A stretch of 64,000 nucleotides of DNA from assembly GCA_030727405.1 (NCBI GenBank), contig JANRBR010000023.1, positions 99,449-163,448 of the forward strand, in the 5' to 3' direction. Of the stretch, positions 1 to 64,000 are shown piece after piece. Under the pieces are notes generated by a model that was given only the letters and a program-made list of their open reading frames with translations, made no database searches and was not told the DNA's origin. Source of the DNA: Crocinitomicaceae bacterium (GTDB lineage Bacteria; Bacteroidota; Bacteroidia; Flavobacteriales_D; Crocinitomicaceae). Numbering within the stretch: position 1 is the first letter of the stretch; every line of letters begins with the position of its first letter. Made by a program: the position numbers and the translations under genes.

Positions 1-173
1 CCCATGAAATAAGCATATTCATTAAAAGCACGGCGACCTTCTTCTCCTGTGTTAAAGATTAATTGAAGGTTCCCTAGAAGGTGACCGATTAGGAATGTAC
101 ATAAGAACAATCCCGTCAACGCCATAAAGTATTTCTTGGCGATGGATGATTTAAATAATACAGAGTTACTCAT
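1..173 (-). CDS. sdhC: Succinate dehydrogenase cytochrome b subunit, N-terminal part (runs off window start)
   Basis: Reverse-strand translation from ATG at 173 reads MSNSVLFKSSIAKKYFMALTGLFLCTFLIGHLLGNLQLIFNTGEEGRRAFNEYAYFMG, matching the N-terminus of Bacteroidota SdhC (b558 family). Confidence 0.8.
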   Translation of the reverse strand, partial: MSNSVLFKSSIAKKYFMALTGLFLCTFLIGHLLGNLQLIFNTGEEGRRAFNEYAYFM

Positions 174-241
174 AATTGTTAACCGTTAATGTGGTGCAAA
201 TTTACTTCTAACTAACAATAAAATAAGAAAAAGGTTTCTAT

Positions 242-1147
242 TTAGAATGAATTTAGATAAGAAAGTTTGGACCCGCTTCCACTGACGGATAAATGAACTT
301 TTTCTCCTACGATGACGGATCGATTATCCGGAAAGTGTCCAATTGGAAATTGATAACAAATGGGGATTTTTGAATAGATAAAATGTTGCGAAACAATTTC
401 TTCAATCGAAAATCCTGTTGGATTATCAGTGTCCTCTAAATCAGTCATTCCACCGATGATTATTCCTTTGATTTTGGAAAGGGCACCTGTTTTTTTAAGT
501 GCATAAAACATGCGATCGAGGTGGTATAGTTGCTCAGCTAAATCTTCTACAAAAAGAATGGAATCGTCAAATGAATACATATCATCCGTTCCAAGTAAGC
601 TATACACTATGCTTAAATTTCCACCGATTAAAGTGCCTTGGGCGGAACCATGTTCGTTTCCTTGAATTGCTGGGCCCTTAATTTCTGGAAATCCGCCGTG
701 GAGAATTTCAATCAATGTGTTTAAGGCTTCTGGACTATTTTTCTCAAAATTCAAGGGCATGGAACCGTGAATGCTTTGAACGCCAAGTTTCATAAGTCGA
801 TGGTGAAAGACGGTAATGTCGCTAAATCCGATTAGCCAACGTGACTCTCTCAACATATTTGCCCAGTTGATTTGATCAACAATCCTGACACAGCCGTATC
901 CTCCTCGAGCACACAATATCGCTTTTACTTCCGGGTGATCAATTCCAAATTGCATGTCGGCTGTTCGTTCTTCATCTGTTCCTGAAAAATAGTGAAATGA
1001 ACCTAGGCAATGTTCACTCAACAGCACCTTGAATCCATTTTTTTCCAAGAAATTTTTCGTGAATAGGACGGAAGCGACATCGGTTGCTTTCGCTGGAGCA
1101 GTGATGTAAATGAGATCTCCTTCAGATAATTTGGATGGACGAATCAT
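242..1147 (-). CDS. LD-carboxypeptidase (muramoyltetrapeptide carboxypeptidase, S66 family)
   Basis: ORF with ITAPA, CARGGYG and GFSDIT motifs typical of S66 LD-carboxypeptidases. Confidence 0.9.
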   Translation of the reverse strand: MIRPSKLSEGDLIYITAPAKATDVASVLFTKNFLEKNGFKVLLSEHCLGSFHYFSGTDEERTADMQFGIDHPEVKAILCARGGYGCVRIVDQINWANMLRESRWLIGFSDITVFHHRLMKLGVQSIHGSMPLNFEKNSPEALNTLIEILHGGFPEIKGPAIQGNEHGSAQGTLIGGNLSIVYSLLGTDDMYSFDDSILFVEDLAEQLYHLDRMFYALKKTGALSKIKGIIIGGMTDLEDTDNPTGFSIEEIVSQHFIYSKIPICYQFPIGHFPDNRSVIVGEKVHLSVSGSGSKLSYLNSF

Positions 1148-1152
1148 ATGAA

Positions 1153-1812
1153 TTAAGAATAGAATGCTGTGGCAATGATTAAATCAGTCTGTGTGGTGAT
1201 TTTGATGTTTTCTTCGTTACTCTCTACTAGAAGAGGTGCTATTCCAAGTTGTTCCACTACACTTGCATCATCGGTCATGCTCGGATGAAAAGGAGATTCG
1301 TACGCTTTTTTCAAGGTCTCGGCATCAAAACATTGTGGTGTATGTACCAACTTATAAAGGTTCCGATTCACCACTTCAGATGAATCTGTGTTCAGTAAGC
1401 GAAGGGAGTCCTTCACATCTAAAACGGGCACCACACTTTTTGAGGTTTTGAGTCCTTCAAAGCATCGGCGAATCGTATCTTGGCTCACTAAAGGACGAAC
1501 TCCGTCATGAACAGCTATAAATTCACCGGTACAAAATGGCAAAGCTTGTTGAATCGAATGAAATCGCTCTTGTCCACCTGATACAAGTTCATGGGGAATT
1601 TGGCAATGAAACGTTTCTAACAGTTCCTTCCAATAAGAAAACCAATCACTTGGAAGTGTAATAAGGATTTGTAGGCTTGAATCAAATGAATGAAAAGTCT
1701 CTAAGGTGTGAAGAAGAATTGGTTTTCCATGAATGCTTAGAAATTGCTTGGGTAATTCCGAGCCCATTCTTTTTCCAATACCTCCTGCAGTAATGATGAC
1801 TGATCCTTTCAT
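1153..1812 (-). CDS. ispD: 2-C-methyl-D-erythritol 4-phosphate cytidylyltransferase
   Basis: N-terminal ITAGGIGKRMGSELPKQF and VHDGVRPLV motifs of IspD. Confidence 0.92.
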   Translation of the reverse strand: MKGSVIITAGGIGKRMGSELPKQFLSIHGKPILLHTLETFHSFDSSLQILITLPSDWFSYWKELLETFHCQIPHELVSGGQERFHSIQQALPFCTGEFIAVHDGVRPLVSQDTIRRCFEGLKTSKSVVPVLDVKDSLRLLNTDSSEVVNRNLYKLVHTPQCFDAETLKKAYESPFHPSMTDDASVVEQLGIAPLLVESNEENIKITTQTDLIIATAFYS

Positions 1813-1842
1813 ATCCCTTCAAAAATACACAAAGCCAAGGAA

Positions 1843-2739
1843 TTAAACGGAAAGAATTTTCAATCTTTGCGGAATGATGGTGATTTCAAAGTGCTTGCCA
1901 CAAAGGTATTCTCCATCCGTTTCAGCGTGAAGATCGCCATTAAAGGATTCTAGGCTTAGGGTGTTGCTTTCTAAGTAATGGGCTTCAGGATGCACAATCT
2001 TTTTCCCTCGCTTTACTTTAAGGACATTCAAAAGGTAGTCCAAAAGCGACACTTTCGCTAATATCGTTAACTTCAATTTCCCGTCCGATATGCTTGCTCC
2101 TGGATGAATGTGTAATCCATTTCCGAAAATTGAACCGTTGCAAGCTGCAGCAAGCAATAATTCACCTTCATGACTAAAATTTGCTGCATTTATGATGACT
2201 TTCGGTCGTTTATAGGCAAAAAACGTCTTTAAAATTGCTAAGCCATACGAAAATCCTGGCCCAAATGTTTTTCGGAACTGAGACAATGAAATAACTACCG
2301 CCCCTCCAAATCCAATATCCGCAACATTCATAAAATACCGAGTAACATGTTCTGTTTCTATTTTCCCGACATCGGATAAAATAAATTTCGGCTGTTGCAA
2401 GGCTGTTAAGAAGCCATTAAAATCAAAGCTTGGGAAAAAAGTACTTTGATAAAAATCATTTCCCGTACCATATGGGATGATAGCGATCATAGGTAAATCA
2501 GCGGCGTCCGAAAGCATTAATCCATTGATAATTTCATTGAGCGTTCCATCTCCTCCAATCGCTACCATGACATCAACGGTTGTAGCATGTTCTTTGGCGA
2601 TGGATACCAATTCTTTTTCTTTTTGTGAAGGGATAAAAGCATAATGATTACCGAATAAATCGGAGCAAGATTCAAGAAAATGCTGAAGCGACTTGCTCAC
2701 TTTCTTACTCCCGTTCATTAAAAAAAGGATTTTCTGCAT
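1843..2739 (-). CDS. Diacylglycerol/lipid kinase family protein (YegS-like)
   Basis: VAIGGDGTLNEIINGL and PYGTGNDF motifs of the DAGK catalytic domain. Confidence 0.88.
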   Translation of the reverse strand: MQKILFLMNGSKKVSKSLQHFLESCSDLFGNHYAFIPSQKEKELVSIAKEHATTVDVMVAIGGDGTLNEIINGLMLSDAADLPMIAIIPYGTGNDFYQSTFFPSFDFNGFLTALQQPKFILSDVGKIETEHVTRYFMNVADIGFGGAVVISLSQFRKTFGPGFSYGLAILKTFFAYKRPKVIINAANFSHEGELLLAAACNGSIFGNGLHIHPGASISDGKLKLTILAKVSLLDYLLNVLKVKRGKKIVHPEAHYLESNTLSLESFNGDLHAETDGEYLCGKHFEITIIPQRLKILSV

Positions 2740-2892
2740 GAATCAAAGATAAGTGTTTCCTCCTTTTATTCGAATTTCAAGCCAATGCATATGATTGGCC
2801 GGGAAAGGGACTAACCAAATTCGTATCTTTGCCGTATGATTATTGGTGCGGATTATGAAAAAATGACTTGGAAATGGGGAGAATGGATACTC

Positions 2893-3564
2893 ATGGAACC
2901 AAACACCCTATTAACAGATAGCCTCATGTCCATCATCTGTTTTTACCTTGCATTCAAATTGTGGAAGGACAGAGAAAGAAATCCCTTCGTGAATTGGTTC
3001 ATTGCTTTTTTTATCACACTTGGAATAAGCTCTTTTACCGGCGGACTAGGTCATGCACTTTATGCTTATTTGGGTACGGTGGGAAAAACGCCAGGATGGA
3101 TTTCAGGAATATTATCGGTTTTTTTCATAGAACAAGCAATGATTTCTTTTGTATACAACGAGCGCCTTCAAAAAATTTATAAAGCACTTTCTTATGTAAA
3201 AGTCTTTGCCGTTTTAGTTTTGCTCTGCTGGATATTTATAAAGGAACCCATTTTGGAAAAACCTGAAATAGGGTTTTTGCCCATTGCCATCAATACAATC
3301 GTTGGAATGTTTTTGAGTGCGGGTATATTGGGGGTCGTTTTTTACAGAAAACATCAAGCTCCATTTCATTTTTTTGCATTCGGAGTAATTGCCATGCTTC
3401 CTGCAGCTTTTTTTTTCTTGATGAAAATCAACATTCATCCTTGGATGGATAAAAACGATGTTTCACACATATTGATTTCGGTAGGGAATATCTTCTTTTA
3501 CCTCGGCATCATAAAAGTAACACCAGAACTGGAATCCAAATTTAATACTGAATTCGCAGAGTAG
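2893..3564 (+). CDS. Multi-pass membrane protein of unknown function
   Basis: ORF 2836..3564 with several hydrophobic helices. The start is more likely Met20 (2893), because a TATCTTTG promoter-like element lies immediately before 2836. Confidence 0.65.
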   Translation: MEPNTLLTDSLMSIICFYLAFKLWKDRERNPFVNWFIAFFITLGISSFTGGLGHALYAYLGTVGKTPGWISGILSVFFIEQAMISFVYNERLQKIYKALSYVKVFAVLVLLCWIFIKEPILEKPEIGFLPIAINTIVGMFLSAGILGVVFYRKHQAPFHFFAFGVIAMLPAAFFFLMKINIHPWMDKNDVSHILISVGNIFFYLGIIKVTPELESKFNTEFAE

Positions 3565-4375
3565 CGTATTTAGAAATAGTCTTGTCGTTGCTTGTTTTCC
3601 CCGTTAGGTAGTAAACATATGAGCCAGCTGGACACATATCCCCGTCTAATTTTTTTCCGTTCCACGATTCGTTTGGATCATTGCTTTTGAAGACGATTTG
3701 ATTTTTCCCATCAAGAATCACCAAACTGTAATCAACAAATTCAAAAGCGCTTAAATCAATGCTCAACTCGTCGTTTTTACCATCCCCGTTCGGAGTGAAG
3801 ATATTAGGTAAAATAAGAACTTCTTCTTGAACGTTTGAAACTGGTTCGGTTTCAAGTGTCAAAGGCACCGTTGCGATTGGATTTTCAGAAATCGTTGTAT
3901 TGTTTTGATTGGAAACAATCGTTTGCATTGGAAGCATTGGAATCACTGGAATCACTTCAGGATCATTATTCGTCAAAGAAATTCCAGGACCAAATGTTGG
4001 GTAATTATCAACAGGATAATACGTAGGAATTGGAGGAAGTTGAAGTTGTGGCGCCTCTTTTTGTTTATTGCTAGTAGTTAAAGGAATTTCTGTTTTAGTC
4101 GTTTCCTTTTTTTCGATTGGACGAGTCACATTTATTAACGGTTTTTTAGTTGTAGTTGATTTCGGTTGATTCATCAACCAAACACTTCCAACCACTGCAG
4201 CCGCGCTTATTCCACCAATGACAAATTTCGTTAAAATAGAGAATCCGGTACTAGCAGCAGCTGATCCCGTTGAGATAGAAGAAGAAACGGACGCCCATAA
4301 CTCTGGACGTACTGGCGACTGGTGTTGTGCCAATTTCTCTTGAAACAATTCTTTTATGAAATCTTTTTCTTCCAT
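3542..4375 (-). CDS. Membrane-anchored, anti-sigma-like protein with gliding motility-associated / T9SS type-B C-terminal domain
   Basis: N-terminal soluble segment, one hydrophobic segment (FVIGGISAAAVVGSVWLM), Pro/Thr-rich linker, then a CHU_C-type domain (ILPNIFTPNGDGKNDELSID...WNGKKLDGDMCPAGSYVYYL...). Starts 1 bp after the sigma factor stop. Confidence 0.8.
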   Translation of the reverse strand: MEEKDFIKELFQEKLAQHQSPVRPELWASVSSSISTGSAAASTGFSILTKFVIGGISAAAVVGSVWLMNQPKSTTTKKPLINVTRPIEKKETTKTEIPLTTSNKQKEAPQLQLPPIPTYYPVDNYPTFGPGISLTNNDPEVIPVIPMLPMQTIVSNQNNTTISENPIATVPLTLETEPVSNVQEEVLILPNIFTPNGDGKNDELSIDLSAFEFVDYSLVILDGKNQIVFKSNDPNESWNGKKLDGDMCPAGSYVYYLTGKTSNDKTISKYATLRIQY

Positions 4376-4376
4376 T

Positions 4377-4901
4377 TTATCTTTTTTCTATGCGGTCTTT
4401 CAAGTATGCCCGTGCTCTCAAATACTGCGATTTTGAGGTGCTTTCTGTAATTCCTAATGCTGACGCAATTTCTTGATGTGAATATCCTTCAATTGCAAAC
4501 ATGTTAAATACAACGCGGTATCCATCTGGCATTGCTTGAACGAGCTTCATCAAGTCATCCGCCATTAATTTTTCAGCAATGAATTCATGTTGTTCAATGC
4601 GATAGGAAACTTCTTCAACTTGAATTTCTCCAAGTGTTTTTTGATCTTTACGAAGTTGATCCAGGCAGGTATTGACAACAATTCTGCGAATCCATCCTTC
4701 AAATACTCCTTCGAATTTATACTCTGGTAGTTTTGAGAAAACTTTCACCAAAGCATCTTGTAGCACGTCTTCTGAGCGCATTTTGTCTTTCATGTATCGA
4801 AGACATACGGAAAACATTTTAGGGGCAAACATGTCAAACAACGCTTTTTGAGCCTTTGGATTCCCTTCAATACACTGTTTAATTAATGCAATTTCCTCCA
4901 T
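4377..4901 (-). CDS. RNA polymerase sigma-70 factor, ECF subfamily
   Basis: Region 2 (SEDVLQDALVKVFSKLPEYKFEGVFEGWIRRIVVN) and region 4 (GYSHQEIASALGITESTSKSQYLRARAYLK). Start chosen at Met18 of ORF 4377..4952. Confidence 0.9.
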   Translation of the reverse strand: MEEIALIKQCIEGNPKAQKALFDMFAPKMFSVCLRYMKDKMRSEDVLQDALVKVFSKLPEYKFEGVFEGWIRRIVVNTCLDQLRKDQKTLGEIQVEEVSYRIEQHEFIAEKLMADDLMKLVQAMPDGYRVVFNMFAIEGYSHQEIASALGITESTSKSQYLRARAYLKDRIEKR

Positions 4902-4997
4902 GCTCGATTTGTTTGACTGCGTTTCGATTAAAAAAGTTGCATGCCGCAGCAAAATTCATACGAATTAACGTATTTTCGTTTGCTTAAACAAATCAAT

Positions 4998-6218
4998 ATG
5001 AAATCCTTTTTTTCTTTCATTCTCACCATGTTGTCTATGTGCTCATTTGCACAATCGAAAATGAAAACAGGTATGTGGCTTGGTGAATTAGCCATGAATG
5101 ACCGTCTTTCCATTCCCTTTCAGCTGAAAGTTGAAAAAGAAGGCAAAAAGATATTTGTGGTAAATGGTGCAGAAGAAATTTTAATGGTGCAACGAACGAA
5201 AAAAGACAGCCTTTTTTTGCATTTTCCCATTCAGGACGCAGAAGTCATTTTTTCAATCGAAGAAAATGGTCAATCAGCAAGGGGATATTGGATCAATTAC
5301 AACAAAAAGTCGCCACAAAAAATCCCTTTGACCTTAACTTGGAATGTTGAGCGTAGGTTTCCTCAATTGCTTCCAACAAAACCCCTTGAATCTCTTTTTG
5401 ATGGAACGTGGGAGGTCACATTTCAACTAGGAACAAAAGATGAGGAGAAAGCAATTGGAATTTTTCAGGCGGGTAAGGAAACCGAAATTTCAGGCACTTT
5501 TTTAACGGAGACAGGAGATTATCGCTTTTTAGTAGGAAATCGGTCTGGACTTAGCTTCTCTATGTCCACGTTTAATGGATCATGGGCGATGTTATTTGAG
5601 GCAGAAATGATTTCAGACACCTTAAAAGGCAAGTTTTATAGTGGGATTTCCTATGTTTCTGATTGGATTGCCGTTCGCAATCCAGCAGCTAAGCTAAGAA
5701 ATGAGGCATCGTTAACCTACGTGATTAATGACCAAAAAATCAAGACTTCGGATATGGTCCGTTTGAATGGAAAAGGCTTTTCACTGAAACCATCTGAAGA
5801 TAAAGTCACCGTTTTGCAAATTATGGGTACGTGGTGTCCGAATTGCTTGGATGAGGTTTCTTTCATGAATCAATTGTACAAGAGTTACGCACCTTACGGT
5901 CTAGAAATCATTGCATTGGCCTATGAAGTGGGTACCGACGAAAAACAAACACGTAAAAAATTAAAAGCCTTCAAGAAAAAAATAGGCATGGAATACGAAC
6001 TTGTGTTGGCTGGAAAATCTTCCAAAGATCTGGCTTCGGCTCAATTCCCCATGTTAAATGGCATAATGAGTTTCCCAACGACGGTCATTATGGACAGAGA
6101 AGGAAAGGTACTCCATGTTCACACGGGTTATAGCGGACCAGCAACAGGACAGGCACACAAAGAACTGACAGATAAGATTCAATTAGAAATCGAAATGGCC
6201 TTGGATGTATTAAAATAA
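4998..6218 (+). CDS. Exported TlpA-like thioredoxin-fold protein
   Basis: Signal peptide (MKSFFSFILTMLSMCSFAQ) and thioredoxin motif TWCPNCLDEV with FPTTVIMDREGKV. Start at Met20 of ORF 4941..6218. Confidence 0.85.
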   Translation: MKSFFSFILTMLSMCSFAQSKMKTGMWLGELAMNDRLSIPFQLKVEKEGKKIFVVNGAEEILMVQRTKKDSLFLHFPIQDAEVIFSIEENGQSARGYWINYNKKSPQKIPLTLTWNVERRFPQLLPTKPLESLFDGTWEVTFQLGTKDEEKAIGIFQAGKETEISGTFLTETGDYRFLVGNRSGLSFSMSTFNGSWAMLFEAEMISDTLKGKFYSGISYVSDWIAVRNPAAKLRNEASLTYVINDQKIKTSDMVRLNGKGFSLKPSEDKVTVLQIMGTWCPNCLDEVSFMNQLYKSYAPYGLEIIALAYEVGTDEKQTRKKLKAFKKKIGMEYELVLAGKSSKDLASAQFPMLNGIMSFPTTVIMDREGKVLHVHTGYSGPATGQAHKELTDKIQLEIEMALDVLK

Positions 6219-6232
6219 ATCTTAGTACAAAT

Positions 6233-6262
6233 AAAAAAGGGCTGTATTCACAGCCCTTTTTT
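6233..6262. terminator. Bidirectional intrinsic terminator
   Basis: AAAAAAGGGCTG-tattca-CAGCCCTTTTTT inverted repeat between convergent genes ending at 6218 (+) and 6280 (-). Confidence 0.85.
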
Positions 6263-6279
6263 ATTTCTTAACGTTCCAA

Positions 6280-7305
6280 TTAGTCTCTAATTAAGAACTG
6301 GTATTTATCGATGTTTTTCAAAGCGATACTTGTTCCCCTTGCAACGGCGCGAAGTGGATCTTCAGCAATGTGCACAGGTAATTTTGTTTTCGCAGAAATA
6401 CGCTTGTCTAAGCCCCTTAACATGGAACCACCACCAGCTAAGTAGATACCTGTTTTATAGATATCTGCAGAAAGTTCAGGCGGTGTTAACTCAAGCGCAC
6501 TTAATATCGCTTCTTCAATTTTAGAAATCGTTTTGTCTAGTGCATGTGCTACCTCTACATAAGAAACCATGATTTCTTTAGGTATACCTGTCATCAAATC
6601 CCGTCCACGTACAGCGAAATCTGCTGGTGGATTATCAAGTTCAGGCAAAGCAGCTCCAACTTCAATTTTAATTTGTTCTGCTGTACGTTCTCCAACAAGA
6701 ATGTTATGTTGACGACGCATGTACTCTTCAATGTCACTTGTAAAGTCATCCCCTGCGATGCGAATCGACTTATCACAAACAATTCCTCCTAATGCGATGA
6801 CCGCAATTTCAGAAGTACCACCACCTATATCGATGATCATGTTTCCCATAGGCTCTTCAACGTCAATTCCGATACCAATTGCAGCAGCCATCGGTTCGTG
6901 AATCAAATACACCTCTTTCGCACCTGCGTGTTCTGCAGAGTCACGAACGGCGCGTTTTTCAACCTCGGTAATACCGGAAGGAATACAAATAACCATTCGA
7001 AGTGTTGGATTGAAAAGACTTTTACCTGGATTAATCATTTTGATCATTCCTCGGATCATCTGTTCCGCACTTTGGAAATCGGCAATTACCCCATCCTTTA
7101 AAGGACGAACGGTTTCGATTAACTTATGTGTCTTTCCGTGCATTTGTTGCGCCTTTCGTCCAATAGCAACTACCTTGCCTGTTTGAATGTCTTTAGCTAC
7201 AATAGACGGCTCGTCAACAACCACTTTATCATTCCAAATGATGAGTGTGTTCGCTGTCCCTAAGTCAATCGCAATTTCTTGCGTTAAAAAACTAAAAAAT
7301 GCCAT
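6280..7305 (-). CDS. mreB: Rod shape-determining protein MreB
   Basis: EIAIDLGTANTLIIWNDKVVVDEPSIVA, IDIGGGTSEIAVIALGG and LAGGGSMLRGLDKRI motifs. Confidence 0.95.
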   Translation of the reverse strand: MAFFSFLTQEIAIDLGTANTLIIWNDKVVVDEPSIVAKDIQTGKVVAIGRKAQQMHGKTHKLIETVRPLKDGVIADFQSAEQMIRGMIKMINPGKSLFNPTLRMVICIPSGITEVEKRAVRDSAEHAGAKEVYLIHEPMAAAIGIGIDVEEPMGNMIIDIGGGTSEIAVIALGGIVCDKSIRIAGDDFTSDIEEYMRRQHNILVGERTAEQIKIEVGAALPELDNPPADFAVRGRDLMTGIPKEIMVSYVEVAHALDKTISKIEEAILSALELTPPELSADIYKTGIYLAGGGSMLRGLDKRISAKTKLPVHIAEDPLRAVARGTSIALKNIDKYQFLIRD

Positions 7306-7388
7306 GTTGAATCCAACTAGTGATTAAGTTGTTCCTTTTTCGAGAGTTTCGGAGAAAAGGTTACAATTTAATGTAAATATATGTAAAG

Positions 7389-8918
7389 TTAATGTTTAAA
7401 GTGCCGAACTCCGGTAAATACCATGCGCATTCCGTGTTTATTGCAATAATCGATGGAAAGATCATCCTTCACGGATCCTCCAGGTTGAATAACGGCATCG
7501 ATTCCTTCTAAATGAGCAATTTCTACGCAATCTGGGAATGGGAAAAAAGCATCACTGGCCATGGCTGCACCTTTTAAATCGAAACCAAACGTTTTTGCTT
7601 TATGAATCGCTTGATTTAAGGCATCAACTCGTGATGTTTGTCCGGTACCACTCGCTAATAATTGTCCGTTCTTTGCTAAAATAATGGTATTCGATTTCGT
7701 GTGTTTCACCAGTTTATTGGCAAACAATAAATCAGCTATTTCCTGTTCGCTAGGCGCATTTGTTGTTTTGACAACCAAATCTTCCTTCGTTTCCGATTTT
7801 GCATCTCTGTCCTGAACGAGAACACCGTTCAAAATAGATCGAACTTGTTGTTGAGGAAGCGCCGTTTCTTTTTGAACAAGAATGATGCGGTTCTTTTTAC
7901 TTTTTAGTAATTCCAATGCATCCTCATGATAGCTAGGAGCAATCAATACCTCGCAAAACAACTCGTTGATGAGTGTTGCAGTTGCCATATCGACGGGTTG
8001 GTTGGAAATTAAAATTCCTCCAAACGCACTTACTGGGTCAGCTGCTAATGCCACTTCATATGCTTCTTTAAGAGTCGGACGTGTGGCAATACCACAGGCA
8101 TTATTGTGTTTCAAAATCCCGAATGTAGGACCATCATTTTTAAATTCTTGAAGTAAATTAACGGCTGCATCAACATCCAACAAATTGTTGTAAGAAAGTT
8201 CTTTTCCGTGTAATTTATCAAATAAGGCTTCTAAATCCCCGAAGAATTGTCCTTTTTGATGTGGGTTTTCTCCGTATCGAAGTGCTTCACTTTTTTCCAC
8301 ACTTAATTTTAAGTATGGACCATCGTTTTGTACGAAATACTGATGAATCATCGTATCGTAATGCGAAGAAACATGAAAGGCTTCACCCGCAAAATGTTGT
8401 CTTTGTGCCAAAGTTGTTCCACCGCTTTGGGTTCTCAGAATCTCTAAAAACGAAGCATAGCTTTTTACAGATGGAATAATCACCACATCTTGGAAATTTT
8501 TCGCTGCTGCTCGGATTAATGAAATTCCACCAATGTCAATTTTTTCAATGATTTCTTCATGTTTAGCACCGGATGCTAACGTTTCTTCGAAAGGATATAA
8601 GTCTACAATAACTAAATCAATGGAAGGAATCCCATGCTTGGCAATGGCTTCCTGATCTTCTTGTAAAGAACGACGGTTAAGTATTCCTCCGAAAACAGTT
8701 GGATGAAGGGTTTTTACTCTACCACCTAAAATTTCGGGAAATCCAGTAAGGTCTTCCACTGCTACAACAGGAATCCCTAAATTTTGGATAAAGGAAAGGG
8801 TTCCACCGGTCGAATAAATCGTTACTTCGTGTTTGTGTAGTTCACGAACAATCTCGTCAAGCCCATCTTTGTAATAGACTGAAATTAAGGCACTTTTGAT
8901 GTTTTTTAAATCTGTCAT
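7389..8918 (-). CDS. purH: Bifunctional AICAR formyltransferase / IMP cyclohydrolase
   Basis: MTDLKNIKSALISVYYKDGL, STGGTLSFI, GGRVKTLHP, KHNNACG and SDAFFPFPD motifs. Start at Met8 of the ORF. Confidence 0.95.
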   Translation of the reverse strand: MTDLKNIKSALISVYYKDGLDEIVRELHKHEVTIYSTGGTLSFIQNLGIPVVAVEDLTGFPEILGGRVKTLHPTVFGGILNRRSLQEDQEAIAKHGIPSIDLVIVDLYPFEETLASGAKHEEIIEKIDIGGISLIRAAAKNFQDVVIIPSVKSYASFLEILRTQSGGTTLAQRQHFAGEAFHVSSHYDTMIHQYFVQNDGPYLKLSVEKSEALRYGENPHQKGQFFGDLEALFDKLHGKELSYNNLLDVDAAVNLLQEFKNDGPTFGILKHNNACGIATRPTLKEAYEVALAADPVSAFGGILISNQPVDMATATLINELFCEVLIAPSYHEDALELLKSKKNRIILVQKETALPQQQVRSILNGVLVQDRDAKSETKEDLVVKTTNAPSEQEIADLLFANKLVKHTKSNTIILAKNGQLLASGTGQTSRVDALNQAIHKAKTFGFDLKGAAMASDAFFPFPDCVEIAHLEGIDAVIQPGGSVKDDLSIDYCNKHGMRMVFTGVRHFKH

Positions 8919-9012
8919 GAGGCGTAAATGAAAGCGCAAAATTAGTGTATTTTTTTCGATTTACGTCTTATTTTTCGCCTACATTTCAGAAAGTTTGCGG
9001 TTGATAAATAAC

Positions 9013-9045
9013 AAAAAACCCCGCTATTAAAACGGGGTTTTTTTT
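9013..9045 (-). terminator. Intrinsic terminator downstream of nrdA
   Basis: AAAAAACCCCG-ctattaaaa-CGGGGTTTTTTTT inverted repeat, located 3' of nrdA and the 70-bp repeats. Confidence 0.85.
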
Positions 9046-9090
9046 ACCACTTAGACGGATGTCTTATTTTTTGTTCTATTAATGGAATCT

Positions 9091-9230
9091 TAGCGAGTCT
9101 AGCTCGTGAATTTCCGTTCTGTCTATAACCGACTAACGTCGCTTCTATCCAGAACACATTTAGCGAGTCTAGCTCGTGAATTTCCGTTCTGTCTATAACC
9201 GACTAACGTCGCTTCTATCCAGAACACATT
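9091..9230. repeat. Perfect tandem duplication, 2 x 70 bp (9091-9160 and 9161-9230)
   Basis: Both copies read tagcgagtctagctcgtgaatttccgttctgtctataaccgactaacgtcgcttctatccagaacacatt without mismatch. The distal end of copy 2 covers the last codons and stop of nrdA. Confidence 0.97.
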
Positions 9231-11575
9231 TCACAATTTTCTGGGTCGTCAAGTGAGCATGCGATGGCTGCTGCTTGTTCTTCCAGAGATTTTGCTGTTG
9301 GTTCTTCTACCACTGTTTTTTCCACCGTAAATTTAATGGCGTCAGTAGCTGCTTTTGTTCGAAGGTAATACATTCCTGTTTTCAATCCTTTCTCCCAACC
9401 GTAGAAGTGCATGGATGTTAACTTACCAAAGTTGGCGTTTTCCATGAAGATATTCAACGATTGACTTTGACAAATATATGCTCCTCGATCGGCAGCTTGA
9501 TCAATGATTGCCTTTTGTGAAATCTCCCAAGCCGTTTTGTAAAGGTCTTTTAAGCGTTGAGGTACTTCATTAATGTTCTGAACAGATCCATTCGCTGTCA
9601 TGATTTTTTGACGCATGTCTTTATTCCATAATCCTTCACGAACTAAATCCTTCAATAAGTGCTTATTTACAATAATGAATTCTCCAGAAAGCACACGACG
9701 CGTGTAAATATTGGATGTATAAGGCTCGAAACATTCGTTGTTTCCAAGTATTTGAGCAGTAGATGCAGTTGGCATCGGTGCTAATAACAATGAATTTCTA
9801 ACACCGTGTTTTTTCACCTCTTCTTTTAGGACATCCCATTCCCAACGACTGGAAGGAGTAACACCCCACATATCAAACTGGAAGATACCTTTTGATACAG
9901 GAGAACCTTTAATCGTTTCATATGGACCTTCTACTTTCGCAAGGTCTTTTGAAGCTGACATGGATGCAAAGTAAATCGTCTCGAATACTTCACGGTTTAA
10001 TGCGCGCGCTTCTTCAGATTCAAATGGCAATCCCATCATAATGAATGCATCAGCTAATCCTTGAACACCAAGTCCAATTGGACGATGGCGAAGGTTTGAA
10101 TTTTTCGCTTCAACAACTGGATAGAAATTCTCGTCGATGATGCGGTTCAAATTCAATGTAGCTTGATATGTTACTTCGAATAATTTATCGTGGTCAAAAT
10201 TCCCATCTTCCGTTACATATTTTGGAAGTGCTAGAGAAGCTAGGTTACAAACAGCAACTTCATCAGGTGCTGTATATTCAATAATCTCTGTACAAAGATT
10301 AGATGATTTGATGGTACCTAAATTTTGTTGATTTGATTTAGCATTTGCCGCATCTTTATACAACATATAAGGCGTTCCTGTTTCGATTTGAGATTCAAGG
10401 ATTTTGAACCAAAGATCTTGAGCTTTGATTGTTTTTCTTCCTTTCCCTTCTTTTTCATACTTCGTGTACAATGCTTCAAACGCTGCACTGTGCGTTTCAG
10501 ACAGCCCTGGACATTCGTGTGGACACATTAAAGTCCAGTCGCCATTTTCTTTTACGCGTTGCATGAACAAATCTGGAATCCAAAGTGCGTAGAATAAATC
10601 ACGTGCACGTTGTTCTTCTTTTCCGTGATTCTTTTTCAAATCTAAGAAGTCAAACACATCTGCATGCCAAGGCTCGATATACATCGCAAAAGAACCTTTT
10701 CTCTTTCCACCACCTTGATCAACGTAACGAGCTGTATCGTTGAATACTCGTAGCATTGGAACGATACCATTAGACGTTCCATTTGTTCCTTTAATGTATG
10801 ATCCAGTAGCACGGATATCATGCAATGCTAACCCAATTCCACCTGCGGATTGTGAAATTTGCGCACATGATTTCAATGTATCGTAAATCCCTTCAATACT
10901 ATCTTCCTTCATGGTAAGCAAGAAACAAGATGACATTTGAGGTTTAGGCGTCCCTGCGTTAAACAAGGTTGGAGTTGCATGCGTAAACCAACCTTCAGAC
11001 ATTAAATTGTATGTCTTGATGGCAGATGCCACATCTTTCTTGTGAATACCAATGGCAACACGCATCAACATTTGTTGTGGACGTTCGGCAATTTTACCAT
11101 TTAAACGCATCAAGTAAGAGCGAGACAATGTTTTAAATCCAAAATAATCGTAGCGGAAGTCACGATCATAAATGATACTAGAGTCAAATGCTTCTTTGTT
11201 TTCTTGGATGATTGCGTATACATCATCAGCAACCAACGAAGCATTTTGATTCGTTTTTGGATCGATGTAATGGTGTAAATCGTCAATTACTTCAGAGAAC
11301 GTTTTTTTCGTCTCTTTATGCAGGTTGGACACGGCAATGCGTGAAGCCAACAATGCGTAATCTGGGTGATCAATTGTTTTTGCGGCAGCAACTTCCGCTG
11401 CTAGGTTATCCAAATCTGAAGTGGATACACCGTCATAGATTCCTTCAATCACCTTCATCGCTACTGCTTCAGGTGATACTAATGGATCTAATCCGTAACA
11501 CATTTTAATAATGCGCGCTGTGATTTTATCAAATTTCACAGTTTCTTTTCTTTCGTCTCTTTTTACTACGTACAT
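9215..11575 (-). CDS. nrdA: Ribonucleoside-diphosphate reductase class Ia alpha subunit
   Basis: N-terminal ATP-cone ([22 protein letters not shown]), [43 protein letters not shown], and C-terminal CEMCSG Cys pair. Confidence 0.96.
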
Positions 11576-11597
11576 TCTTAATACCGCAATTAAATAA

Positions 11598-12578
11598 TTA
11601 AAATTCTTCGTTCATACTGAATTCTTTGTTCGCATCACCTGCCAACACTCCAGCTTTTTGGTATTCACCAACTCGTTTTTCAAAGAAATTTGTTTTTCCT
11701 TGAATGGAAATCATTTCCATGAAGTCAAATGGATTCGAAGTGTTGTATACACGTTCGTTTCCTAATTCAACTAATAGACGATCCGCAACGAATTCAATGT
11801 ATTGTTGCATGAGATCGCTGTTCATTCCAATAAGTTTTACTGGAATAGCGTCCGTCACAAATTCTTTCTCAATTTCGACAGCGTCCATGATGATTTGACG
11901 CACTTGGTCTTTGGATAATTTATTTACCAAGTGATTGTTATATAACAAACAAGCGAAGTCACAATGCAAGCCCTCATCTCTAGAAATCAATTCATTAGAG
12001 AATGACAAACCAGGCATTAAGCCACGTTTTTTCAACCAGAATATGGAACAGAAAGATCCGGAGAAGAAAATACCTTCCACAGCAGCAAACGCAACTAAAC
12101 GCTCAGCAAATGATCCTTTGTCGATCCATCTAAGTGCCCAATCTGCTTTTTTCTTCACGCAATCAAGCGTGTCAATGGCGTTGAACAAATGACTTTTTTC
12201 AGCTGAATCTTTGATGTAGGTATCAATCAACAAAGAATAAGTCTCTGAGTGAATGTTTTCCATCGCCACCTGATTTCCGTAAAAGAATTTCGCTTCGGTG
12301 TATTGAACTTCTGACAAAAAGTTTTCTGCTAGGTTTTCATTGACAATCCCATCGGAAGCAGCAAAGAAAGCAAGAACATGCTTGATGAAATGACGTTCAT
12401 CGTCGTTTAGTTTGTTCTCCCAATCTATTTGATCAGGCGACAAGTCAATTTCCTCTGCCGTCCAGAAACTAGCTTCTGCTTTTTTGTAAAAACTCCAAAT
12501 ATCATCGTGTTGAATTGGGAATAGTACAAAACGGCTTTTGTTTTCTTCAAGAATAGGTTCGTGTAAAGATGTTGTCAT
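11598..12578 (-). CDS. nrdB: Ribonucleoside-diphosphate reductase class Ia beta subunit
   Basis: [32 protein letters not shown] and [11 protein letters not shown] motifs. Confidence 0.95.
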
Positions 12579-13032
12579 AAGCTGTTTTAAATTATTTCGT
12601 TCATTTTGGGAGAAAAATCATGCTCGTTTTTCAAAAACTTGATGCCCTCGCTCGTAAAAATGTTTTGTAATTACCATTCGGCTTAAATGTTTGGTAATTT
12701 ACCATTAACACTCGCAAAATTTGAGACTACAAAAATTGTCAAAAAACATTCTTAAATCAACTAAAGAAATTAACATTTCTGCGATGTTATTAACACCGAA
12801 AATCGCAATCCTTTCACCAATAAACCCTTCAGCAATTTTCAACACCATTTGGAAAGATATTCACATCGATTTTTAACAACCTTTGATAACTATTCACCAA
12901 AAAAAGACCGATTAAATGAAATAAATTTCTTATGTGATTAAGTTCATTAAAATTACAGGAGAAATTTATTTTTTTCTGTTTACAATCAAGGAGTTTTTAA
13001 ACACGTTAATGTTGATATTAACATACGCGATC

Positions 13033-13746
13033 ATGTTTCAAAATAAAACCGCTTTTCGATACTATCTGGAGGGCTTTCAACACTTGATTTTCCCGAACCT
13101 TTGTCTTCAATGTCAACAGGAAATGTCGCGTCACGAAAAATACATTTGCATGTTTTGTTGGGACAAATTACAACGCACCTATTTTGAGTCCTATTTAGAG
13201 CCCAGTGCAATGGATAAACTTTTTTGGGGACGTTGTCAGATTCAAGAAACTTTTGCTCTTTATTTTTTTGAGAAAGAAAAGCCCATTCAAGAGGTTTTAC
13301 ACGCGCTTAAATATGGTTTTAAGGCTCCCCTAGGTCATTACTTCGGAGCGTACATGGGGAAAGTCATTTCGACAAAGGGTAAATATGATCGTGTGGAGGC
13401 GCTAATTCCCGTTCCAATCCACCCTCAAAAGGAATTTTTTCGGGGTTATAACCAAAGCACAGCTTTAGCTGAAGGCTTGTCATCGACATTAAACATCCCT
13501 GTTCTAACCAATATCGTAAAGAAAAAAACGAATAATGCGAGTCAAACGGGAAAAAATAGGTTTTTACGATGGGATAATGCCATGGAACAATTTGGTTTAA
13601 CAAAACAAGTGTTAAACTACCAACATATAGCCATTGTCGATGATGTCATTACAACAGGCGCTACTATAGAAGCTATGGTTCAATTATTGCGCTCGAAATA
13701 CCCGAATCTTCAAATAAGTTTGATTAGCTTCGCCATAGCAAAATGA
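13033..13746 (+). CDS. ComF family protein / amidophosphoribosyltransferase-like
   Basis: Zn-finger-like CLQCQQEMSRHEKYICMFCW and PRPP-binding IAIVDDVITTGATIEAM. Start likely at Met34 of ORF 12934..13746. Confidence 0.88.
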   Translation: MFQNKTAFRYYLEGFQHLIFPNLCLQCQQEMSRHEKYICMFCWDKLQRTYFESYLEPSAMDKLFWGRCQIQETFALYFFEKEKPIQEVLHALKYGFKAPLGHYFGAYMGKVISTKGKYDRVEALIPVPIHPQKEFFRGYNQSTALAEGLSSTLNIPVLTNIVKKKTNNASQTGKNRFLRWDNAMEQFGLTKQVLNYQHIAIVDDVITTGATIEAMVQLLRSKYPNLQISLISFAIAK

Positions 13747-14807
13747 GCATGGAGTCGCAACACGTTTTAATTATTGGTGCCGGTTTAGCAGGGACAAGTT
13801 TGGCACATGAGTTATTGGCTCGAGGTCACCGTGTTCAAATGGTAGACCGTGGAGAAAATCATTCTACCGCCATCGCGGCAGGTATGGTGAATCCGATGGT
13901 ATTTCGCAGAATGAATAAATCTTGGCGCTTGGAAGAATTTATGGAGGATGCCACCAAATTCTATCAGGAGATGGAAAAGGTACTCGCTCATAAATTATTC
14001 CACCCTATTGTAATCCGAAGGATGTTGTCCTCTGAACAGGAGCGAAAGTATTGGATTGAACGATCGAAACTTCCCGAATTCCAGGATTATTTGACCGAAT
14101 TAAACCGAGAGGATGATGACTATAACCTTGCAAAAAATTCTTTTGGAAGTGGTCGTTTGAAGGCTTCTTTTTGGATTGATGCCAAGTCATATTACGATCG
14201 GAACCAAGCCTATTTCGCTGAAAATAAATGCCTAACGAAAGAGGAATTCCAAGCGGATGAATTCAATGAAAACACCCTGATTTACAAAGGAATATCTTAT
14301 GATAAAGTTGTTTTTTGCGTTGGGTATCAACAAATGAATACGCCGTTTTTTCAAGATTTACCTATTCAACAAACGAAAGGACAAACCTTGCGCATTCGCT
14401 CTGAGGAAATACCGGAAGAAGAGTCGCTAAATCGAAAGTGTTTTGTCCTACCGCTGGGAAATCAGGTATTTCGAATTGGCGCAACCTATGAATGGGACAA
14501 TCCTGATTTAACCCCCACAGAAGCAGCGAAGCATGAATTGGTGGAACACCTGTCCGTTTTAGGTAATTTTCATTATGAAATCATTGACCAACAAGTTGGC
14601 GTTCGTCCTACCGTTTTGGATCGCCGACCGATTCTCGGAGAACACCACGCCATAAAAAACATGTATTTGTTTAATGGACTCGGAACGAAGGGTTACCTCA
14701 TGGCGCCGACCTTGGCGAAGGAATTATGTAGGCACATGTTCGAGGGTATTCCTTTAGATAAGGAGACATCAATTGATCGATTTTACAAGAAATTAAATTT
14801 GAGATAA
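13743..14807 (+). CDS. FAD-dependent oxidoreductase (DAO/DadA-like)
   Basis: N-terminal VLIIGAGLAGTSLAHELLARGHRVQMVDRG dinucleotide-binding motif and C-terminal GVRPTVLDRRPILGEH. Confidence 0.85.
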   Translation: MSMESQHVLIIGAGLAGTSLAHELLARGHRVQMVDRGENHSTAIAAGMVNPMVFRRMNKSWRLEEFMEDATKFYQEMEKVLAHKLFHPIVIRRMLSSEQERKYWIERSKLPEFQDYLTELNREDDDYNLAKNSFGSGRLKASFWIDAKSYYDRNQAYFAENKCLTKEEFQADEFNENTLIYKGISYDKVVFCVGYQQMNTPFFQDLPIQQTKGQTLRIRSEEIPEEESLNRKCFVLPLGNQVFRIGATYEWDNPDLTPTEAAKHELVEHLSVLGNFHYEIIDQQVGVRPTVLDRRPILGEHHAIKNMYLFNGLGTKGYLMAPTLAKELCRHMFEGIPLDKETSIDRFYKKLNLR

Positions 14808-14840
14808 AAACTTTATTTTAGTGGAATTAAAATAAAAAAC

Positions 14841-15281
14841 ATGGAAACAGAATCAATGAATGCTACTTCATTAAAATTAACAGAAAACAGCCTTGTTTTC
14901 ATGAGAGAAACGGTAAAATGGGCGAAATTTTTGGCAATATGTTCCTTTGTTGGACTTGGTTTAATGGTTCTGGTAGGCGTGGTTTTCCTTTTCCTTAGTG
15001 TTTCGGCCCCTGGCCCAGCGGAAATGAAGATTTCAACTTCCGCCGTAGGTATTTTTTACATCTTAATAGCAGTGCTTTATTTTTTTCCAGCTATCTATTT
15101 GTATCGTTTTGCTATAGCAAGTGCGGAGGCCATCAATACATTAAACGATGACACCCTTGAAGAAGGGCTCGAAAATTTGAAATCCCTTTTTCGATTTACA
15201 GGAATCTTAATGATTATAGTCCTTTCCTTATATGCTGTCGGCTTTATTTTAGCAATCGTACTGAGTCTAATCAAAATGTAA
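14841..15281 (+). CDS. Small multi-pass membrane protein (DUF5362-like)
   Basis: 146-aa ORF with three or four hydrophobic helices; family assignment from memory. Confidence 0.6.
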   Translation: METESMNATSLKLTENSLVFMRETVKWAKFLAICSFVGLGLMVLVGVVFLFLSVSAPGPAEMKISTSAVGIFYILIAVLYFFPAIYLYRFAIASAEAINTLNDDTLEEGLENLKSLFRFTGILMIIVLSLYAVGFILAIVLSLIKM

Positions 15282-15337
15282 TATAGTCGGGGGATAAAGC
15301 GTCAATTCAGCCGGAAAGTCGTATTTTTGTTCCTGCT

Positions 15338-17134
15338 ATGAATCACATTCGAAATTTTTGCATTATTGCACACATCGACCACGGTAAAAGCACCTTGGCA
15401 GATCGTTTATTACAAACTACAGGAACCATATCAGACCGAGACATGCAAGCGCAGGCCTTAGATGACATGGACCTAGAGCGTGAGCGTGGAATCACCATAA
15501 AAAGTCATGCCATTCAAATGAGTTACAAGTTTGAAGGAAAGGACTATATTCTGAATTTAATTGATACTCCAGGACACGTAGACTTTTCATATGAAGTATC
15601 TCGTTCAATCGCTGCTTGTGAAGGGGCATTGTTAATCGTGGATGCGTCGCAAGGAATAGAAGCGCAAACAATTTCCAACTTATACTTGGCTTTAGAACAC
15701 GATTTGGAGATCATTCCCATTTTGAATAAAATGGACTTACCCGGAGCAATGCCGGAAGAAGTTTCTGATCAAATTGTGGAATTAATCGGCTGTGATTACG
15801 AAGACATTATCCAGGCATCAGGAAAAACTGGACTGGGAGTGGATGCCATTTTAGCAGCAGTTGTGAACCGCGTTCCAGCTCCAAAAGGAGACGAATCTGC
15901 GCCGCTTCAAGCCATGATTTTTGACTCAGTTTTCAATCCATTTAGAGGAATTATTGCTTATTACCGAGTGAAAAATGGTGTCATGAAAAAAGGACAGAAA
16001 GTACGTTTTTTGAATACAGGACGCGATTACAATGCGGATGAAATAGGCATCCTAAAAATGGACCTTTCACCTCGCAATGAAGTGAGGGCTGGAGATGTTG
16101 GATACATTATTTCTGGGATTAAGCAGGCGAATGAAGTAAAAGTCGGGGACACGATCACCGCATCCGAAAATCCATGTGAAGTAGCCATTAAAGGATTCGA
16201 AGATGTTAAGCCAATGGTATTTGCTGGTATTTATCCAGTAGATACAGAAGATTATGAAGAATTGCGTTACTCCATGGAGAAATTGCAATTGAACGACTCT
16301 TCCTTGGTTTTTGAGCCGGAATCTTCCGCCGCTCTTGGATTTGGCTTCCGTTGTGGATTCTTAGGAATGCTGCACATGGAAATCATCCAGGAACGCTTGG
16401 AACGCGAATTTAACATGACGGTGATTACAACAGTACCCAATGTGTCCTACAAATCTTACATGAAGAAAGACCCTAATGAGGTATTGATTGTCAATAATCC
16501 ATCTGAGTTACCTGATCCTTCAGGAATGGACCGCATCGAAGAACCTTACATCAAAGCCCAAGTAATTACAAAGACAGAATATGTCGGAGCCATTATGACG
16601 TTGTGCATCGAGAAGCGCGGTGAATTACAAAACCAAGTTTATTTGACCCAAGATCGTGTGGAGATTACGTTCGAAATGCCTTTGGCTGAGATTGTATTTG
16701 ATTTTTATGACCGTTTGAAATCCGTTTCAAGAGGATATGCCTCGTTTGATTACCATCCAATCGGCTACAAAGAATCTGATTTGATTAAAATGGATTTGTT
16801 ATTGAATGGAGAACAAGTAGATGCTTTGTCGGCGTTGGTTCACCGCAGCAATGCATTTGATCTTGGAAAACGTATCTGTCTTAAATTGCGAGAATTAATT
16901 CCAAGACAACAATTTGAAATTCCGATTCAGGCAGCTATTGGAGCCAAAGTAATCGCTCGTGAAACCATCAAGGCCTTAAGAAAGGATGTAACAGCAAAAT
17001 GTTATGGTGGAGACATTTCGCGTAAACGGAAATTATTAGAGAAACAAAAAGCCGGAAAAAAACGTATGCGTCAGGTAGGACGTGTAGAAGTGCCACAAGA
17101 GGCATTTTTGGCTGTATTGAAATTAAACGACTAA
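15338..17134 (+). CDS. lepA: Elongation factor 4
   Basis: [41 protein letters not shown], and the C-terminal [25 protein letters not shown]. Confidence 0.97.
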
Positions 17135-17144
17135 ATCTAAACTC

Positions 17145-17579
17145 ATGAATTCTATTTTAACTCATGCTCATTCTGGCTTACGTTGGGTAGCCATTATTTT
17201 ATTGCTTTTAGCGATTGTGAATGCATTTACTGCTAAAACCTATGAAAAGAAACACAAAATGATCAATCTTTTTGTGTTGATCACCATGCATACTCAATTA
17301 CTCATTGGGTTAGTGCAGTATTTCTTTACCTCTGCGAAGACCAATTTTACTTCAGGATGGATGAAAATAGAAATGTTCCGTTTTTATGGAATGGAGCATT
17401 TATTGGGAATGTTGATTGCTATTGTGTTGATCACAGTGGGATACAGCAAATCTAAAAGAGGAGCTACAGATGCCGAAAAATTTAAATCAATCAAAGTATT
17501 TTACCTTATTGGTTTCATCTTGATTTTAGCTTCTATTCCTTGGCCATTCAGAACTGCACTAGGGGGATCATGGTTCTAA
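17145..17579 (+). CDS. Small cytochrome b-like multi-pass membrane protein
   Basis: Four hydrophobic helices with conserved-looking His residues (THAHSGLRW, MHTQLLIG, GMEHLLGM). Confidence 0.6.
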   Translation: MNSILTHAHSGLRWVAIILLLLAIVNAFTAKTYEKKHKMINLFVLITMHTQLLIGLVQYFFTSAKTNFTSGWMKIEMFRFYGMEHLLGMLIAIVLITVGYSKSKRGATDAEKFKSIKVFYLIGFILILASIPWPFRTALGGSWF

Positions 17580-17905
17580 CACGTATTCTAATTGGGTTAT
17601 TGATTTTAGGATTATCATCCTGTGGAAACACCAATTCTTCCAAAGGGGATGAAGTTTTACCCAGCGAATCACCGGCAGAAAAAGGCGCTTCTTTGTACAC
17701 CCTGAATTGCGCAAGTTGTCATGGTGAGGATGGTAAATTGGGTCTGTCAGGCGCAAAAGATTTGTCTGAATCAAAATTAAAAGACCCTCAGATAAAAACG
17801 ATTTTACAAAAAGGTAAAAATGCCATGCCTCCGATGTCCTCTATTTTAGAAACAGAAGAAAACATGGAAGTGGTCATTCAACATATTAAAACACTCAGAA
17901 AATAA
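17570..17905 (+). CDS. Cytochrome c family lipoprotein
   Basis: Lipobox-like LILGLSSCGN, heme motif CASCH, distal Met (AMPPM). Start at Met11 of ORF 17540..17905. Confidence 0.85.
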   Translation: MVLTRILIGLLILGLSSCGNTNSSKGDEVLPSESPAEKGASLYTLNCASCHGEDGKLGLSGAKDLSESKLKDPQIKTILQKGKNAMPPMSSILETEENMEVVIQHIKTLRK

Positions 17906-19095
17906 TGCAAGAAGGCCATGTAACCGTTGATGCAGTCGAAGAATCTTGCGTATTGGTTGGTGTAATCACATCGGAAATTGATGAGACAATTGCCCATGAA
18001 CATTTGGATGAACTTGAATTTCTAGCGGAGACAGCAGGTGCAATTACGCACACGAAATTCTTTCAAAAATTACCTTATCCAAATCCAAGAACGTATGTAG
18101 GATCTGGGAAATTGGAGGAGATTAAACAATTCATGAAGGCGATGGACATCGATATGGTCATCTTTGATGATGAGCTTTCACCTTCGCAATTAAGAAACAT
18201 TGAACGTGAATTGGAATGCAAAGTACTTGACCGCACCATTCTTATTTTGGATATTTTCGCAAGCCGAGCTCGAACGTTTCATGCAAAAACCCAAGTGGAA
18301 TTAGCCCAGCTTCAGTATATGCTTCCTCGTTTGACACGCATGTGGACGCACTTAGAACGTCAAAAAGGGGGAATTGGACTTCGTGGTCCAGGGGAATCTC
18401 AGATCGAAACAGACCGTCGAATCATTCAAATGCGTATTTCCTTGATGAAGGAAAGATTGAAAGAGATTGACAAACAAATGACTGTTCAGCGCAGCAATCG
18501 AGGTCAATTGGTTCGTGTTGCATTAGTAGGTTATACAAATGTAGGTAAAAGCACCCTGATGAATTTGTTGTCCAAGTCAGATGTTTTTGCTGAGAACAAG
18601 TTGTTTGCTACACTCGATACCACGGTTCGAAAAGTGGTGATTGAAAATATGCCGATGTTATTAACGGATACAGTAGGATTTATCCGAAAGCTTCCTCAAC
18701 AGTTGATGGAGTCATTCAAATCGACTTTAGATGAGGTTCGCGAGGCTGACTTATTGGTTCATGTCCTGGATATCTCACACCCAAATTTCGAAGACCATTT
18801 CAATGTGGTCAATGAAACATTAAACGAAATAGATAAAACGGAAAAACCAACAATTGTTGTATTCAATAAGATTGATGCTTATCAGCCTGCATTGAATGAA
18901 TTAAATGAGGAAGAGGAGGATGTTACCTCATTGGAATCATTGAAAAAATCATGGATGGCAAAAATGAATAAAACGAAATGTGTGTTCATTTCTGCACAGG
19001 ACAAGGAAAATGTAGATGAACTAAAAGAAATCCTTTACGAAGAAGTAAAAGCCATTTTCAAAGTTCGCTATCCTTACAACAACTTCCTTTATTAG
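17905..19095 (+). CDS. hflX: GTPase HflX
   Basis: GPGESQIETDRR and VALVGYTNVGKSTLMNLLSKSDVFAENKLFATLDTT motifs. ATG overlaps the preceding stop (TAATG). Confidence 0.95.
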   Translation: MQEGHVTVDAVEESCVLVGVITSEIDETIAHEHLDELEFLAETAGAITHTKFFQKLPYPNPRTYVGSGKLEEIKQFMKAMDIDMVIFDDELSPSQLRNIERELECKVLDRTILILDIFASRARTFHAKTQVELAQLQYMLPRLTRMWTHLERQKGGIGLRGPGESQIETDRRIIQMRISLMKERLKEIDKQMTVQRSNRGQLVRVALVGYTNVGKSTLMNLLSKSDVFAENKLFATLDTTVRKVVIENMPMLLTDTVGFIRKLPQQLMESFKSTLDEVREADLLVHVLDISHPNFEDHFNVVNETLNEIDKTEKPTIVVFNKIDAYQPALNELNEEEEDVTSLESLKKSWMAKMNKTKCVFISAQDKENVDELKEILYEEVKAIFKVRYPYNNFLY

Positions 19096-21233
19096 TCTGT
19101 GACTAATTCAAGGTCGATTTGCCTTTTTTTCGGATTAACTTTTGCAATTTTCACCAAGACTTTATCCCCAAAATTGTATGCTTTTTTATATCGAGCACCG
19201 GTGATTTTAAAATTCTCCTGATCAAAATAATAACGATCTCCTGGTATTTCTGACATCGGCACCATTCCCTCACAATGATTTTCATCCATGCGAACGAACA
19301 TGCCATGCTCGGCAATTCCGGATATGGTTCCTTCGAACACTTCACCCATGTGATCCATGACAAACAAGGTTTGAAAGTATTTTGTAGACTCTCGCTCTGC
19401 TTCTGCAGCTTTCCGTTCATTTTTAGAAATACGGGTACAAATCGCTTTTAATTCACCTCCATATCGGTGTTGTTTACTTGTTAATTCCTCTTGTAAAATG
19501 CGGTGAACCACTAAATCTGCATACCGGCGAATAGGCGAAGTAAAATGGCTATAATATTTAAAAGCCAAGCCATAGTGGCCGATGTTTTCTGTCTCGTAAG
19601 AAGCTTTCGCCATGGAGCGAATGGCCATGGATTGAACGAGTGAAAATTCATTTTCTTCCCTGATTTCTTCGAACAGCGCATTTAAATTCTTGGCAATTGA
19701 TTGCGTATCGTGTAAATCAATTTTATGTCCAAATTTTTCAATGAACACAGCAAACACATCCATTTTTCCTGGATCCGGAGAATCATGAACGCGGTAGATC
19801 ATCGGTATAGGATCTTTACCTTTTATTGGTTTGGATAAGAATGTAGCCACTTTCCGATTCGCGAGCAACATGAACTCTTCAATTAATTTATGTGCATCTT
19901 TCGAGGTTTTTATGACCACTTCAGAAGGATTACCTGTATCGTTTAATCGAAAGCGCATTTCTTCAGACTCGATGCTGAGTGCGCCGTCCTTCATCCGTTG
20001 TTTTCTAAGTATGTGTGCAACCTTGTTTAGTTTACGTATAACCTCCTGGTGTTCGCCCTCATTACCTTCAATGATTTCTTGTGCTTCTTCGTATGTAAAG
20101 CGACGATCGGAATGAATGACACCTTTACCATACCATTCTTTGTATACTTTTCCTTTATCATCCATTTCGAATACTGCAGAGAAGGTATATTTATCTTCAT
20201 TCGGGCGCAGTGAGCAAGCGATATTGGATAGTTGTTCAGGGAGCATTGGGATAACTCGATCCACTAAATAAACAGAGTTTGATCGCAACAACGCCTCTGC
20301 ATCCATCGCAGTACCTGGACGAACGTAATGACTGACGTCTGCAATATGAACACCAAGTTCGTAGTTTCCATTTTCTAAAACTTCGTAGGATATGGCATCG
20401 TCGAAATCGCGTGCATCAAATGGATCAATGGTGAATGTTAAAGTAGGACGAAAGTCCCTTCTTAGAACAATTTCTTTCTCATCTAATTCAACCGGAACGC
20501 GTTCCGCTTCCTCTAAAACAGCCTCAGGAAAAACGGGATTGATTCCTTGATTATAGAGAATGGAAAGCATTTCAGTGTCGTTGCTGCCAGGCATTCCTAG
20601 TACCGCAACAACTTCTCCGTAAGGCATCTCTGCCGTTTTTGGCCAAACCGTAATTTTAACTAAAGCCTTTTCTCCGTTTCGAGCACCATTTAAATGTTCT
20701 TTGGCCACCCTTATTTCGATTCCACTTCGGTTATTATCTGGAATTAGTAAGGCACCTTTTTCTCCTAGTTTTATGGTTCCTACAAACTGAACACGTTCTC
20801 TTTCTTTGATTTCCACGACTGCTCCTTCATCGCGATTCGGTCCCGATTTAAAAACGCGGACTTTCACTCGGTCACCATTTAATGCTTGTCCAATGTTTGG
20901 TGGGGCAATAAAAACATCCTTCTCTTTTCCTTCTACCACAACAAATCCAGCACCGCGTTGCGTTAATTGGATAATTCCCTCAACCAAATTGGTTTCTTTG
21001 CTTGAAATAAACGTAAAATGGTTGATGCGTTTAATGGCATTTCGAGAAGCAAGCGTGTTTAAACCTTCGAAAACCACTTGTCTACTCATGGGGTCTCGCG
21101 CTTCAACAATCGCACAAATTTGCTGATGACTTAATTCTATGCCAGGATTTTTTTCAAATACTCGGATTAATATCGTTTGAATACCTGATTTCTTTTTTCC
21201 TGAAGATGGTGTTGAATACCTTTTTTTGGACAT
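19092..21233 (-). CDS. rnr: Ribonuclease R
   Basis: TIDPFDARDFDDAISYE RNB motif, LLANRKVA, HFTSPIRRYADL, C-terminal S1 domain. Confidence 0.95.
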   Translation of the reverse strand: MSKKRYSTPSSGKKKSGIQTILIRVFEKNPGIELSHQQICAIVEARDPMSRQVVFEGLNTLASRNAIKRINHFTFISSKETNLVEGIIQLTQRGAGFVVVEGKEKDVFIAPPNIGQALNGDRVKVRVFKSGPNRDEGAVVEIKERERVQFVGTIKLGEKGALLIPDNNRSGIEIRVAKEHLNGARNGEKALVKITVWPKTAEMPYGEVVAVLGMPGSNDTEMLSILYNQGINPVFPEAVLEEAERVPVELDEKEIVLRRDFRPTLTFTIDPFDARDFDDAISYEVLENGNYELGVHIADVSHYVRPGTAMDAEALLRSNSVYLVDRVIPMLPEQLSNIACSLRPNEDKYTFSAVFEMDDKGKVYKEWYGKGVIHSDRRFTYEEAQEIIEGNEGEHQEVIRKLNKVAHILRKQRMKDGALSIESEEMRFRLNDTGNPSEVVIKTSKDAHKLIEEFMLLANRKVATFLSKPIKGKDPIPMIYRVHDSPDPGKMDVFAVFIEKFGHKIDLHDTQSIAKNLNALFEEIREENEFSLVQSMAIRSMAKASYETENIGHYGLAFKYYSHFTSPIRRYADLVVHRILQEELTSKQHRYGGELKAICTRISKNERKAAEAERESTKYFQTLFVMDHMGEVFEGTISGIAEHGMFVRMDENHCEGMVPMSEIPGDRYYFDQENFKITGARYKKAYNFGDKVLVKIAKVNPKKRQIDLELVTD

Positions 21234-21292
21234 AGTACGAAATTAGACATTAATCTTGTCTCGAACCTCCGAAAACTGCTGAAAGAGTGGAA

Positions 21293-22045
21293 TTAGTGTC
21301 GAACCACTAATTTTTTTGTAATGGTTTTCCCGCTTGATGCTTCAAATACAAGGAAATAAACTCCGTTGTTAAAGTCACCTACGTTGAGTTTTTTGCTACC
21401 ATTGATGACTTCTTTCATGATAACATTTCCAAGCGCATCCAACATTTTGAATGATGATTGATCCATTCCAGCTAACTGTATGGAAACGAATTCAGAAGTT
21501 GGGTTTGGAGAAATAGTCACACCTACTTCTTCTTTTATGGGTTTAACAGCTGCAACATAGTCAACAACCACATCAACAGAATCATTGTATGCGAAGCCAT
21601 TTGTTGAAATATAATAACGGTAATGTGCTGTGCCGTATATACCATCTGCTGGATCAATCGATACCTTCATTTTACCGTATTCTCCGTCGTTAATTGTAAA
21701 CAGGACGCTTTGAGTTCCCGGTGTTGTCCATGGATTTGTATTCATTTGTCCTGAAGTAAAACATGTTCCACCAAAAGGATCGGTTGCATGTCCCCAACAC
21801 AATCCGTCTGTCCAACCAGCAGGAGCATCGAGGCGCAAGCGAGTTATTCTCCAATTTCGAGGAAATCCTGTATGATTTTCGACATTCAAGGGCACATCAA
21901 ATGATGCGTTTGAAGGAGCAACAACATTGTATGTCGTACCAGATAAATCAGTAGTTTGTCCATCCAAGTGGATCATAATCCCATCTTGAGCGTAAGTAAA
22001 AGCACTTAAGCATAGGGCAATGGAGAGAAATAAGGACTTTTTCAT
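21293..22045 (-). CDS. Secreted protein with T9SS type-A C-terminal sorting domain
   Basis: Signal peptide, C-terminal SPNPTSEFVSIQL...DALGNVIMKE...NGVYFLVFEASSGKTITKKLVVRH. Confidence 0.85.
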   Translation of the reverse strand: MKKSLFLSIALCLSAFTYAQDGIMIHLDGQTTDLSGTTYNVVAPSNASFDVPLNVENHTGFPRNWRITRLRLDAPAGWTDGLCWGHATDPFGGTCFTSGQMNTNPWTTPGTQSVLFTINDGEYGKMKVSIDPADGIYGTAHYRYYISTNGFAYNDSVDVVVDYVAAVKPIKEEVGVTISPNPTSEFVSIQLAGMDQSSFKMLDALGNVIMKEVINGSKKLNVGDFNNGVYFLVFEASSGKTITKKLVVRH

Positions 22046-22176
22046 GGAACATCAATTTGTTCAAAAATAAAGAAAAAACACGAATATTCAAAATAATGTA
22101 AAGTTTTTCAGGTCTCCGTTTTTTTATACCTTTGAGTTCGGCAAGGTTTTTGAAAGAACCAGACAAAAAACATGAT

Positions 22177-22692
22177 ATGAAAACTATTTTTACGCTTGCG
22201 GTTGTACTATTTACGAGCTTTATCGCCTCTTCTCAGGATGTGTCTACAAATGAAGAAGAATTAAAGAAATTGCCTTCGGTTAGTTTAAAGGATATGAATG
22301 GTAAATCAGTGAACACCTCATCTTTGGGTCTCGATGGACCCATCATTGTGAGTTTTTGGGCGACTTGGTGCGCTCCTTGTAAAAAAGAATTAAATACGAT
22401 CCATGATTTGTATGAAGATTGGCAAGAAGAGACTGGGGTTACCTTGGTTGCTGTTTCCATTGATGATGAAAAAACGAAAAGTCAAGTTCCCGTTTATGTG
22501 AATGGAAAGGCATGGGAGTACATGGTTTTGATGGATCCTAATGGAGACTTCAAGCGCGCCATGGGCGTGAATAACGTTCCGCATACATTTTTAATTGATC
22601 GCGATGGAAACATTGTATATTCGCACAACAACTATGCGCCAGGTGATGAAGAAAAATTATACAAAGAACTTCTTCAGTTGAGCGCAAAATAA
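22177..22692 (+). CDS. Exported TlpA-family thioredoxin-like protein
   Basis: Signal peptide MKTIFTLAVVLFTSFIASSQ, motif FWATWCAPCKKEL. Start at Met16 of ORF 22132..22692. Confidence 0.9.
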   Translation: MKTIFTLAVVLFTSFIASSQDVSTNEEELKKLPSVSLKDMNGKSVNTSSLGLDGPIIVSFWATWCAPCKKELNTIHDLYEDWQEETGVTLVAVSIDDEKTKSQVPVYVNGKAWEYMVLMDPNGDFKRAMGVNNVPHTFLIDRDGNIVYSHNNYAPGDEEKLYKELLQLSAK

Positions 22693-22697
22693 TTGAA

Positions 22698-24362
22698 ATG
22701 AAACGAATACTTCTCGCATCTGTAGCAACCATTTTTTGGTTTACAAGTTTTTCTCAAGGGACACTCACTGGAAACATAGAGAGCACCTTTCAATATTTGA
22801 ATGCTGATTCCATCATTGATGCGAAACAACCTGCGGAGAAAGGGTTGCTAAATTCGTACATGAACGTTTTTTATACGCAAGGGAATTTTAAAGCGGGAAT
22901 GAGACTGGAGTCTTATCTGCCGAGAATTCAAGGGTACCCAAATCGTTTTGATGGAACAGGAATTGGCATGCGCTACATCGGTTATTCCAATGGATTTGTG
23001 GAAGCAACGTTAGGTTCATTTTACGAGCAATTTGGCACGGGATTAGCATTTAGAGCATATGAGGACAGAGCCTTAGGTTATGACAACATGATGGATGGCG
23101 CACGGATCATTGTTCGTCCAAAAAATGGAATAGTGATTAAAGGTGTTTACGGTTACCAACGCTTGTCTTTTCAAGGTGGAGCAATTGTACATGGTGATGG
23201 AATTGTTCGAGGAATAGATGGAGAAATTCATTTAAACGAGGGATTCAAGAAAATGAAGGAATTTCCGCTAGATGTTGTTTTAGGTGCATCCTTTGTAAGT
23301 AAGTACCAAGAAGACAACAACCCAGATTTAATTCTACCCCAAAACGTAGCAACCTACGGTGGACGCGTAAAATTACGTTACAAAAACTTTTATGGAGATG
23401 TGGAATACGTTCAAAAGGAACAGGATCCATCGAGTGACAATAATTACATCTATAATTTCGGTCATGCCTCAGTTTTTAATGTGAGTTATACACGAAAAGG
23501 ACTCGGAATTTTGGTGTCGGGAAAATCTGTTGACAACATGAGTTATCGTTCGGACCGTACCAAAGACTTACAAGATGTTTTCATCAATTATTTGCCTTCA
23601 TTAAACAAAACACATACTTATAATTTGGTGGCGACATTATATCCATATGCAACACAACCTTTAGGTGAAGTGGCTTATCAAACGGATGTATTGTATACAT
23701 TTAAAAAAGGAACGAAACTAGGAGGGAAATACGGAACCACCATTGGCGGGAATTTCTCGACAACCTATCGACCTCAACAAAGTACAGCAGGCATCAATGC
23801 ATTGGACTCTACTGGAGTAACTTATGTTTGTCGACCATTTCAAGCCAGTGACAGCATGTATTGGCAGGACATCAATTTCAACATCACAAAAAAATTCACC
23901 AAGAAATTCAGCACCATACTTAGTTTTTATTCCATTAAAATCAACAATGATGTTGTTAAGATCTCCAATGATGCAAGTGGCATCATTCACGCCAATATCG
24001 GTGTAGGGGAATTTTCCTACAAGTTCAATAGCAAGCATTCCTTGCGCACAGAAATACAAGGATTATTCGTTCAAAAAGAAGCGGGAGAAATCAAAGACAA
24101 AGGAAATTGGGCAACCTTATTGTTGGAATATTCCATCTCACCTGGTTGGTTTTTTAGTTTCATGAACCAATACAATTATGGTCATCCAGACCCGAGTAAA
24201 CGCGTGCATTATCCTATTATTACTTGCGGGTACATTCGCGATGCTACTCGCATTACCGTTTCCTATGGACGACAACGCGCAGGATTGTTTTGTGTAGGTG
24301 GCGTTTGTCGCTTTGTACCAGCATCTAACGGCTTAACACTGAGCTTCACTCAAAGTTTTTAA
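22698..24362 (+). CDS. Outer-membrane beta-barrel-like protein (DUF6029-like)
   Basis: Signal peptide, alternating beta-strand pattern, C-terminal GLTLSFTQSF; family name from memory. Confidence 0.65.
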   Translation: MKRILLASVATIFWFTSFSQGTLTGNIESTFQYLNADSIIDAKQPAEKGLLNSYMNVFYTQGNFKAGMRLESYLPRIQGYPNRFDGTGIGMRYIGYSNGFVEATLGSFYEQFGTGLAFRAYEDRALGYDNMMDGARIIVRPKNGIVIKGVYGYQRLSFQGGAIVHGDGIVRGIDGEIHLNEGFKKMKEFPLDVVLGASFVSKYQEDNNPDLILPQNVATYGGRVKLRYKNFYGDVEYVQKEQDPSSDNNYIYNFGHASVFNVSYTRKGLGILVSGKSVDNMSYRSDRTKDLQDVFINYLPSLNKTHTYNLVATLYPYATQPLGEVAYQTDVLYTFKKGTKLGGKYGTTIGGNFSTTYRPQQSTAGINALDSTGVTYVCRPFQASDSMYWQDINFNITKKFTKKFSTILSFYSIKINNDVVKISNDASGIIHANIGVGEFSYKFNSKHSLRTEIQGLFVQKEAGEIKDKGNWATLLLEYSISPGWFFSFMNQYNYGHPDPSKRVHYPIITCGYIRDATRITVSYGRQRAGLFCVGGVCRFVPASNGLTLSFTQSF

Positions 24363-24364
24363 GT

Positions 24365-25306
24365 ATGAAAAATTACGTTCTTCTTTTTTTGACGGTTGGA
24401 ACTTTGTTTCTTTTCAATTCCTGTGACCGGATTTCCAACCCATATCCACCACAAGCATCGCTTGAATTGGATACGACATTGTACCCCGGAAATTGGTCCG
24501 ATTATGTAGCAAATGAGTGGCCAACTTTTACAGCAAACACCAATGTGAATCGAAACATTCTGATCGAAGATTATACGGGACATAAATGTATTTTTTGTCC
24601 TGCAGCAGCTGATTTAGCACATAGCCTAGAAACAAGTCACGATGGCAGAATATTTATTTCTTCCATGCATGTTGGCCCACTTGGAATAGGCGATTTTCAA
24701 ACCATTGAATTACCAGATTACCCAATCGATTTCACCAACCCAAATGGGATTGAAATTGGAACGTATTTTGGCACAAATGATGGTGGATTCAGTGGGAACC
24801 CTAGAGGGACCATTAACCGCTTTACATTTGGAGGAAACATCTTCCAAAATCCCAATGCTTGGTCAGGAATGGTGAACACGATGTTGAGTGAAAACACCCT
24901 TAAAGTAAATATGCAGTCAGCGTTAAATTATTATCCAGAAACGCATGGAGCATTTTTGCATGTTGAAGCGGAAAAATTGGATCCAACACTCACGAATGAA
25001 CTAGGGATTGTTGCCTATATTTTGGAGGATTCGTTGGTTGGTGACCAAAAAATGAATGATAATTCTCACAACCAAAACTACATTCATCGAGACATTCACC
25101 GAGGAAATTTGAATGGACAAGCTTTTGGTCGTGTGCTAGGGCCGAATGATTTTCAAAACGGCAAGTATTACGTGAATTACAGTTTTGTTGTTCCAAATCA
25201 ATTAGACAATTCATACAATGCTGAAAACATGCATGTTTTAATTTATGTTTATGACCGTACAACTTGGGAAATCTACCAGGTGATTCGTCAAAACATCATC
25301 CCATAA
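24365..25306 (+). CDS. Omp28-related outer membrane lipoprotein
   Basis: Lipobox-like LFNSC, ILIEDYTGHKCIFCPAAADLAHSL motif. Confidence 0.8.
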   Translation: MKNYVLLFLTVGTLFLFNSCDRISNPYPPQASLELDTTLYPGNWSDYVANEWPTFTANTNVNRNILIEDYTGHKCIFCPAAADLAHSLETSHDGRIFISSMHVGPLGIGDFQTIELPDYPIDFTNPNGIEIGTYFGTNDGGFSGNPRGTINRFTFGGNIFQNPNAWSGMVNTMLSENTLKVNMQSALNYYPETHGAFLHVEAEKLDPTLTNELGIVAYILEDSLVGDQKMNDNSHNQNYIHRDIHRGNLNGQAFGRVLGPNDFQNGKYYVNYSFVVPNQLDNSYNAENMHVLIYVYDRTTWEIYQVIRQNIIP

Positions 25307-25327
25307 GAAATCATTCTTTCCAAAACG

Positions 25328-26773
25328 ATGGCGCTTAGACAACACCTTGCTCAAAAGCTCGAACAACGGCTTTCTCCTCAACAAATTCAGTTGATGAAGT
25401 TGTTACAGGTGCCAACGATGGAATTGGATCAGCGAATTAAACAGGAGCTGGAGGAAAATCCTGCACTTGAAGAAGGATTAGATGAGGTGGAGGATGATTT
25501 TGACCAAGATGAAGACTACGACGACCAAGATGAGTCCGAAGAAGAGTTCGATTTATCCGATTATTTAGATGACGATGCCGCGGATTACAAAACGCAAGCG
25601 AACAATCATTCAAAGGACGAAGAAGAACGTGTTATCCCATTATCGGGCGAACAATCGTTTCAGGAGAAATTAACGGAACAGTTGCACCTTTTATATTTGG
25701 ATGATCAGCAGTTTACAATCGCCGATGTATTGATTGGGAATTTAGATGAATCCGGATATTTAAACAGGGAAATTGAGGCAATTGTCGATGATTTGGCCTT
25801 TTCCATGAACGTGGATGTGACGGAAAAAGAAGTCGTTGAAATCCTTCAGTTGATTCAAGAATTAGATCCAGCTGGAGTTGGGGCAAGAAACCTGCAAGAA
25901 TGTTTGTTGCTGCAAATAAAACGAAAACAGGACGGTGACATTTCAAGGTATACGGCAAAGAAAATCCTTGAAAATCATTTCGAAGAATTCACGAAAAAAC
26001 ACTACGATAAAATCGCAAAAAAACTGGAAATTGATGAAATCGACCTGAAAGATGCGATGGATGAAATTCTAAAGTTGAATCCAAAACCAGGTGGATCCAT
26101 GCGTGAATCTGCCAAGAATTATCAACAAATTATTCCTGATTTTACGCTCTTTGAAAGTGAAGGACGTTTAGAATTGGGTTTAAATGGCAGAAATGCTCCA
26201 GAGTTAAAAGTGAGCCGTGAATATGAATCCATGCTGCGTTCTTATGCAGAGGGTGCCAAATCATCCAAATCGGACAAAGATGCGCTTTCATTTGTGCGTC
26301 AAAAGTTGGACGGAGCTAAATGGTTTATTGATGCGATAAAACAGCGACAACAAACCCTTCTGTTAACCATGGGAGCAATCATGGATTACCAAGAGGCTTA
26401 TTTTCTATCGGGTGATGAAACAAAACTTCGCCCAATGATATTAAAAGATATTGCAGATGTCATTGGCCTTGATATTTCCACCATTTCAAGAGTGGCAAAT
26501 TCCAAGTTTGTACAAACGAATTATGGAATTTTTCCACTCAAGTACTTTTTCTCAGAATCCCTTTCAACCGATAGCGGAGAGGAAGTCTCAACAAGAGAAG
26601 TGAAGAAAATATTATCCGATGCGATTGAATCAGAAGACAAACATAACCCATTGACTGATGAAAAATTAATGGATTTGTTAAACGAAAAAGGGTATAATAT
26701 TGCTCGTAGGACCGTGGCCAAATACCGCGAGCAATTAAACATTCCAGTGGCCCGAATGCGAAAAGAACTATAG
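25328..26773 (+). CDS. rpoN: RNA polymerase sigma-54 factor
   Basis: Region I LAQKLEQRLSPQQIQLMKLLQVPTMELDQRIKQELEENPALEEG, acidic region II, RpoN box ARRTVAKYREQLNIP. Confidence 0.96.
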   Translation: MALRQHLAQKLEQRLSPQQIQLMKLLQVPTMELDQRIKQELEENPALEEGLDEVEDDFDQDEDYDDQDESEEEFDLSDYLDDDAADYKTQANNHSKDEEERVIPLSGEQSFQEKLTEQLHLLYLDDQQFTIADVLIGNLDESGYLNREIEAIVDDLAFSMNVDVTEKEVVEILQLIQELDPAGVGARNLQECLLLQIKRKQDGDISRYTAKKILENHFEEFTKKHYDKIAKKLEIDEIDLKDAMDEILKLNPKPGGSMRESAKNYQQIIPDFTLFESEGRLELGLNGRNAPELKVSREYESMLRSYAEGAKSSKSDKDALSFVRQKLDGAKWFIDAIKQRQQTLLLTMGAIMDYQEAYFLSGDETKLRPMILKDIADVIGLDISTISRVANSKFVQTNYGIFPLKYFFSESLSTDSGEEVSTREVKKILSDAIESEDKHNPLTDEKLMDLLNEKGYNIARRTVAKYREQLNIPVARMRKEL

Positions 26774-26775
26774 GT

Positions 26776-27432
26776 ATGAAAGCAATCTTAGCACATTTTT
26801 TTTCATGGGTATTTTTACCGCTTTTCATGCCGACTTATGGCATTATTCTGACAATGTATTTGCCTTCCATGCCGGATGACCTCAGTCATCCAACGATGTA
26901 TCTGCTACCGACGGAAGTTAAAACGAAGTTGTTGCTATTGTTTTTCCTGTTCAGTGCCGCTGCACCAGGATTATCTTTTTTAGCCTTGCATCAGAAAAAG
27001 GTTATCACGACCATCGATATAGAAAACCAGCGAGAAAGAAACATTCCTTTATTGGTGATGATGGCTTATTCCTTAGTCCTGTTTTTGTTGTTTTTTATTA
27101 AGGCACCTGACGGAATCATCCCGGTTGGATTTTATGCATTGCCTTTGTCTGGCTTCATTTTAACCGCGGTTTTCATGGGAATAAACCGTTGGATTAAAAT
27201 TTCCTTACATGCAGGCGGTGCAGGAATACTCGTTGGTTATTTACTTGCGTATTTCGTTGAGCAACAACAATTTGAATTATGGATTTTGCCTGTAGCAATC
27301 ATCGCTTCTGGACTAACAATAGCAGCCAGGCTTTATTTAGACAAGCACCGTCCAATTGAAGTCTACTCTGGCTGGGTATTGGGAGTATTCCTCACCTTTT
27401 TCACGCATTATTTTTATTTGAAAGCCTTATGA
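26776..27432 (+). CDS. Multi-pass membrane protein, PAP2-phosphatase-like C-terminus
   Basis: Hydrophobic ORF; C-terminal HAGGAGILVG...ARLYLDKHRPIEVYSGWVLGV. Confidence 0.6.
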   Translation: MKAILAHFFSWVFLPLFMPTYGIILTMYLPSMPDDLSHPTMYLLPTEVKTKLLLLFFLFSAAAPGLSFLALHQKKVITTIDIENQRERNIPLLVMMAYSLVLFLLFFIKAPDGIIPVGFYALPLSGFILTAVFMGINRWIKISLHAGGAGILVGYLLAYFVEQQQFELWILPVAIIASGLTIAARLYLDKHRPIEVYSGWVLGVFLTFFTHYFYLKAL

Positions 27433-27989
27433 AAGCACTTCACGTCATGTTAATTTCTATTGGACTTTTTTTTGTTTCCTGTGCAGATTTAAAAAAGGAT
27501 GATCAAATGAAACGTATTGGTCAGCTTAAACAACGCATCGATCAAATTGAGCAAAAAAGAAAGGCAAATGAAATAGATACCTTGATGGCAATGAAAGTTT
27601 CCACAAATGCAGTCGAAATAAGGATAAAAACGTACCTCATTTTGGATACAATCAATTTGGTTTTGGGAAAAAAAATGGATGCTTATAAAATCATGCGAAG
27701 AAATTTAAAGCCATTAGGAAAGCAAAATAGCCAATTGAAAAATGCCTTGAAAGAAGAAGCACAAGTGTTGAAATCGCTGAAATTAGACATCAACAATGGA
27801 TCGGGAAGCAGGGAAAAATACGAATCGTATATTTTATTCGAAAAGAACAAAATCAATCAAATTCAAGTCCTTTTGGATGAATACTTGAAATTAAAGCGGG
27901 AAACATTAAAAACGTACCATGAATTACATCCCGAATTAAATCAATTTTCCATTGAATTAATCAGAAAGAACAACCTGCAACAGCAATGA
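27429..27989 (+). CDS. Coiled-coil lipoprotein of unknown function
   Basis: Signal with FFVSC lipobox-like site; charged helical body. Overlaps the preceding gene by 4 bp. Confidence 0.6.
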   Translation: MKALHVMLISIGLFFVSCADLKKDDQMKRIGQLKQRIDQIEQKRKANEIDTLMAMKVSTNAVEIRIKTYLILDTINLVLGKKMDAYKIMRRNLKPLGKQNSQLKNALKEEAQVLKSLKLDINNGSGSREKYESYILFEKNKINQIQVLLDEYLKLKRETLKTYHELHPELNQFSIELIRKNNLQQQ

Positions 27990-29815
27990 AATACATTCTA
28001 GTTATTCTTTTTTTCTGTTCAATTAACCTCAGTTATGGTCAAACTGAAACCGATATCCAGTTGGCTCAATACTATTATACGAACGGTGAATTTGATAAAG
28101 CGAGTATGTATTATGAGAAATTATATGCAACGGACCCATCCAAAGTCATATTCACTCGGTACTTCGAATGCCTAATGGAAATACAAGACTTTAAAACAGC
28201 AGAAAAAGTCATTAAGAAACAAGCCAATGCGAATAAAGCGGACCTCGAATTACAGGTCACATATGCACAATTTTATGAAGAGGTAAATGAAGGTTCGAAA
28301 GCAAAAAAAATCTACGAGGAAATATTGGAAAGCGTGAACAGTAATCCTGGGTTAACCATTCAGATTTACCAAGCGTTTATTGCAAGAGGAAAAGTAGAAT
28401 ATGCGAAAGCAACTTTAGATAAAGGAAGAAAATTGGCTCCGAGTTACCCTTTTAATTTTCAGTATGCGGATTATTATTCGCTCGCGGGAAACAAACCGGA
28501 AATGATGCGAGAGTACATCGACTATTTGGAGCTGCAACCCTCCATGAAAGAATCCATCCAACTCGCTATAAACAGCCGAGTGGACCTAAGTAAAAGTGAA
28601 TCAGTTGATTTTGTTGCTTTAAAAGAATTGTTGATTGGTAAAACTCAAAAGCAGAACGCACCTTTGATTTATTCCGAAATGCTTATTTGGTTGTTTGTCC
28701 AAAATCAAAATTTCAATGGAGCATTGATCCAAGCACAATCAATTGATAAGCGCATACAAGGCGACGGTTCTCGCGTATATGATTTGGGGCTCATTTGTGT
28801 CGAAAATAAGGCCAATGACATTGCCCGTAAATGCTTTGATTATGTCATTTCTTTGGGGTCAAATCAACCCTTGTATTTTGAAGCGCAAAAGTCTTTGTTG
28901 AATACAAGATTTATCGAAATCACCACGAATAGAGCCTATTCTGAACAAGAAATTAGCGCAACCATTCAAGATTACAAGGCAGCACTAGAACGCCTCGGAA
29001 AATCAAGGTTTACCTTTCAAATCATTCTGGAACTTTCTCATATAAAGGCGTTTTATGGCAATCAAATTGAGGAGTCCATACAGGATTTAACACAACTTCT
29101 TCAAACACCTGGGTTAACGGATATGCAACGGGCTCAAGTGAAAATGCAATTGGCAGATGTGAATGTGTTGGGAGGTGATATTTGGGAAGCATCCTTGTTG
29201 TATATGCAAGTGGACACGGATTTTAAATTCGAGCCAATTGGGAACGAGGCAAAGTACAAAAACGCACGTGTTTTTTATTTTGATGGGGAATTTGATTTTG
29301 CACAGGGACAACTTGGTGTATTAAAAGAATCCACCTCTAAAATCATTGCAAACGATGCCTTGCAATTATCTGTCATGATCACGGATAACTATGGGCTTGA
29401 TAGTAATTACCAAGTTATGATGTGGTTTGCTACAGCGGAGCGACTCATTGAACAACACCGTTATGATTCCGCTTTTGTGCTTTTTGACAGCATTCAAATC
29501 AATTTTCCTATGCACTCCTTGGCGGATGAAATCTTATTTCGAAAAGGAAAAGCAATGGAACAGCAAGGAAAATGGGTAGCTGCTGCCGAATTCTACAATG
29601 ACTTATTGAAATTTCATTCCGATGATATATTAGGCGATGATGCCCTTTTTCGCTTGGCAGACATGGAAGAAAACCAATTTCAAAACAAAGAAAAAGCGCT
29701 TGAATATTACAAGCGCTTAGTGATTGATTTCAAAGGAAGTTTGTTCTCCACGGAGGCCAGAAACCGCATTCGTATATTACGAGGCGATGCGAACATCGAC
29801 ACGGAAGAACTATGA
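27986..29815 (+). CDS. Tetratricopeptide-repeat protein, exported
   Basis: Signal peptide, TPR-like repeats (AQYYYTNGEFDKASMYYEKLYATDP; FRLADMEENQFQNKEKALEYYKRLVIDF). Confidence 0.8.
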   Translation: MKYILVILFFCSINLSYGQTETDIQLAQYYYTNGEFDKASMYYEKLYATDPSKVIFTRYFECLMEIQDFKTAEKVIKKQANANKADLELQVTYAQFYEEVNEGSKAKKIYEEILESVNSNPGLTIQIYQAFIARGKVEYAKATLDKGRKLAPSYPFNFQYADYYSLAGNKPEMMREYIDYLELQPSMKESIQLAINSRVDLSKSESVDFVALKELLIGKTQKQNAPLIYSEMLIWLFVQNQNFNGALIQAQSIDKRIQGDGSRVYDLGLICVENKANDIARKCFDYVISLGSNQPLYFEAQKSLLNTRFIEITTNRAYSEQEISATIQDYKAALERLGKSRFTFQIILELSHIKAFYGNQIEESIQDLTQLLQTPGLTDMQRAQVKMQLADVNVLGGDIWEASLLYMQVDTDFKFEPIGNEAKYKNARVFYFDGEFDFAQGQLGVLKESTSKIIANDALQLSVMITDNYGLDSNYQVMMWFATAERLIEQHRYDSAFVLFDSIQINFPMHSLADEILFRKGKAMEQQGKWVAAAEFYNDLLKFHSDDILGDDALFRLADMEENQFQNKEKALEYYKRLVIDFKGSLFSTEARNRIRILRGDANIDTEEL

Positions 29816-29816
29816 T

Positions 29817-31016
29817 TTAGTTCAAATCTGGCATTTCTCTTGTGAATGCAGGAATTCCTGTTACATCCATTCCTGTAATTAACAAGTGGATATCGTGTGT
29901 TCCTTCATAGGTAACTACTGACTCAAGATTTGCCATGTGACGCATCATTGAGTACTCACTTGTGATTCCCATTCCACCGTGTATTTGACGGGCTTCGCGA
30001 GCAATATTTAAGGCAATTTCTACATTGTTTCTTTTCGCCATGGAAATCTGAGCAGAACTTGCTTTTCCTTCATTCCGTAATTGTCCAAGACGCAAAGTAA
30101 GCAATTGTGCTTTGGTGATTTCAGTAATCATTTCGGCTAATTTCTTTTGAATTAACTGAAAGGCTCCAATTGGAACATTGAATTGTGTTCTTTCTTTTGA
30201 ATAACGCAAAGCTTGATCGTAGCAATCCATGGCAGCACCAAGCGCACCCCATGCGATGCCAAATCGTGCAGAGTCTAAGCAGCTTAAAGGCGCACCTAAA
30301 CCAGATCTTCCTGGTAAAATATGGGATTTTGGAACTTTTACATTATCGAAAATTAATTCACCCGTTGCAGATGCACGAAGCGATAATTTTCCGTGCATTT
30401 CAGGTGTAGAAAAACCTTCCATTCCACGTTCTACTACAAGTCCATGAATCCGTCCAGTTTCGTCTTTTGCCCAAACCACGGCGATGTCCGCAAATGGCGC
30501 ATTTGAAATCCACATTTTGGCACCATTCAAGATAACATAATCACCAGCATCTTTAAAGTTGGTAATCATACCACCAGGATTTGATCCGTGATCTGGCTCC
30601 GTTAAGCCAAAACAACCCATCATTTCACCGGTAGCCAATTTAGGTAAGTATTTTTGTTTTTGCTCCTCGGAACCGTATTTCCAAATTGGATACATGACAA
30701 GAGATGATTGAACAGATGCCGTTGAACGCAATCCTGAATCACATCTTTCTAATTCTTGCATAATTAAACCGTAAGAAATATGATCCAAACCTGGCCCGCC
30801 ATATTCCTCCGGGATATAGGGTCCAAAAGCACCAATTTCCCCTAATCCTCTTAACAAATGCATGGGAAAAGTGGCCTTCTCATAATGCTCATCAATTATT
30901 GGAGAAACCTCTTTTTTTACCCAAGCTCTAGCCGCATCGCGTACCAATTTGTGTTCGTCGGAAAGAAGGTCATCCATTCCGTAGTAATCCGGGTGTGTAA
31001 ACAAATCTGTTTTCAT
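29817..31016 (-). CDS. Acyl-CoA dehydrogenase, glutaryl-CoA dehydrogenase-like
   Basis: GCFGLTEPDHGSNPGGM, GAKMWISNAPFADIAVVWA, YEGTHDIHLLITG. Confidence 0.88.
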   Translation of the reverse strand: MKTDLFTHPDYYGMDDLLSDEHKLVRDAARAWVKKEVSPIIDEHYEKATFPMHLLRGLGEIGAFGPYIPEEYGGPGLDHISYGLIMQELERCDSGLRSTASVQSSLVMYPIWKYGSEEQKQKYLPKLATGEMMGCFGLTEPDHGSNPGGMITNFKDAGDYVILNGAKMWISNAPFADIAVVWAKDETGRIHGLVVERGMEGFSTPEMHGKLSLRASATGELIFDNVKVPKSHILPGRSGLGAPLSCLDSARFGIAWGALGAAMDCYDQALRYSKERTQFNVPIGAFQLIQKKLAEMITEITKAQLLTLRLGQLRNEGKASSAQISMAKRNNVEIALNIAREARQIHGGMGITSEYSMMRHMANLESVVTYEGTHDIHLLITGMDVTGIPAFTREMPDLN

Positions 31017-31094
31017 AAGTTACTAGTTTGAGGACAAAAGTAAGTAAATAATAAAATGTCGACCCCATTCATTTTTGAATTAATTTTGTAAAAC

Positions 31095-31793
31095 ATGATT
31101 TTAACATTAATAGGTCAATTTGAATTAACCGAGCGGGACACCCAATTAAGTAGTTACTTATTGGTCATTGTTTTGTTGGGCTTTGCTTTTGTGGGAGTTG
31201 CCCGTGTAGCTCAGCCCGATTTAATTGCCCAGACGTTTTCTGGTTTTTTCAAAATGAAACGGGTTGAAAATTCGGGATTTGATGGCTCTAAACTTCAACC
31301 GAGTATGACCGCATTGATCATTCTAAACTACATTATTTCATTGTCCTCCTGTGTTTTTTTATCCTTATTTCATGAAAGCAATGTTCTATCTACGATAGGA
31401 ATAGCTCTCTTAATTGTTGGTTCCATTACCTTGTTGCAAATGCTTAATTTTCGACTCATTTTTTTACTGACAGGGGAACGACAAGTACTCGAAGCAACAA
31501 GCATTGTCAATAAACAAATTTGGTCATTTGGTGGATTTATTTACCTTGCCTTGGCTTTCTTGTGGATTTTAAATCAAGAACATCGCTCTTTTTTTACAGA
31601 GGTGTTCATCGTTGTTTTTTTCATACTGTTTTTGTGGCGGGTGATTAAAGGACTTAGAAGTGCTCTGCAATTAAGATATAAATGGTATTATTTAATTTTG
31701 TATCTTTGCACTCTAGAAATTTTACCATTGTTGATTTTAAGTAAATTAGCATGGAATTATTTCGGAGTAAATGATTTGGAAATTATCCGCTAA
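31095..31793 (+). CDS. DUF4271-like membrane protein
   Basis: Multi-pass ORF directly upstream of hemD, C-terminal LYLCTLEILPLLILSKL. Confidence 0.7.
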   Translation: MILTLIGQFELTERDTQLSSYLLVIVLLGFAFVGVARVAQPDLIAQTFSGFFKMKRVENSGFDGSKLQPSMTALIILNYIISLSSCVFLSLFHESNVLSTIGIALLIVGSITLLQMLNFRLIFLLTGERQVLEATSIVNKQIWSFGGFIYLALAFLWILNQEHRSFFTEVFIVVFFILFLWRVIKGLRSALQLRYKWYYLILYLCTLEILPLLILSKLAWNYFGVNDLEIIR

Positions 31794-31805
31794 AAACAAC
31801 GAAAC

Positions 31806-32555
31806 TTGGCCATAAATACAATTTTAGTTTCGCAGCCGAAACCAGAAGGAGACAAGTCTCCCTATTACGATTTAGCTGAAAAGTATAAATTGAAAATAGA
31901 CTTTCGTCCCTTTATCAAAGTAGAGGGAGTTGACCCGAAGGAATTTCGAGCGCAACGAGTAAACTTACCTGAACACACATCCATTATTTTAACGTCAAAA
32001 GTAGCTGTTGACCATTTTTTTAGAATAGCCGAAGCAACCCGATTTGAGGTGCCAGACACCATGAAATATTTCTGTATCACAGAAGCGGTAGCCTTGTACC
32101 TTCAAAAATATGTGACGTACCGAAAGCGAAAAATCTTTTTTGGTAAGCAAACCATCGATGAATTAGCTGAATTAATGAAGAAGCACAAGAATGAAAAATT
32201 CTTACTTCCTTGTACTGATATTCTTCGCGATAACATTCCTTTAACGCTGGAACAACAAAATATTCCTTTTACAAAAGTGACCCTGTACCGTACCGTCGCA
32301 TCCGATTTATCCGATTTGGAAGACGTTTACTACGATATGTTGGTCTTTTTTAGTCCGGGTGGAATCGAATCTCTCTTCAAAAACTTCCCTGACTTTAAAC
32401 AGAACAACACGGCGATAGCTGCCTTTGGACCAACAACGGCTAATGCCGTGATAAAGAATAATTTGCGCCTAGATGTTCACGCCCCTCATCCGAAAGCACC
32501 TTCTATGGTTGGAGCCATTGAATTGTTCATCAAGGACCAATTAAAAAAGAAATAA
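31806..32555 (+). CDS. hemD: Uroporphyrinogen-III synthase
   Basis: ILTSKVAVDHFF, FFSPGGIESLF and AFGPTTANAV motifs. Starts with TTG at 31806. Confidence 0.88.
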   Translation: MAINTILVSQPKPEGDKSPYYDLAEKYKLKIDFRPFIKVEGVDPKEFRAQRVNLPEHTSIILTSKVAVDHFFRIAEATRFEVPDTMKYFCITEAVALYLQKYVTYRKRKIFFGKQTIDELAELMKKHKNEKFLLPCTDILRDNIPLTLEQQNIPFTKVTLYRTVASDLSDLEDVYYDMLVFFSPGGIESLFKNFPDFKQNNTAIAAFGPTTANAVIKNNLRLDVHAPHPKAPSMVGAIELFIKDQLKKK

Positions 32556-32636
32556 ACTTTCTTTAAAAATTCCGTTATTCTGCTTTTTTTTCTTCGTGGA
32601 TTCTTATTATATTTACCCAAACTTAAATTTTAATTC

Positions 32637-34511
32637 ATGAAAAAACTATTATTCTCAGCGTCTTTGTTTTCTGCGTTGATGGCTAATTCTCAAATTCTCA
32701 CAGAGAATTTTGAAGGAGGAGCACTTCCAGCAGGATGGTCAAAAACACAAAGTACTCCATCTGTAGGATGGGAGTTCGGAGCAAATTTATCAAGCCAATA
32801 TTGGGCAGTGCCTTCTCATACGAAGTATGCTGCGTCGAATGATGATGCACACGATACGCAAGCTGCAACAGCAAATCTTGCAGACAAAGATCGTTTGATC
32901 ACACCACCACTTGATTTAACAGCTCAAACGGCAGTTGCACTTAAATTCGATGCTTTCTATACGGGAGTTTATGGTTCTGAAGCAACGGTGGAAGTAAGTA
33001 CAAATGGTGGTACAACATGGACAACCATTTTCACTTTGGATCCAAGTGCTGCATGGCAAAATAACATAGCGACTAACCTTTCTGCATATGCAGGACAGAA
33101 CAATGTTTTGGTTGCTTTCCGTCACAACGATGGTAATGCATGGGCAGATGGTTTTGCAATTGACAACGTAAGTATCTACGCTCCACCTGCAAATGATGCA
33201 AAAATCAATAGCATTGCATTGAACCGTTATGGAGTGATCAATACGAATTCAAACCTTGTTCTTAATGTAACAAATTTAGGTTCAAGTACGATTTCAAACT
33301 TAACTATTGATTGGAATGATGGAACATCTCATAGCCAAGTAATCAATGTGAGCATTGCTCCTTTTGCAACGATGGATGTAACACACCCAACAGCATTGAA
33401 TTATTCTACAGCTGTTGAGAAAACAATCGCAATAAATATCACAGCTGTAAATGGTGGTGTGGATGCGGATGTTTCTAATAACACAGGAAGCAAATTATTC
33501 AACTCTTTAAGTCAATCTTCTCCTAAGAAGGTGGTGATTGAAGAAGGAACAGGAACATGGTGTGGATGGTGCCCTAGAGGTGCTGTTGCAATGGAACAAA
33601 TGTACCAAAATCACCCGAATGATTTCATCGGAATCGCTGTTCATAATGGTGATCCAATGACGGTAACTGAATACGATAACGGAACAGATCTTTCTGGATA
33701 CCCAGGGTGTAACGTTGACCGTGCATTGTTAGACGAAAGTGTAAGTGCTAACTTATTTGAAAGCTACTACCAAGAGCGTATCGGTTTAGCAGTACCTGCT
33801 GGTCTTTCTATGACAGTGTCTGGAACTACAAGTAAAACAATCAACGTTTCTGCTACGTTTAGAACAGTATTTGCAAGTGCTAACTACCGTTTAGGTGTGG
33901 TAATCATTGAAGACAATGTTACCGGTACTGCAAGTGGTTACAACCAAACAAACTCTTATGCGGGTGGTGCAAACGGGGCAATGGGTGGATATGAATCACT
34001 TCCTAATCCAGTTCCAGCTGCAAGTATGGTATATGACCATGTTGGACGTGCATTGTTAGGTGGTTTTGCTGGACAAGCAAACTCTGTACCAACAACAATT
34101 ACAGACGGACTTGCAGCAAGTTATACTTTCAACTACACCATTCCTTCAACAAGTAACTCTGCAAACATGTCTGCAGTTGCTTTATTGATTGACAATGCTA
34201 CAGGAGAAATTGTAACAGCTGAGAAAACATCATTGAGCGCGGCTAACGTAAATGAATTGGAAACAATTGGTTTAAATGTTTACCCTAACCCAGCTTCAGG
34301 AGCAGTGAATGTTTCTTTTGAAGCAAACAATGGTGATTTTGTTATTACCTTAACGGACCTTCAAGGTCGTGTGATTTCTTCTAAAGAAATGACTAACTTG
34401 AATGGTTCTCAAGTAGTAACATTCTCTACGGAGGATGTTGCTTCTGGAAGTTACATTGTTACTGTTGCTACAAACGGTACGAAAACAACTAAAAACGTTG
34501 TGATTAAATAA
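32637..34511 (+). CDS. Secreted T9SS type-A cargo: choice-of-anchor J domain plus Omp28-like thioredoxin-fold domain
   Basis: Signal peptide, ENFEGGALPAGWSKTQ, internal VVIEEGTGTWCGWCPRGAVAMEQM, C-terminal VYPNPASGAVNVSFEA...TKNVVIK. Confidence 0.85.
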   Translation: MKKLLFSASLFSALMANSQILTENFEGGALPAGWSKTQSTPSVGWEFGANLSSQYWAVPSHTKYAASNDDAHDTQAATANLADKDRLITPPLDLTAQTAVALKFDAFYTGVYGSEATVEVSTNGGTTWTTIFTLDPSAAWQNNIATNLSAYAGQNNVLVAFRHNDGNAWADGFAIDNVSIYAPPANDAKINSIALNRYGVINTNSNLVLNVTNLGSSTISNLTIDWNDGTSHSQVINVSIAPFATMDVTHPTALNYSTAVEKTIAINITAVNGGVDADVSNNTGSKLFNSLSQSSPKKVVIEEGTGTWCGWCPRGAVAMEQMYQNHPNDFIGIAVHNGDPMTVTEYDNGTDLSGYPGCNVDRALLDESVSANLFESYYQERIGLAVPAGLSMTVSGTTSKTINVSATFRTVFASANYRLGVVIIEDNVTGTASGYNQTNSYAGGANGAMGGYESLPNPVPAASMVYDHVGRALLGGFAGQANSVPTTITDGLAASYTFNYTIPSTSNSANMSAVALLIDNATGEIVTAEKTSLSAANVNELETIGLNVYPNPASGAVNVSFEANNGDFVITLTDLQGRVISSKEMTNLNGSQVVTFSTEDVASGSYIVTVATNGTKTTKNVVIK

Positions 34512-34528
34512 TCATATATACGATTTGG

Positions 34529-34558
34529 AAACGCCCTCAATCGAGGGCGTTTTTTTTT
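34529..34558 (+). terminator. Intrinsic terminator after the T9SS cargo gene
   Basis: AAACGCCCTC-aatc-GAGGGCGTTTTTTTTT. Confidence 0.85.
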
Positions 34559-34572
34559 GACTTTCATTTTCT

Positions 34573-36231
34573 ATGTTCATTCCATTAACCGACGAATCAC
34601 CAACGAATCTGCCAGAAAAGTTTACTTTTCCATTCTACTATCATCCTCATCCAGTTGCAATGCTCGCCGTTTCTGAACTTCAAAAACGCTTGGTTGAAGC
34701 GGATTTTCATCATGATTTTGGAATCGATAATACCATTAGGGCAGGGGCAATTGGGAAAATGTTTGGTGTGCTAGTAGTTCAGAAACCATCTGGTGAAATT
34801 GGTTATTTGGCAGCGTTTTCGGGAAAATTAGGCAATTCCAATCACCATGCTGGATTCGTTCCTCCTGTATATGATCTTTTAGACGAAAAAGGATTTTTTC
34901 GGAAAGAAGAGGCGGAAGTGAATGACTTAACCATCGAACTTCAAGGATTGGAGAATGACCCTGAATACCGTATTTTATTAAAGGAAGTTGTACAATGTCA
35001 GTTATCATTTAATGACTGGGTCAGCAAAGAAAAGCAGTCGCTTAAATGGGCAAAGAAAATCCGTCAAGAGAAAAGAGATGCCTTCGATCAAGATAATCAA
35101 AGTGCCTACCTCCGTTTAATAGAGGAATTGAAGCATGAAAGCATTCATCAGCAGCTTGCCTTCAAAAGAGCTCAACAAATAAAACAAGTTGAACTTGAAA
35201 AAATCTTGGGCAAATTAGCCATCAAGGAAAAAGAGATTCAAGACCTAAAAGAAAAGCGTGCAGTAATGTCCGCGTCCATTCAAAACCGAATTTTTCAGTC
35301 TTACACATTTCTAAATCCAGCGCTAGAACAGAAAAGTTTACTTGATATTTTCAAGGACACACCTTTTAAAACACCTCCAGCTGGTGCCGGTGAGTGTGCT
35401 GCACCTAAATTGCTGCAATATGCTTTTTTGAATCAATTGAAACCTATTGCAATGGCTGAATTTTGGTGGGGAATGTCTCCAGATTCTGAGATAAAGGTTC
35501 ACCGTGAATATTATCCAGCTTGCAGAGGTAAATGCGAACCCATACTTTCACATATGTTGAAAGGAATCGAAATGGACGTGAATCCGATGAGTATAAATCC
35601 TGCAGAAGGGAAAGATCTTCCAATCCTTTACGAGGATGATTATTTGCTTGTAGTCAATAAACCAGCAGAATTTTTATCCGTTCCAGGCAAGACAATTGTC
35701 GATTCTGTACAAACGAGAATTCATCAAAAATACCCAGGAGCTACGGGACCTCTATTGGTACATCGATTAGATATGTCAACTTCGGGAATAATCCTCATTG
35801 CTAAAAAGAAAGACATTCATGAATCCTTGCAGAAACAATTTCTAAAACGTACAGTCGAGAAACGTTACGTTGCCTTATTACAGGGATATGTGAAATCCAC
35901 TCAAGGTGAAATTCAACTTCCACTTCGCGTGGATTTAGAAGACCGTCCTAGGCAATTGGTGTGTTATGAACACGGAAAGCATGCCTTGACAAAATTTGAG
36001 GTGATAGAACGTACGAAAGGACACACACGGGTTTATTTTTATCCGCATACCGGACGAACGCATCAATTGCGTGTCCATGCTGCTCATGCAAGTGGTTTAA
36101 ACGCTCCAATCATAGGAGATGATCTCTATGGTCAAAAAGCAGATCGATTGTGCTTACATGCAGCATTCTTGAGTTTTTGGCATCCAATCACAAAAGAACG
36201 AATGGAAATCTCTTGTCCAGCGCCTTTTTAA
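34573..36231 (+). CDS. RluA-family pseudouridine synthase with long N-terminal extension
   Basis: C-terminal VHRLDMSTSGIILIAKKKDIHESLQKQF and GRTHQLRVHAAH; about 340 aa precede the catalytic domain. Confidence 0.9.
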   Translation: MFIPLTDESPTNLPEKFTFPFYYHPHPVAMLAVSELQKRLVEADFHHDFGIDNTIRAGAIGKMFGVLVVQKPSGEIGYLAAFSGKLGNSNHHAGFVPPVYDLLDEKGFFRKEEAEVNDLTIELQGLENDPEYRILLKEVVQCQLSFNDWVSKEKQSLKWAKKIRQEKRDAFDQDNQSAYLRLIEELKHESIHQQLAFKRAQQIKQVELEKILGKLAIKEKEIQDLKEKRAVMSASIQNRIFQSYTFLNPALEQKSLLDIFKDTPFKTPPAGAGECAAPKLLQYAFLNQLKPIAMAEFWWGMSPDSEIKVHREYYPACRGKCEPILSHMLKGIEMDVNPMSINPAEGKDLPILYEDDYLLVVNKPAEFLSVPGKTIVDSVQTRIHQKYPGATGPLLVHRLDMSTSGIILIAKKKDIHESLQKQFLKRTVEKRYVALLQGYVKSTQGEIQLPLRVDLEDRPRQLVCYEHGKHALTKFEVIERTKGHTRVYFYPHTGRTHQLRVHAAHASGLNAPIIGDDLYGQKADRLCLHAAFLSFWHPITKERMEISCPAPF

Positions 36232-38141
36232 ATCGCTTTTTCCACCCAATCGCCGTTTTCTTTGATGAGGTCTATTAATGCATCCACGGCTTCTTCAGCG
36301 GCGACATTTTTGCGTACGACCGTTTTCTCTTTGTACAAATGAATTTTACCTGGACCAGTTCCAACATAACCATAATCGGCATCTGCCATTTCACCAGGTC
36401 CATTGACGATGCATCCCATGATGCCAATTTTAATTCCTTTCAAATGGGAAGTCCTTTCCCGAATTTTAGCAGTTGTTTCCTGTAAATCAAACAAGGTTCT
36501 TCCACAGGATGGACATGATATGTACTCTGTTTTGGAAATCCGCGTCCTTGTCGCTTGTAGGATACCAAAAGTTGTGGAGTTGATGAGTGTGTGAGGTTGA
36601 GATCCTTTAATCCACAATCCATCTCCGTATCCATCAATTAATACCGAACCGGCATCGCTCGATACATTCAATTGAAATTTCTCTTGATCTATTTCAGGTG
36701 AATCAAACTGAAGGATGACAGGAATCCTCGTTTTCATTGCATTTAATTGACTGAAAAACCGTCTAAATAATTGAGTTTTATTATCGAACTTCGTTGATAA
36801 AACAAGAATTAAATGAGGGAATTCTTGCAAATTTTCCGGGATTTCTTCTTCGGCATAAAGGGATAAAAATGCTTGCTGATCAGCAGATATTTCTGCTAAC
36901 TGTTCTTTTTTAATCAATGGATAAAACCCTTGTTTAACACTGAAATGATCTTTCCAATTGGAATAATCACAAATGACACCCAAAGTTCCAGGAACTTCAA
37001 AAGACAAGGAATTCGACCCAATGTACACGTAATCTGCGGCAAGATCTTGAAGGTTCCATTTATCCAATGAAACGGAATATGTATAACCAAAACCGTAGAA
37101 ATTTGCTGGGATAATCTCTGATTTTTCGGACATATCTGCTATGACAACAGGAACGTGTTTACCACCAATGTTGTGAATCTCTGAACTATCTCGCTTTTGG
37201 TATTCAAATGGATTGTGTGCTAGCGATTCAGCTTTCTCAATTATAGGGAATACGTTTTGACTTTTGTATTTTTCCGCCAATTTTCGAGCAACAGGGATTT
37301 CAAATTCTGGCTCTTCGGTAAGGGAAACACGAATGGTATCTCCAATCCCATCTTCTAGCAATGCGCCAATACCTACTGCGGATTTAATCCGTCCGTCTTC
37401 ACCATCTCCAGCCTCTGTTACGCCCAAATGCAAAGGATAACAACGCCCATTTTTCAACATGCGGTGCACTAACAAGCGGTATGCTTGTACCATCACAAGC
37501 GTATTGCTTGCTTTCATCGAAATGACAAGCGAGTGGTAATCGTTTTTTTCGCAGATTTGAATAAATTCCATTGCAGATTCAACCATTCCCTCAGGAGTGT
37601 CACCATAACGGCTTAAAATCCGATCGGACAAGGAACCATGGTTCGTTCCAATGCGCATAGCCGTTCCATGTTCTTTACACAGCAGTACGAGTGGAGTAAA
37701 TTTTGCTTCAATGCGCTCCAGTTCGGCTGAGTAACTTTCGTCCGTGTAATCTATTTCTTCAAACTTCTTTTTATCGGCATAGTTTCCTGGATTCACGCGT
37801 ACTTTTTCAATTAATTTCGCGGCGATTTCTGCAGCGTTTGGAGTAAAGTGAATATCTGCTACTAATGGAACATGGTATCCAAGTGCTGCTAGTTTTGCAT
37901 GTATTACTCCCAGGTTCTCAGCTTCGTTTTTACTGGGTGCAGTCAAACGAACCAACTCACAACCAGCTTCAATCATGCGAATGCTTTGAGCAATAGACCC
38001 TTCGGTATCCATGGTGTCTGTGGTCGTCATTGACTGCAAACGGATGGGTTGATTCCCGCCCAAATGTAAATCACCAATACGAATTTCTAAGGTTGGAAGT
38101 CGCTTGCGGTTAAATGGGTCAATGCAATAGGTTGGATTCAT
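36228..38141 (-). CDS. ispG: 4-hydroxy-3-methylbut-2-en-1-yl diphosphate synthase, large three-domain form
   Basis: QSMTTTDTMDTEGSIAQ, VRVNPGNYADKK, and C-terminal SCPSCGRTLFDLQ...GCIVNGPGEMADADYGYVG. Start at Met28 of the ORF. Confidence 0.94.
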   Translation of the reverse strand: MNPTYCIDPFNRKRLPTLEIRIGDLHLGGNQPIRLQSMTTTDTMDTEGSIAQSIRMIEAGCELVRLTAPSKNEAENLGVIHAKLAALGYHVPLVADIHFTPNAAEIAAKLIEKVRVNPGNYADKKKFEEIDYTDESYSAELERIEAKFTPLVLLCKEHGTAMRIGTNHGSLSDRILSRYGDTPEGMVESAMEFIQICEKNDYHSLVISMKASNTLVMVQAYRLLVHRMLKNGRCYPLHLGVTEAGDGEDGRIKSAVGIGALLEDGIGDTIRVSLTEEPEFEIPVARKLAEKYKSQNVFPIIEKAESLAHNPFEYQKRDSSEIHNIGGKHVPVVIADMSEKSEIIPANFYGFGYTYSVSLDKWNLQDLAADYVYIGSNSLSFEVPGTLGVICDYSNWKDHFSVKQGFYPLIKKEQLAEISADQQAFLSLYAEEEIPENLQEFPHLILVLSTKFDNKTQLFRRFFSQLNAMKTRIPVILQFDSPEIDQEKFQLNVSSDAGSVLIDGYGDGLWIKGSQPHTLINSTTFGILQATRTRISKTEYISCPSCGRTLFDLQETTAKIRERTSHLKGIKIGIMGCIVNGPGEMADADYGYVGTGPGKIHLYKEKTVVRKNVAAEEAVDALIDLIKENGDWVEKAI

Positions 38142-38241
38142 GAATGTTGGTCTAAGTAAGCATAACAAAAGTACGTATAGTTTGTTTTTTAAATTGGGAT
38201 TTTGGTGTGATATTTGTTTCACTGAAATTTAAAAAATAACC

Positions 38242-38865
38242 ATGCGCATTTTAAATTGGGTTTTACTTGTAACGATTTTAGGATCATTCATGTCATGTGA
38301 AGATGCTGAAAAGAAAGCATCAAAGAAGAATAGTCAAACGAAAGCGGTGATTCAGCGCACCCATGCCGTCAAAAATCAACTAGAAACTGATAAGCAAACG
38401 CGACGAATCATACCACCTGAAATCCCTCGTTTGCCATTTGATCCATATGATCCAGAGCCAGGATACGAGCCAACTCCTTATTATTTTGGAGAACCAACTG
38501 TACCCTATCCAATAATTGAACCAATCAAGGTAAACGAAGATACCATTTTTGATTTCGCTTCCATCATGCCGGAATTTCCCGGTGGACAGCAAGCATTCAT
38601 GAATTATATAAGTTCCAATTTGATTTATCCGGAAATAGCTAAAGAGATCGGATTGGAAGGAAAAGTAATCGTGAGTTTTGTCGTTTTTGAGGATGGCACC
38701 ATTCATGAAGCAACCATTCTTCGTGGAATAAAAGGAGATGGATCTTGTGATAAAGAGGCATTGCGTTTGATCAATCAGATGCCAAAATGGATTCCAGGAA
38801 AAAGAGAAGGCGGTGAGCTGGTAAAAGTTCGGGTGAAAATACCCGTGATGTTCAAATTAAATTAG
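38242..38865 (+). CDS. Lipoprotein-like protein with TonB C-terminal domain
   Basis: Putative lipobox FMSC, TonB-C motif PEFPGGQQAFMNYISSNLIYPEIAKEIGLEGKVIVSFVV. Confidence 0.85.
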   Translation: MRILNWVLLVTILGSFMSCEDAEKKASKKNSQTKAVIQRTHAVKNQLETDKQTRRIIPPEIPRLPFDPYDPEPGYEPTPYYFGEPTVPYPIIEPIKVNEDTIFDFASIMPEFPGGQQAFMNYISSNLIYPEIAKEIGLEGKVIVSFVVFEDGTIHEATILRGIKGDGSCDKEALRLINQMPKWIPGKREGGELVKVRVKIPVMFKLN

Positions 38866-41800
38866 GAAACAATAGGGATTTCAATGTGGAAAGAAGTCCC
38901 TTCGTTTTCTTTGGATTGAAAGGAAACTTTTCCACCGTGTTTCTCGACGATTTGCTTAACAAGCGACAACCCAATTCCACTGCCAGATGATTTCGTCGTA
39001 AAATGAGGCGTAAAAATTCGTGTCGATTCTTCCATAGAAATCCCACAGCCATTATCACGTACTTCAATGCAACAGTAGTTGTTTTCTTTTGTGATGTTTA
39101 TCTGTATGACCCCATCCGACTTTCCACTCAATGCCTGTTGGGCATTTTGGATTAAATTGACCAATACTTGAATCCATAAATTTCGATCAACTTGCACAAA
39201 AATGGAACTCGATTCAGGATTAAAATCAATGGCAATCTGACTTTCATTTTCATAAAGCGAAAGTACTTTTTCGACCATTTCAACGATATTCTCGCGCTTT
39301 AAAATGGGTTCAGGCATCTTCGCAAAATTTGAGAATTCATTAGCCATTCTGGTCAAACCATCCACTTGTTCAATAATGGAATGCAATACACGATTTAATT
39401 GTTCCGCTCCACCTTCTTTTTCAGGATCATAGCTACGGAGCAAGTGTTGAATACTCAACTTCATTGGCGTAAGAGGATTCTTGATTTCATGTGCAATTTG
39501 CTGCGCCATTTCACGCCAAGCCATTTCACGTTCGGTTGATGCCAAACGATGTGCGGCCATCTGTAATTCGTCCAATTTTTCGTTGTACGCTTGAACAATG
39601 GCACCAATTTCGTCTTTTTGCTGGTAGTTTATGTGCTTATTCTCCTTCCCAAATTGAATATTAGACATATGTTTCTTTAAAAGAATCAAAGGTGAAATCA
39701 ACCAATTCGAAACCATTAAACCAATGAGAACGGATAATGCCAAAAGTAAAATAAAGACATTAATGATCGATGTAACAAAGGTTTCAATTTGATTTTCGTA
39801 GTCTCTTTGTCGGCCAAAATATGGTAAGTTGACGAAACCAATAACGTGTTGATTTCCACTGTAAATGGGTAAATAGGAGGAAATAAAAGAAAGGCTACCA
39901 ATCTCTTCTAAATGCGAAAATGAACTTTTCTTATGATCAATTAATTCATTGACCGCCCTTGGATTCATTTGTTCACTGATGAGGCCTAGATCAAAAAGTT
40001 TTGGCCTGGAACTAGCAATGAGATAACCACTATTATCATAGACATTTAAGTCAGTATGAAAAACAAGCGATAATTTGTTCAGCCTGCTTTGTAAATATGA
40101 TCGATCCGTTTGTACCGATAAATTTGCATCTCCCGTTATTTTCGATCGTAATTCTTCTTGAATGGAACTCAATTTATCTTGGATGTTTTTTCGGGTGTAA
40201 TCTTCATATTGTTGTCCAACGAAAACACCACTACCTATCCCATAAAGCAACAAGGACAATACAAGTACAAGAACAAAAGCAATTTGTATTTTAAACGCAA
40301 AAGAAAAATGGAGGCCTTTTAGGACCGCCCTTCCATTCATCAAATAGATGATGATCGATAGAATGCCCCAAAAGCAGAACACATAGGCAAAAGAAGTAAG
40401 GTAATCAAACCAACTTTTGGTTTGTCCGGACAGAATGATTGCATTTTCCCTTGTTTTCCGATAATAATAATGATTAAATCCATCTTTTTGAAAGGAGCCT
40501 TCTACATGATTTGGAGGGATAAAGGACCCCAAAATAACAGGAAAATTAAAGGATCCAGATTGGTGGATTAAACGTCCTTCTGAATATTTGGCAATGGAAT
40601 ATTCTTCCAATTCCCGCAATACATTTGCTTTGTCTGAAATGAGCAATCTTGGAAACCCAATTTCTTCTGGAATGCGTTTCGATTTGAGTCGAATAGAGAG
40701 GTAAATGGAAGTCGAATAAAGTGGGATTTCCTGCCAGATGATGTATGAAAGTCCTGACTTTTCAGTTGGCATGAAATACATGGAGGGTTCGATGTCCGAT
40801 TTGGACCCGAAATTTGATATGAGCGATTGTGTTAATTGAAAGCTTATTGTGTCTTTTGAAACAAGAGATGTGCCATTTTTGGAAAAAACATCAAAGCTTA
40901 AATCATAGCCGTCCCATATGCCATGAAAGTATCTTTTTTCTAAAATACTTGCGATCGTACTCGGCAAAAGTTTGTTTTGAGCGGTATCTGAAAACGGGAG
41001 AAAAACGGGGTCTTTTATCAAATCTTCCTTTGACTCTAAAAATTCTATTTCCAAGTTAACATCCCTTTCGGTAGCCAATTTTTTGGCATAAATTGCCCTG
41101 TTTTCTAGTTCTTTTTGTTGATGGCTGCTAATTAATTCATGAACAAATACCATTGAAAAGAGACACAACAACAACAACTGAAAAGAAAATTGCTGAAGAG
41201 ACTCCTTTCTTTTGTAAAATATATGATTGATCAACATCACCATTCCTGGTGTGAATATTGCCAAGGGGGAACTACCTTCTGAACTTAAGACGAAAGCATA
41301 AACGGATGTAGCGATGGCTGTGGCCAATAATAAGGCCCATCCTTTTACCCCCAAATCATAGAATCTGCTGATGATTCCAAAAGTGATTTTCTGAAAACTA
41401 AGAAAGAATAGACCTATGATGGAAAAGAACACGAATGAATCGCTATTTAACTCAAAAAACTGATTAAAATTTAAGGGGATATTTGAATGGATGACAACCA
41501 TTTTGATTAAAAAAACAATGGTCATCCAAACACCAAAAACAGCAAAGAATTGAATCCATAAAAACCACAAGGTTTTAATGGCATGGAATGATTTGAAAAG
41601 CACGAGAAATCCAAAAACGATGAATAGCGCATTGATGCAAAAGTCAATATAACTTGGGAACCATTCATTGTAGGCGAATAAGTCAGCCGAAAGGAAATGA
41701 GCATGTTCAAAAATCAGGTCGAGCGACACTTCATATAGCAGGATTCGAGCGCATAAAAGCCCCAAGAAAAATACCCACTTTCCTATTTTAAGCTCAGAGA

Positions 41801-42443
41801 CTTCCTCGTAAATACCGTATAATAAACTAATTACTGCCAATACCAACAAGGGTAAAATAAACCAAGAATTTATTGGTTTCTCATGTTGATTCGGAATAAC
41901 AGAAAAACAGTATTTTTTTGCCTTGTTGAAGATCGGGTGTCCTCGGCTTACATCAAGTGATACCTTAAAACTTCCTGTCCCAAAAATGGGATTCGCTTGG
42001 GAGGAAATGAATTCATTTTCATAAGGGTATTCATTTGCAATGCAATAAGATGCGCAACACACATCCGATCCTTTTTGATAGACTTCACCATAGTACCAAC
42101 CATTTTGTAATTGAAGGAAACCACTCGCTGGGAATTGAGGACTTGAATATGGTGAAACGGGTACCTTATTAGTATTCCATTTAATTAATTCCTCATTCCG
42201 ATAGATATGAATTTGTGTCCTTGAATTGACCGGCAGACTACCATAGCGTTGAAAGTAATGAAGTGTTTGTTGTGCATTTTCCTTCATTTTTTCTTCTTGA
42301 AGAAGGAAAGTAGCTTGGATTTTTTGGTAGGCAATACCTTGACTTTTTTCTTGGCTAATTTGAATATAGGCAAGAACGCAAAATGCCAAAAAAGCAAGTA
42401 TAAAATACTTGTATCTTAGGGCAATATGTCCCCACTTTATCAT
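38862..42443 (-). CDS. Large membrane sensor histidine kinase (NtrY-like, HAMP)
   Basis: H-box QQIAHEIKNPLTPMKLSIQHL, N-box LVNLIQNAQQAL, G-box GSGIGLSLVKQIVEKHGG; many TM helices N-terminally. Confidence 0.92.
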   Translation of the reverse strand: MIKWGHIALRYKYFILAFLAFCVLAYIQISQEKSQGIAYQKIQATFLLQEEKMKENAQQTLHYFQRYGSLPVNSRTQIHIYRNEELIKWNTNKVPVSPYSSPQFPASGFLQLQNGWYYGEVYQKGSDVCCASYCIANEYPYENEFISSQANPIFGTGSFKVSLDVSRGHPIFNKAKKYCFSVIPNQHEKPINSWFILPLLVLAVISLLYGIYEEVSELKIGKWVFFLGLLCARILLYEVSLDLIFEHAHFLSADLFAYNEWFPSYIDFCINALFIVFGFLVLFKSFHAIKTLWFLWIQFFAVFGVWMTIVFLIKMVVIHSNIPLNFNQFFELNSDSFVFFSIIGLFFLSFQKITFGIISRFYDLGVKGWALLLATAIATSVYAFVLSSEGSSPLAIFTPGMVMLINHIFYKRKESLQQFSFQLLLLCLFSMVFVHELISSHQQKELENRAIYAKKLATERDVNLEIEFLESKEDLIKDPVFLPFSDTAQNKLLPSTIASILEKRYFHGIWDGYDLSFDVFSKNGTSLVSKDTISFQLTQSLISNFGSKSDIEPSMYFMPTEKSGLSYIIWQEIPLYSTSIYLSIRLKSKRIPEEIGFPRLLISDKANVLRELEEYSIAKYSEGRLIHQSGSFNFPVILGSFIPPNHVEGSFQKDGFNHYYYRKTRENAIILSGQTKSWFDYLTSFAYVFCFWGILSIIIYLMNGRAVLKGLHFSFAFKIQIAFVLVLVLSLLLYGIGSGVFVGQQYEDYTRKNIQDKLSSIQEELRSKITGDANLSVQTDRSYLQSRLNKLSLVFHTDLNVYDNSGYLIASSRPKLFDLGLISEQMNPRAVNELIDHKKSSFSHLEEIGSLSFISSYLPIYSGNQHVIGFVNLPYFGRQRDYENQIETFVTSIINVFILLLALSVLIGLMVSNWLISPLILLKKHMSNIQFGKENKHINYQQKDEIGAIVQAYNEKLDELQMAAHRLASTEREMAWREMAQQIAHEIKNPLTPMKLSIQHLLRSYDPEKEGGAEQLNRVLHSIIEQVDGLTRMANEFSNFAKMPEPILKRENIVEMVEKVLSLYENESQIAIDFNPESSSIFVQVDRNLWIQVLVNLIQNAQQALSGKSDGVIQINITKENNYCCIEVRDNGCGISMEESTRIFTPHFTTKSSGSGIGLSLVKQIVEKHGGKVSFQSKENEGTSFHIEIPIVS

Positions 42444-43075
42444 GTATTAATGCCCAACTTGGTATGCAAGGAAAGTGCTTTGTGTAATGCATCAAAATCT
42501 TCATCAGCACGGTGGTCATTCCGAAAAATAAAATGCGCTTGGGGCTTGTATGGTTCAATAAAGTTCTGGTAGCATGGGAGTACATGATGGTCCCATTGAT
42601 AGATGATTTCCGAGCGCTTGTATCCTCTTGTTTCTTGATCGCGGTAAATCCGACGATCTAACTGAGTTTTATGATCAACATCAACAAAAATACTGAAGTC
42701 TAGTTTTTCAAATACTTTTTCGTAATGGAACAAAAATAAGCCCTCCACAATTAACACTTCACTGGGTTGAATGGTCAACAAGACGTTTTTATTGGGTGGA
42801 GCATTAAAAAAATATTCTTTGACCTCAATTGGGTTTCCGGAAACAAGTTGATGTAAGTCATTCTCCAATTGGACTTGATTTAAGGCTCCAGGTAAATCGA
42901 AATTTACCTTTCCATTTTCATCCAATGCTTGCATCTCTATGGGATGGTAATAATTATCCATGGAAAAAACAGAAGGTATTACCTCGCCAAATGATTCTGA
43001 CAACCTTCTTAGTAGCGTTGTTTTACCTGCACCACTACCTCCACAAATTCCTACTACAAATGGTTTTTTTCTCAT
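42440..43075 (-). CDS. udk: Uridine kinase-like P-loop kinase
   Basis: VGICGGSGAGKTTLLRRL Walker A, SMDNYYHP, IVEGLFLFHYE. Start at Met7 of the ORF. Confidence 0.82.
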   Translation of the reverse strand: MRKKPFVVGICGGSGAGKTTLLRRLSESFGEVIPSVFSMDNYYHPIEMQALDENGKVNFDLPGALNQVQLENDLHQLVSGNPIEVKEYFFNAPPNKNVLLTIQPSEVLIVEGLFLFHYEKVFEKLDFSIFVDVDHKTQLDRRIYRDQETRGYKRSEIIYQWDHHVLPCYQNFIEPYKPQAHFIFRNDHRADEDFDALHKALSLHTKLGINT

Positions 43076-43182
43076 TTTTGTACCTTCATACAAATATACA
43101 ATTTGTCTGCTTGGTTTTTAGTTCAAAAACAAGTGCGAATGAAAGAAAAATTGTAACTTTCCTCTTAATTATTTCAACTCTT

Positions 43183-43797
43183 ATGAAAAACAGACGATTC
43201 TTATTGCCTTTTTTATTCCTTGCTTTGGGTCTGAATGCTCAGCTTAAATTAGGGGAGAAGGCCCAAATGCTAGATGATCAACTTCAAAGCACGATCAGTG
43301 AAACAACGTCCATAAATGATTCAAAGAGGGATAATGGCATTCTTGTCATCTTCTCCTGTAATACGTGCCCATTTGTGGTAGGCACAGACGATTTTCCCGG
43401 CTGGGAACGGCAATACAACGATCTTTTTGACTTTGCAACTCAGTTAAACATCGGAATGATATTAGTGAATTCCAATGAAGGAAAGCGTCAAGGTGCGGAT
43501 TCCTATGAAGAAATGTTGGCACATGCCAATGCTCAACAATACAAAATGCCCTATGTAGTAGATGTCAATTCGTCTCTAGCGAATAGCTTTGGCGCAAAAA
43601 CCACGCCCCATGTCTTTATGTTAAATTCAGAAATGGAATTGGTTTATACGGGTTCAATCGATAATATTTGGGATAAAGAACGAAAAGAGGACATCCCATA
43701 CTTGAAAACAGCCATGAATGAATTGGCTAACCACAAGAAAATTAAAAAGAATGCTACTCCTCCAAAAGGATGTAGCATAAAACGTACGACAAATTAA
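43183..43797 (+). CDS. Exported thioredoxin-family protein
   Basis: MKNRRFLLPFLFLALGLNAQ signal, FSCNTCPFVVGTDDFPGWERQYNDLF. ORF-track start 42829 is antisense to udk and unlikely. Confidence 0.85.
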   Translation: MKNRRFLLPFLFLALGLNAQLKLGEKAQMLDDQLQSTISETTSINDSKRDNGILVIFSCNTCPFVVGTDDFPGWERQYNDLFDFATQLNIGMILVNSNEGKRQGADSYEEMLAHANAQQYKMPYVVDVNSSLANSFGAKTTPHVFMLNSEMELVYTGSIDNIWDKERKEDIPYLKTAMNELANHKKIKKNATPPKGCSIKRTTN

Positions 43798-43807
43798 TTT
43801 AGAAATC

Positions 43808-46141
43808 ATGAGAAAAATTTGGACTATATCTTTAGCGTTAATTACTTTTCAAAGTTTCGCTCAACAAGGTGACGGATTTAAAAAATCCTATAAGGCAAGT
43901 GTTCAATTAAAAGAAATTAATAAGGTTTCTTTTCCCGAGCCGGATTTGTCGGCATTGAAAGCTGAAGACGCATTAGTGGATGGAACAGGTTCCGCACCAT
44001 GGAGATTTGGCTGGAACAATTACACTAACTTAAATACGGAAAATGCAGGATCATGGACGACACTTCCAAATGGTGATCGAATTTGGCATGTATTGCTAGA
44101 ATGTGAAAACGCTTTAACAATCAATTTAACATTTGATCAAACCGTCATTCCGGAAGGAAACGAGTTGTATGTCTTCAATCCAGAGAAAGATTTCATTCTG
44201 GGGAATTTTACTTCGAATCACCTCTATCAAGGACAGTTAGGAACGGAATTGGTTCCAGGAAGTCGCTCTATCGTTGAATATTTTGTTCCTAAAAACAATC
44301 CTCAAGGCCATGTTCAAGTTTCCGTTGTAACACATGGTTACCGTACTTCACAAGAATTCCAAAACAAGGCATTTGGCAGTTCTGGGTCGTGTAATAGAAA
44401 TGTCAATTGTTCCGAAGGTGGACCTTGGGTGCAAGAGCGAAATGCAGCGGTAATGTTGGTTTCAGGCAGCAATGGATTTTGTTCAGGTTCTTTAATTAAC
44501 AATACATTAAATGATGGTAAACCTTACGTGTTAACAGCAAACCACTGTTATAGTAATCCTGCTTCTTGGATTTTTCGTTTTCAATGGCAATCACCAGATT
44601 GCAATAATCCAGCGTCCTCTCCGTCATTTATGTCTTTGTCGGGCGCTGTTTTAAGGTCTCGCGCTTCAGCTTCGGACTTTTGCTTGGTAGAAATCACCGG
44701 TGGACTGACAGCTGGAACAGTGCCAGCTACTTACACTCCGTATTTTTCTGGCTGGGATTGTTCTGGAAACACTCCAGCATCGGGGGTAGGAATACATCAT
44801 CCATCGGGAGACATTAAAAAAATATCCTTTGAAAATGATCCATTAATCTCTACATCATTTGGAGGTAGTCCAGCAAATAGCCATTGGGGGGTAACAACTT
44901 GGGATAGTGGCGTAACAGAAGGAGGTTCGTCCGGCTCTCCATTGTATGACCAAAATCACAGAATTATTGGTCAATTGCATGGCGGTGCATCTGCTTGTGG
45001 CGCCGCAAGTTTATCCGATGAATATGGAAAGGTAAGTGTATCCTGGGAGCCTGTAGGAAGCAATTCAACCAATCAATTGAAGTTCTGGTTAGACCCAAAT
45101 AATGCTGGAGCACAATTCATTAATGGTTTTGATCCGGCAAATCCAAATGGCGCTCAATTAGATGCAGGATTGTCCAATCCGGTATTTGATTTGGATGTGT
45201 TTTGTGGAACCAACTATACGCCAAAAGTGACCATAACCAATTCAGGAACAAGTACTTTAACCTCAGCGGTAGTGACTTATTCCATCAATGGTGGAGGAAA
45301 TCAAACGTATAACTGGAGCGGATCCTTGTCTCAATGGCAAACAGAGGTCATTTCGTTGCCAAGTTTAAATTTAGCTGCGGGGGATCATACTTTGAGTACT
45401 TCGGTTTCTAGTCCAAATGCAGGTATTGACCAGAACACGACAAATGACGTGGCGAACACAGTTTTTACTTTGGAAGCGATAGATCAAACAATGGGATTAT
45501 TGAAGGTAGCCTTGCTCACGGATGATTACCCGGATGAAACTTACATGGAATTGACTTCGAGCAATGGAACAGTCGTTTGGTCTGAAGGAAATGAAAGTTT
45601 TGTTGGAAATTATGGAACGGGAAATAGTCCAGCTCCAACAGATCCAACATCTCCTTTTGCGGCTAATACAAGTTACACATTTGACATTCCAATTTCCTTA
45701 CTCGATTGTTATACATTTACTATTTATGACTATTACGGAGATGGACTTGGAGCGGCACAATGGGGAGGCTCAAATGTGGATGGTGAATTGACTTTAATGA
45801 ACCAATCAAGTGCTATTTTATACACCTTGGCACCTGCTGACTTTGGAGCTTCTGCATCAAACATCGTTAAAAACAATGACGATTCAGGAATGAACGAACT
45901 TGACTTGTTACATTGGACCCTTTATCCTAATCCGGCAAATGACTTATTGAATGTTTCCATTAAAAATGGACAAGCAACAGAAGTCATCATCATGGACTTG
46001 TATGGTAAAACGGTATTGAAACAATCAATATCGGAAAATCAGGCTCAGGTAAACACGTCAAACTTGGCCATTGGCTCTTATTTCATGCGTGTTTATTTTG
46101 GGAATGGACAAAGCTCTGTCAAGTCATTTGTTAAACGTTAA
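43808..46141 (+). CDS. Secreted trypsin-like serine endopeptidase with T9SS type-A sorting domain
   Basis: Catalytic-looking LTANHCYSN, SDFCLVEI and TEGGSSGSPLYD; C-terminal LYPNPANDLLNVSIKN...SSVKSFVKR. Confidence 0.88.
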   Translation: MRKIWTISLALITFQSFAQQGDGFKKSYKASVQLKEINKVSFPEPDLSALKAEDALVDGTGSAPWRFGWNNYTNLNTENAGSWTTLPNGDRIWHVLLECENALTINLTFDQTVIPEGNELYVFNPEKDFILGNFTSNHLYQGQLGTELVPGSRSIVEYFVPKNNPQGHVQVSVVTHGYRTSQEFQNKAFGSSGSCNRNVNCSEGGPWVQERNAAVMLVSGSNGFCSGSLINNTLNDGKPYVLTANHCYSNPASWIFRFQWQSPDCNNPASSPSFMSLSGAVLRSRASASDFCLVEITGGLTAGTVPATYTPYFSGWDCSGNTPASGVGIHHPSGDIKKISFENDPLISTSFGGSPANSHWGVTTWDSGVTEGGSSGSPLYDQNHRIIGQLHGGASACGAASLSDEYGKVSVSWEPVGSNSTNQLKFWLDPNNAGAQFINGFDPANPNGAQLDAGLSNPVFDLDVFCGTNYTPKVTITNSGTSTLTSAVVTYSINGGGNQTYNWSGSLSQWQTEVISLPSLNLAAGDHTLSTSVSSPNAGIDQNTTNDVANTVFTLEAIDQTMGLLKVALLTDDYPDETYMELTSSNGTVVWSEGNESFVGNYGTGNSPAPTDPTSPFAANTSYTFDIPISLLDCYTFTIYDYYGDGLGAAQWGGSNVDGELTLMNQSSAILYTLAPADFGASASNIVKNNDDSGMNELDLLHWTLYPNPANDLLNVSIKNGQATEVIIMDLYGKTVLKQSISENQAQVNTSNLAIGSYFMRVYFGNGQSSVKSFVKR

Positions 46142-46153
46142 TTACCCATAGGA

Positions 46154-47281
46154 ATGGCAGGAATTTATGTGCACATTCCTTTTTGTAAGAAGCGATGTAC
46201 TTATTGTGATTTTCATTTTTCGACTACTTTTTCGACCTATCGGGAGAAATTGATTCAGGCTATTTGCCGAGAATTAAGCTTAAGAAGTTCAGAATTAACG
46301 AATGTCCCTATACAATCACTCTATTTTGGTGGTGGAACCCCCAGTTTATTAACTGCGGAGGAACTTCGGTCCATTGTACATAGTGCTCGATTGAATTATC
46401 AATTGCTTGAACATGCTGAAATTACCTTTGAAGTGAATCCTGAGGATGCGAACGTAGATAATTTAAAGGCATGGAAAGACGTAGGGATTAATCGTTTGAG
46501 CATCGGCTTGCAATCGTTCCAAGCTTCTGATTTATCATGGATGAACCGATCACATTCCACGGACGAAGGAGAAATGGCGGTTCGAATGGCCCAAGAACAG
46601 GGTTTCGACAACATTAGCATTGATTTGATTTACGGACTTCCAGATCTTTCCAATGAACAATGGTTACATCATTTAGAGAGGGCTCTTCAATTAAATGTTC
46701 AGCACATTTCCGCCTATTGTTTAACGATTGAATCAAAAACCGCATTGGAACATTTTGTTAATAATGGAAAATTGAAACGTCCAACAGAAGACCAACAAGG
46801 GGAGCAGTTTGATCTTTTGGTTCGTACATTAAAACAAGCAGGGTTCGAACAATACGAAATTTCCAACTTTGCCAAGGATCAAAAGTATGCAAGACATAAT
46901 TCGTCCTATTGGAACTTTACTTCGTATGTCGGGGTTGGACCAAGCGCCCATTCGTTTAATGGAAATCAAAGACGGTGGAACATAGCGAACAATTCAAAAT
47001 ATTACCAGCAAGTTGGCAAGGACGACGATTGGTTTGAGGAGGAAACATTATCGCCTACAGAAAAGTGGAATGAATTTTTTCTAACAGGATTGCGCACAAA
47101 ATGGGGAGTGCTGAATGAAAACATAGAAGATTTGGGCGGAATGACTGCGGACGAACACAAGTTGTTGACCACATACGTGGAAACAGGATTCATCTTTGAA
47201 GAAGTGGATCGTTTGGTTTTAACTGAAAAAGGAAAATTACAGGCCGACGGAATCGCCTCCGCTTTTTTTCGCTTGGACTAA
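46154..47281 (+). CDS. hemW: Radical SAM heme chaperone HemW
   Basis: GIYVHIPFCKKRCTYCDFHF, YFGGGTPSLL, RLSIGLQSF and ARHNSSYWNFTSYVGVGPSAHS. Confidence 0.95.
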   Translation: MAGIYVHIPFCKKRCTYCDFHFSTTFSTYREKLIQAICRELSLRSSELTNVPIQSLYFGGGTPSLLTAEELRSIVHSARLNYQLLEHAEITFEVNPEDANVDNLKAWKDVGINRLSIGLQSFQASDLSWMNRSHSTDEGEMAVRMAQEQGFDNISIDLIYGLPDLSNEQWLHHLERALQLNVQHISAYCLTIESKTALEHFVNNGKLKRPTEDQQGEQFDLLVRTLKQAGFEQYEISNFAKDQKYARHNSSYWNFTSYVGVGPSAHSFNGNQRRWNIANNSKYYQQVGKDDDWFEEETLSPTEKWNEFFLTGLRTKWGVLNENIEDLGGMTADEHKLLTTYVETGFIFEEVDRLVLTEKGKLQADGIASAFFRLD

Positions 47282-47598
47282 GATTCTAGTTTTCCAATGA
47301 AAATGGCATTTCCATCCACTCGGATAGGGCGTTTCAAAAAGGTATATTCATCTAATATGTACTGGCGAATTTCCATTTCGGAAAGTTGCTTATCCTTTAA
47401 GCCGAGCGTTTTGTATTTGATGGCTCTTTTGGAAAACAGGGCCTCGTAAGACCCTGCTATTTCCTTCATGAAATCTAAGTCTTTCGCTTGGATTCCTTGT
47501 GTTTTAATATCGATGATTTCATAGGCATTGCGATCTTCGAATGCCTTGATGAGTTTACGACAATTGTCACAAGTGTTTAATTGATAAATTCGTTTCAC
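47278..47598 (-). CDS. ArsC/Spx-family thiol protein
   Basis: N-terminal QLNTCDNCRKLIKAF and FLKRPIRVDGNAIFIGK. Confidence 0.8.
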   Translation of the reverse strand: MKRIYQLNTCDNCRKLIKAFEDRNAYEIIDIKTQGIQAKDLDFMKEIAGSYEALFSKRAIKYKTLGLKDKQLSEMEIRQYILDEYTFLKRPIRVDGNAIFIGKLES

Positions 47599-48011
47599 GA
47601 ACAGAATTCATCGTAAGCAGCAGCTAAGTTGGCTGCAATCATTTGTGCACTTCCTCCTTCAATGTGATGGCGCTCTAAAAAATGAACTAATTTCCCATCC
47701 TTGAATAAGGCAATCGAAGGTGAAGACGGAGGATAAGGCAAGAAATATTTTCGAGCTTGAGCCACTGCATCGGTATCAACTCCTGCAAAAACAGTTGTTA
47801 ATTTATTCGGTTTTTTATCGTGGTGCAAGGATAATTTAACCCCTGGACGCATGTTTCCTGCGGCACATCCACAAACGGAATTCACTACGACAAGCATTGT
47901 TCCTGCCGCCTCATTTATCGCTTGATCAACTTCAGCACTGTTTGTTAATTGTTCGAACCCAACAGCAGTTAGGTCGTCTTTCATTGGTTGTACTAATTCT
48001 GGTGGATACAT
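47595..48011 (-). CDS. Bacilliredoxin (BrxA/BrxB, YphP/YqiW family)
   Basis: NSVCGCAAGNMRPGV motif and PPSSPSIALFKDGKLVHFLERHHIEG. Confidence 0.93.
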   Translation of the reverse strand: MYPPELVQPMKDDLTAVGFEQLTNSAEVDQAINEAAGTMLVVVNSVCGCAAGNMRPGVKLSLHHDKKPNKLTTVFAGVDTDAVAQARKYFLPYPPSSPSIALFKDGKLVHFLERHHIEGGSAQMIAANLAAAYDEFCS

Positions 48012-48071
48012 TTTACTGATTTTTTAGATAACAAAATTACGCATAAGAATCAATTTCTTTTGAAACAATGA

Positions 48072-48995
48072 TTACAATCTTTCCTTCAATAAAACAAGAA
48101 TCTCTTTTGGTGAAATATAAAGGGATTGACTATTGCTGCTTATTGGACTTATTCTAAGTTTTCTTAAAAAAGGTTTATTCTCTGCGTTCTCGTTCCAGAA
48201 TGACATAAACGACTTTGCCGATGCGTAATTCCTCGCCTGAGGAACAATGGCCATCGCAAAGTAATCGCAGTAAGGTTTTTCCGGAATCACCACCGTGCGG
48301 TTCTTTGCATAAATTTGAGAACTAAGCTGAAGATAAGTGCGATACGTTAAAAGCAATAATTGAGTGTTTTTGGTGTTTTTTGCCGGCTCTAGGTAATTTA
48401 CTCGGTGATCTTTTAATCCACGCATCCAATTTTTCATGCTTTTGTTTGGATCCTTGTTCTTTTTGTCATGTTGAAATTGAAAAGTAACTTGAGCTTTTAA
48501 AACTTCAATGGAAGGAAAATCAGGACTTGTCCATAAATAATTTGTTGTCAGTTCTCTATACGCCGTAGGCTTCTTTAAACTGTCTTTTAAAAAGGTAAGC
48601 ACAAAAGGATCCTTTCCCGCTAAAAACCAATTTTCTTGTATGCGTTGGAGCGAAGGCAACGATGACTTCACAAATCCTTCTGTGATGAGTTGTACAGGTT
48701 GATCTTCTAATTCCTTAACACTACTTAATGATTTCACAAATAACAGGTCAAATTTTGTGTTGTATTGGTCCTTTGTCATGCGAAGTTTCATGGAATCTGC
48801 TCGCATGTGAACAATTTCAACTTTAATCTTTTTTTCCTTTTCAAAGGACGCAAAATATTTGGCATCTTTTGGATACAGGAAATCGGAAGCAATGACCAGT
48901 TTTTTATTGGCAAGAGGTCGTGCTTCGTCTATGGAACAAGCGAATAAGCCTGAAAGAATGCAAGCAAAAAGCAGGATCTGTCTCATTTTATCCAC
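48072..48995 (-). CDS. Solute-binding-protein-like lipoprotein
   Basis: Lipobox [40 protein letters not shown] resembles periplasmic binding protein N-termini. Overlaps mutS end by 8 bp. Confidence 0.65.
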
Positions 48996-51615
48996 CAGTT
49001 AGTTTCTTTATTTCATTTAATTTCATCAGCGCTTCAACAGGCGTTAATGTATTGATATCTATTCCGATTAATTCTTCGTGAATTTGTTCTAAAACTGGGT
49101 CATTTAATTGAAAGAAACTCAATTGCATGGATGGATCTTTGTCGGTATTCCCTTTTTTACCAGCGTTCTTTGAACCCACATTGGCATGAGAGTTCTCCAA
49201 ATCTTTCAACACTTGTTCAGCCCTTTTCAAAACCATTGCTGGCATTCCTGCCATCCGAGCCACATGAATCCCGAACGAGTGTTCACTTCCTCCTGGTGTC
49301 AACTTCCTAAGAAAAAGCACCTTATCTCCAAGCTCTTTCACGGAGACATTGTAATTCCGAATGCGTGCAAATTGCTTTGACATTTCGTTCAACTCATGGT
49401 AATGCGTAGCAAATAGGGTTTTACAACTTGCTTTTGGATTTTCATGAATGAATTCAGCTATAGACCAGGCAATCGAAATCCCGTCGTAAGTGCTGGTTCC
49501 ACGTCCAATTTCATCCAACAAAATGAGGCTACGAGGCGAAATATTATTCAAGATGCTTGCTGTTTCATTCATCTCAACCATAAAGGTAGATTCTCCGGAT
49601 GAAATATTATCCGATGCCCCAACCCGTGTAAAGACCTTATCGATTAAACCGATTTTTGCTGAATCAGCCGGAACGAAACAACCCATTTGTGCCATGAGGA
49701 CAATCAAGGCTGTTTGACGAAGGATGGCACTTTTACCGCTCATGTTTGGACCGGTAATCATAATGATTTGTTGATCATTGTTATCGAGTAACACATCATT
49801 CGCAATATAGGACTCACCAATTGGTAAGCGCTTTTCAATGACTGGGTGACGACCATTTTTAATATCTAAGACGAAGCTTTCATTGATTTCTGGCCGAACG
49901 TATTTATTCTCGATAGCGGATTGAGCAAAAGAAAATAAACAATCCAGACGAGCAATGAGTAGTGCATTGTGCTGTATCGGCTGTATGTAATCTGCCATAC
50001 TGAAAACCAAGTCTTGAAATAATTTCGACTCAATAGCATGAATTTTCTCATCAGCACCCAATATTTTTCCTTCGTACTCTTTTAACTCTTCGGTGATGTA
50101 TCTTTCTGCATTGACAAGTGTTTGTTTTCGAATCCACTCTTCTGGAACCTTGTCTTTGTGCGTATTGCGCACTTCAATGTAGTAGCCAAAAACGTTGTTA
50201 AACGCAATTTTTAAACTGGGAATTCCTGTGCGTTTCGATTCACGTTCTTGAATTTGCTCCAAGAAATCTTTTCCATTGAATGAAATGGCACGAAGCTCGT
50301 CTAAATTAGCATCAAATCCTGTGCGGATGATCATTCCTTTTCCTACTTGTGCTGCGGGTTCATCACACAATGTTTTGTCGATCAAGGAGATCAAACTTTG
50401 ACAGGCGTTCATTTGCTCTGTCAATTTTTTTAATGAATCCAATTCTCCCTCTTTCAACAACTCTTTAATGGGATCGATTTGCATCAGAGTACGACGCAAA
50501 TGCATCACTTCTTTGGCATTTACCTTTCCAACAGCCACCTTTGAAATCAGTCGTTCAAGGTCCCCAATTTCTTTGAGTCTTTGTCCAATTTCATAACTAA
50601 TATCATCATGTTGAACGAGGTACTCTACGATATCCAAACGTTCATCGATGGGCTTTTGATCCTTCAATGGCAATACAATCCACCTTTTCATTTGACGTCC
50701 ACCCATTGGAGTCAGTGTTCGATCTAAAATATCCGAAAGTGTTACGGCATTTTCGTTGGGCGAATAAATTAATTCGAGGTTACGAACGGTGAACCGGTCA
50801 AGCCAAACGTATTTTTCTTCTTCAATTCTTGAAATCGTTGAAATGTGACCTAATCGGTGGTGTTGGTTTTCATTCAAATAATGAAAAATGGCTCCTGCCG
50901 CAACAATCGCAGCTGATAAGCCTTCTATCCCAAATCCTTTGAGTGATTTAGTGCCGAAGTGTTTCGTCAGCATTTCTTGAGCGTAATCACTTGTATAAAT
51001 CCAGTCCTCTAAACGAAACGTAAAGTGATTCTCGCCAAAGTGTTGCTCAAAATCCGTCCGCTTGTTTTTTTGGTAGATGATTTCGCTTGGTTCAAAACCA
51101 CTTATTAGTTTATCAATGTATTCCTTATTTCCTTGTGCTACCAAAAATTCACCTGTGGAAACATCTAAAAATGCGACACCAATAGCGGATTTTTCGAAAT
51201 GAATGGCACACAAGAAATTATTTCTTGATTGTTCTAAAACTTGATCATTAAACGATACCCCGGGAGTAACCAGTTCAGTTACACCCCTTTTGACAATCGT
51301 CTTGGTCATTTTTGGATCTTCTAATTGATCACAAATGGCGACACGTTGTCCAGCTCTAACGAGTTTTGGCAAATAGGTATCCAAGGAATGATGTGGAAAT
51401 CCAGCTAACTCTATTTCCGTTGCAGAACCATTTCCACGCTTGGTTAGAATGATTCCTAAAATCCGTGAAGTTTTTATGGCGTCTTCCCCAAAAGTTTCGT
51501 AAAAATCTCCCACACGAAACAACAACAAAGCTTCCGGATGACGGGCTTTAATTTGATTGTATTGTTTCATTAAAGGGGTTTCAGAAACGGCTTTTTCTGG
51601 ATTCGATTTAGACAA
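48988..51615 (-). CDS. mutS: DNA mismatch repair protein MutS
   Basis: [45 protein letters not shown] and FATHYHEL. Confidence 0.97.
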
Positions 51616-51718
51616 CTTGGGTATTTTTTAATTGGATTTTAAAATTAGGAATTTTTATGTGGTCTTCTGCACCAATTTCCAAGAACATTTTAACAATTAC
51701 TCTTAACTTTGATTCAGA

Positions 51719-52264
51719 ATGACAATGGAAACAAGAAATAAAAAATTAAAGCTTTGGGAACTCAACCGTGTTTCAGATGAAGCGTTTAAAAACCAAAAGA
51801 AAAATCCATTGATTATTGTCTTGGATGACATTCGGTCCTTGAATAACATTGGTTCTTTTTTTCGTACTTCCGATGCATTCAATGTAGAAAAAATATTCCT
51901 TTGCGGCATTACGGCTTGTCCTCCCCATCGAGACATTCACAAAACGGCGCTAGGGGCAACGGACACTGTTGCATGGGAGTACAGATCGAATGCCTCTGAA
52001 TTAATTTCGGAACTCAAAGCGCTAGGTCATGCGATTTGTACCATTGAACAAACGGAGAAAACGACTTTGCTTCAAAACATTGGTTCTTTGACGGATGAAA
52101 CCTTTGTTTTGGTATTCGGAAATGAAGTCAATGGGGTGAATCAAGATGTCATCGATCAGTCGACATACGTGATTGAAATACCTCAATTCGGCACGAAGCA
52201 TTCGTTGAATGTCAGTGTATGTGCCGGAATCGTGATGTGGGAGTTTTGCAAACGCTATATCTAA
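51719..52264 (+). CDS. TrmH/SpoU-family RNA methyltransferase
   Basis: LDDIRSLNNIGSFFRTSDAF, LVFGNEVNGVNQ, IPQFGTKHSLNVSVCAGIVMWE. Confidence 0.92.
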   Translation: MTMETRNKKLKLWELNRVSDEAFKNQKKNPLIIVLDDIRSLNNIGSFFRTSDAFNVEKIFLCGITACPPHRDIHKTALGATDTVAWEYRSNASELISELKALGHAICTIEQTEKTTLLQNIGSLTDETFVLVFGNEVNGVNQDVIDQSTYVIEIPQFGTKHSLNVSVCAGIVMWEFCKRYI

Positions 52265-52269
52265 CATTC

Positions 52270-53670
52270 ATGAAACACTTCGTTTTTATTTCTTGCCTTT
52301 ACTTCACAGGTGTTGCTTTTTCACAGGAAATAAAAAACGTTCAATTGTTGGACCATTGGTTCTCGGATACACTCCTAACAAGTTCAAGTCAAGTACGATT
52401 CAGTAGTTGTTGGGCTTTTGTACAAAATGGAAAGGAATACGGAGTGATAGGCTCTACAGAAGGTGCTCATATTTTTGAACTGACAGAACAAGACACCTTC
52501 AAATTTATCGATTTTGTTCCGGGACGCTTTCAGTCCGCTCAAGTCATCACTCGCGAGTACAAACACTACCAAAATTACTTGTACGCCACGTGTGATGAAG
52601 GCCCAAGCAGTCTTCAAATCATGGATTTATCCTACTTGCCTGATTCAGTTAGCCTTGTGGCAGATTTACAAGATCAGTACTTCGGTAAATCGCATAATTT
52701 ATTCATCGATTCTGCCAATGCACTGCTTTATTTGACGCTAGTTAATCCGATTGTAAATGGCAATGAACTTGGCATTATTCCTTTACGGGTCTATTCTTTG
52801 GCAAATCCAATTCTTCCTGTGTTACTTTGGGAAGGCCCAAATGATCTTCCAGAAGTGCATGATTTATTCGTGAAGGATAACCGTGCCATTTTAAATTGTG
52901 GCTTTGACGGCATTCGAATCTATGATTTTAGCAATCCTAGCAATCCGATTTATGTGAATAATTTGACCTTTTATCCACAGCAAGGATACAATCACCAAGG
53001 ATGGTTAAGTCCAGATGGCAGTACTTACGTATTTGCAGACGAAACCGCTGGATTACCCATTAAAAAATGCGGGATCTCCGACAATGGACAGATTCAAGTA
53101 AAACAATTCTTTGGCACGGAAAACTCACCATACTTAAAAACGCCGCACAATATCCACATCACCAATGAATTTGCTTTTGTGGCGTACTACAACGACGGAC
53201 TTCGGATTTTCGATTTGCGCAAGAATCCACCACAGGAAATAGGTGTTTATGATACGTATATCGATAATGCCCAGACAAATGGATTTTCTATGTGGGGAGC
53301 TTGGGGAGTTCATGCACTTTTACCAAGTGAACGCATCTTGATTTCTGATCGAAACAATGGCTTCTTTTTATTCGAATTTGATCGCTCAAAGTTCATCATA
53401 CCAAGTACGGAGCACGTTCAACTCTATCCGAATCCATCTTCTTTTGGCGAGGACGTTTTTGTGAGATTGCCGAATGATGAGGTAACCGAATTCAGTATAA
53501 ATGTCGTTGATGCCAAGGGAGATCTTGTGGCTGATCTTGAAGTACAACAACAATCCTATGAGAATTTACCGATAGATCTGGCCGCTGGATGTTATTTTGT
53601 CCGCGTAACGTGGACCAACTACCTTGGAGAAAGTCAGACAGAAATGTTAAAATGGGTCAAATACGATTAA
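52270..53670 (+). CDS. Choice-of-anchor B / LVIVD-repeat secreted protein with T9SS sorting domain
   Basis: Signal peptide MKHFVFISCLYFTGVAFSQ; repeats such as LQIMDLSYLPD and IRIYDFSNPSNPIYV; C-terminal LYPNPSSFGEDVFV. Start at Met18 of the ORF. Confidence 0.85.
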   Translation: MKHFVFISCLYFTGVAFSQEIKNVQLLDHWFSDTLLTSSSQVRFSSCWAFVQNGKEYGVIGSTEGAHIFELTEQDTFKFIDFVPGRFQSAQVITREYKHYQNYLYATCDEGPSSLQIMDLSYLPDSVSLVADLQDQYFGKSHNLFIDSANALLYLTLVNPIVNGNELGIIPLRVYSLANPILPVLLWEGPNDLPEVHDLFVKDNRAILNCGFDGIRIYDFSNPSNPIYVNNLTFYPQQGYNHQGWLSPDGSTYVFADETAGLPIKKCGISDNGQIQVKQFFGTENSPYLKTPHNIHITNEFAFVAYYNDGLRIFDLRKNPPQEIGVYDTYIDNAQTNGFSMWGAWGVHALLPSERILISDRNNGFFLFEFDRSKFIIPSTEHVQLYPNPSSFGEDVFVRLPNDEVTEFSINVVDAKGDLVADLEVQQQSYENLPIDLAAGCYFVRVTWTNYLGESQTEMLKWVKYD

Positions 53671-55373
53671 ACCAAGCGAATAAAAAGAATGTCATTCTCT
53701 TTACTCACCTTTAGCAAGTTGTTTTTTGTCAAGGTTTTCACACTGTTATCCCAAACTTTATTACTCATATCGGCAAATTGAGCTCTCAACTCAGGTAAAA
53801 CGGATTCACCTTGTTTTTGCATCATGGAGTAAATGGCTTGTTCGTTTTCGTTCAATTCGATTTTCACACTTTTTGTCTCCGGACGCATTTGAGGGAAGAA
53901 CAGAATCTCTTGAATCGATGCGTTGTTTGTTAAGTACATAATCAAACGGTCCATACCGATTCCAAGTCCACTCGTTGGAGGCATTCCATATTCTAAGGCA
54001 CGCAAGAAATCTTGGTCGATAAACATCGCTTCATCGTCTCCTTTTTCTTGCAAACGAAGTTGTTCTTCGAATCGTTCGCGTTGATCAATAGGGTCATTTA
54101 ATTCCGAATAAGCGTTTGCTACTTCTTTTCCGCAAACCATCAACTCAAAGCGCTCGGTTAGTTCAGGATTATCTCGGTGAACTTTACACAAAGGAGACAT
54201 TTCTTTCGGATAGTCTGTGATAAATGTGGGTTGGATGTAATTTCCTTCACATTTTGCTCCAAAAATCTCATCGATTAATTTTCCTTTACCCATGGTTTCA
54301 TCCACAGCAATGCCCATTCCTTTTGCAGCCGCACGCAATTCATCTTCTGATTTTCCATCAATGTCAAATCCTGTGAAATCGATAATAGACTGACGCATGG
54401 TAACGCGTTTGTATGGTGCACGAAAATCAATGTGATGCTCACCAAAAATAGCTTCTGTTTTTCCATTTACGCTCATCGCACAATGCTCCAATAGTCGCTC
54501 GGTAAAGTCCATCATCCAGTTGTAGTCTTTGTAGGAAACATAAATTTCCATGGCTGTAAACTCTGGGTTATGTGTTCGGTCCATTCCTTCATTTCTGAAG
54601 TTTTTAGAGAACTCATATACGCCGTCAAAACCACCGACAATTAAGCGTTTTAAATACAATTCATTGGCAATGCGCATGTATAATGGAATGTCCAAGGCAT
54701 TGTGATGGGTGATAAACGGTCGTGCCGATGCTCCACCAGGAATTGCTTGTAAGATAGGCGTTTCAACTTCCATATAACCAGCTTCATTAAAGAAGTGACG
54801 CATGGCATTGAACAACTTGGTTCGTTTGATAAAAACTTCTTTCACATGTGGATTTACCACCAAATCAACGTAACGTTGACGGTAGCGCAATTCAGGATCT
54901 GTAAAGGCATCATGAACATTTCCATCGGTGTCCGTTTTTGGAAGAGGCAATGGGCGCAATGACTTACTCAAAACAGTAAATGAGTGCACATGAACGGAAA
55001 TCTCTCCAACTTGGGTTTTAAACATGTGTCCTTTTACCCCAATAAAATCACCTAAATCGAGTAATTTCTTAAAAACTTCGTTGTAAAGCGTTTTGTCCTC
55101 GTCCGGACAAATTTCGTCTCGGTTAATGTACACTTGAATTCTTCCAGAAGCATCTTGTAATTCAGCGAAGGATGCTTTTCCCATAATGCGTTGGGACATC
55201 ATTCGTCCAGCCAAACAAACTTCCTTTCCTTCTTCAAAGTCCTGTTTTAAGTGTTGTGCATACGCATCAACAGGGTATAAAGCAGCCGGATAAGGGTCGA
55301 TGCCCAAATCGCGTAATTTTTGAAGGGATTCTCTTCTTAGGATTTCCTGTTCAGAAAGTTCGATGTGACTCAT
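53667..55373 (-). CDS. lysS: Lysine--tRNA ligase, class II
   Basis: FRNEGMDRTHNPEFTAMEIYVSYKDY and GMPPTSGLGIGMDRLIM. Start at Met12 of the ORF. Confidence 0.96.
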   Translation of the reverse strand: MSHIELSEQEILRRESLQKLRDLGIDPYPAALYPVDAYAQHLKQDFEEGKEVCLAGRMMSQRIMGKASFAELQDASGRIQVYINRDEICPDEDKTLYNEVFKKLLDLGDFIGVKGHMFKTQVGEISVHVHSFTVLSKSLRPLPLPKTDTDGNVHDAFTDPELRYRQRYVDLVVNPHVKEVFIKRTKLFNAMRHFFNEAGYMEVETPILQAIPGGASARPFITHHNALDIPLYMRIANELYLKRLIVGGFDGVYEFSKNFRNEGMDRTHNPEFTAMEIYVSYKDYNWMMDFTERLLEHCAMSVNGKTEAIFGEHHIDFRAPYKRVTMRQSIIDFTGFDIDGKSEDELRAAAKGMGIAVDETMGKGKLIDEIFGAKCEGNYIQPTFITDYPKEMSPLCKVHRDNPELTERFELMVCGKEVANAYSELNDPIDQRERFEEQLRLQEKGDDEAMFIDQDFLRALEYGMPPTSGLGIGMDRLIMYLTNNASIQEILFFPQMRPETKSVKIELNENEQAIYSMMQKQGESVLPELRAQFADMSNKVWDNSVKTLTKNNLLKVSKENDILFIRLV

Positions 55374-55537
55374 TGGAATGAAATTAAGACTACAAAGATA
55401 ACTCATCTCAACATATTTAATCTTTGTTGAGGTCCATTTAGCGCAAAATTAATGTGACAAAGTAAAAATAGGGCGTTCCTTCATCAGGAATAACCTATTT
55501 ACGGATCCCCATTGTAAATTAAATTTTTCAAAACAAC

Positions 55538-58201
55538 ATGAAATCAATCTCCCGGCTTTTTTTTAAATGGATCTTCATGCCCATCTTTTGCTTATTCCTA
55601 TTGATCACGCTTGCAATCTATGTGTTTCAAGACCGAATTTGCTCCATTGTACTGAAGGAGGTAAATGCCCAACTAAAAGTTCCCATGACGGTTTCTGATA
55701 TGGACTTGACCTTTTGGTCCACTTTCCCTAATCTTTCCGTCGATTTAAAAAATCTATATCTGCAGGAGGCCTCAGGCAATGAAAGTCGACAAGACACGCT
55801 CTTTTTTACAAAAAAGTTGAGCTTAACCTTTAATCCTTGGGATATTTACCATGGAAAATACCATGTCAAGAAAATTAGCGTTGATCCCGGTAAGTTGGTC
55901 ATTCGCTTTAATTCAAAAGGGGAGGCTAATTATAACATACTAAAACCAAGCCCGAGTCCTAGCAATAAAGATTTCAAGCTCACACTGAAGGAAATAGTGA
56001 TTTCTTCCCTTGAAGTCGTTTATAAAAACGAAGAAAGTCATCAGGCACTTTATGCAAATCTGAAACAAGCAAAAATCGCAGGGGATTTTAGTGCTTCGAA
56101 GTTTGTCGTCAAAAGTCTGGGTAAACTCAACTTAAAACGCTTGAATAGCAGTGATATCACTCTCGTAAAAAACAAAAACATTGTATATGATTTCGACATG
56201 AATGTGGATCAAACAAGTGGAATTTTCACCATTGATAAAGCGGAATTACTAATCGAAAAACTTCCGTTTTCACTGCTAGGAAAGGTCACCCCGGATAGTT
56301 TACATTTTAACGTAAAATCAAAAAACATTCAACTAGTAGATTTAGTCAATAAGCTTTCGTTGGATGCGGCGGAGGATGTCAAATCATTTAAGGGGAAAGG
56401 AAAAGTTGATTTCAATCTGAACGTGAATGGTGCATTCATTGCAACTGAGCCAATTGCCATCAAATGTGAATTTAAGGTTGAAAACGGGGCATTAACTGAA
56501 CCGGAATATGGCTTGAGAATCGCGGACATTCAACTGAATGGCGTATATGAAAACACTGGTTCGCTTGGCGAATATTTAGCCCTACGAAAGGTTCAATTCA
56601 AAACAATAGGTGGGCCGTTTTCCGGAAATTTTTTATTGACAGAATTCAATTCTCCAAAACTCAAAGCGAATGCCAATGGAGTACTAAATTTGCACATTTT
56701 ACACGCCATTTTTCATCTTCCTGGAGTAGATCGCATTACTGGAGCTGTTCAAGTGAAATCAGATTTAAGTTTGTACAGTAATCCCACAAGTGGCGAGTTC
56801 GTCGTTGAACGGTGTGATGGGCAAATCGACATGAAAAACGTTGGCTTGAAATTGTTGGATGACAAACGGAATTTCAAAGAGGTAAATGGTCACCTGTTTC
56901 TTCGCGGGAACGAAGCCGGAATTAAAAACGCGCGCTTAAAAGTTGGAACAAGTGATCTCAAAATCAATGGAGTTTTTGGAAATATTTTTCCATTCCTAAA
57001 TGCAAGCGGAAAATTGAAAACCAGTGTTTCATTGGAAAGCAAGCACTTGAAAATCGAAGATCTAGGATCAACCTCAAAATCGTACAAGATGGAGAACGGC
57101 GCTGTTTTTTCTTTGCCCAATACCATCGAAGGAGACTTGAACTTAGACATCGAAAAACTAAGCTATGGAAAGCATCTTTTTGAACAGTTGACGAGTAAAA
57201 TGAACATCCATGAACGTCGTTTGCATTTTCCTCAATTAAGTGTGGTGAACGCTAATGCGCTGATCAATGGATCTTTGGTGGTGGAGGAAAGACAAGCAGA
57301 ACGGTTTGTCATCAGCGCGCAAATTGGAAGCAATAACATCCGTTTGAAAGCCCTGTTTAAAGAGTGGGATAATTTTGAACAAGGTGTGATTACCGATGAA
57401 AACATCAGCGGAAAAGCATCGGCAACAGTCTTTTTTCGTGCACCGTTTCATTTGTCCAAAGGAATAGATTTTCAGGGAATTGATGCAAAAATTGACTTAA
57501 AAGTGGTGAATGGACACCTAAAAAATGTAGCTTCATTTAAAGACATCACGGAAAGTTTAAAAACCAAGTCAGGGAAGCTGGTTTTAGGAAAGACTAACAT
57601 AGATGTACTCGAGAAAAAATTGAAAGATATTGATTTTGAAACGATGGAAAACAGCATCATCATTCAAAAAGGAATGATTGAAATCCCTAAAATGACGATT
57701 CGTTCAACAGCACTTGATATGGATCTTTCCGGTCGGCATTCATTCGACAATGACATCGATTACCGCTTTGTTTTTCGTTTCCGGGACCTCAAACAACAAA
57801 ACTACCAAAGTGAATTTGGCCAAATCATCGATGATGGAACCGGAATTCATTTGTATTTAAGAATGCACGGAACCTTGGACCATCCGATTTATGCATGGGA
57901 CGAGGAAGGAAGAAAATTTGCCGTAGAAGCCTATAGAATCAATGAGAAAATCCAAGCAAAATCTATGTTAAAGGCAGAATTTGGATTGTTTGGAAAAGAC
58001 ACAACGGTGAAAATGTATGTGCCAAAAGCGACGCCAAAAGAAGAAATCACAGTCAAATTTGGACCAGATAAGCATCCGCAGTCAACGGAAATTAAAAAGA
58101 AAACGAAGGAAACAAAGTTGAAAAAAACCATGCAATCTTGGAAGGAAGAGCAAGAAAAAGAACAACAAATTGGCGTAAAAATTGGTTGGGGCGGTGGGTG
58201 A
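55538..58201 (+). CDS. AsmA-family protein
   Basis: N-terminal TM anchor followed by an AsmA-like beta-rich region (VSDMDLTFWSTFPNLSVDLKNLYL). Confidence 0.85.
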   Translation: MKSISRLFFKWIFMPIFCLFLLITLAIYVFQDRICSIVLKEVNAQLKVPMTVSDMDLTFWSTFPNLSVDLKNLYLQEASGNESRQDTLFFTKKLSLTFNPWDIYHGKYHVKKISVDPGKLVIRFNSKGEANYNILKPSPSPSNKDFKLTLKEIVISSLEVVYKNEESHQALYANLKQAKIAGDFSASKFVVKSLGKLNLKRLNSSDITLVKNKNIVYDFDMNVDQTSGIFTIDKAELLIEKLPFSLLGKVTPDSLHFNVKSKNIQLVDLVNKLSLDAAEDVKSFKGKGKVDFNLNVNGAFIATEPIAIKCEFKVENGALTEPEYGLRIADIQLNGVYENTGSLGEYLALRKVQFKTIGGPFSGNFLLTEFNSPKLKANANGVLNLHILHAIFHLPGVDRITGAVQVKSDLSLYSNPTSGEFVVERCDGQIDMKNVGLKLLDDKRNFKEVNGHLFLRGNEAGIKNARLKVGTSDLKINGVFGNIFPFLNASGKLKTSVSLESKHLKIEDLGSTSKSYKMENGAVFSLPNTIEGDLNLDIEKLSYGKHLFEQLTSKMNIHERRLHFPQLSVVNANALINGSLVVEERQAERFVISAQIGSNNIRLKALFKEWDNFEQGVITDENISGKASATVFFRAPFHLSKGIDFQGIDAKIDLKVVNGHLKNVASFKDITESLKTKSGKLVLGKTNIDVLEKKLKDIDFETMENSIIIQKGMIEIPKMTIRSTALDMDLSGRHSFDNDIDYRFVFRFRDLKQQNYQSEFGQIIDDGTGIHLYLRMHGTLDHPIYAWDEEGRKFAVEAYRINEKIQAKSMLKAEFGLFGKDTTVKMYVPKATPKEEITVKFGPDKHPQSTEIKKKTKETKLKKTMQSWKEEQEKEQQIGVKIGWGGG

Positions 58202-58717
58202 TTATTGAGCTCCCTTTTTTAATATTTCGGTGCTCGAATATCCTTGTACCAAATCAATGGTTTCAACGATTCCACCATTTTTTCGAACGATGTCAGAGCC
58301 AACGATATAGGTAGATTTAGATGGATCTGTCTCGTTTTTATCGTAATCTGCTCCCTTCACCAGTACATCTGGCTTCAATTCCGCAATGACCTCCAACGGT
58401 GTGTCGTTATCGAAAAAAACAACTAAATCAACAAATCCCAACGCGGCGATGAGTGTTGCACGAGCATCATTCGGATTAATTGGACGATTCGGAGCTTTTC
58501 CTAATCTTCGAACAGAATCATCGGTGTTGATGGCTACGATGAGGTGACTTCCTAAATCTGCCGCTGCCGCAAGGTAACGCACATGTCCAAGATGCAACAC
58601 ATCAAAACAACCGTTCGTGAAAACCAAAGACTCATTTTTCAATTTATACAAGGCAATGCGCTTTTGCGCTTCTTCGATGGAAACGATTTTATCTTGGATA
58701 TACGCCAATCTTGCCAT
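58202..58717 (-). CDS. rfaE2: D-glycero-beta-D-manno-heptose 1-phosphate adenylyltransferase
   Basis: VFTNGCFDVLHLGHVRYLAAAADLG nucleotidyltransferase motif; RLGKAPNRPINP; ERMELV region absent as in the stand-alone RfaE2. Confidence 0.9.
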   Translation of the reverse strand: MARLAYIQDKIVSIEEAQKRIALYKLKNESLVFTNGCFDVLHLGHVRYLAAAADLGSHLIVAINTDDSVRRLGKAPNRPINPNDARATLIAALGFVDLVVFFDNDTPLEVIAELKPDVLVKGADYDKNETDPSKSTYIVGSDIVRKNGGIVETIDLVQGYSSTEILKKGAQ

Positions 58718-58765
58718 GTGATTTTTTTGGAAAGGTAGTGGTTTCAGGAAACGAAACCAAGAAAA

Positions 58766-59116
58766 TTAATCCAACAAATTCGTTGCCTCGTTTGGAAAAA
58801 CCAATGAAGGCTTGAAGGATTTTGCTTCTTCAAAGTCTAAATAGCCATATCCAATAATGATGATGATGTCGTCAACAGCCACTCTTCGTGCAGCTGGACC
58901 ATTTAAACAGATCATTCCGGATCGACGATCACCTTTGATAACATAGGTTTCGAATCGCTCGCCGTTATTGATGTTGACTATTTGTACACGTTCACCTTCA
59001 ATCAAATTTGCAGCTTCCATTAATGCTTCATCAATGGTAATACTACCGATGTAGTTCAAGTCAGCCTGTGTGACACGAACGCGGTGAATTTTAGATTTTA
59101 GAGCTTGAATTAACAT
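58766..59116 (-). CDS. panD: Aspartate 1-decarboxylase
   Basis: [23 protein letters not shown] with the GS cleavage site; NGPAARR. Confidence 0.96.
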
Positions 59117-59153
59117 AATATTTTCCGCGGCAAAAATAAATCAAATAAACGGA

Positions 59154-59996
59154 TTAGAATAATAAATTGTCTATCAAACGCACACTTCCACAATGCGCAG
59201 CGATGCAACAAATTTGATTTTCTTGCCACTCGCTTAACTCGGAAAGTGTTTCTGGATCTACAATCGCAAGGTATTCAAGGGATAAATTACTTGAGTTGAA
59301 GTTGTTTTTTGCAGATGCTAATGTTTCGAGGACCGTAAGTTTGTTCTTGGCTGCCTCAACGAAGCGCAATGTTTCGATAATAACCAATGCATCTTGAAGT
59401 TCTTGTTCGTTCAAACGCATGTTTCTACTGCTCATTGCCAATCCACTTGCTTCGCGCATGGTCGGACATGCCACAATCGTTGTTTTGAAGCCATAAAAAT
59501 GGGTCAAAAGTCGAATGATTGCCAATTGTTGGAAGTCTTTTTGTCCAAAGTAAGCCTTATTTGCCCCTACTAAACGAAAAAGATTGTGCACAACATGAAC
59601 CACACCTTCAAAATGTCCGGGTCGAAATGCTCCTTCCAAAACGAGTCCTATCGTTCCAAGTTCCATCGGTACAAATCCGTCGTTTTGTGGATAAAGTTCC
59701 GCTTCATCTGGGGCAAAAACCACACAATTTTTCAATCCTTCGAGCAGCGTTAAATCCGCAGAAAGAGTTCTGGGATATTGCTTCAAGTCCTCACTATTGT
59801 TGAATTGTTTCGGGTTAACAAAAATACTTATAAGGGTAAAATCGTTATCCTCTGTCGATTTTTTTATGAGACTTACGTGTCCATTGTGAAGCGCCCCCAT
59901 CGTTGGAACAAATCCGAGGGAATGAGCATTTTCGTTTAACTTTTTACGAAACTGTTGCAGCTCTTCTGCGGTATGAATGACCTTTACTTTAGACAT
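59154..59996 (-). CDS. panC: Pantoate--beta-alanine ligase
   Basis: GFVPTMGALHNGHVSLI, FVNPKQFNNSEDLKQYPR, YFGQKDFQQL, MSSRN. Confidence 0.96.
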   Translation of the reverse strand: MSKVKVIHTAEELQQFRKKLNENAHSLGFVPTMGALHNGHVSLIKKSTEDNDFTLISIFVNPKQFNNSEDLKQYPRTLSADLTLLEGLKNCVVFAPDEAELYPQNDGFVPMELGTIGLVLEGAFRPGHFEGVVHVVHNLFRLVGANKAYFGQKDFQQLAIIRLLTHFYGFKTTIVACPTMREASGLAMSSRNMRLNEQELQDALVIIETLRFVEAAKNKLTVLETLASAKNNFNSSNLSLEYLAIVDPETLSELSEWQENQICCIAAHCGSVRLIDNLLF

Positions 59997-60081
59997 AGGT
60001 TTGAGAGAATCGTCGACAAAGCTATTGCTTTTTATGAAAGTTCATTTAAATTTCTTAATTTTGTACTCCTATCACTACTGA

Positions 60082-60903
60082 ATGGAAAAGAAAAAAATCC
60101 TTTTTATTTCGCAAGAAATCTTCCCTTTTTTACCGAAATCTGACATTTCATCAACCGCGCGCAGATTACCGCCACTGGTTCAGGATCTTGGAAAAGAAAT
60201 TCGTGTGTTTACACCTCGCTTTGGTGCAATCAACGAAAGAAGACATCAATTGCATGAAGTTATTCGTCTTTCTGGACTGAATATTTGTATCGATGACCAC
60301 GATCACCCGCTCATCATTAAGGTAGCCTCTGTTGCTGCCGCGAGAATGCAGGTGTATTTCATTGATAATGAAGACTATTTCAAGCGCAAAACGACCTTGC
60401 AAGATGAAAAAGGGAAATTCCATGAAGACAATGATGAACGCTCCATGTTTTTTGCACGTGGCGTATTGGAAACAGTGAAAAAGTTAGGTTGGCAACCAGA
60501 TGTCATTCATTGCCACGGCTGGATGACCGGTATCATGGCTTTGTACATTAAACACATCTACAATAAAGACCCACACTTCAAGGATACCAAAGTTGTTTAC
60601 AGTTTGTACAACGATGATTTTTCCACTCCTTGGGACAAACGCTTTCATGAGAAATTGATTTTTGACGGCTTCCCTGTGGAGATCACGGATAAGTTAAAAG
60701 ATCCGAGTCATGAAAACATCACGAAGGTTTTTGCTGAATTTGCCGATGGAATTAACATCGCCTGTGAAAATTTATCGCCCAACCTAAAGGCAATATATGA
60801 TCAGTCTTCAGCGTTAAAACTAGACTATGTACCTGAAGAGAATCAAGGGAAAGAACTTTCTGCATTCTTTGACAAGGTCATGGAGGATTCTGTTTTAGCA
60901 TAA
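60082..60903 (+). CDS. Short glycogen/starch synthase-like protein (GT5 catalytic N-terminal domain only)
   Basis: ILFISQEIFPFLPKSDISSTARRLPPLVQDLGKEIRVFTPRFG and DVIHCHGWMTGIMALYIK; 273 aa, no C-terminal GT-B half. Confidence 0.82.
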   Translation: MEKKKILFISQEIFPFLPKSDISSTARRLPPLVQDLGKEIRVFTPRFGAINERRHQLHEVIRLSGLNICIDDHDHPLIIKVASVAAARMQVYFIDNEDYFKRKTTLQDEKGKFHEDNDERSMFFARGVLETVKKLGWQPDVIHCHGWMTGIMALYIKHIYNKDPHFKDTKVVYSLYNDDFSTPWDKRFHEKLIFDGFPVEITDKLKDPSHENITKVFAEFADGINIACENLSPNLKAIYDQSSALKLDYVPEENQGKELSAFFDKVMEDSVLA

Positions 60904-60923
60904 TTTAATCGTTGCTTATCCTT

Positions 60924-62207
60924 ATGAAGAGACTTTCAGCTGTTGTCCTTTTAATGTCCATCTTTTTGATTTCGTGTCAAAAAAATAAACACGAAATTGG
61001 AAAACCAGCAATCGACCCAGATCAACTGTTAAATGGCATCACTACAGATACATTTGATTTAATCACGTATACCATCAATGAGGATTCAGCGATTACAGAT
61101 AATATGTCAAACGTGTTACTGGGAAGCTACATCGATCCTAAATTTGGAAAAGTGAACGCTTCGTTTTATACAGAATTCCGCTTAAAATCACTCAATCCAA
61201 ATTTCGGAGACTTAAATGCAATTGTGTACGACTCCTGCGTTCTTTCTTTGCAATACGTTGGATATTACGGTGATTTGAGTGCGCAAACTTTTGAAGTGTA
61301 TGAGTTAAGCGATAGCTTATCCATGGATTCAGTGTATTATGATTTTTCTACGAAGCCAGTGAAACCTGGTAATTTAGTGGTGAATGGACAAGGAACAATT
61401 GTCCCTAAACCATTGTCTAACCCGGTGGTTGACGGCGACACACTTGCGCCACAATTGCGGATTCCAATCGACACCAATTTTGCGAAAAGCCTCCTTCAGG
61501 AATCGAGTGCAGGGAATGGTACTTTTGCTTCGAATGTAAACTTTCAAAGTTTTTTCAAAGGATTCAAGGTCAAAGTCAACAATGCGAATCAATCCATTGG
61601 ACAAGGGGCAATATTGTACTTTAACATCAACAACAATGCGGCCTCAAAGTTGACCGTTTATTACACGCAAAATGGCGTGCAGAAAAGTTACGACTTGGTG
61701 ATCAATAGCCAAGCAGCCGATTTCGTTCACCTTGAAACTGATCATTCCAACACTCCGTTGGACATGGTTTTACAAGATAGCACAAAGGGTCAAACGACTT
61801 TTTATGCACAGGCGTTTCGACAAAGAGCGGTGATTAAAATTCCAGGATTGGATAATTTACCGAAAAATGTGGTCATTCACCGAGCAGATTTAACCTTACC
61901 TATCCAGTTCCAAAGTGGCTACAGGTACAAACCAGGATCCTCTGTTTCCGTAGCAGCCCGATTGAAATCGACAGACACCCAATTGGCCAATTTGAATGTC
62001 ATTGGAGCTTACGTGGACAGTAAAAAGCACTTTGCCATCGATTTGCGTTCGTATACACAAGCGCTCATCGCTGACAACATTGATAATACCGGAGTGGTCG
62101 TTTCTCCAGTTTTTTTTAGAAACTCTGCCGAACGCATTGTTTTTAATGGACCAAACTCGAGCAATAAAAAGAAACCACAACTTATTTTGACTTATACTAC
62201 GTATTGA
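60924..62207 (+). CDS. DUF4270-family lipoprotein
   Basis: MKRLSAVVLLMSIFLISCQKN lipobox, LLGSYIDPKFGKVNASFYTEFRL. Start at Met5 of ORF 60912..62207. Confidence 0.82.
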   Translation: MKRLSAVVLLMSIFLISCQKNKHEIGKPAIDPDQLLNGITTDTFDLITYTINEDSAITDNMSNVLLGSYIDPKFGKVNASFYTEFRLKSLNPNFGDLNAIVYDSCVLSLQYVGYYGDLSAQTFEVYELSDSLSMDSVYYDFSTKPVKPGNLVVNGQGTIVPKPLSNPVVDGDTLAPQLRIPIDTNFAKSLLQESSAGNGTFASNVNFQSFFKGFKVKVNNANQSIGQGAILYFNINNNAASKLTVYYTQNGVQKSYDLVINSQAADFVHLETDHSNTPLDMVLQDSTKGQTTFYAQAFRQRAVIKIPGLDNLPKNVVIHRADLTLPIQFQSGYRYKPGSSVSVAARLKSTDTQLANLNVIGAYVDSKKHFAIDLRSYTQALIADNIDNTGVVVSPVFFRNSAERIVFNGPNSSNKKKPQLILTYTTY

Positions 62208-62210
62208 TTT

Positions 62211-64000
62211 ATGTGTGGAATTGTAGCATATATTGGCAAAAAAGAAGCCTTCCCTATAATCGTTAAAGGATTAAAAAGACTCGAGTACCGTGGCTATGAC
62301 AGTGCCGGTGTGGCGTTATTGCACGGCGAATCCTTGAACGTTTACAAAAAGGCGGGAAAGGTAAGTGTCATGGAGGATTTTGCGATGAATCAAAATGTCT
62401 CAGGTCACGCTGGAATTGGTCATACACGTTGGGCAACTCATGGAGAGCCATCCGATGTGAATGCGCACCCACACACATCAATGGACGGGAAGATCGCGTT
62501 AATTCACAATGGAATCATTGAAAATTACGATGTTTTAAAACGAGAACTTCAGAACCAAGGATACGTGTTCAAAAGTGAAACGGATACGGAAGTCATTGTG
62601 CACTTGGTAGATTACATCAGCAAAAAAGAAAAGGTATGGTACGGCGAAGCATTGCGTTTGGCACTTTCCCAAGTGCATGGAGCTTATGCTATTGTTGCTT
62701 TATCAAAAGACTATCCGAATCGATTAGTGGCGGCTAGAAAAAGTAGTCCACTTGTCGTTGGAATTGGTGGAGAAGGAGATTTTTACCTCGCATCCGATGC
62801 CACTCCTATTGTTGAGTACACGAAAAAAGTGGTGTACCTGGATGACGAGGAAATTGCGGTGATCGATTTAGAAGATGGATTAAAATTATACAACATTGCC
62901 GATCAAGAACGCACTCCTTTTTTCCAGCAGTTGGAATTGGAATTGGAAGCACTTGAGAAAGGCGGATACGAGCATTTCATGCTCAAAGAAATACACGAGC
63001 AACCAAGGTCAATCCACGACTGTTTCCGTGGACGATTGAATGCCGAAGAAGCTTGGGTAACACTTGGCGGATTGCGTGATTACGAACAAAAAATGATCAC
63101 GGCCAATCGTTTAATCATTGTGGCTTGTGGAACATCTTGGCATGCCGGACTTGTTGGAGAATACCTCATTGAGGACTTGGCGCGCATCAATGTTGAAGTG
63201 GAATACGCAAGTGAATTCCGTTATCGAAATCCGATTTTAAACGAGAATGATGTGGTCATTGCCATTTCACAATCGGGAGAAACAGCAGATACTTTAGCAG
63301 CCTTGGAATTGGCTAAATCAAAAGGCGCAACCATTTTAGGCATTTGTAATGTGGTGGGATCTTCGATTTCCCGCATCACGGATGGCGGTTCATATACACA
63401 CGCTGGACCAGAGATTGGTGTTGCTTCTACGAAGGCATTTACTGCCCAGGTTACGGTGTTGACCTTAATGGCACTGTCTTTGGCACACAAAAAAGGCACG
63501 ATTAGCGAAACGATGTTTAGAACCTTGTTAGCGGAATTGGAAGCCATTCCAGAAAAAGTGAAACAGGTAATGGAAACCGATGCCTTGATTGAACAAATTG
63601 CTGCTGAATACAAAGATGCATCCAATGCCCTTTATTTGGGAAGAGGAAGTTCGTTCCCTGTCGCACTAGAAGGCGCATTGAAATTAAAAGAGATTTCATA
63701 TATCCATGCAGAGGGTTATCCAGCTGCGGAAATGAAACACGGCCCGATTGCCTTAATCGATGAGAACATGCCGATTTTCGTGATTGCGACGCAGGGAAAT
63801 TCTTACGAGAAAGTAGTTTCGAACATCCAAGAAGTGAAAGCCCGCAAAGGAAAAGTCATTGCGATCGTTACCGAAGGAGACGTACAAGTGCGAGAAATGG
63901 CGGATCACGTGATTGAAATTCCAGACACAAATGAATTCTTGGTACCACTTTTAGCGACCATCCCTTTCCAATTGCTTTCTTATCACATCGCCGTCATGCG
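62211..64000 (+). CDS. glmS: Glutamine--fructose-6-phosphate aminotransferase (truncated by window end)
   Basis: Translation from ATG 62211: MCGIVAYIGKKEAFPIIVKGLKRLEYRGYDSAGVALL...; sugar isomerase motifs downstream (SQSGETADT, GRGSSFPVALEGALKLKEISY). Confidence 0.97.
   Translation, partial: MCGIVAYIGKKEAFPIIVKGLKRLEYRGYDSAGVALLHGESLNVYKKAGKVSVMEDFAMNQNVSGHAGIGHTRWATHGEPSDVNAHPHTSMDGKIALIHNGIIENYDVLKRELQNQGYVFKSETDTEVIVHLVDYISKKEKVWYGEALRLALSQVHGAYAIVALSKDYPNRLVAARKSSPLVVGIGGEGDFYLASDATPIVEYTKKVVYLDDEEIAVIDLEDGLKLYNIADQERTPFFQQLELELEALEKGGYEHFMLKEIHEQPRSIHDCFRGRLNAEEAWVTLGGLRDYEQKMITANRLIIVACGTSWHAGLVGEYLIEDLARINVEVEYASEFRYRNPILNENDVVIAISQSGETADTLAALELAKSKGATILGICNVVGSSISRITDGGSYTHAGPEIGVASTKAFTAQVTVLTLMALSLAHKKGTISETMFRTLLAELEAIPEKVKQVMETDALIEQIAAEYKDASNALYLGRGSSFPVALEGALKLKEISYIHAEGYPAAEMKHGPIALIDENMPIFVIATQGNSYEKVVSNIQEVKARKGKVIAIVTEGDVQVREMADHVIEIPDTNEFLVPLLATIPFQLLSYHIAVM

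Follow-up and report, generated by a model that had tools for sequence, protein, structure and literature searches.

The window, by which we mean the whole 64,000-nt stretch of DNA analysed here, carries a gene pair on its minus strand in which the gene for a 174-aa sigma factor (nucleotides 4377-4901, ATG start at 4901) is followed, directly to its 3' side and after an intergenic gap of 1 bp, by a gene for a 277-aa membrane-bound, anti-sigma-like protein (3542-4375), referred to below as the partner. Pfam domains Sigma70_r2 and Sigma70_r4_2 were located at aa 21-88 (E 7e-14) and aa 116-166 (E 1.7e-15), respectively, of the first protein; with regions 2 and 4 present and the other sigma regions absent, it is an ECF sigma factor. 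The reading frame and boundaries assigned to the 2 genes in the first-pass annotation were upheld, and the pair is intact. The sigma start at 4901 was likewise retained. A longer ORF with a TTG start at 4952 was considered and rejected, because it would overlap a conserved ECF-type promoter, TGCAACTTTTTTAATCGAAACGCAGTC, which occupies positions 4915-4941 of the minus strand (TGCAAC at 4941-4936, GTC at 4917-4915). The partner gene is convergent with a gene for a DUF6962 membrane protein (2836-3564, plus strand), and the 3' ends of these two overlap by 23 bp. No porP/sprF gene adjoins the pair in the neighbourhood that we read.

Hydropathy analysis of the partner revealed one strong hydrophobic segment at approximately aa 47-68 (4172-4237, minus strand; best 19-residue window 1.84), which is its predicted transmembrane segment; the next-best window, 1.17, falls within the C-terminal domain. 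To the N-terminal side is a proposed cytoplasmic sigma-binding segment, aa 1-46 (4238-4375, minus strand), which is assigned from its conservation and contains the motif LFxEKLxxHxxPVxPELWxSVSSSI. To the C-terminal side are a low-complexity, putatively periplasmic linker, aa 69-187 (3815-4171, minus strand), and a modified CHU_C (T9SS type B) domain, aa 188-277 (3542-3814, minus strand), the latter being the sole Pfam domain (PF13585) of the protein. The linker, of about 122 residues, 67% of them P/T/S/E/N/Q/K/D/A, had no Pfam match, and we call this tether disordered on account of its composition and because it is not conserved. Within the genus, pairwise identity averaged 48% for the partner N-terminus, 49% for CHU_C and 12% for the linker, and 64% for the sigma factor. 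A single-sequence structure model was poor (mean pLDDT 40.7) and uninformative. In 34/34 partner homologues, a single hydrophobic segment follows an N-terminal tail of 43-61 residues, and the earlier observation that the partner does not have the layout of a signal peptide is thus borne out by hydropathy in every homologue, against the cleaved signal peptide that the first-pass annotation had named as a refutation of its proposal.

Homologues of the pair were sought by protein search in 58 genomes, all from one order, and long partner matches were obtained in most of the same-genus genomes. The sigma gene lies directly upstream of the partner gene, at a spacing of -22 to +6 nt, in 28/28 same-genus loci showing both genes, and the sigma proteins are 40-95% identical among homologues. 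Gene order is also kept in other families of the order, where the partners are 366-451 aa long and have PKD and CHU_C domains (L042-L045, L050 and L160); one of these, L050, groups with a second pair, described below. Conservation of the pair in relatives had been put forward in the first-pass annotation as a test of its proposal, and it is seen within the genus and in these further families. Because the layout and gene order recur in this manner, the architecture is not a chance arrangement, and the pairing of sigma and partner is well supported by comparison of the sequences.

A second ECF sigma pair is located in this genome outside the window (G000:C31:924-2749; L059, L161), and its 418-aa partner has a degenerate CHU_C-like end. 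The N-termini of the partners from the 2 pairs are homologous (hhalign probability 97.6). A search of 23 other genomes of the genus yielded relatives of the second partner in 22/23, and other families have probable relatives; the second operon has its own conserved promoter, approximately GGCAAC-N17-GTY. Conserved adjacency, topology and homology to the second pair all point to an anti-sigma-type membrane protein, as had been suggested for the partner. Two other ECF partners of this genome, neither with a Pfam match, were also noted: a 425-aa protein (L068, 198-1475, minus strand), in which a membrane segment and a linker are joined to a C-terminus resembling an outer-membrane barrel, the whole being similar by eye to the Dma proteins discussed below, and a 463-aa protein (L067, 137-1528, minus strand) with a membrane segment plus a C-terminal portion of unassigned type. 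Comparison of the partner N-terminus with that of the barrel-type-looking partner of this genome by single-sequence hhalign was not significant.

The sequence TGCAAC-N18-GTC is present upstream of the sigma gene in 30/34 homologues, the window copy being that at 4915-4941, and its position suggests that the pair is autoregulated. With a matrix derived from the homologues' promoter sites, the window's own site scored 26.1 bits and the next-best place in the 64 kb scored 8.3, a contrast that is somewhat optimistic since the own site is part of the matrix. The TGCAAC-N18-GTC site was not seen in front of this genome's other ECF genes. The exact sequence TGCAACYTTT-N14-GTC occurs once in this genome, as the sigma operon's own copy; a search of 12 related genomes gave 40 copies of it, as compared with 1 of the reversed pattern.

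Twelve of these 40 copies belong to sigma operons and 28 are located elsewhere. Of the latter, 14/28 precede genes for type-B cargo of the T9SS: 10 directly before CHU_C-ending genes, one of which is truncated where the domain begins because the contig stops there, and 4 before a gene for a small secreted protein that is followed by one for an 822-aa CHU_C protein. The others precede a type-A T9SS protein gene (1/28), a LuxR-type regulator gene (3/28, in three genomes) or lie in short terminator-bearing units (5/28, including one copy from the end of a contig in G026 that was assigned through its sequence identity to neighbouring copies), and 5/28 have no clear target. In two other families, represented by one genome each, the exact motif was found both before the sigma operon and before a CHU_C gene.

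Several of these arrangements can be described further. The two-gene unit behind the promoter was seen at L115, L126, L130, L134 and L140; its first gene encodes the small secreted protein, which is 121-147 aa long and matches no Pfam family, and its second the 822-aa CHU_C protein. At L145, L146 and L147, the gene for a 214-aa LuxR-type regulator follows the exact motif at a distance of about 110 nt. We also observed tandem arrays of ECF promoters in which a hairpin resembling an intrinsic terminator, together with a T-run, occurs within some 60 nt after each promoter, with no ORF (L136 in G017:C1 and L133 in G026:C73, both on the minus strand). There are five such promoter-terminator units in G017 and at least 2 in G026; they share the core ACACTAAGACTTTTAACTCAATCAC, which was found in 5/58 genomes of the genus and is absent from this genome. 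The units resemble genes for sigma-dependent small RNAs.

In this genome, sites with one mismatch to the exact motif precede two CHU_C genes, one small-protein/CHU_C operon and one type-A gene, and such sites are not more frequent than those of the reversed pattern (12 vs 13). A wider motif, whose boxes are 17 or 18 nt apart, was found in unselected DNA of this genome before 10/24 CHU_C genes vs 1/54 other genes (Fisher p = 1.4e-5, an optimistic value, the pattern having been shaped after viewing these genes), and the sole non-CHU_C gene with the motif heads a small-protein/CHU_C pair. As controls, six altered patterns were used, five of which matched 0/24 CHU_C genes and one 2/24. A search of the genome with RGCAACY-N15-CGTY showed no enrichment (9 matches vs 16 for the reversed control); 4/9 matches precede CHU_C genes and one precedes the second sigma gene. 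Because promoter copies precede CHU_C cargo genes in relatives and in this genome, the regulon would appear to be T9SS cargo, mostly type B, and we consider this assignment well supported. The first-pass annotation had tied the sigma factor to T9SS and looked to the por/gld/spr genes. The tie is supported, and the promoters point to cargo genes (type B and some type A) and away from the machinery: a search in front of sprA, which alone among the T9SS machinery genes was examined, showed no such site, and T9SS machinery as the main regulon was rejected on this observation. Several CHU_C genes in this genome match the N17 spacing of the second pair's promoter. Because the second pair is homologous to the first and has a similar promoter of its own, and CHU_C genes with its spacing exist, cargo regulation may be shared between the two related switches; with promoters this similar, a given cargo promoter may be read by either sigma.

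The segment of the partner from aa 188 through aa 270 matches CHU_C (PF13585) with 55.2 bits, relative to a cut-off of 27, and its score with TIGR04131, 32.9 bits, is just below the curated cut-off of 35. Motifs were compared between 34 partner CHU_C domains and 39 from cargo proteins. In the partner domain, the PNIFTPNGDGxND loop is retained, as is the W[DN]G motif. The [ND]RWG motif was present in 1/34 partners vs 38/39 cargo domains, and the terminal GFxL (glycine-strand) motif in 1/34 partners vs 37/39 cargo domains. The domain, described earlier as T9SS-substrate-like, is not that of a plain substrate, [ND]RWG and GFxL having been lost. Paillat et al. reported that secretion is lost when any one of five conserved motifs in the type-B CTD of SprB is mutated (PMC12618676); these may correspond to motifs compared here. 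Because the cargo-typical [ND]RWG and GFxL motifs are lost, the partner CHU_C looks like a non-exported cargo mimic, and the simplest reading is that it is a tethered, non-exported domain that may nevertheless look like cargo to a receptor. Possibly, the lost motifs mean instead that it binds no T9SS component any more. Type-B CTDs bind PorP/SprF-like proteins (PMC9143113), and this genome encodes nine PorP/SprF-like proteins as well as SprA.

Among known systems, the Dma anti-sigmas, whose cognate sigmas are ECF21 (PMC13088901), are similar to the partner in having an N-terminal anti-sigma segment (proposed, in the partner), one transmembrane helix, a long disordered tether and a gene located beside that of an ECF sigma. 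Dma proteins end in a beta-barrel, whereas the partner ends in CHU_C. The PorXY-SigP/PorA system of Porphyromonas gingivalis (PMC7712824) has in common with our pair a T9SS-tied ECF sigma whose control involves a protein with a CTD. However, SigP acts on genes for T9SS structural proteins via a two-component system, whereas the inferred targets of our pair are cargo genes, and PorA is a separate surface protein and not an anti-sigma, whereas here the CTD sits on the anti-sigma-like partner (PMC7712824). The SM6 promoters of Flavobacterium psychrophilum (PMC9723704) are like the promoter described here in their ECF-type character, CGT box, sigma/anti-sigma operon target and T9SS link, although the listed SM6 targets include the machinery genes gldN and porU, in contrast to the cargo genes inferred here. 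SprB-type T9SS type-B cargo, with its PorP/SprF-like shuttles (PMC9143113, PMC12618676), shares the C-terminal CHU_C-type domain with the partner, which differs in its lack of a signal-peptide layout, its membrane tether, the loss of two cargo-typical motifs and the absence of an adjacent porP/sprF in the neighbourhood read. We found no description of a CHU_C-bearing anti-sigma in the open-access full-text literature searched.

Most likely, the partner is a Dma-like trans-envelope anti-sigma in which a cargo tag replaces the beta-barrel, and which would couple cargo transcription to the availability of T9SS or its shuttles. In the mechanism that we propose, and to which we assign about an even chance, the 2 genes would constitute an autoregulated sigma/anti-sigma operon. 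The N-terminal segment of the partner would hold sigma at the inner membrane, and its flexible linker would span into the periplasm and there present the modified T9SS type-B tag; sigma would drive its own operon and T9SS cargo genes, mostly those for type-B surface proteins. Because the regulator bears a cargo-like tag and the regulon holds cargo genes, we suggest that the tag acts as a tethered mimic and competes with genuine cargo for the translocon or for a shuttle of the PorP/SprF-like kind. In the sensing step that we infer, a free receptor would engage the mimic, the partner would be pulled or cleaved, and sigma would be released so that more cargo is made; with receptors occupied by cargo, sigma would stay held.

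A CHU_C domain and a hydrophobic segment near the N-terminus are also what would be expected if the partner were ordinary T9SS cargo with a long signal peptide, located beside the sigma gene by chance. This seems very improbable in view of the conserved tail of 43-61 residues, which has a motif of its own, the constant adjacency to sigma, the existence of a homologous second pair and the loss of cargo motifs. The flagellar system suggests a different alternative. FlgM, a small soluble exported anti-sigma (of sigma-28), is like our proposed scheme in that cargo gene expression is tied to export via an anti-sigma; FlgM is soluble and exported, whereas the partner is membrane-tethered. The presence of CHU_C on the anti-sigma of a cargo-driving sigma parallels FlgM and the flagellar late genes, and one could imagine a similar checkpoint in which the tether is cleaved, the partner ectodomain is exported by T9SS and export frees sigma. 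We regard such a checkpoint as rather improbable, considering that the membrane segment tethers the partner, that cargo-typical motifs are absent from its CHU_C domain and that the TIGR04131 score is below the cut-off.

A further reading would keep the same switch and cargo regulon and would make the CHU_C-like domain a borrowed periplasmic sensor that does not touch T9SS and responds, for example, to an ion or envelope ligand via the PNGDGxND loop. Loss of [ND]RWG and the terminal GFxL together with retention of the acidic loop is in its favour, as is the need for each of the five conserved motifs in secretion of the SprB CTD (PMC12618676). Yet it makes the occurrence of a T9SS-type domain on a regulator of T9SS cargo genes a coincidence, and CHU_C ends are found on both pairs and across families; we consider a borrowed sensor unlikely, albeit to be taken seriously.

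Returning to competition between a tethered mimic and real cargo, we tentatively extend this proposal to a possible class of trans-envelope anti-sigmas, represented in one genome by two parallel pairs, in which a non-exported type-B cargo mimic would gauge free shuttle or translocon capacity and set cargo transcription by competition. Such proteins would be a candidate answer to the question of how Bacteroidota match the production of T9SS surface proteins to export capacity, and they offer concrete handles on it, namely a cargo-type tag, in modified form, on an anti-sigma and a promoter motif by which cargo genes can be recognized.
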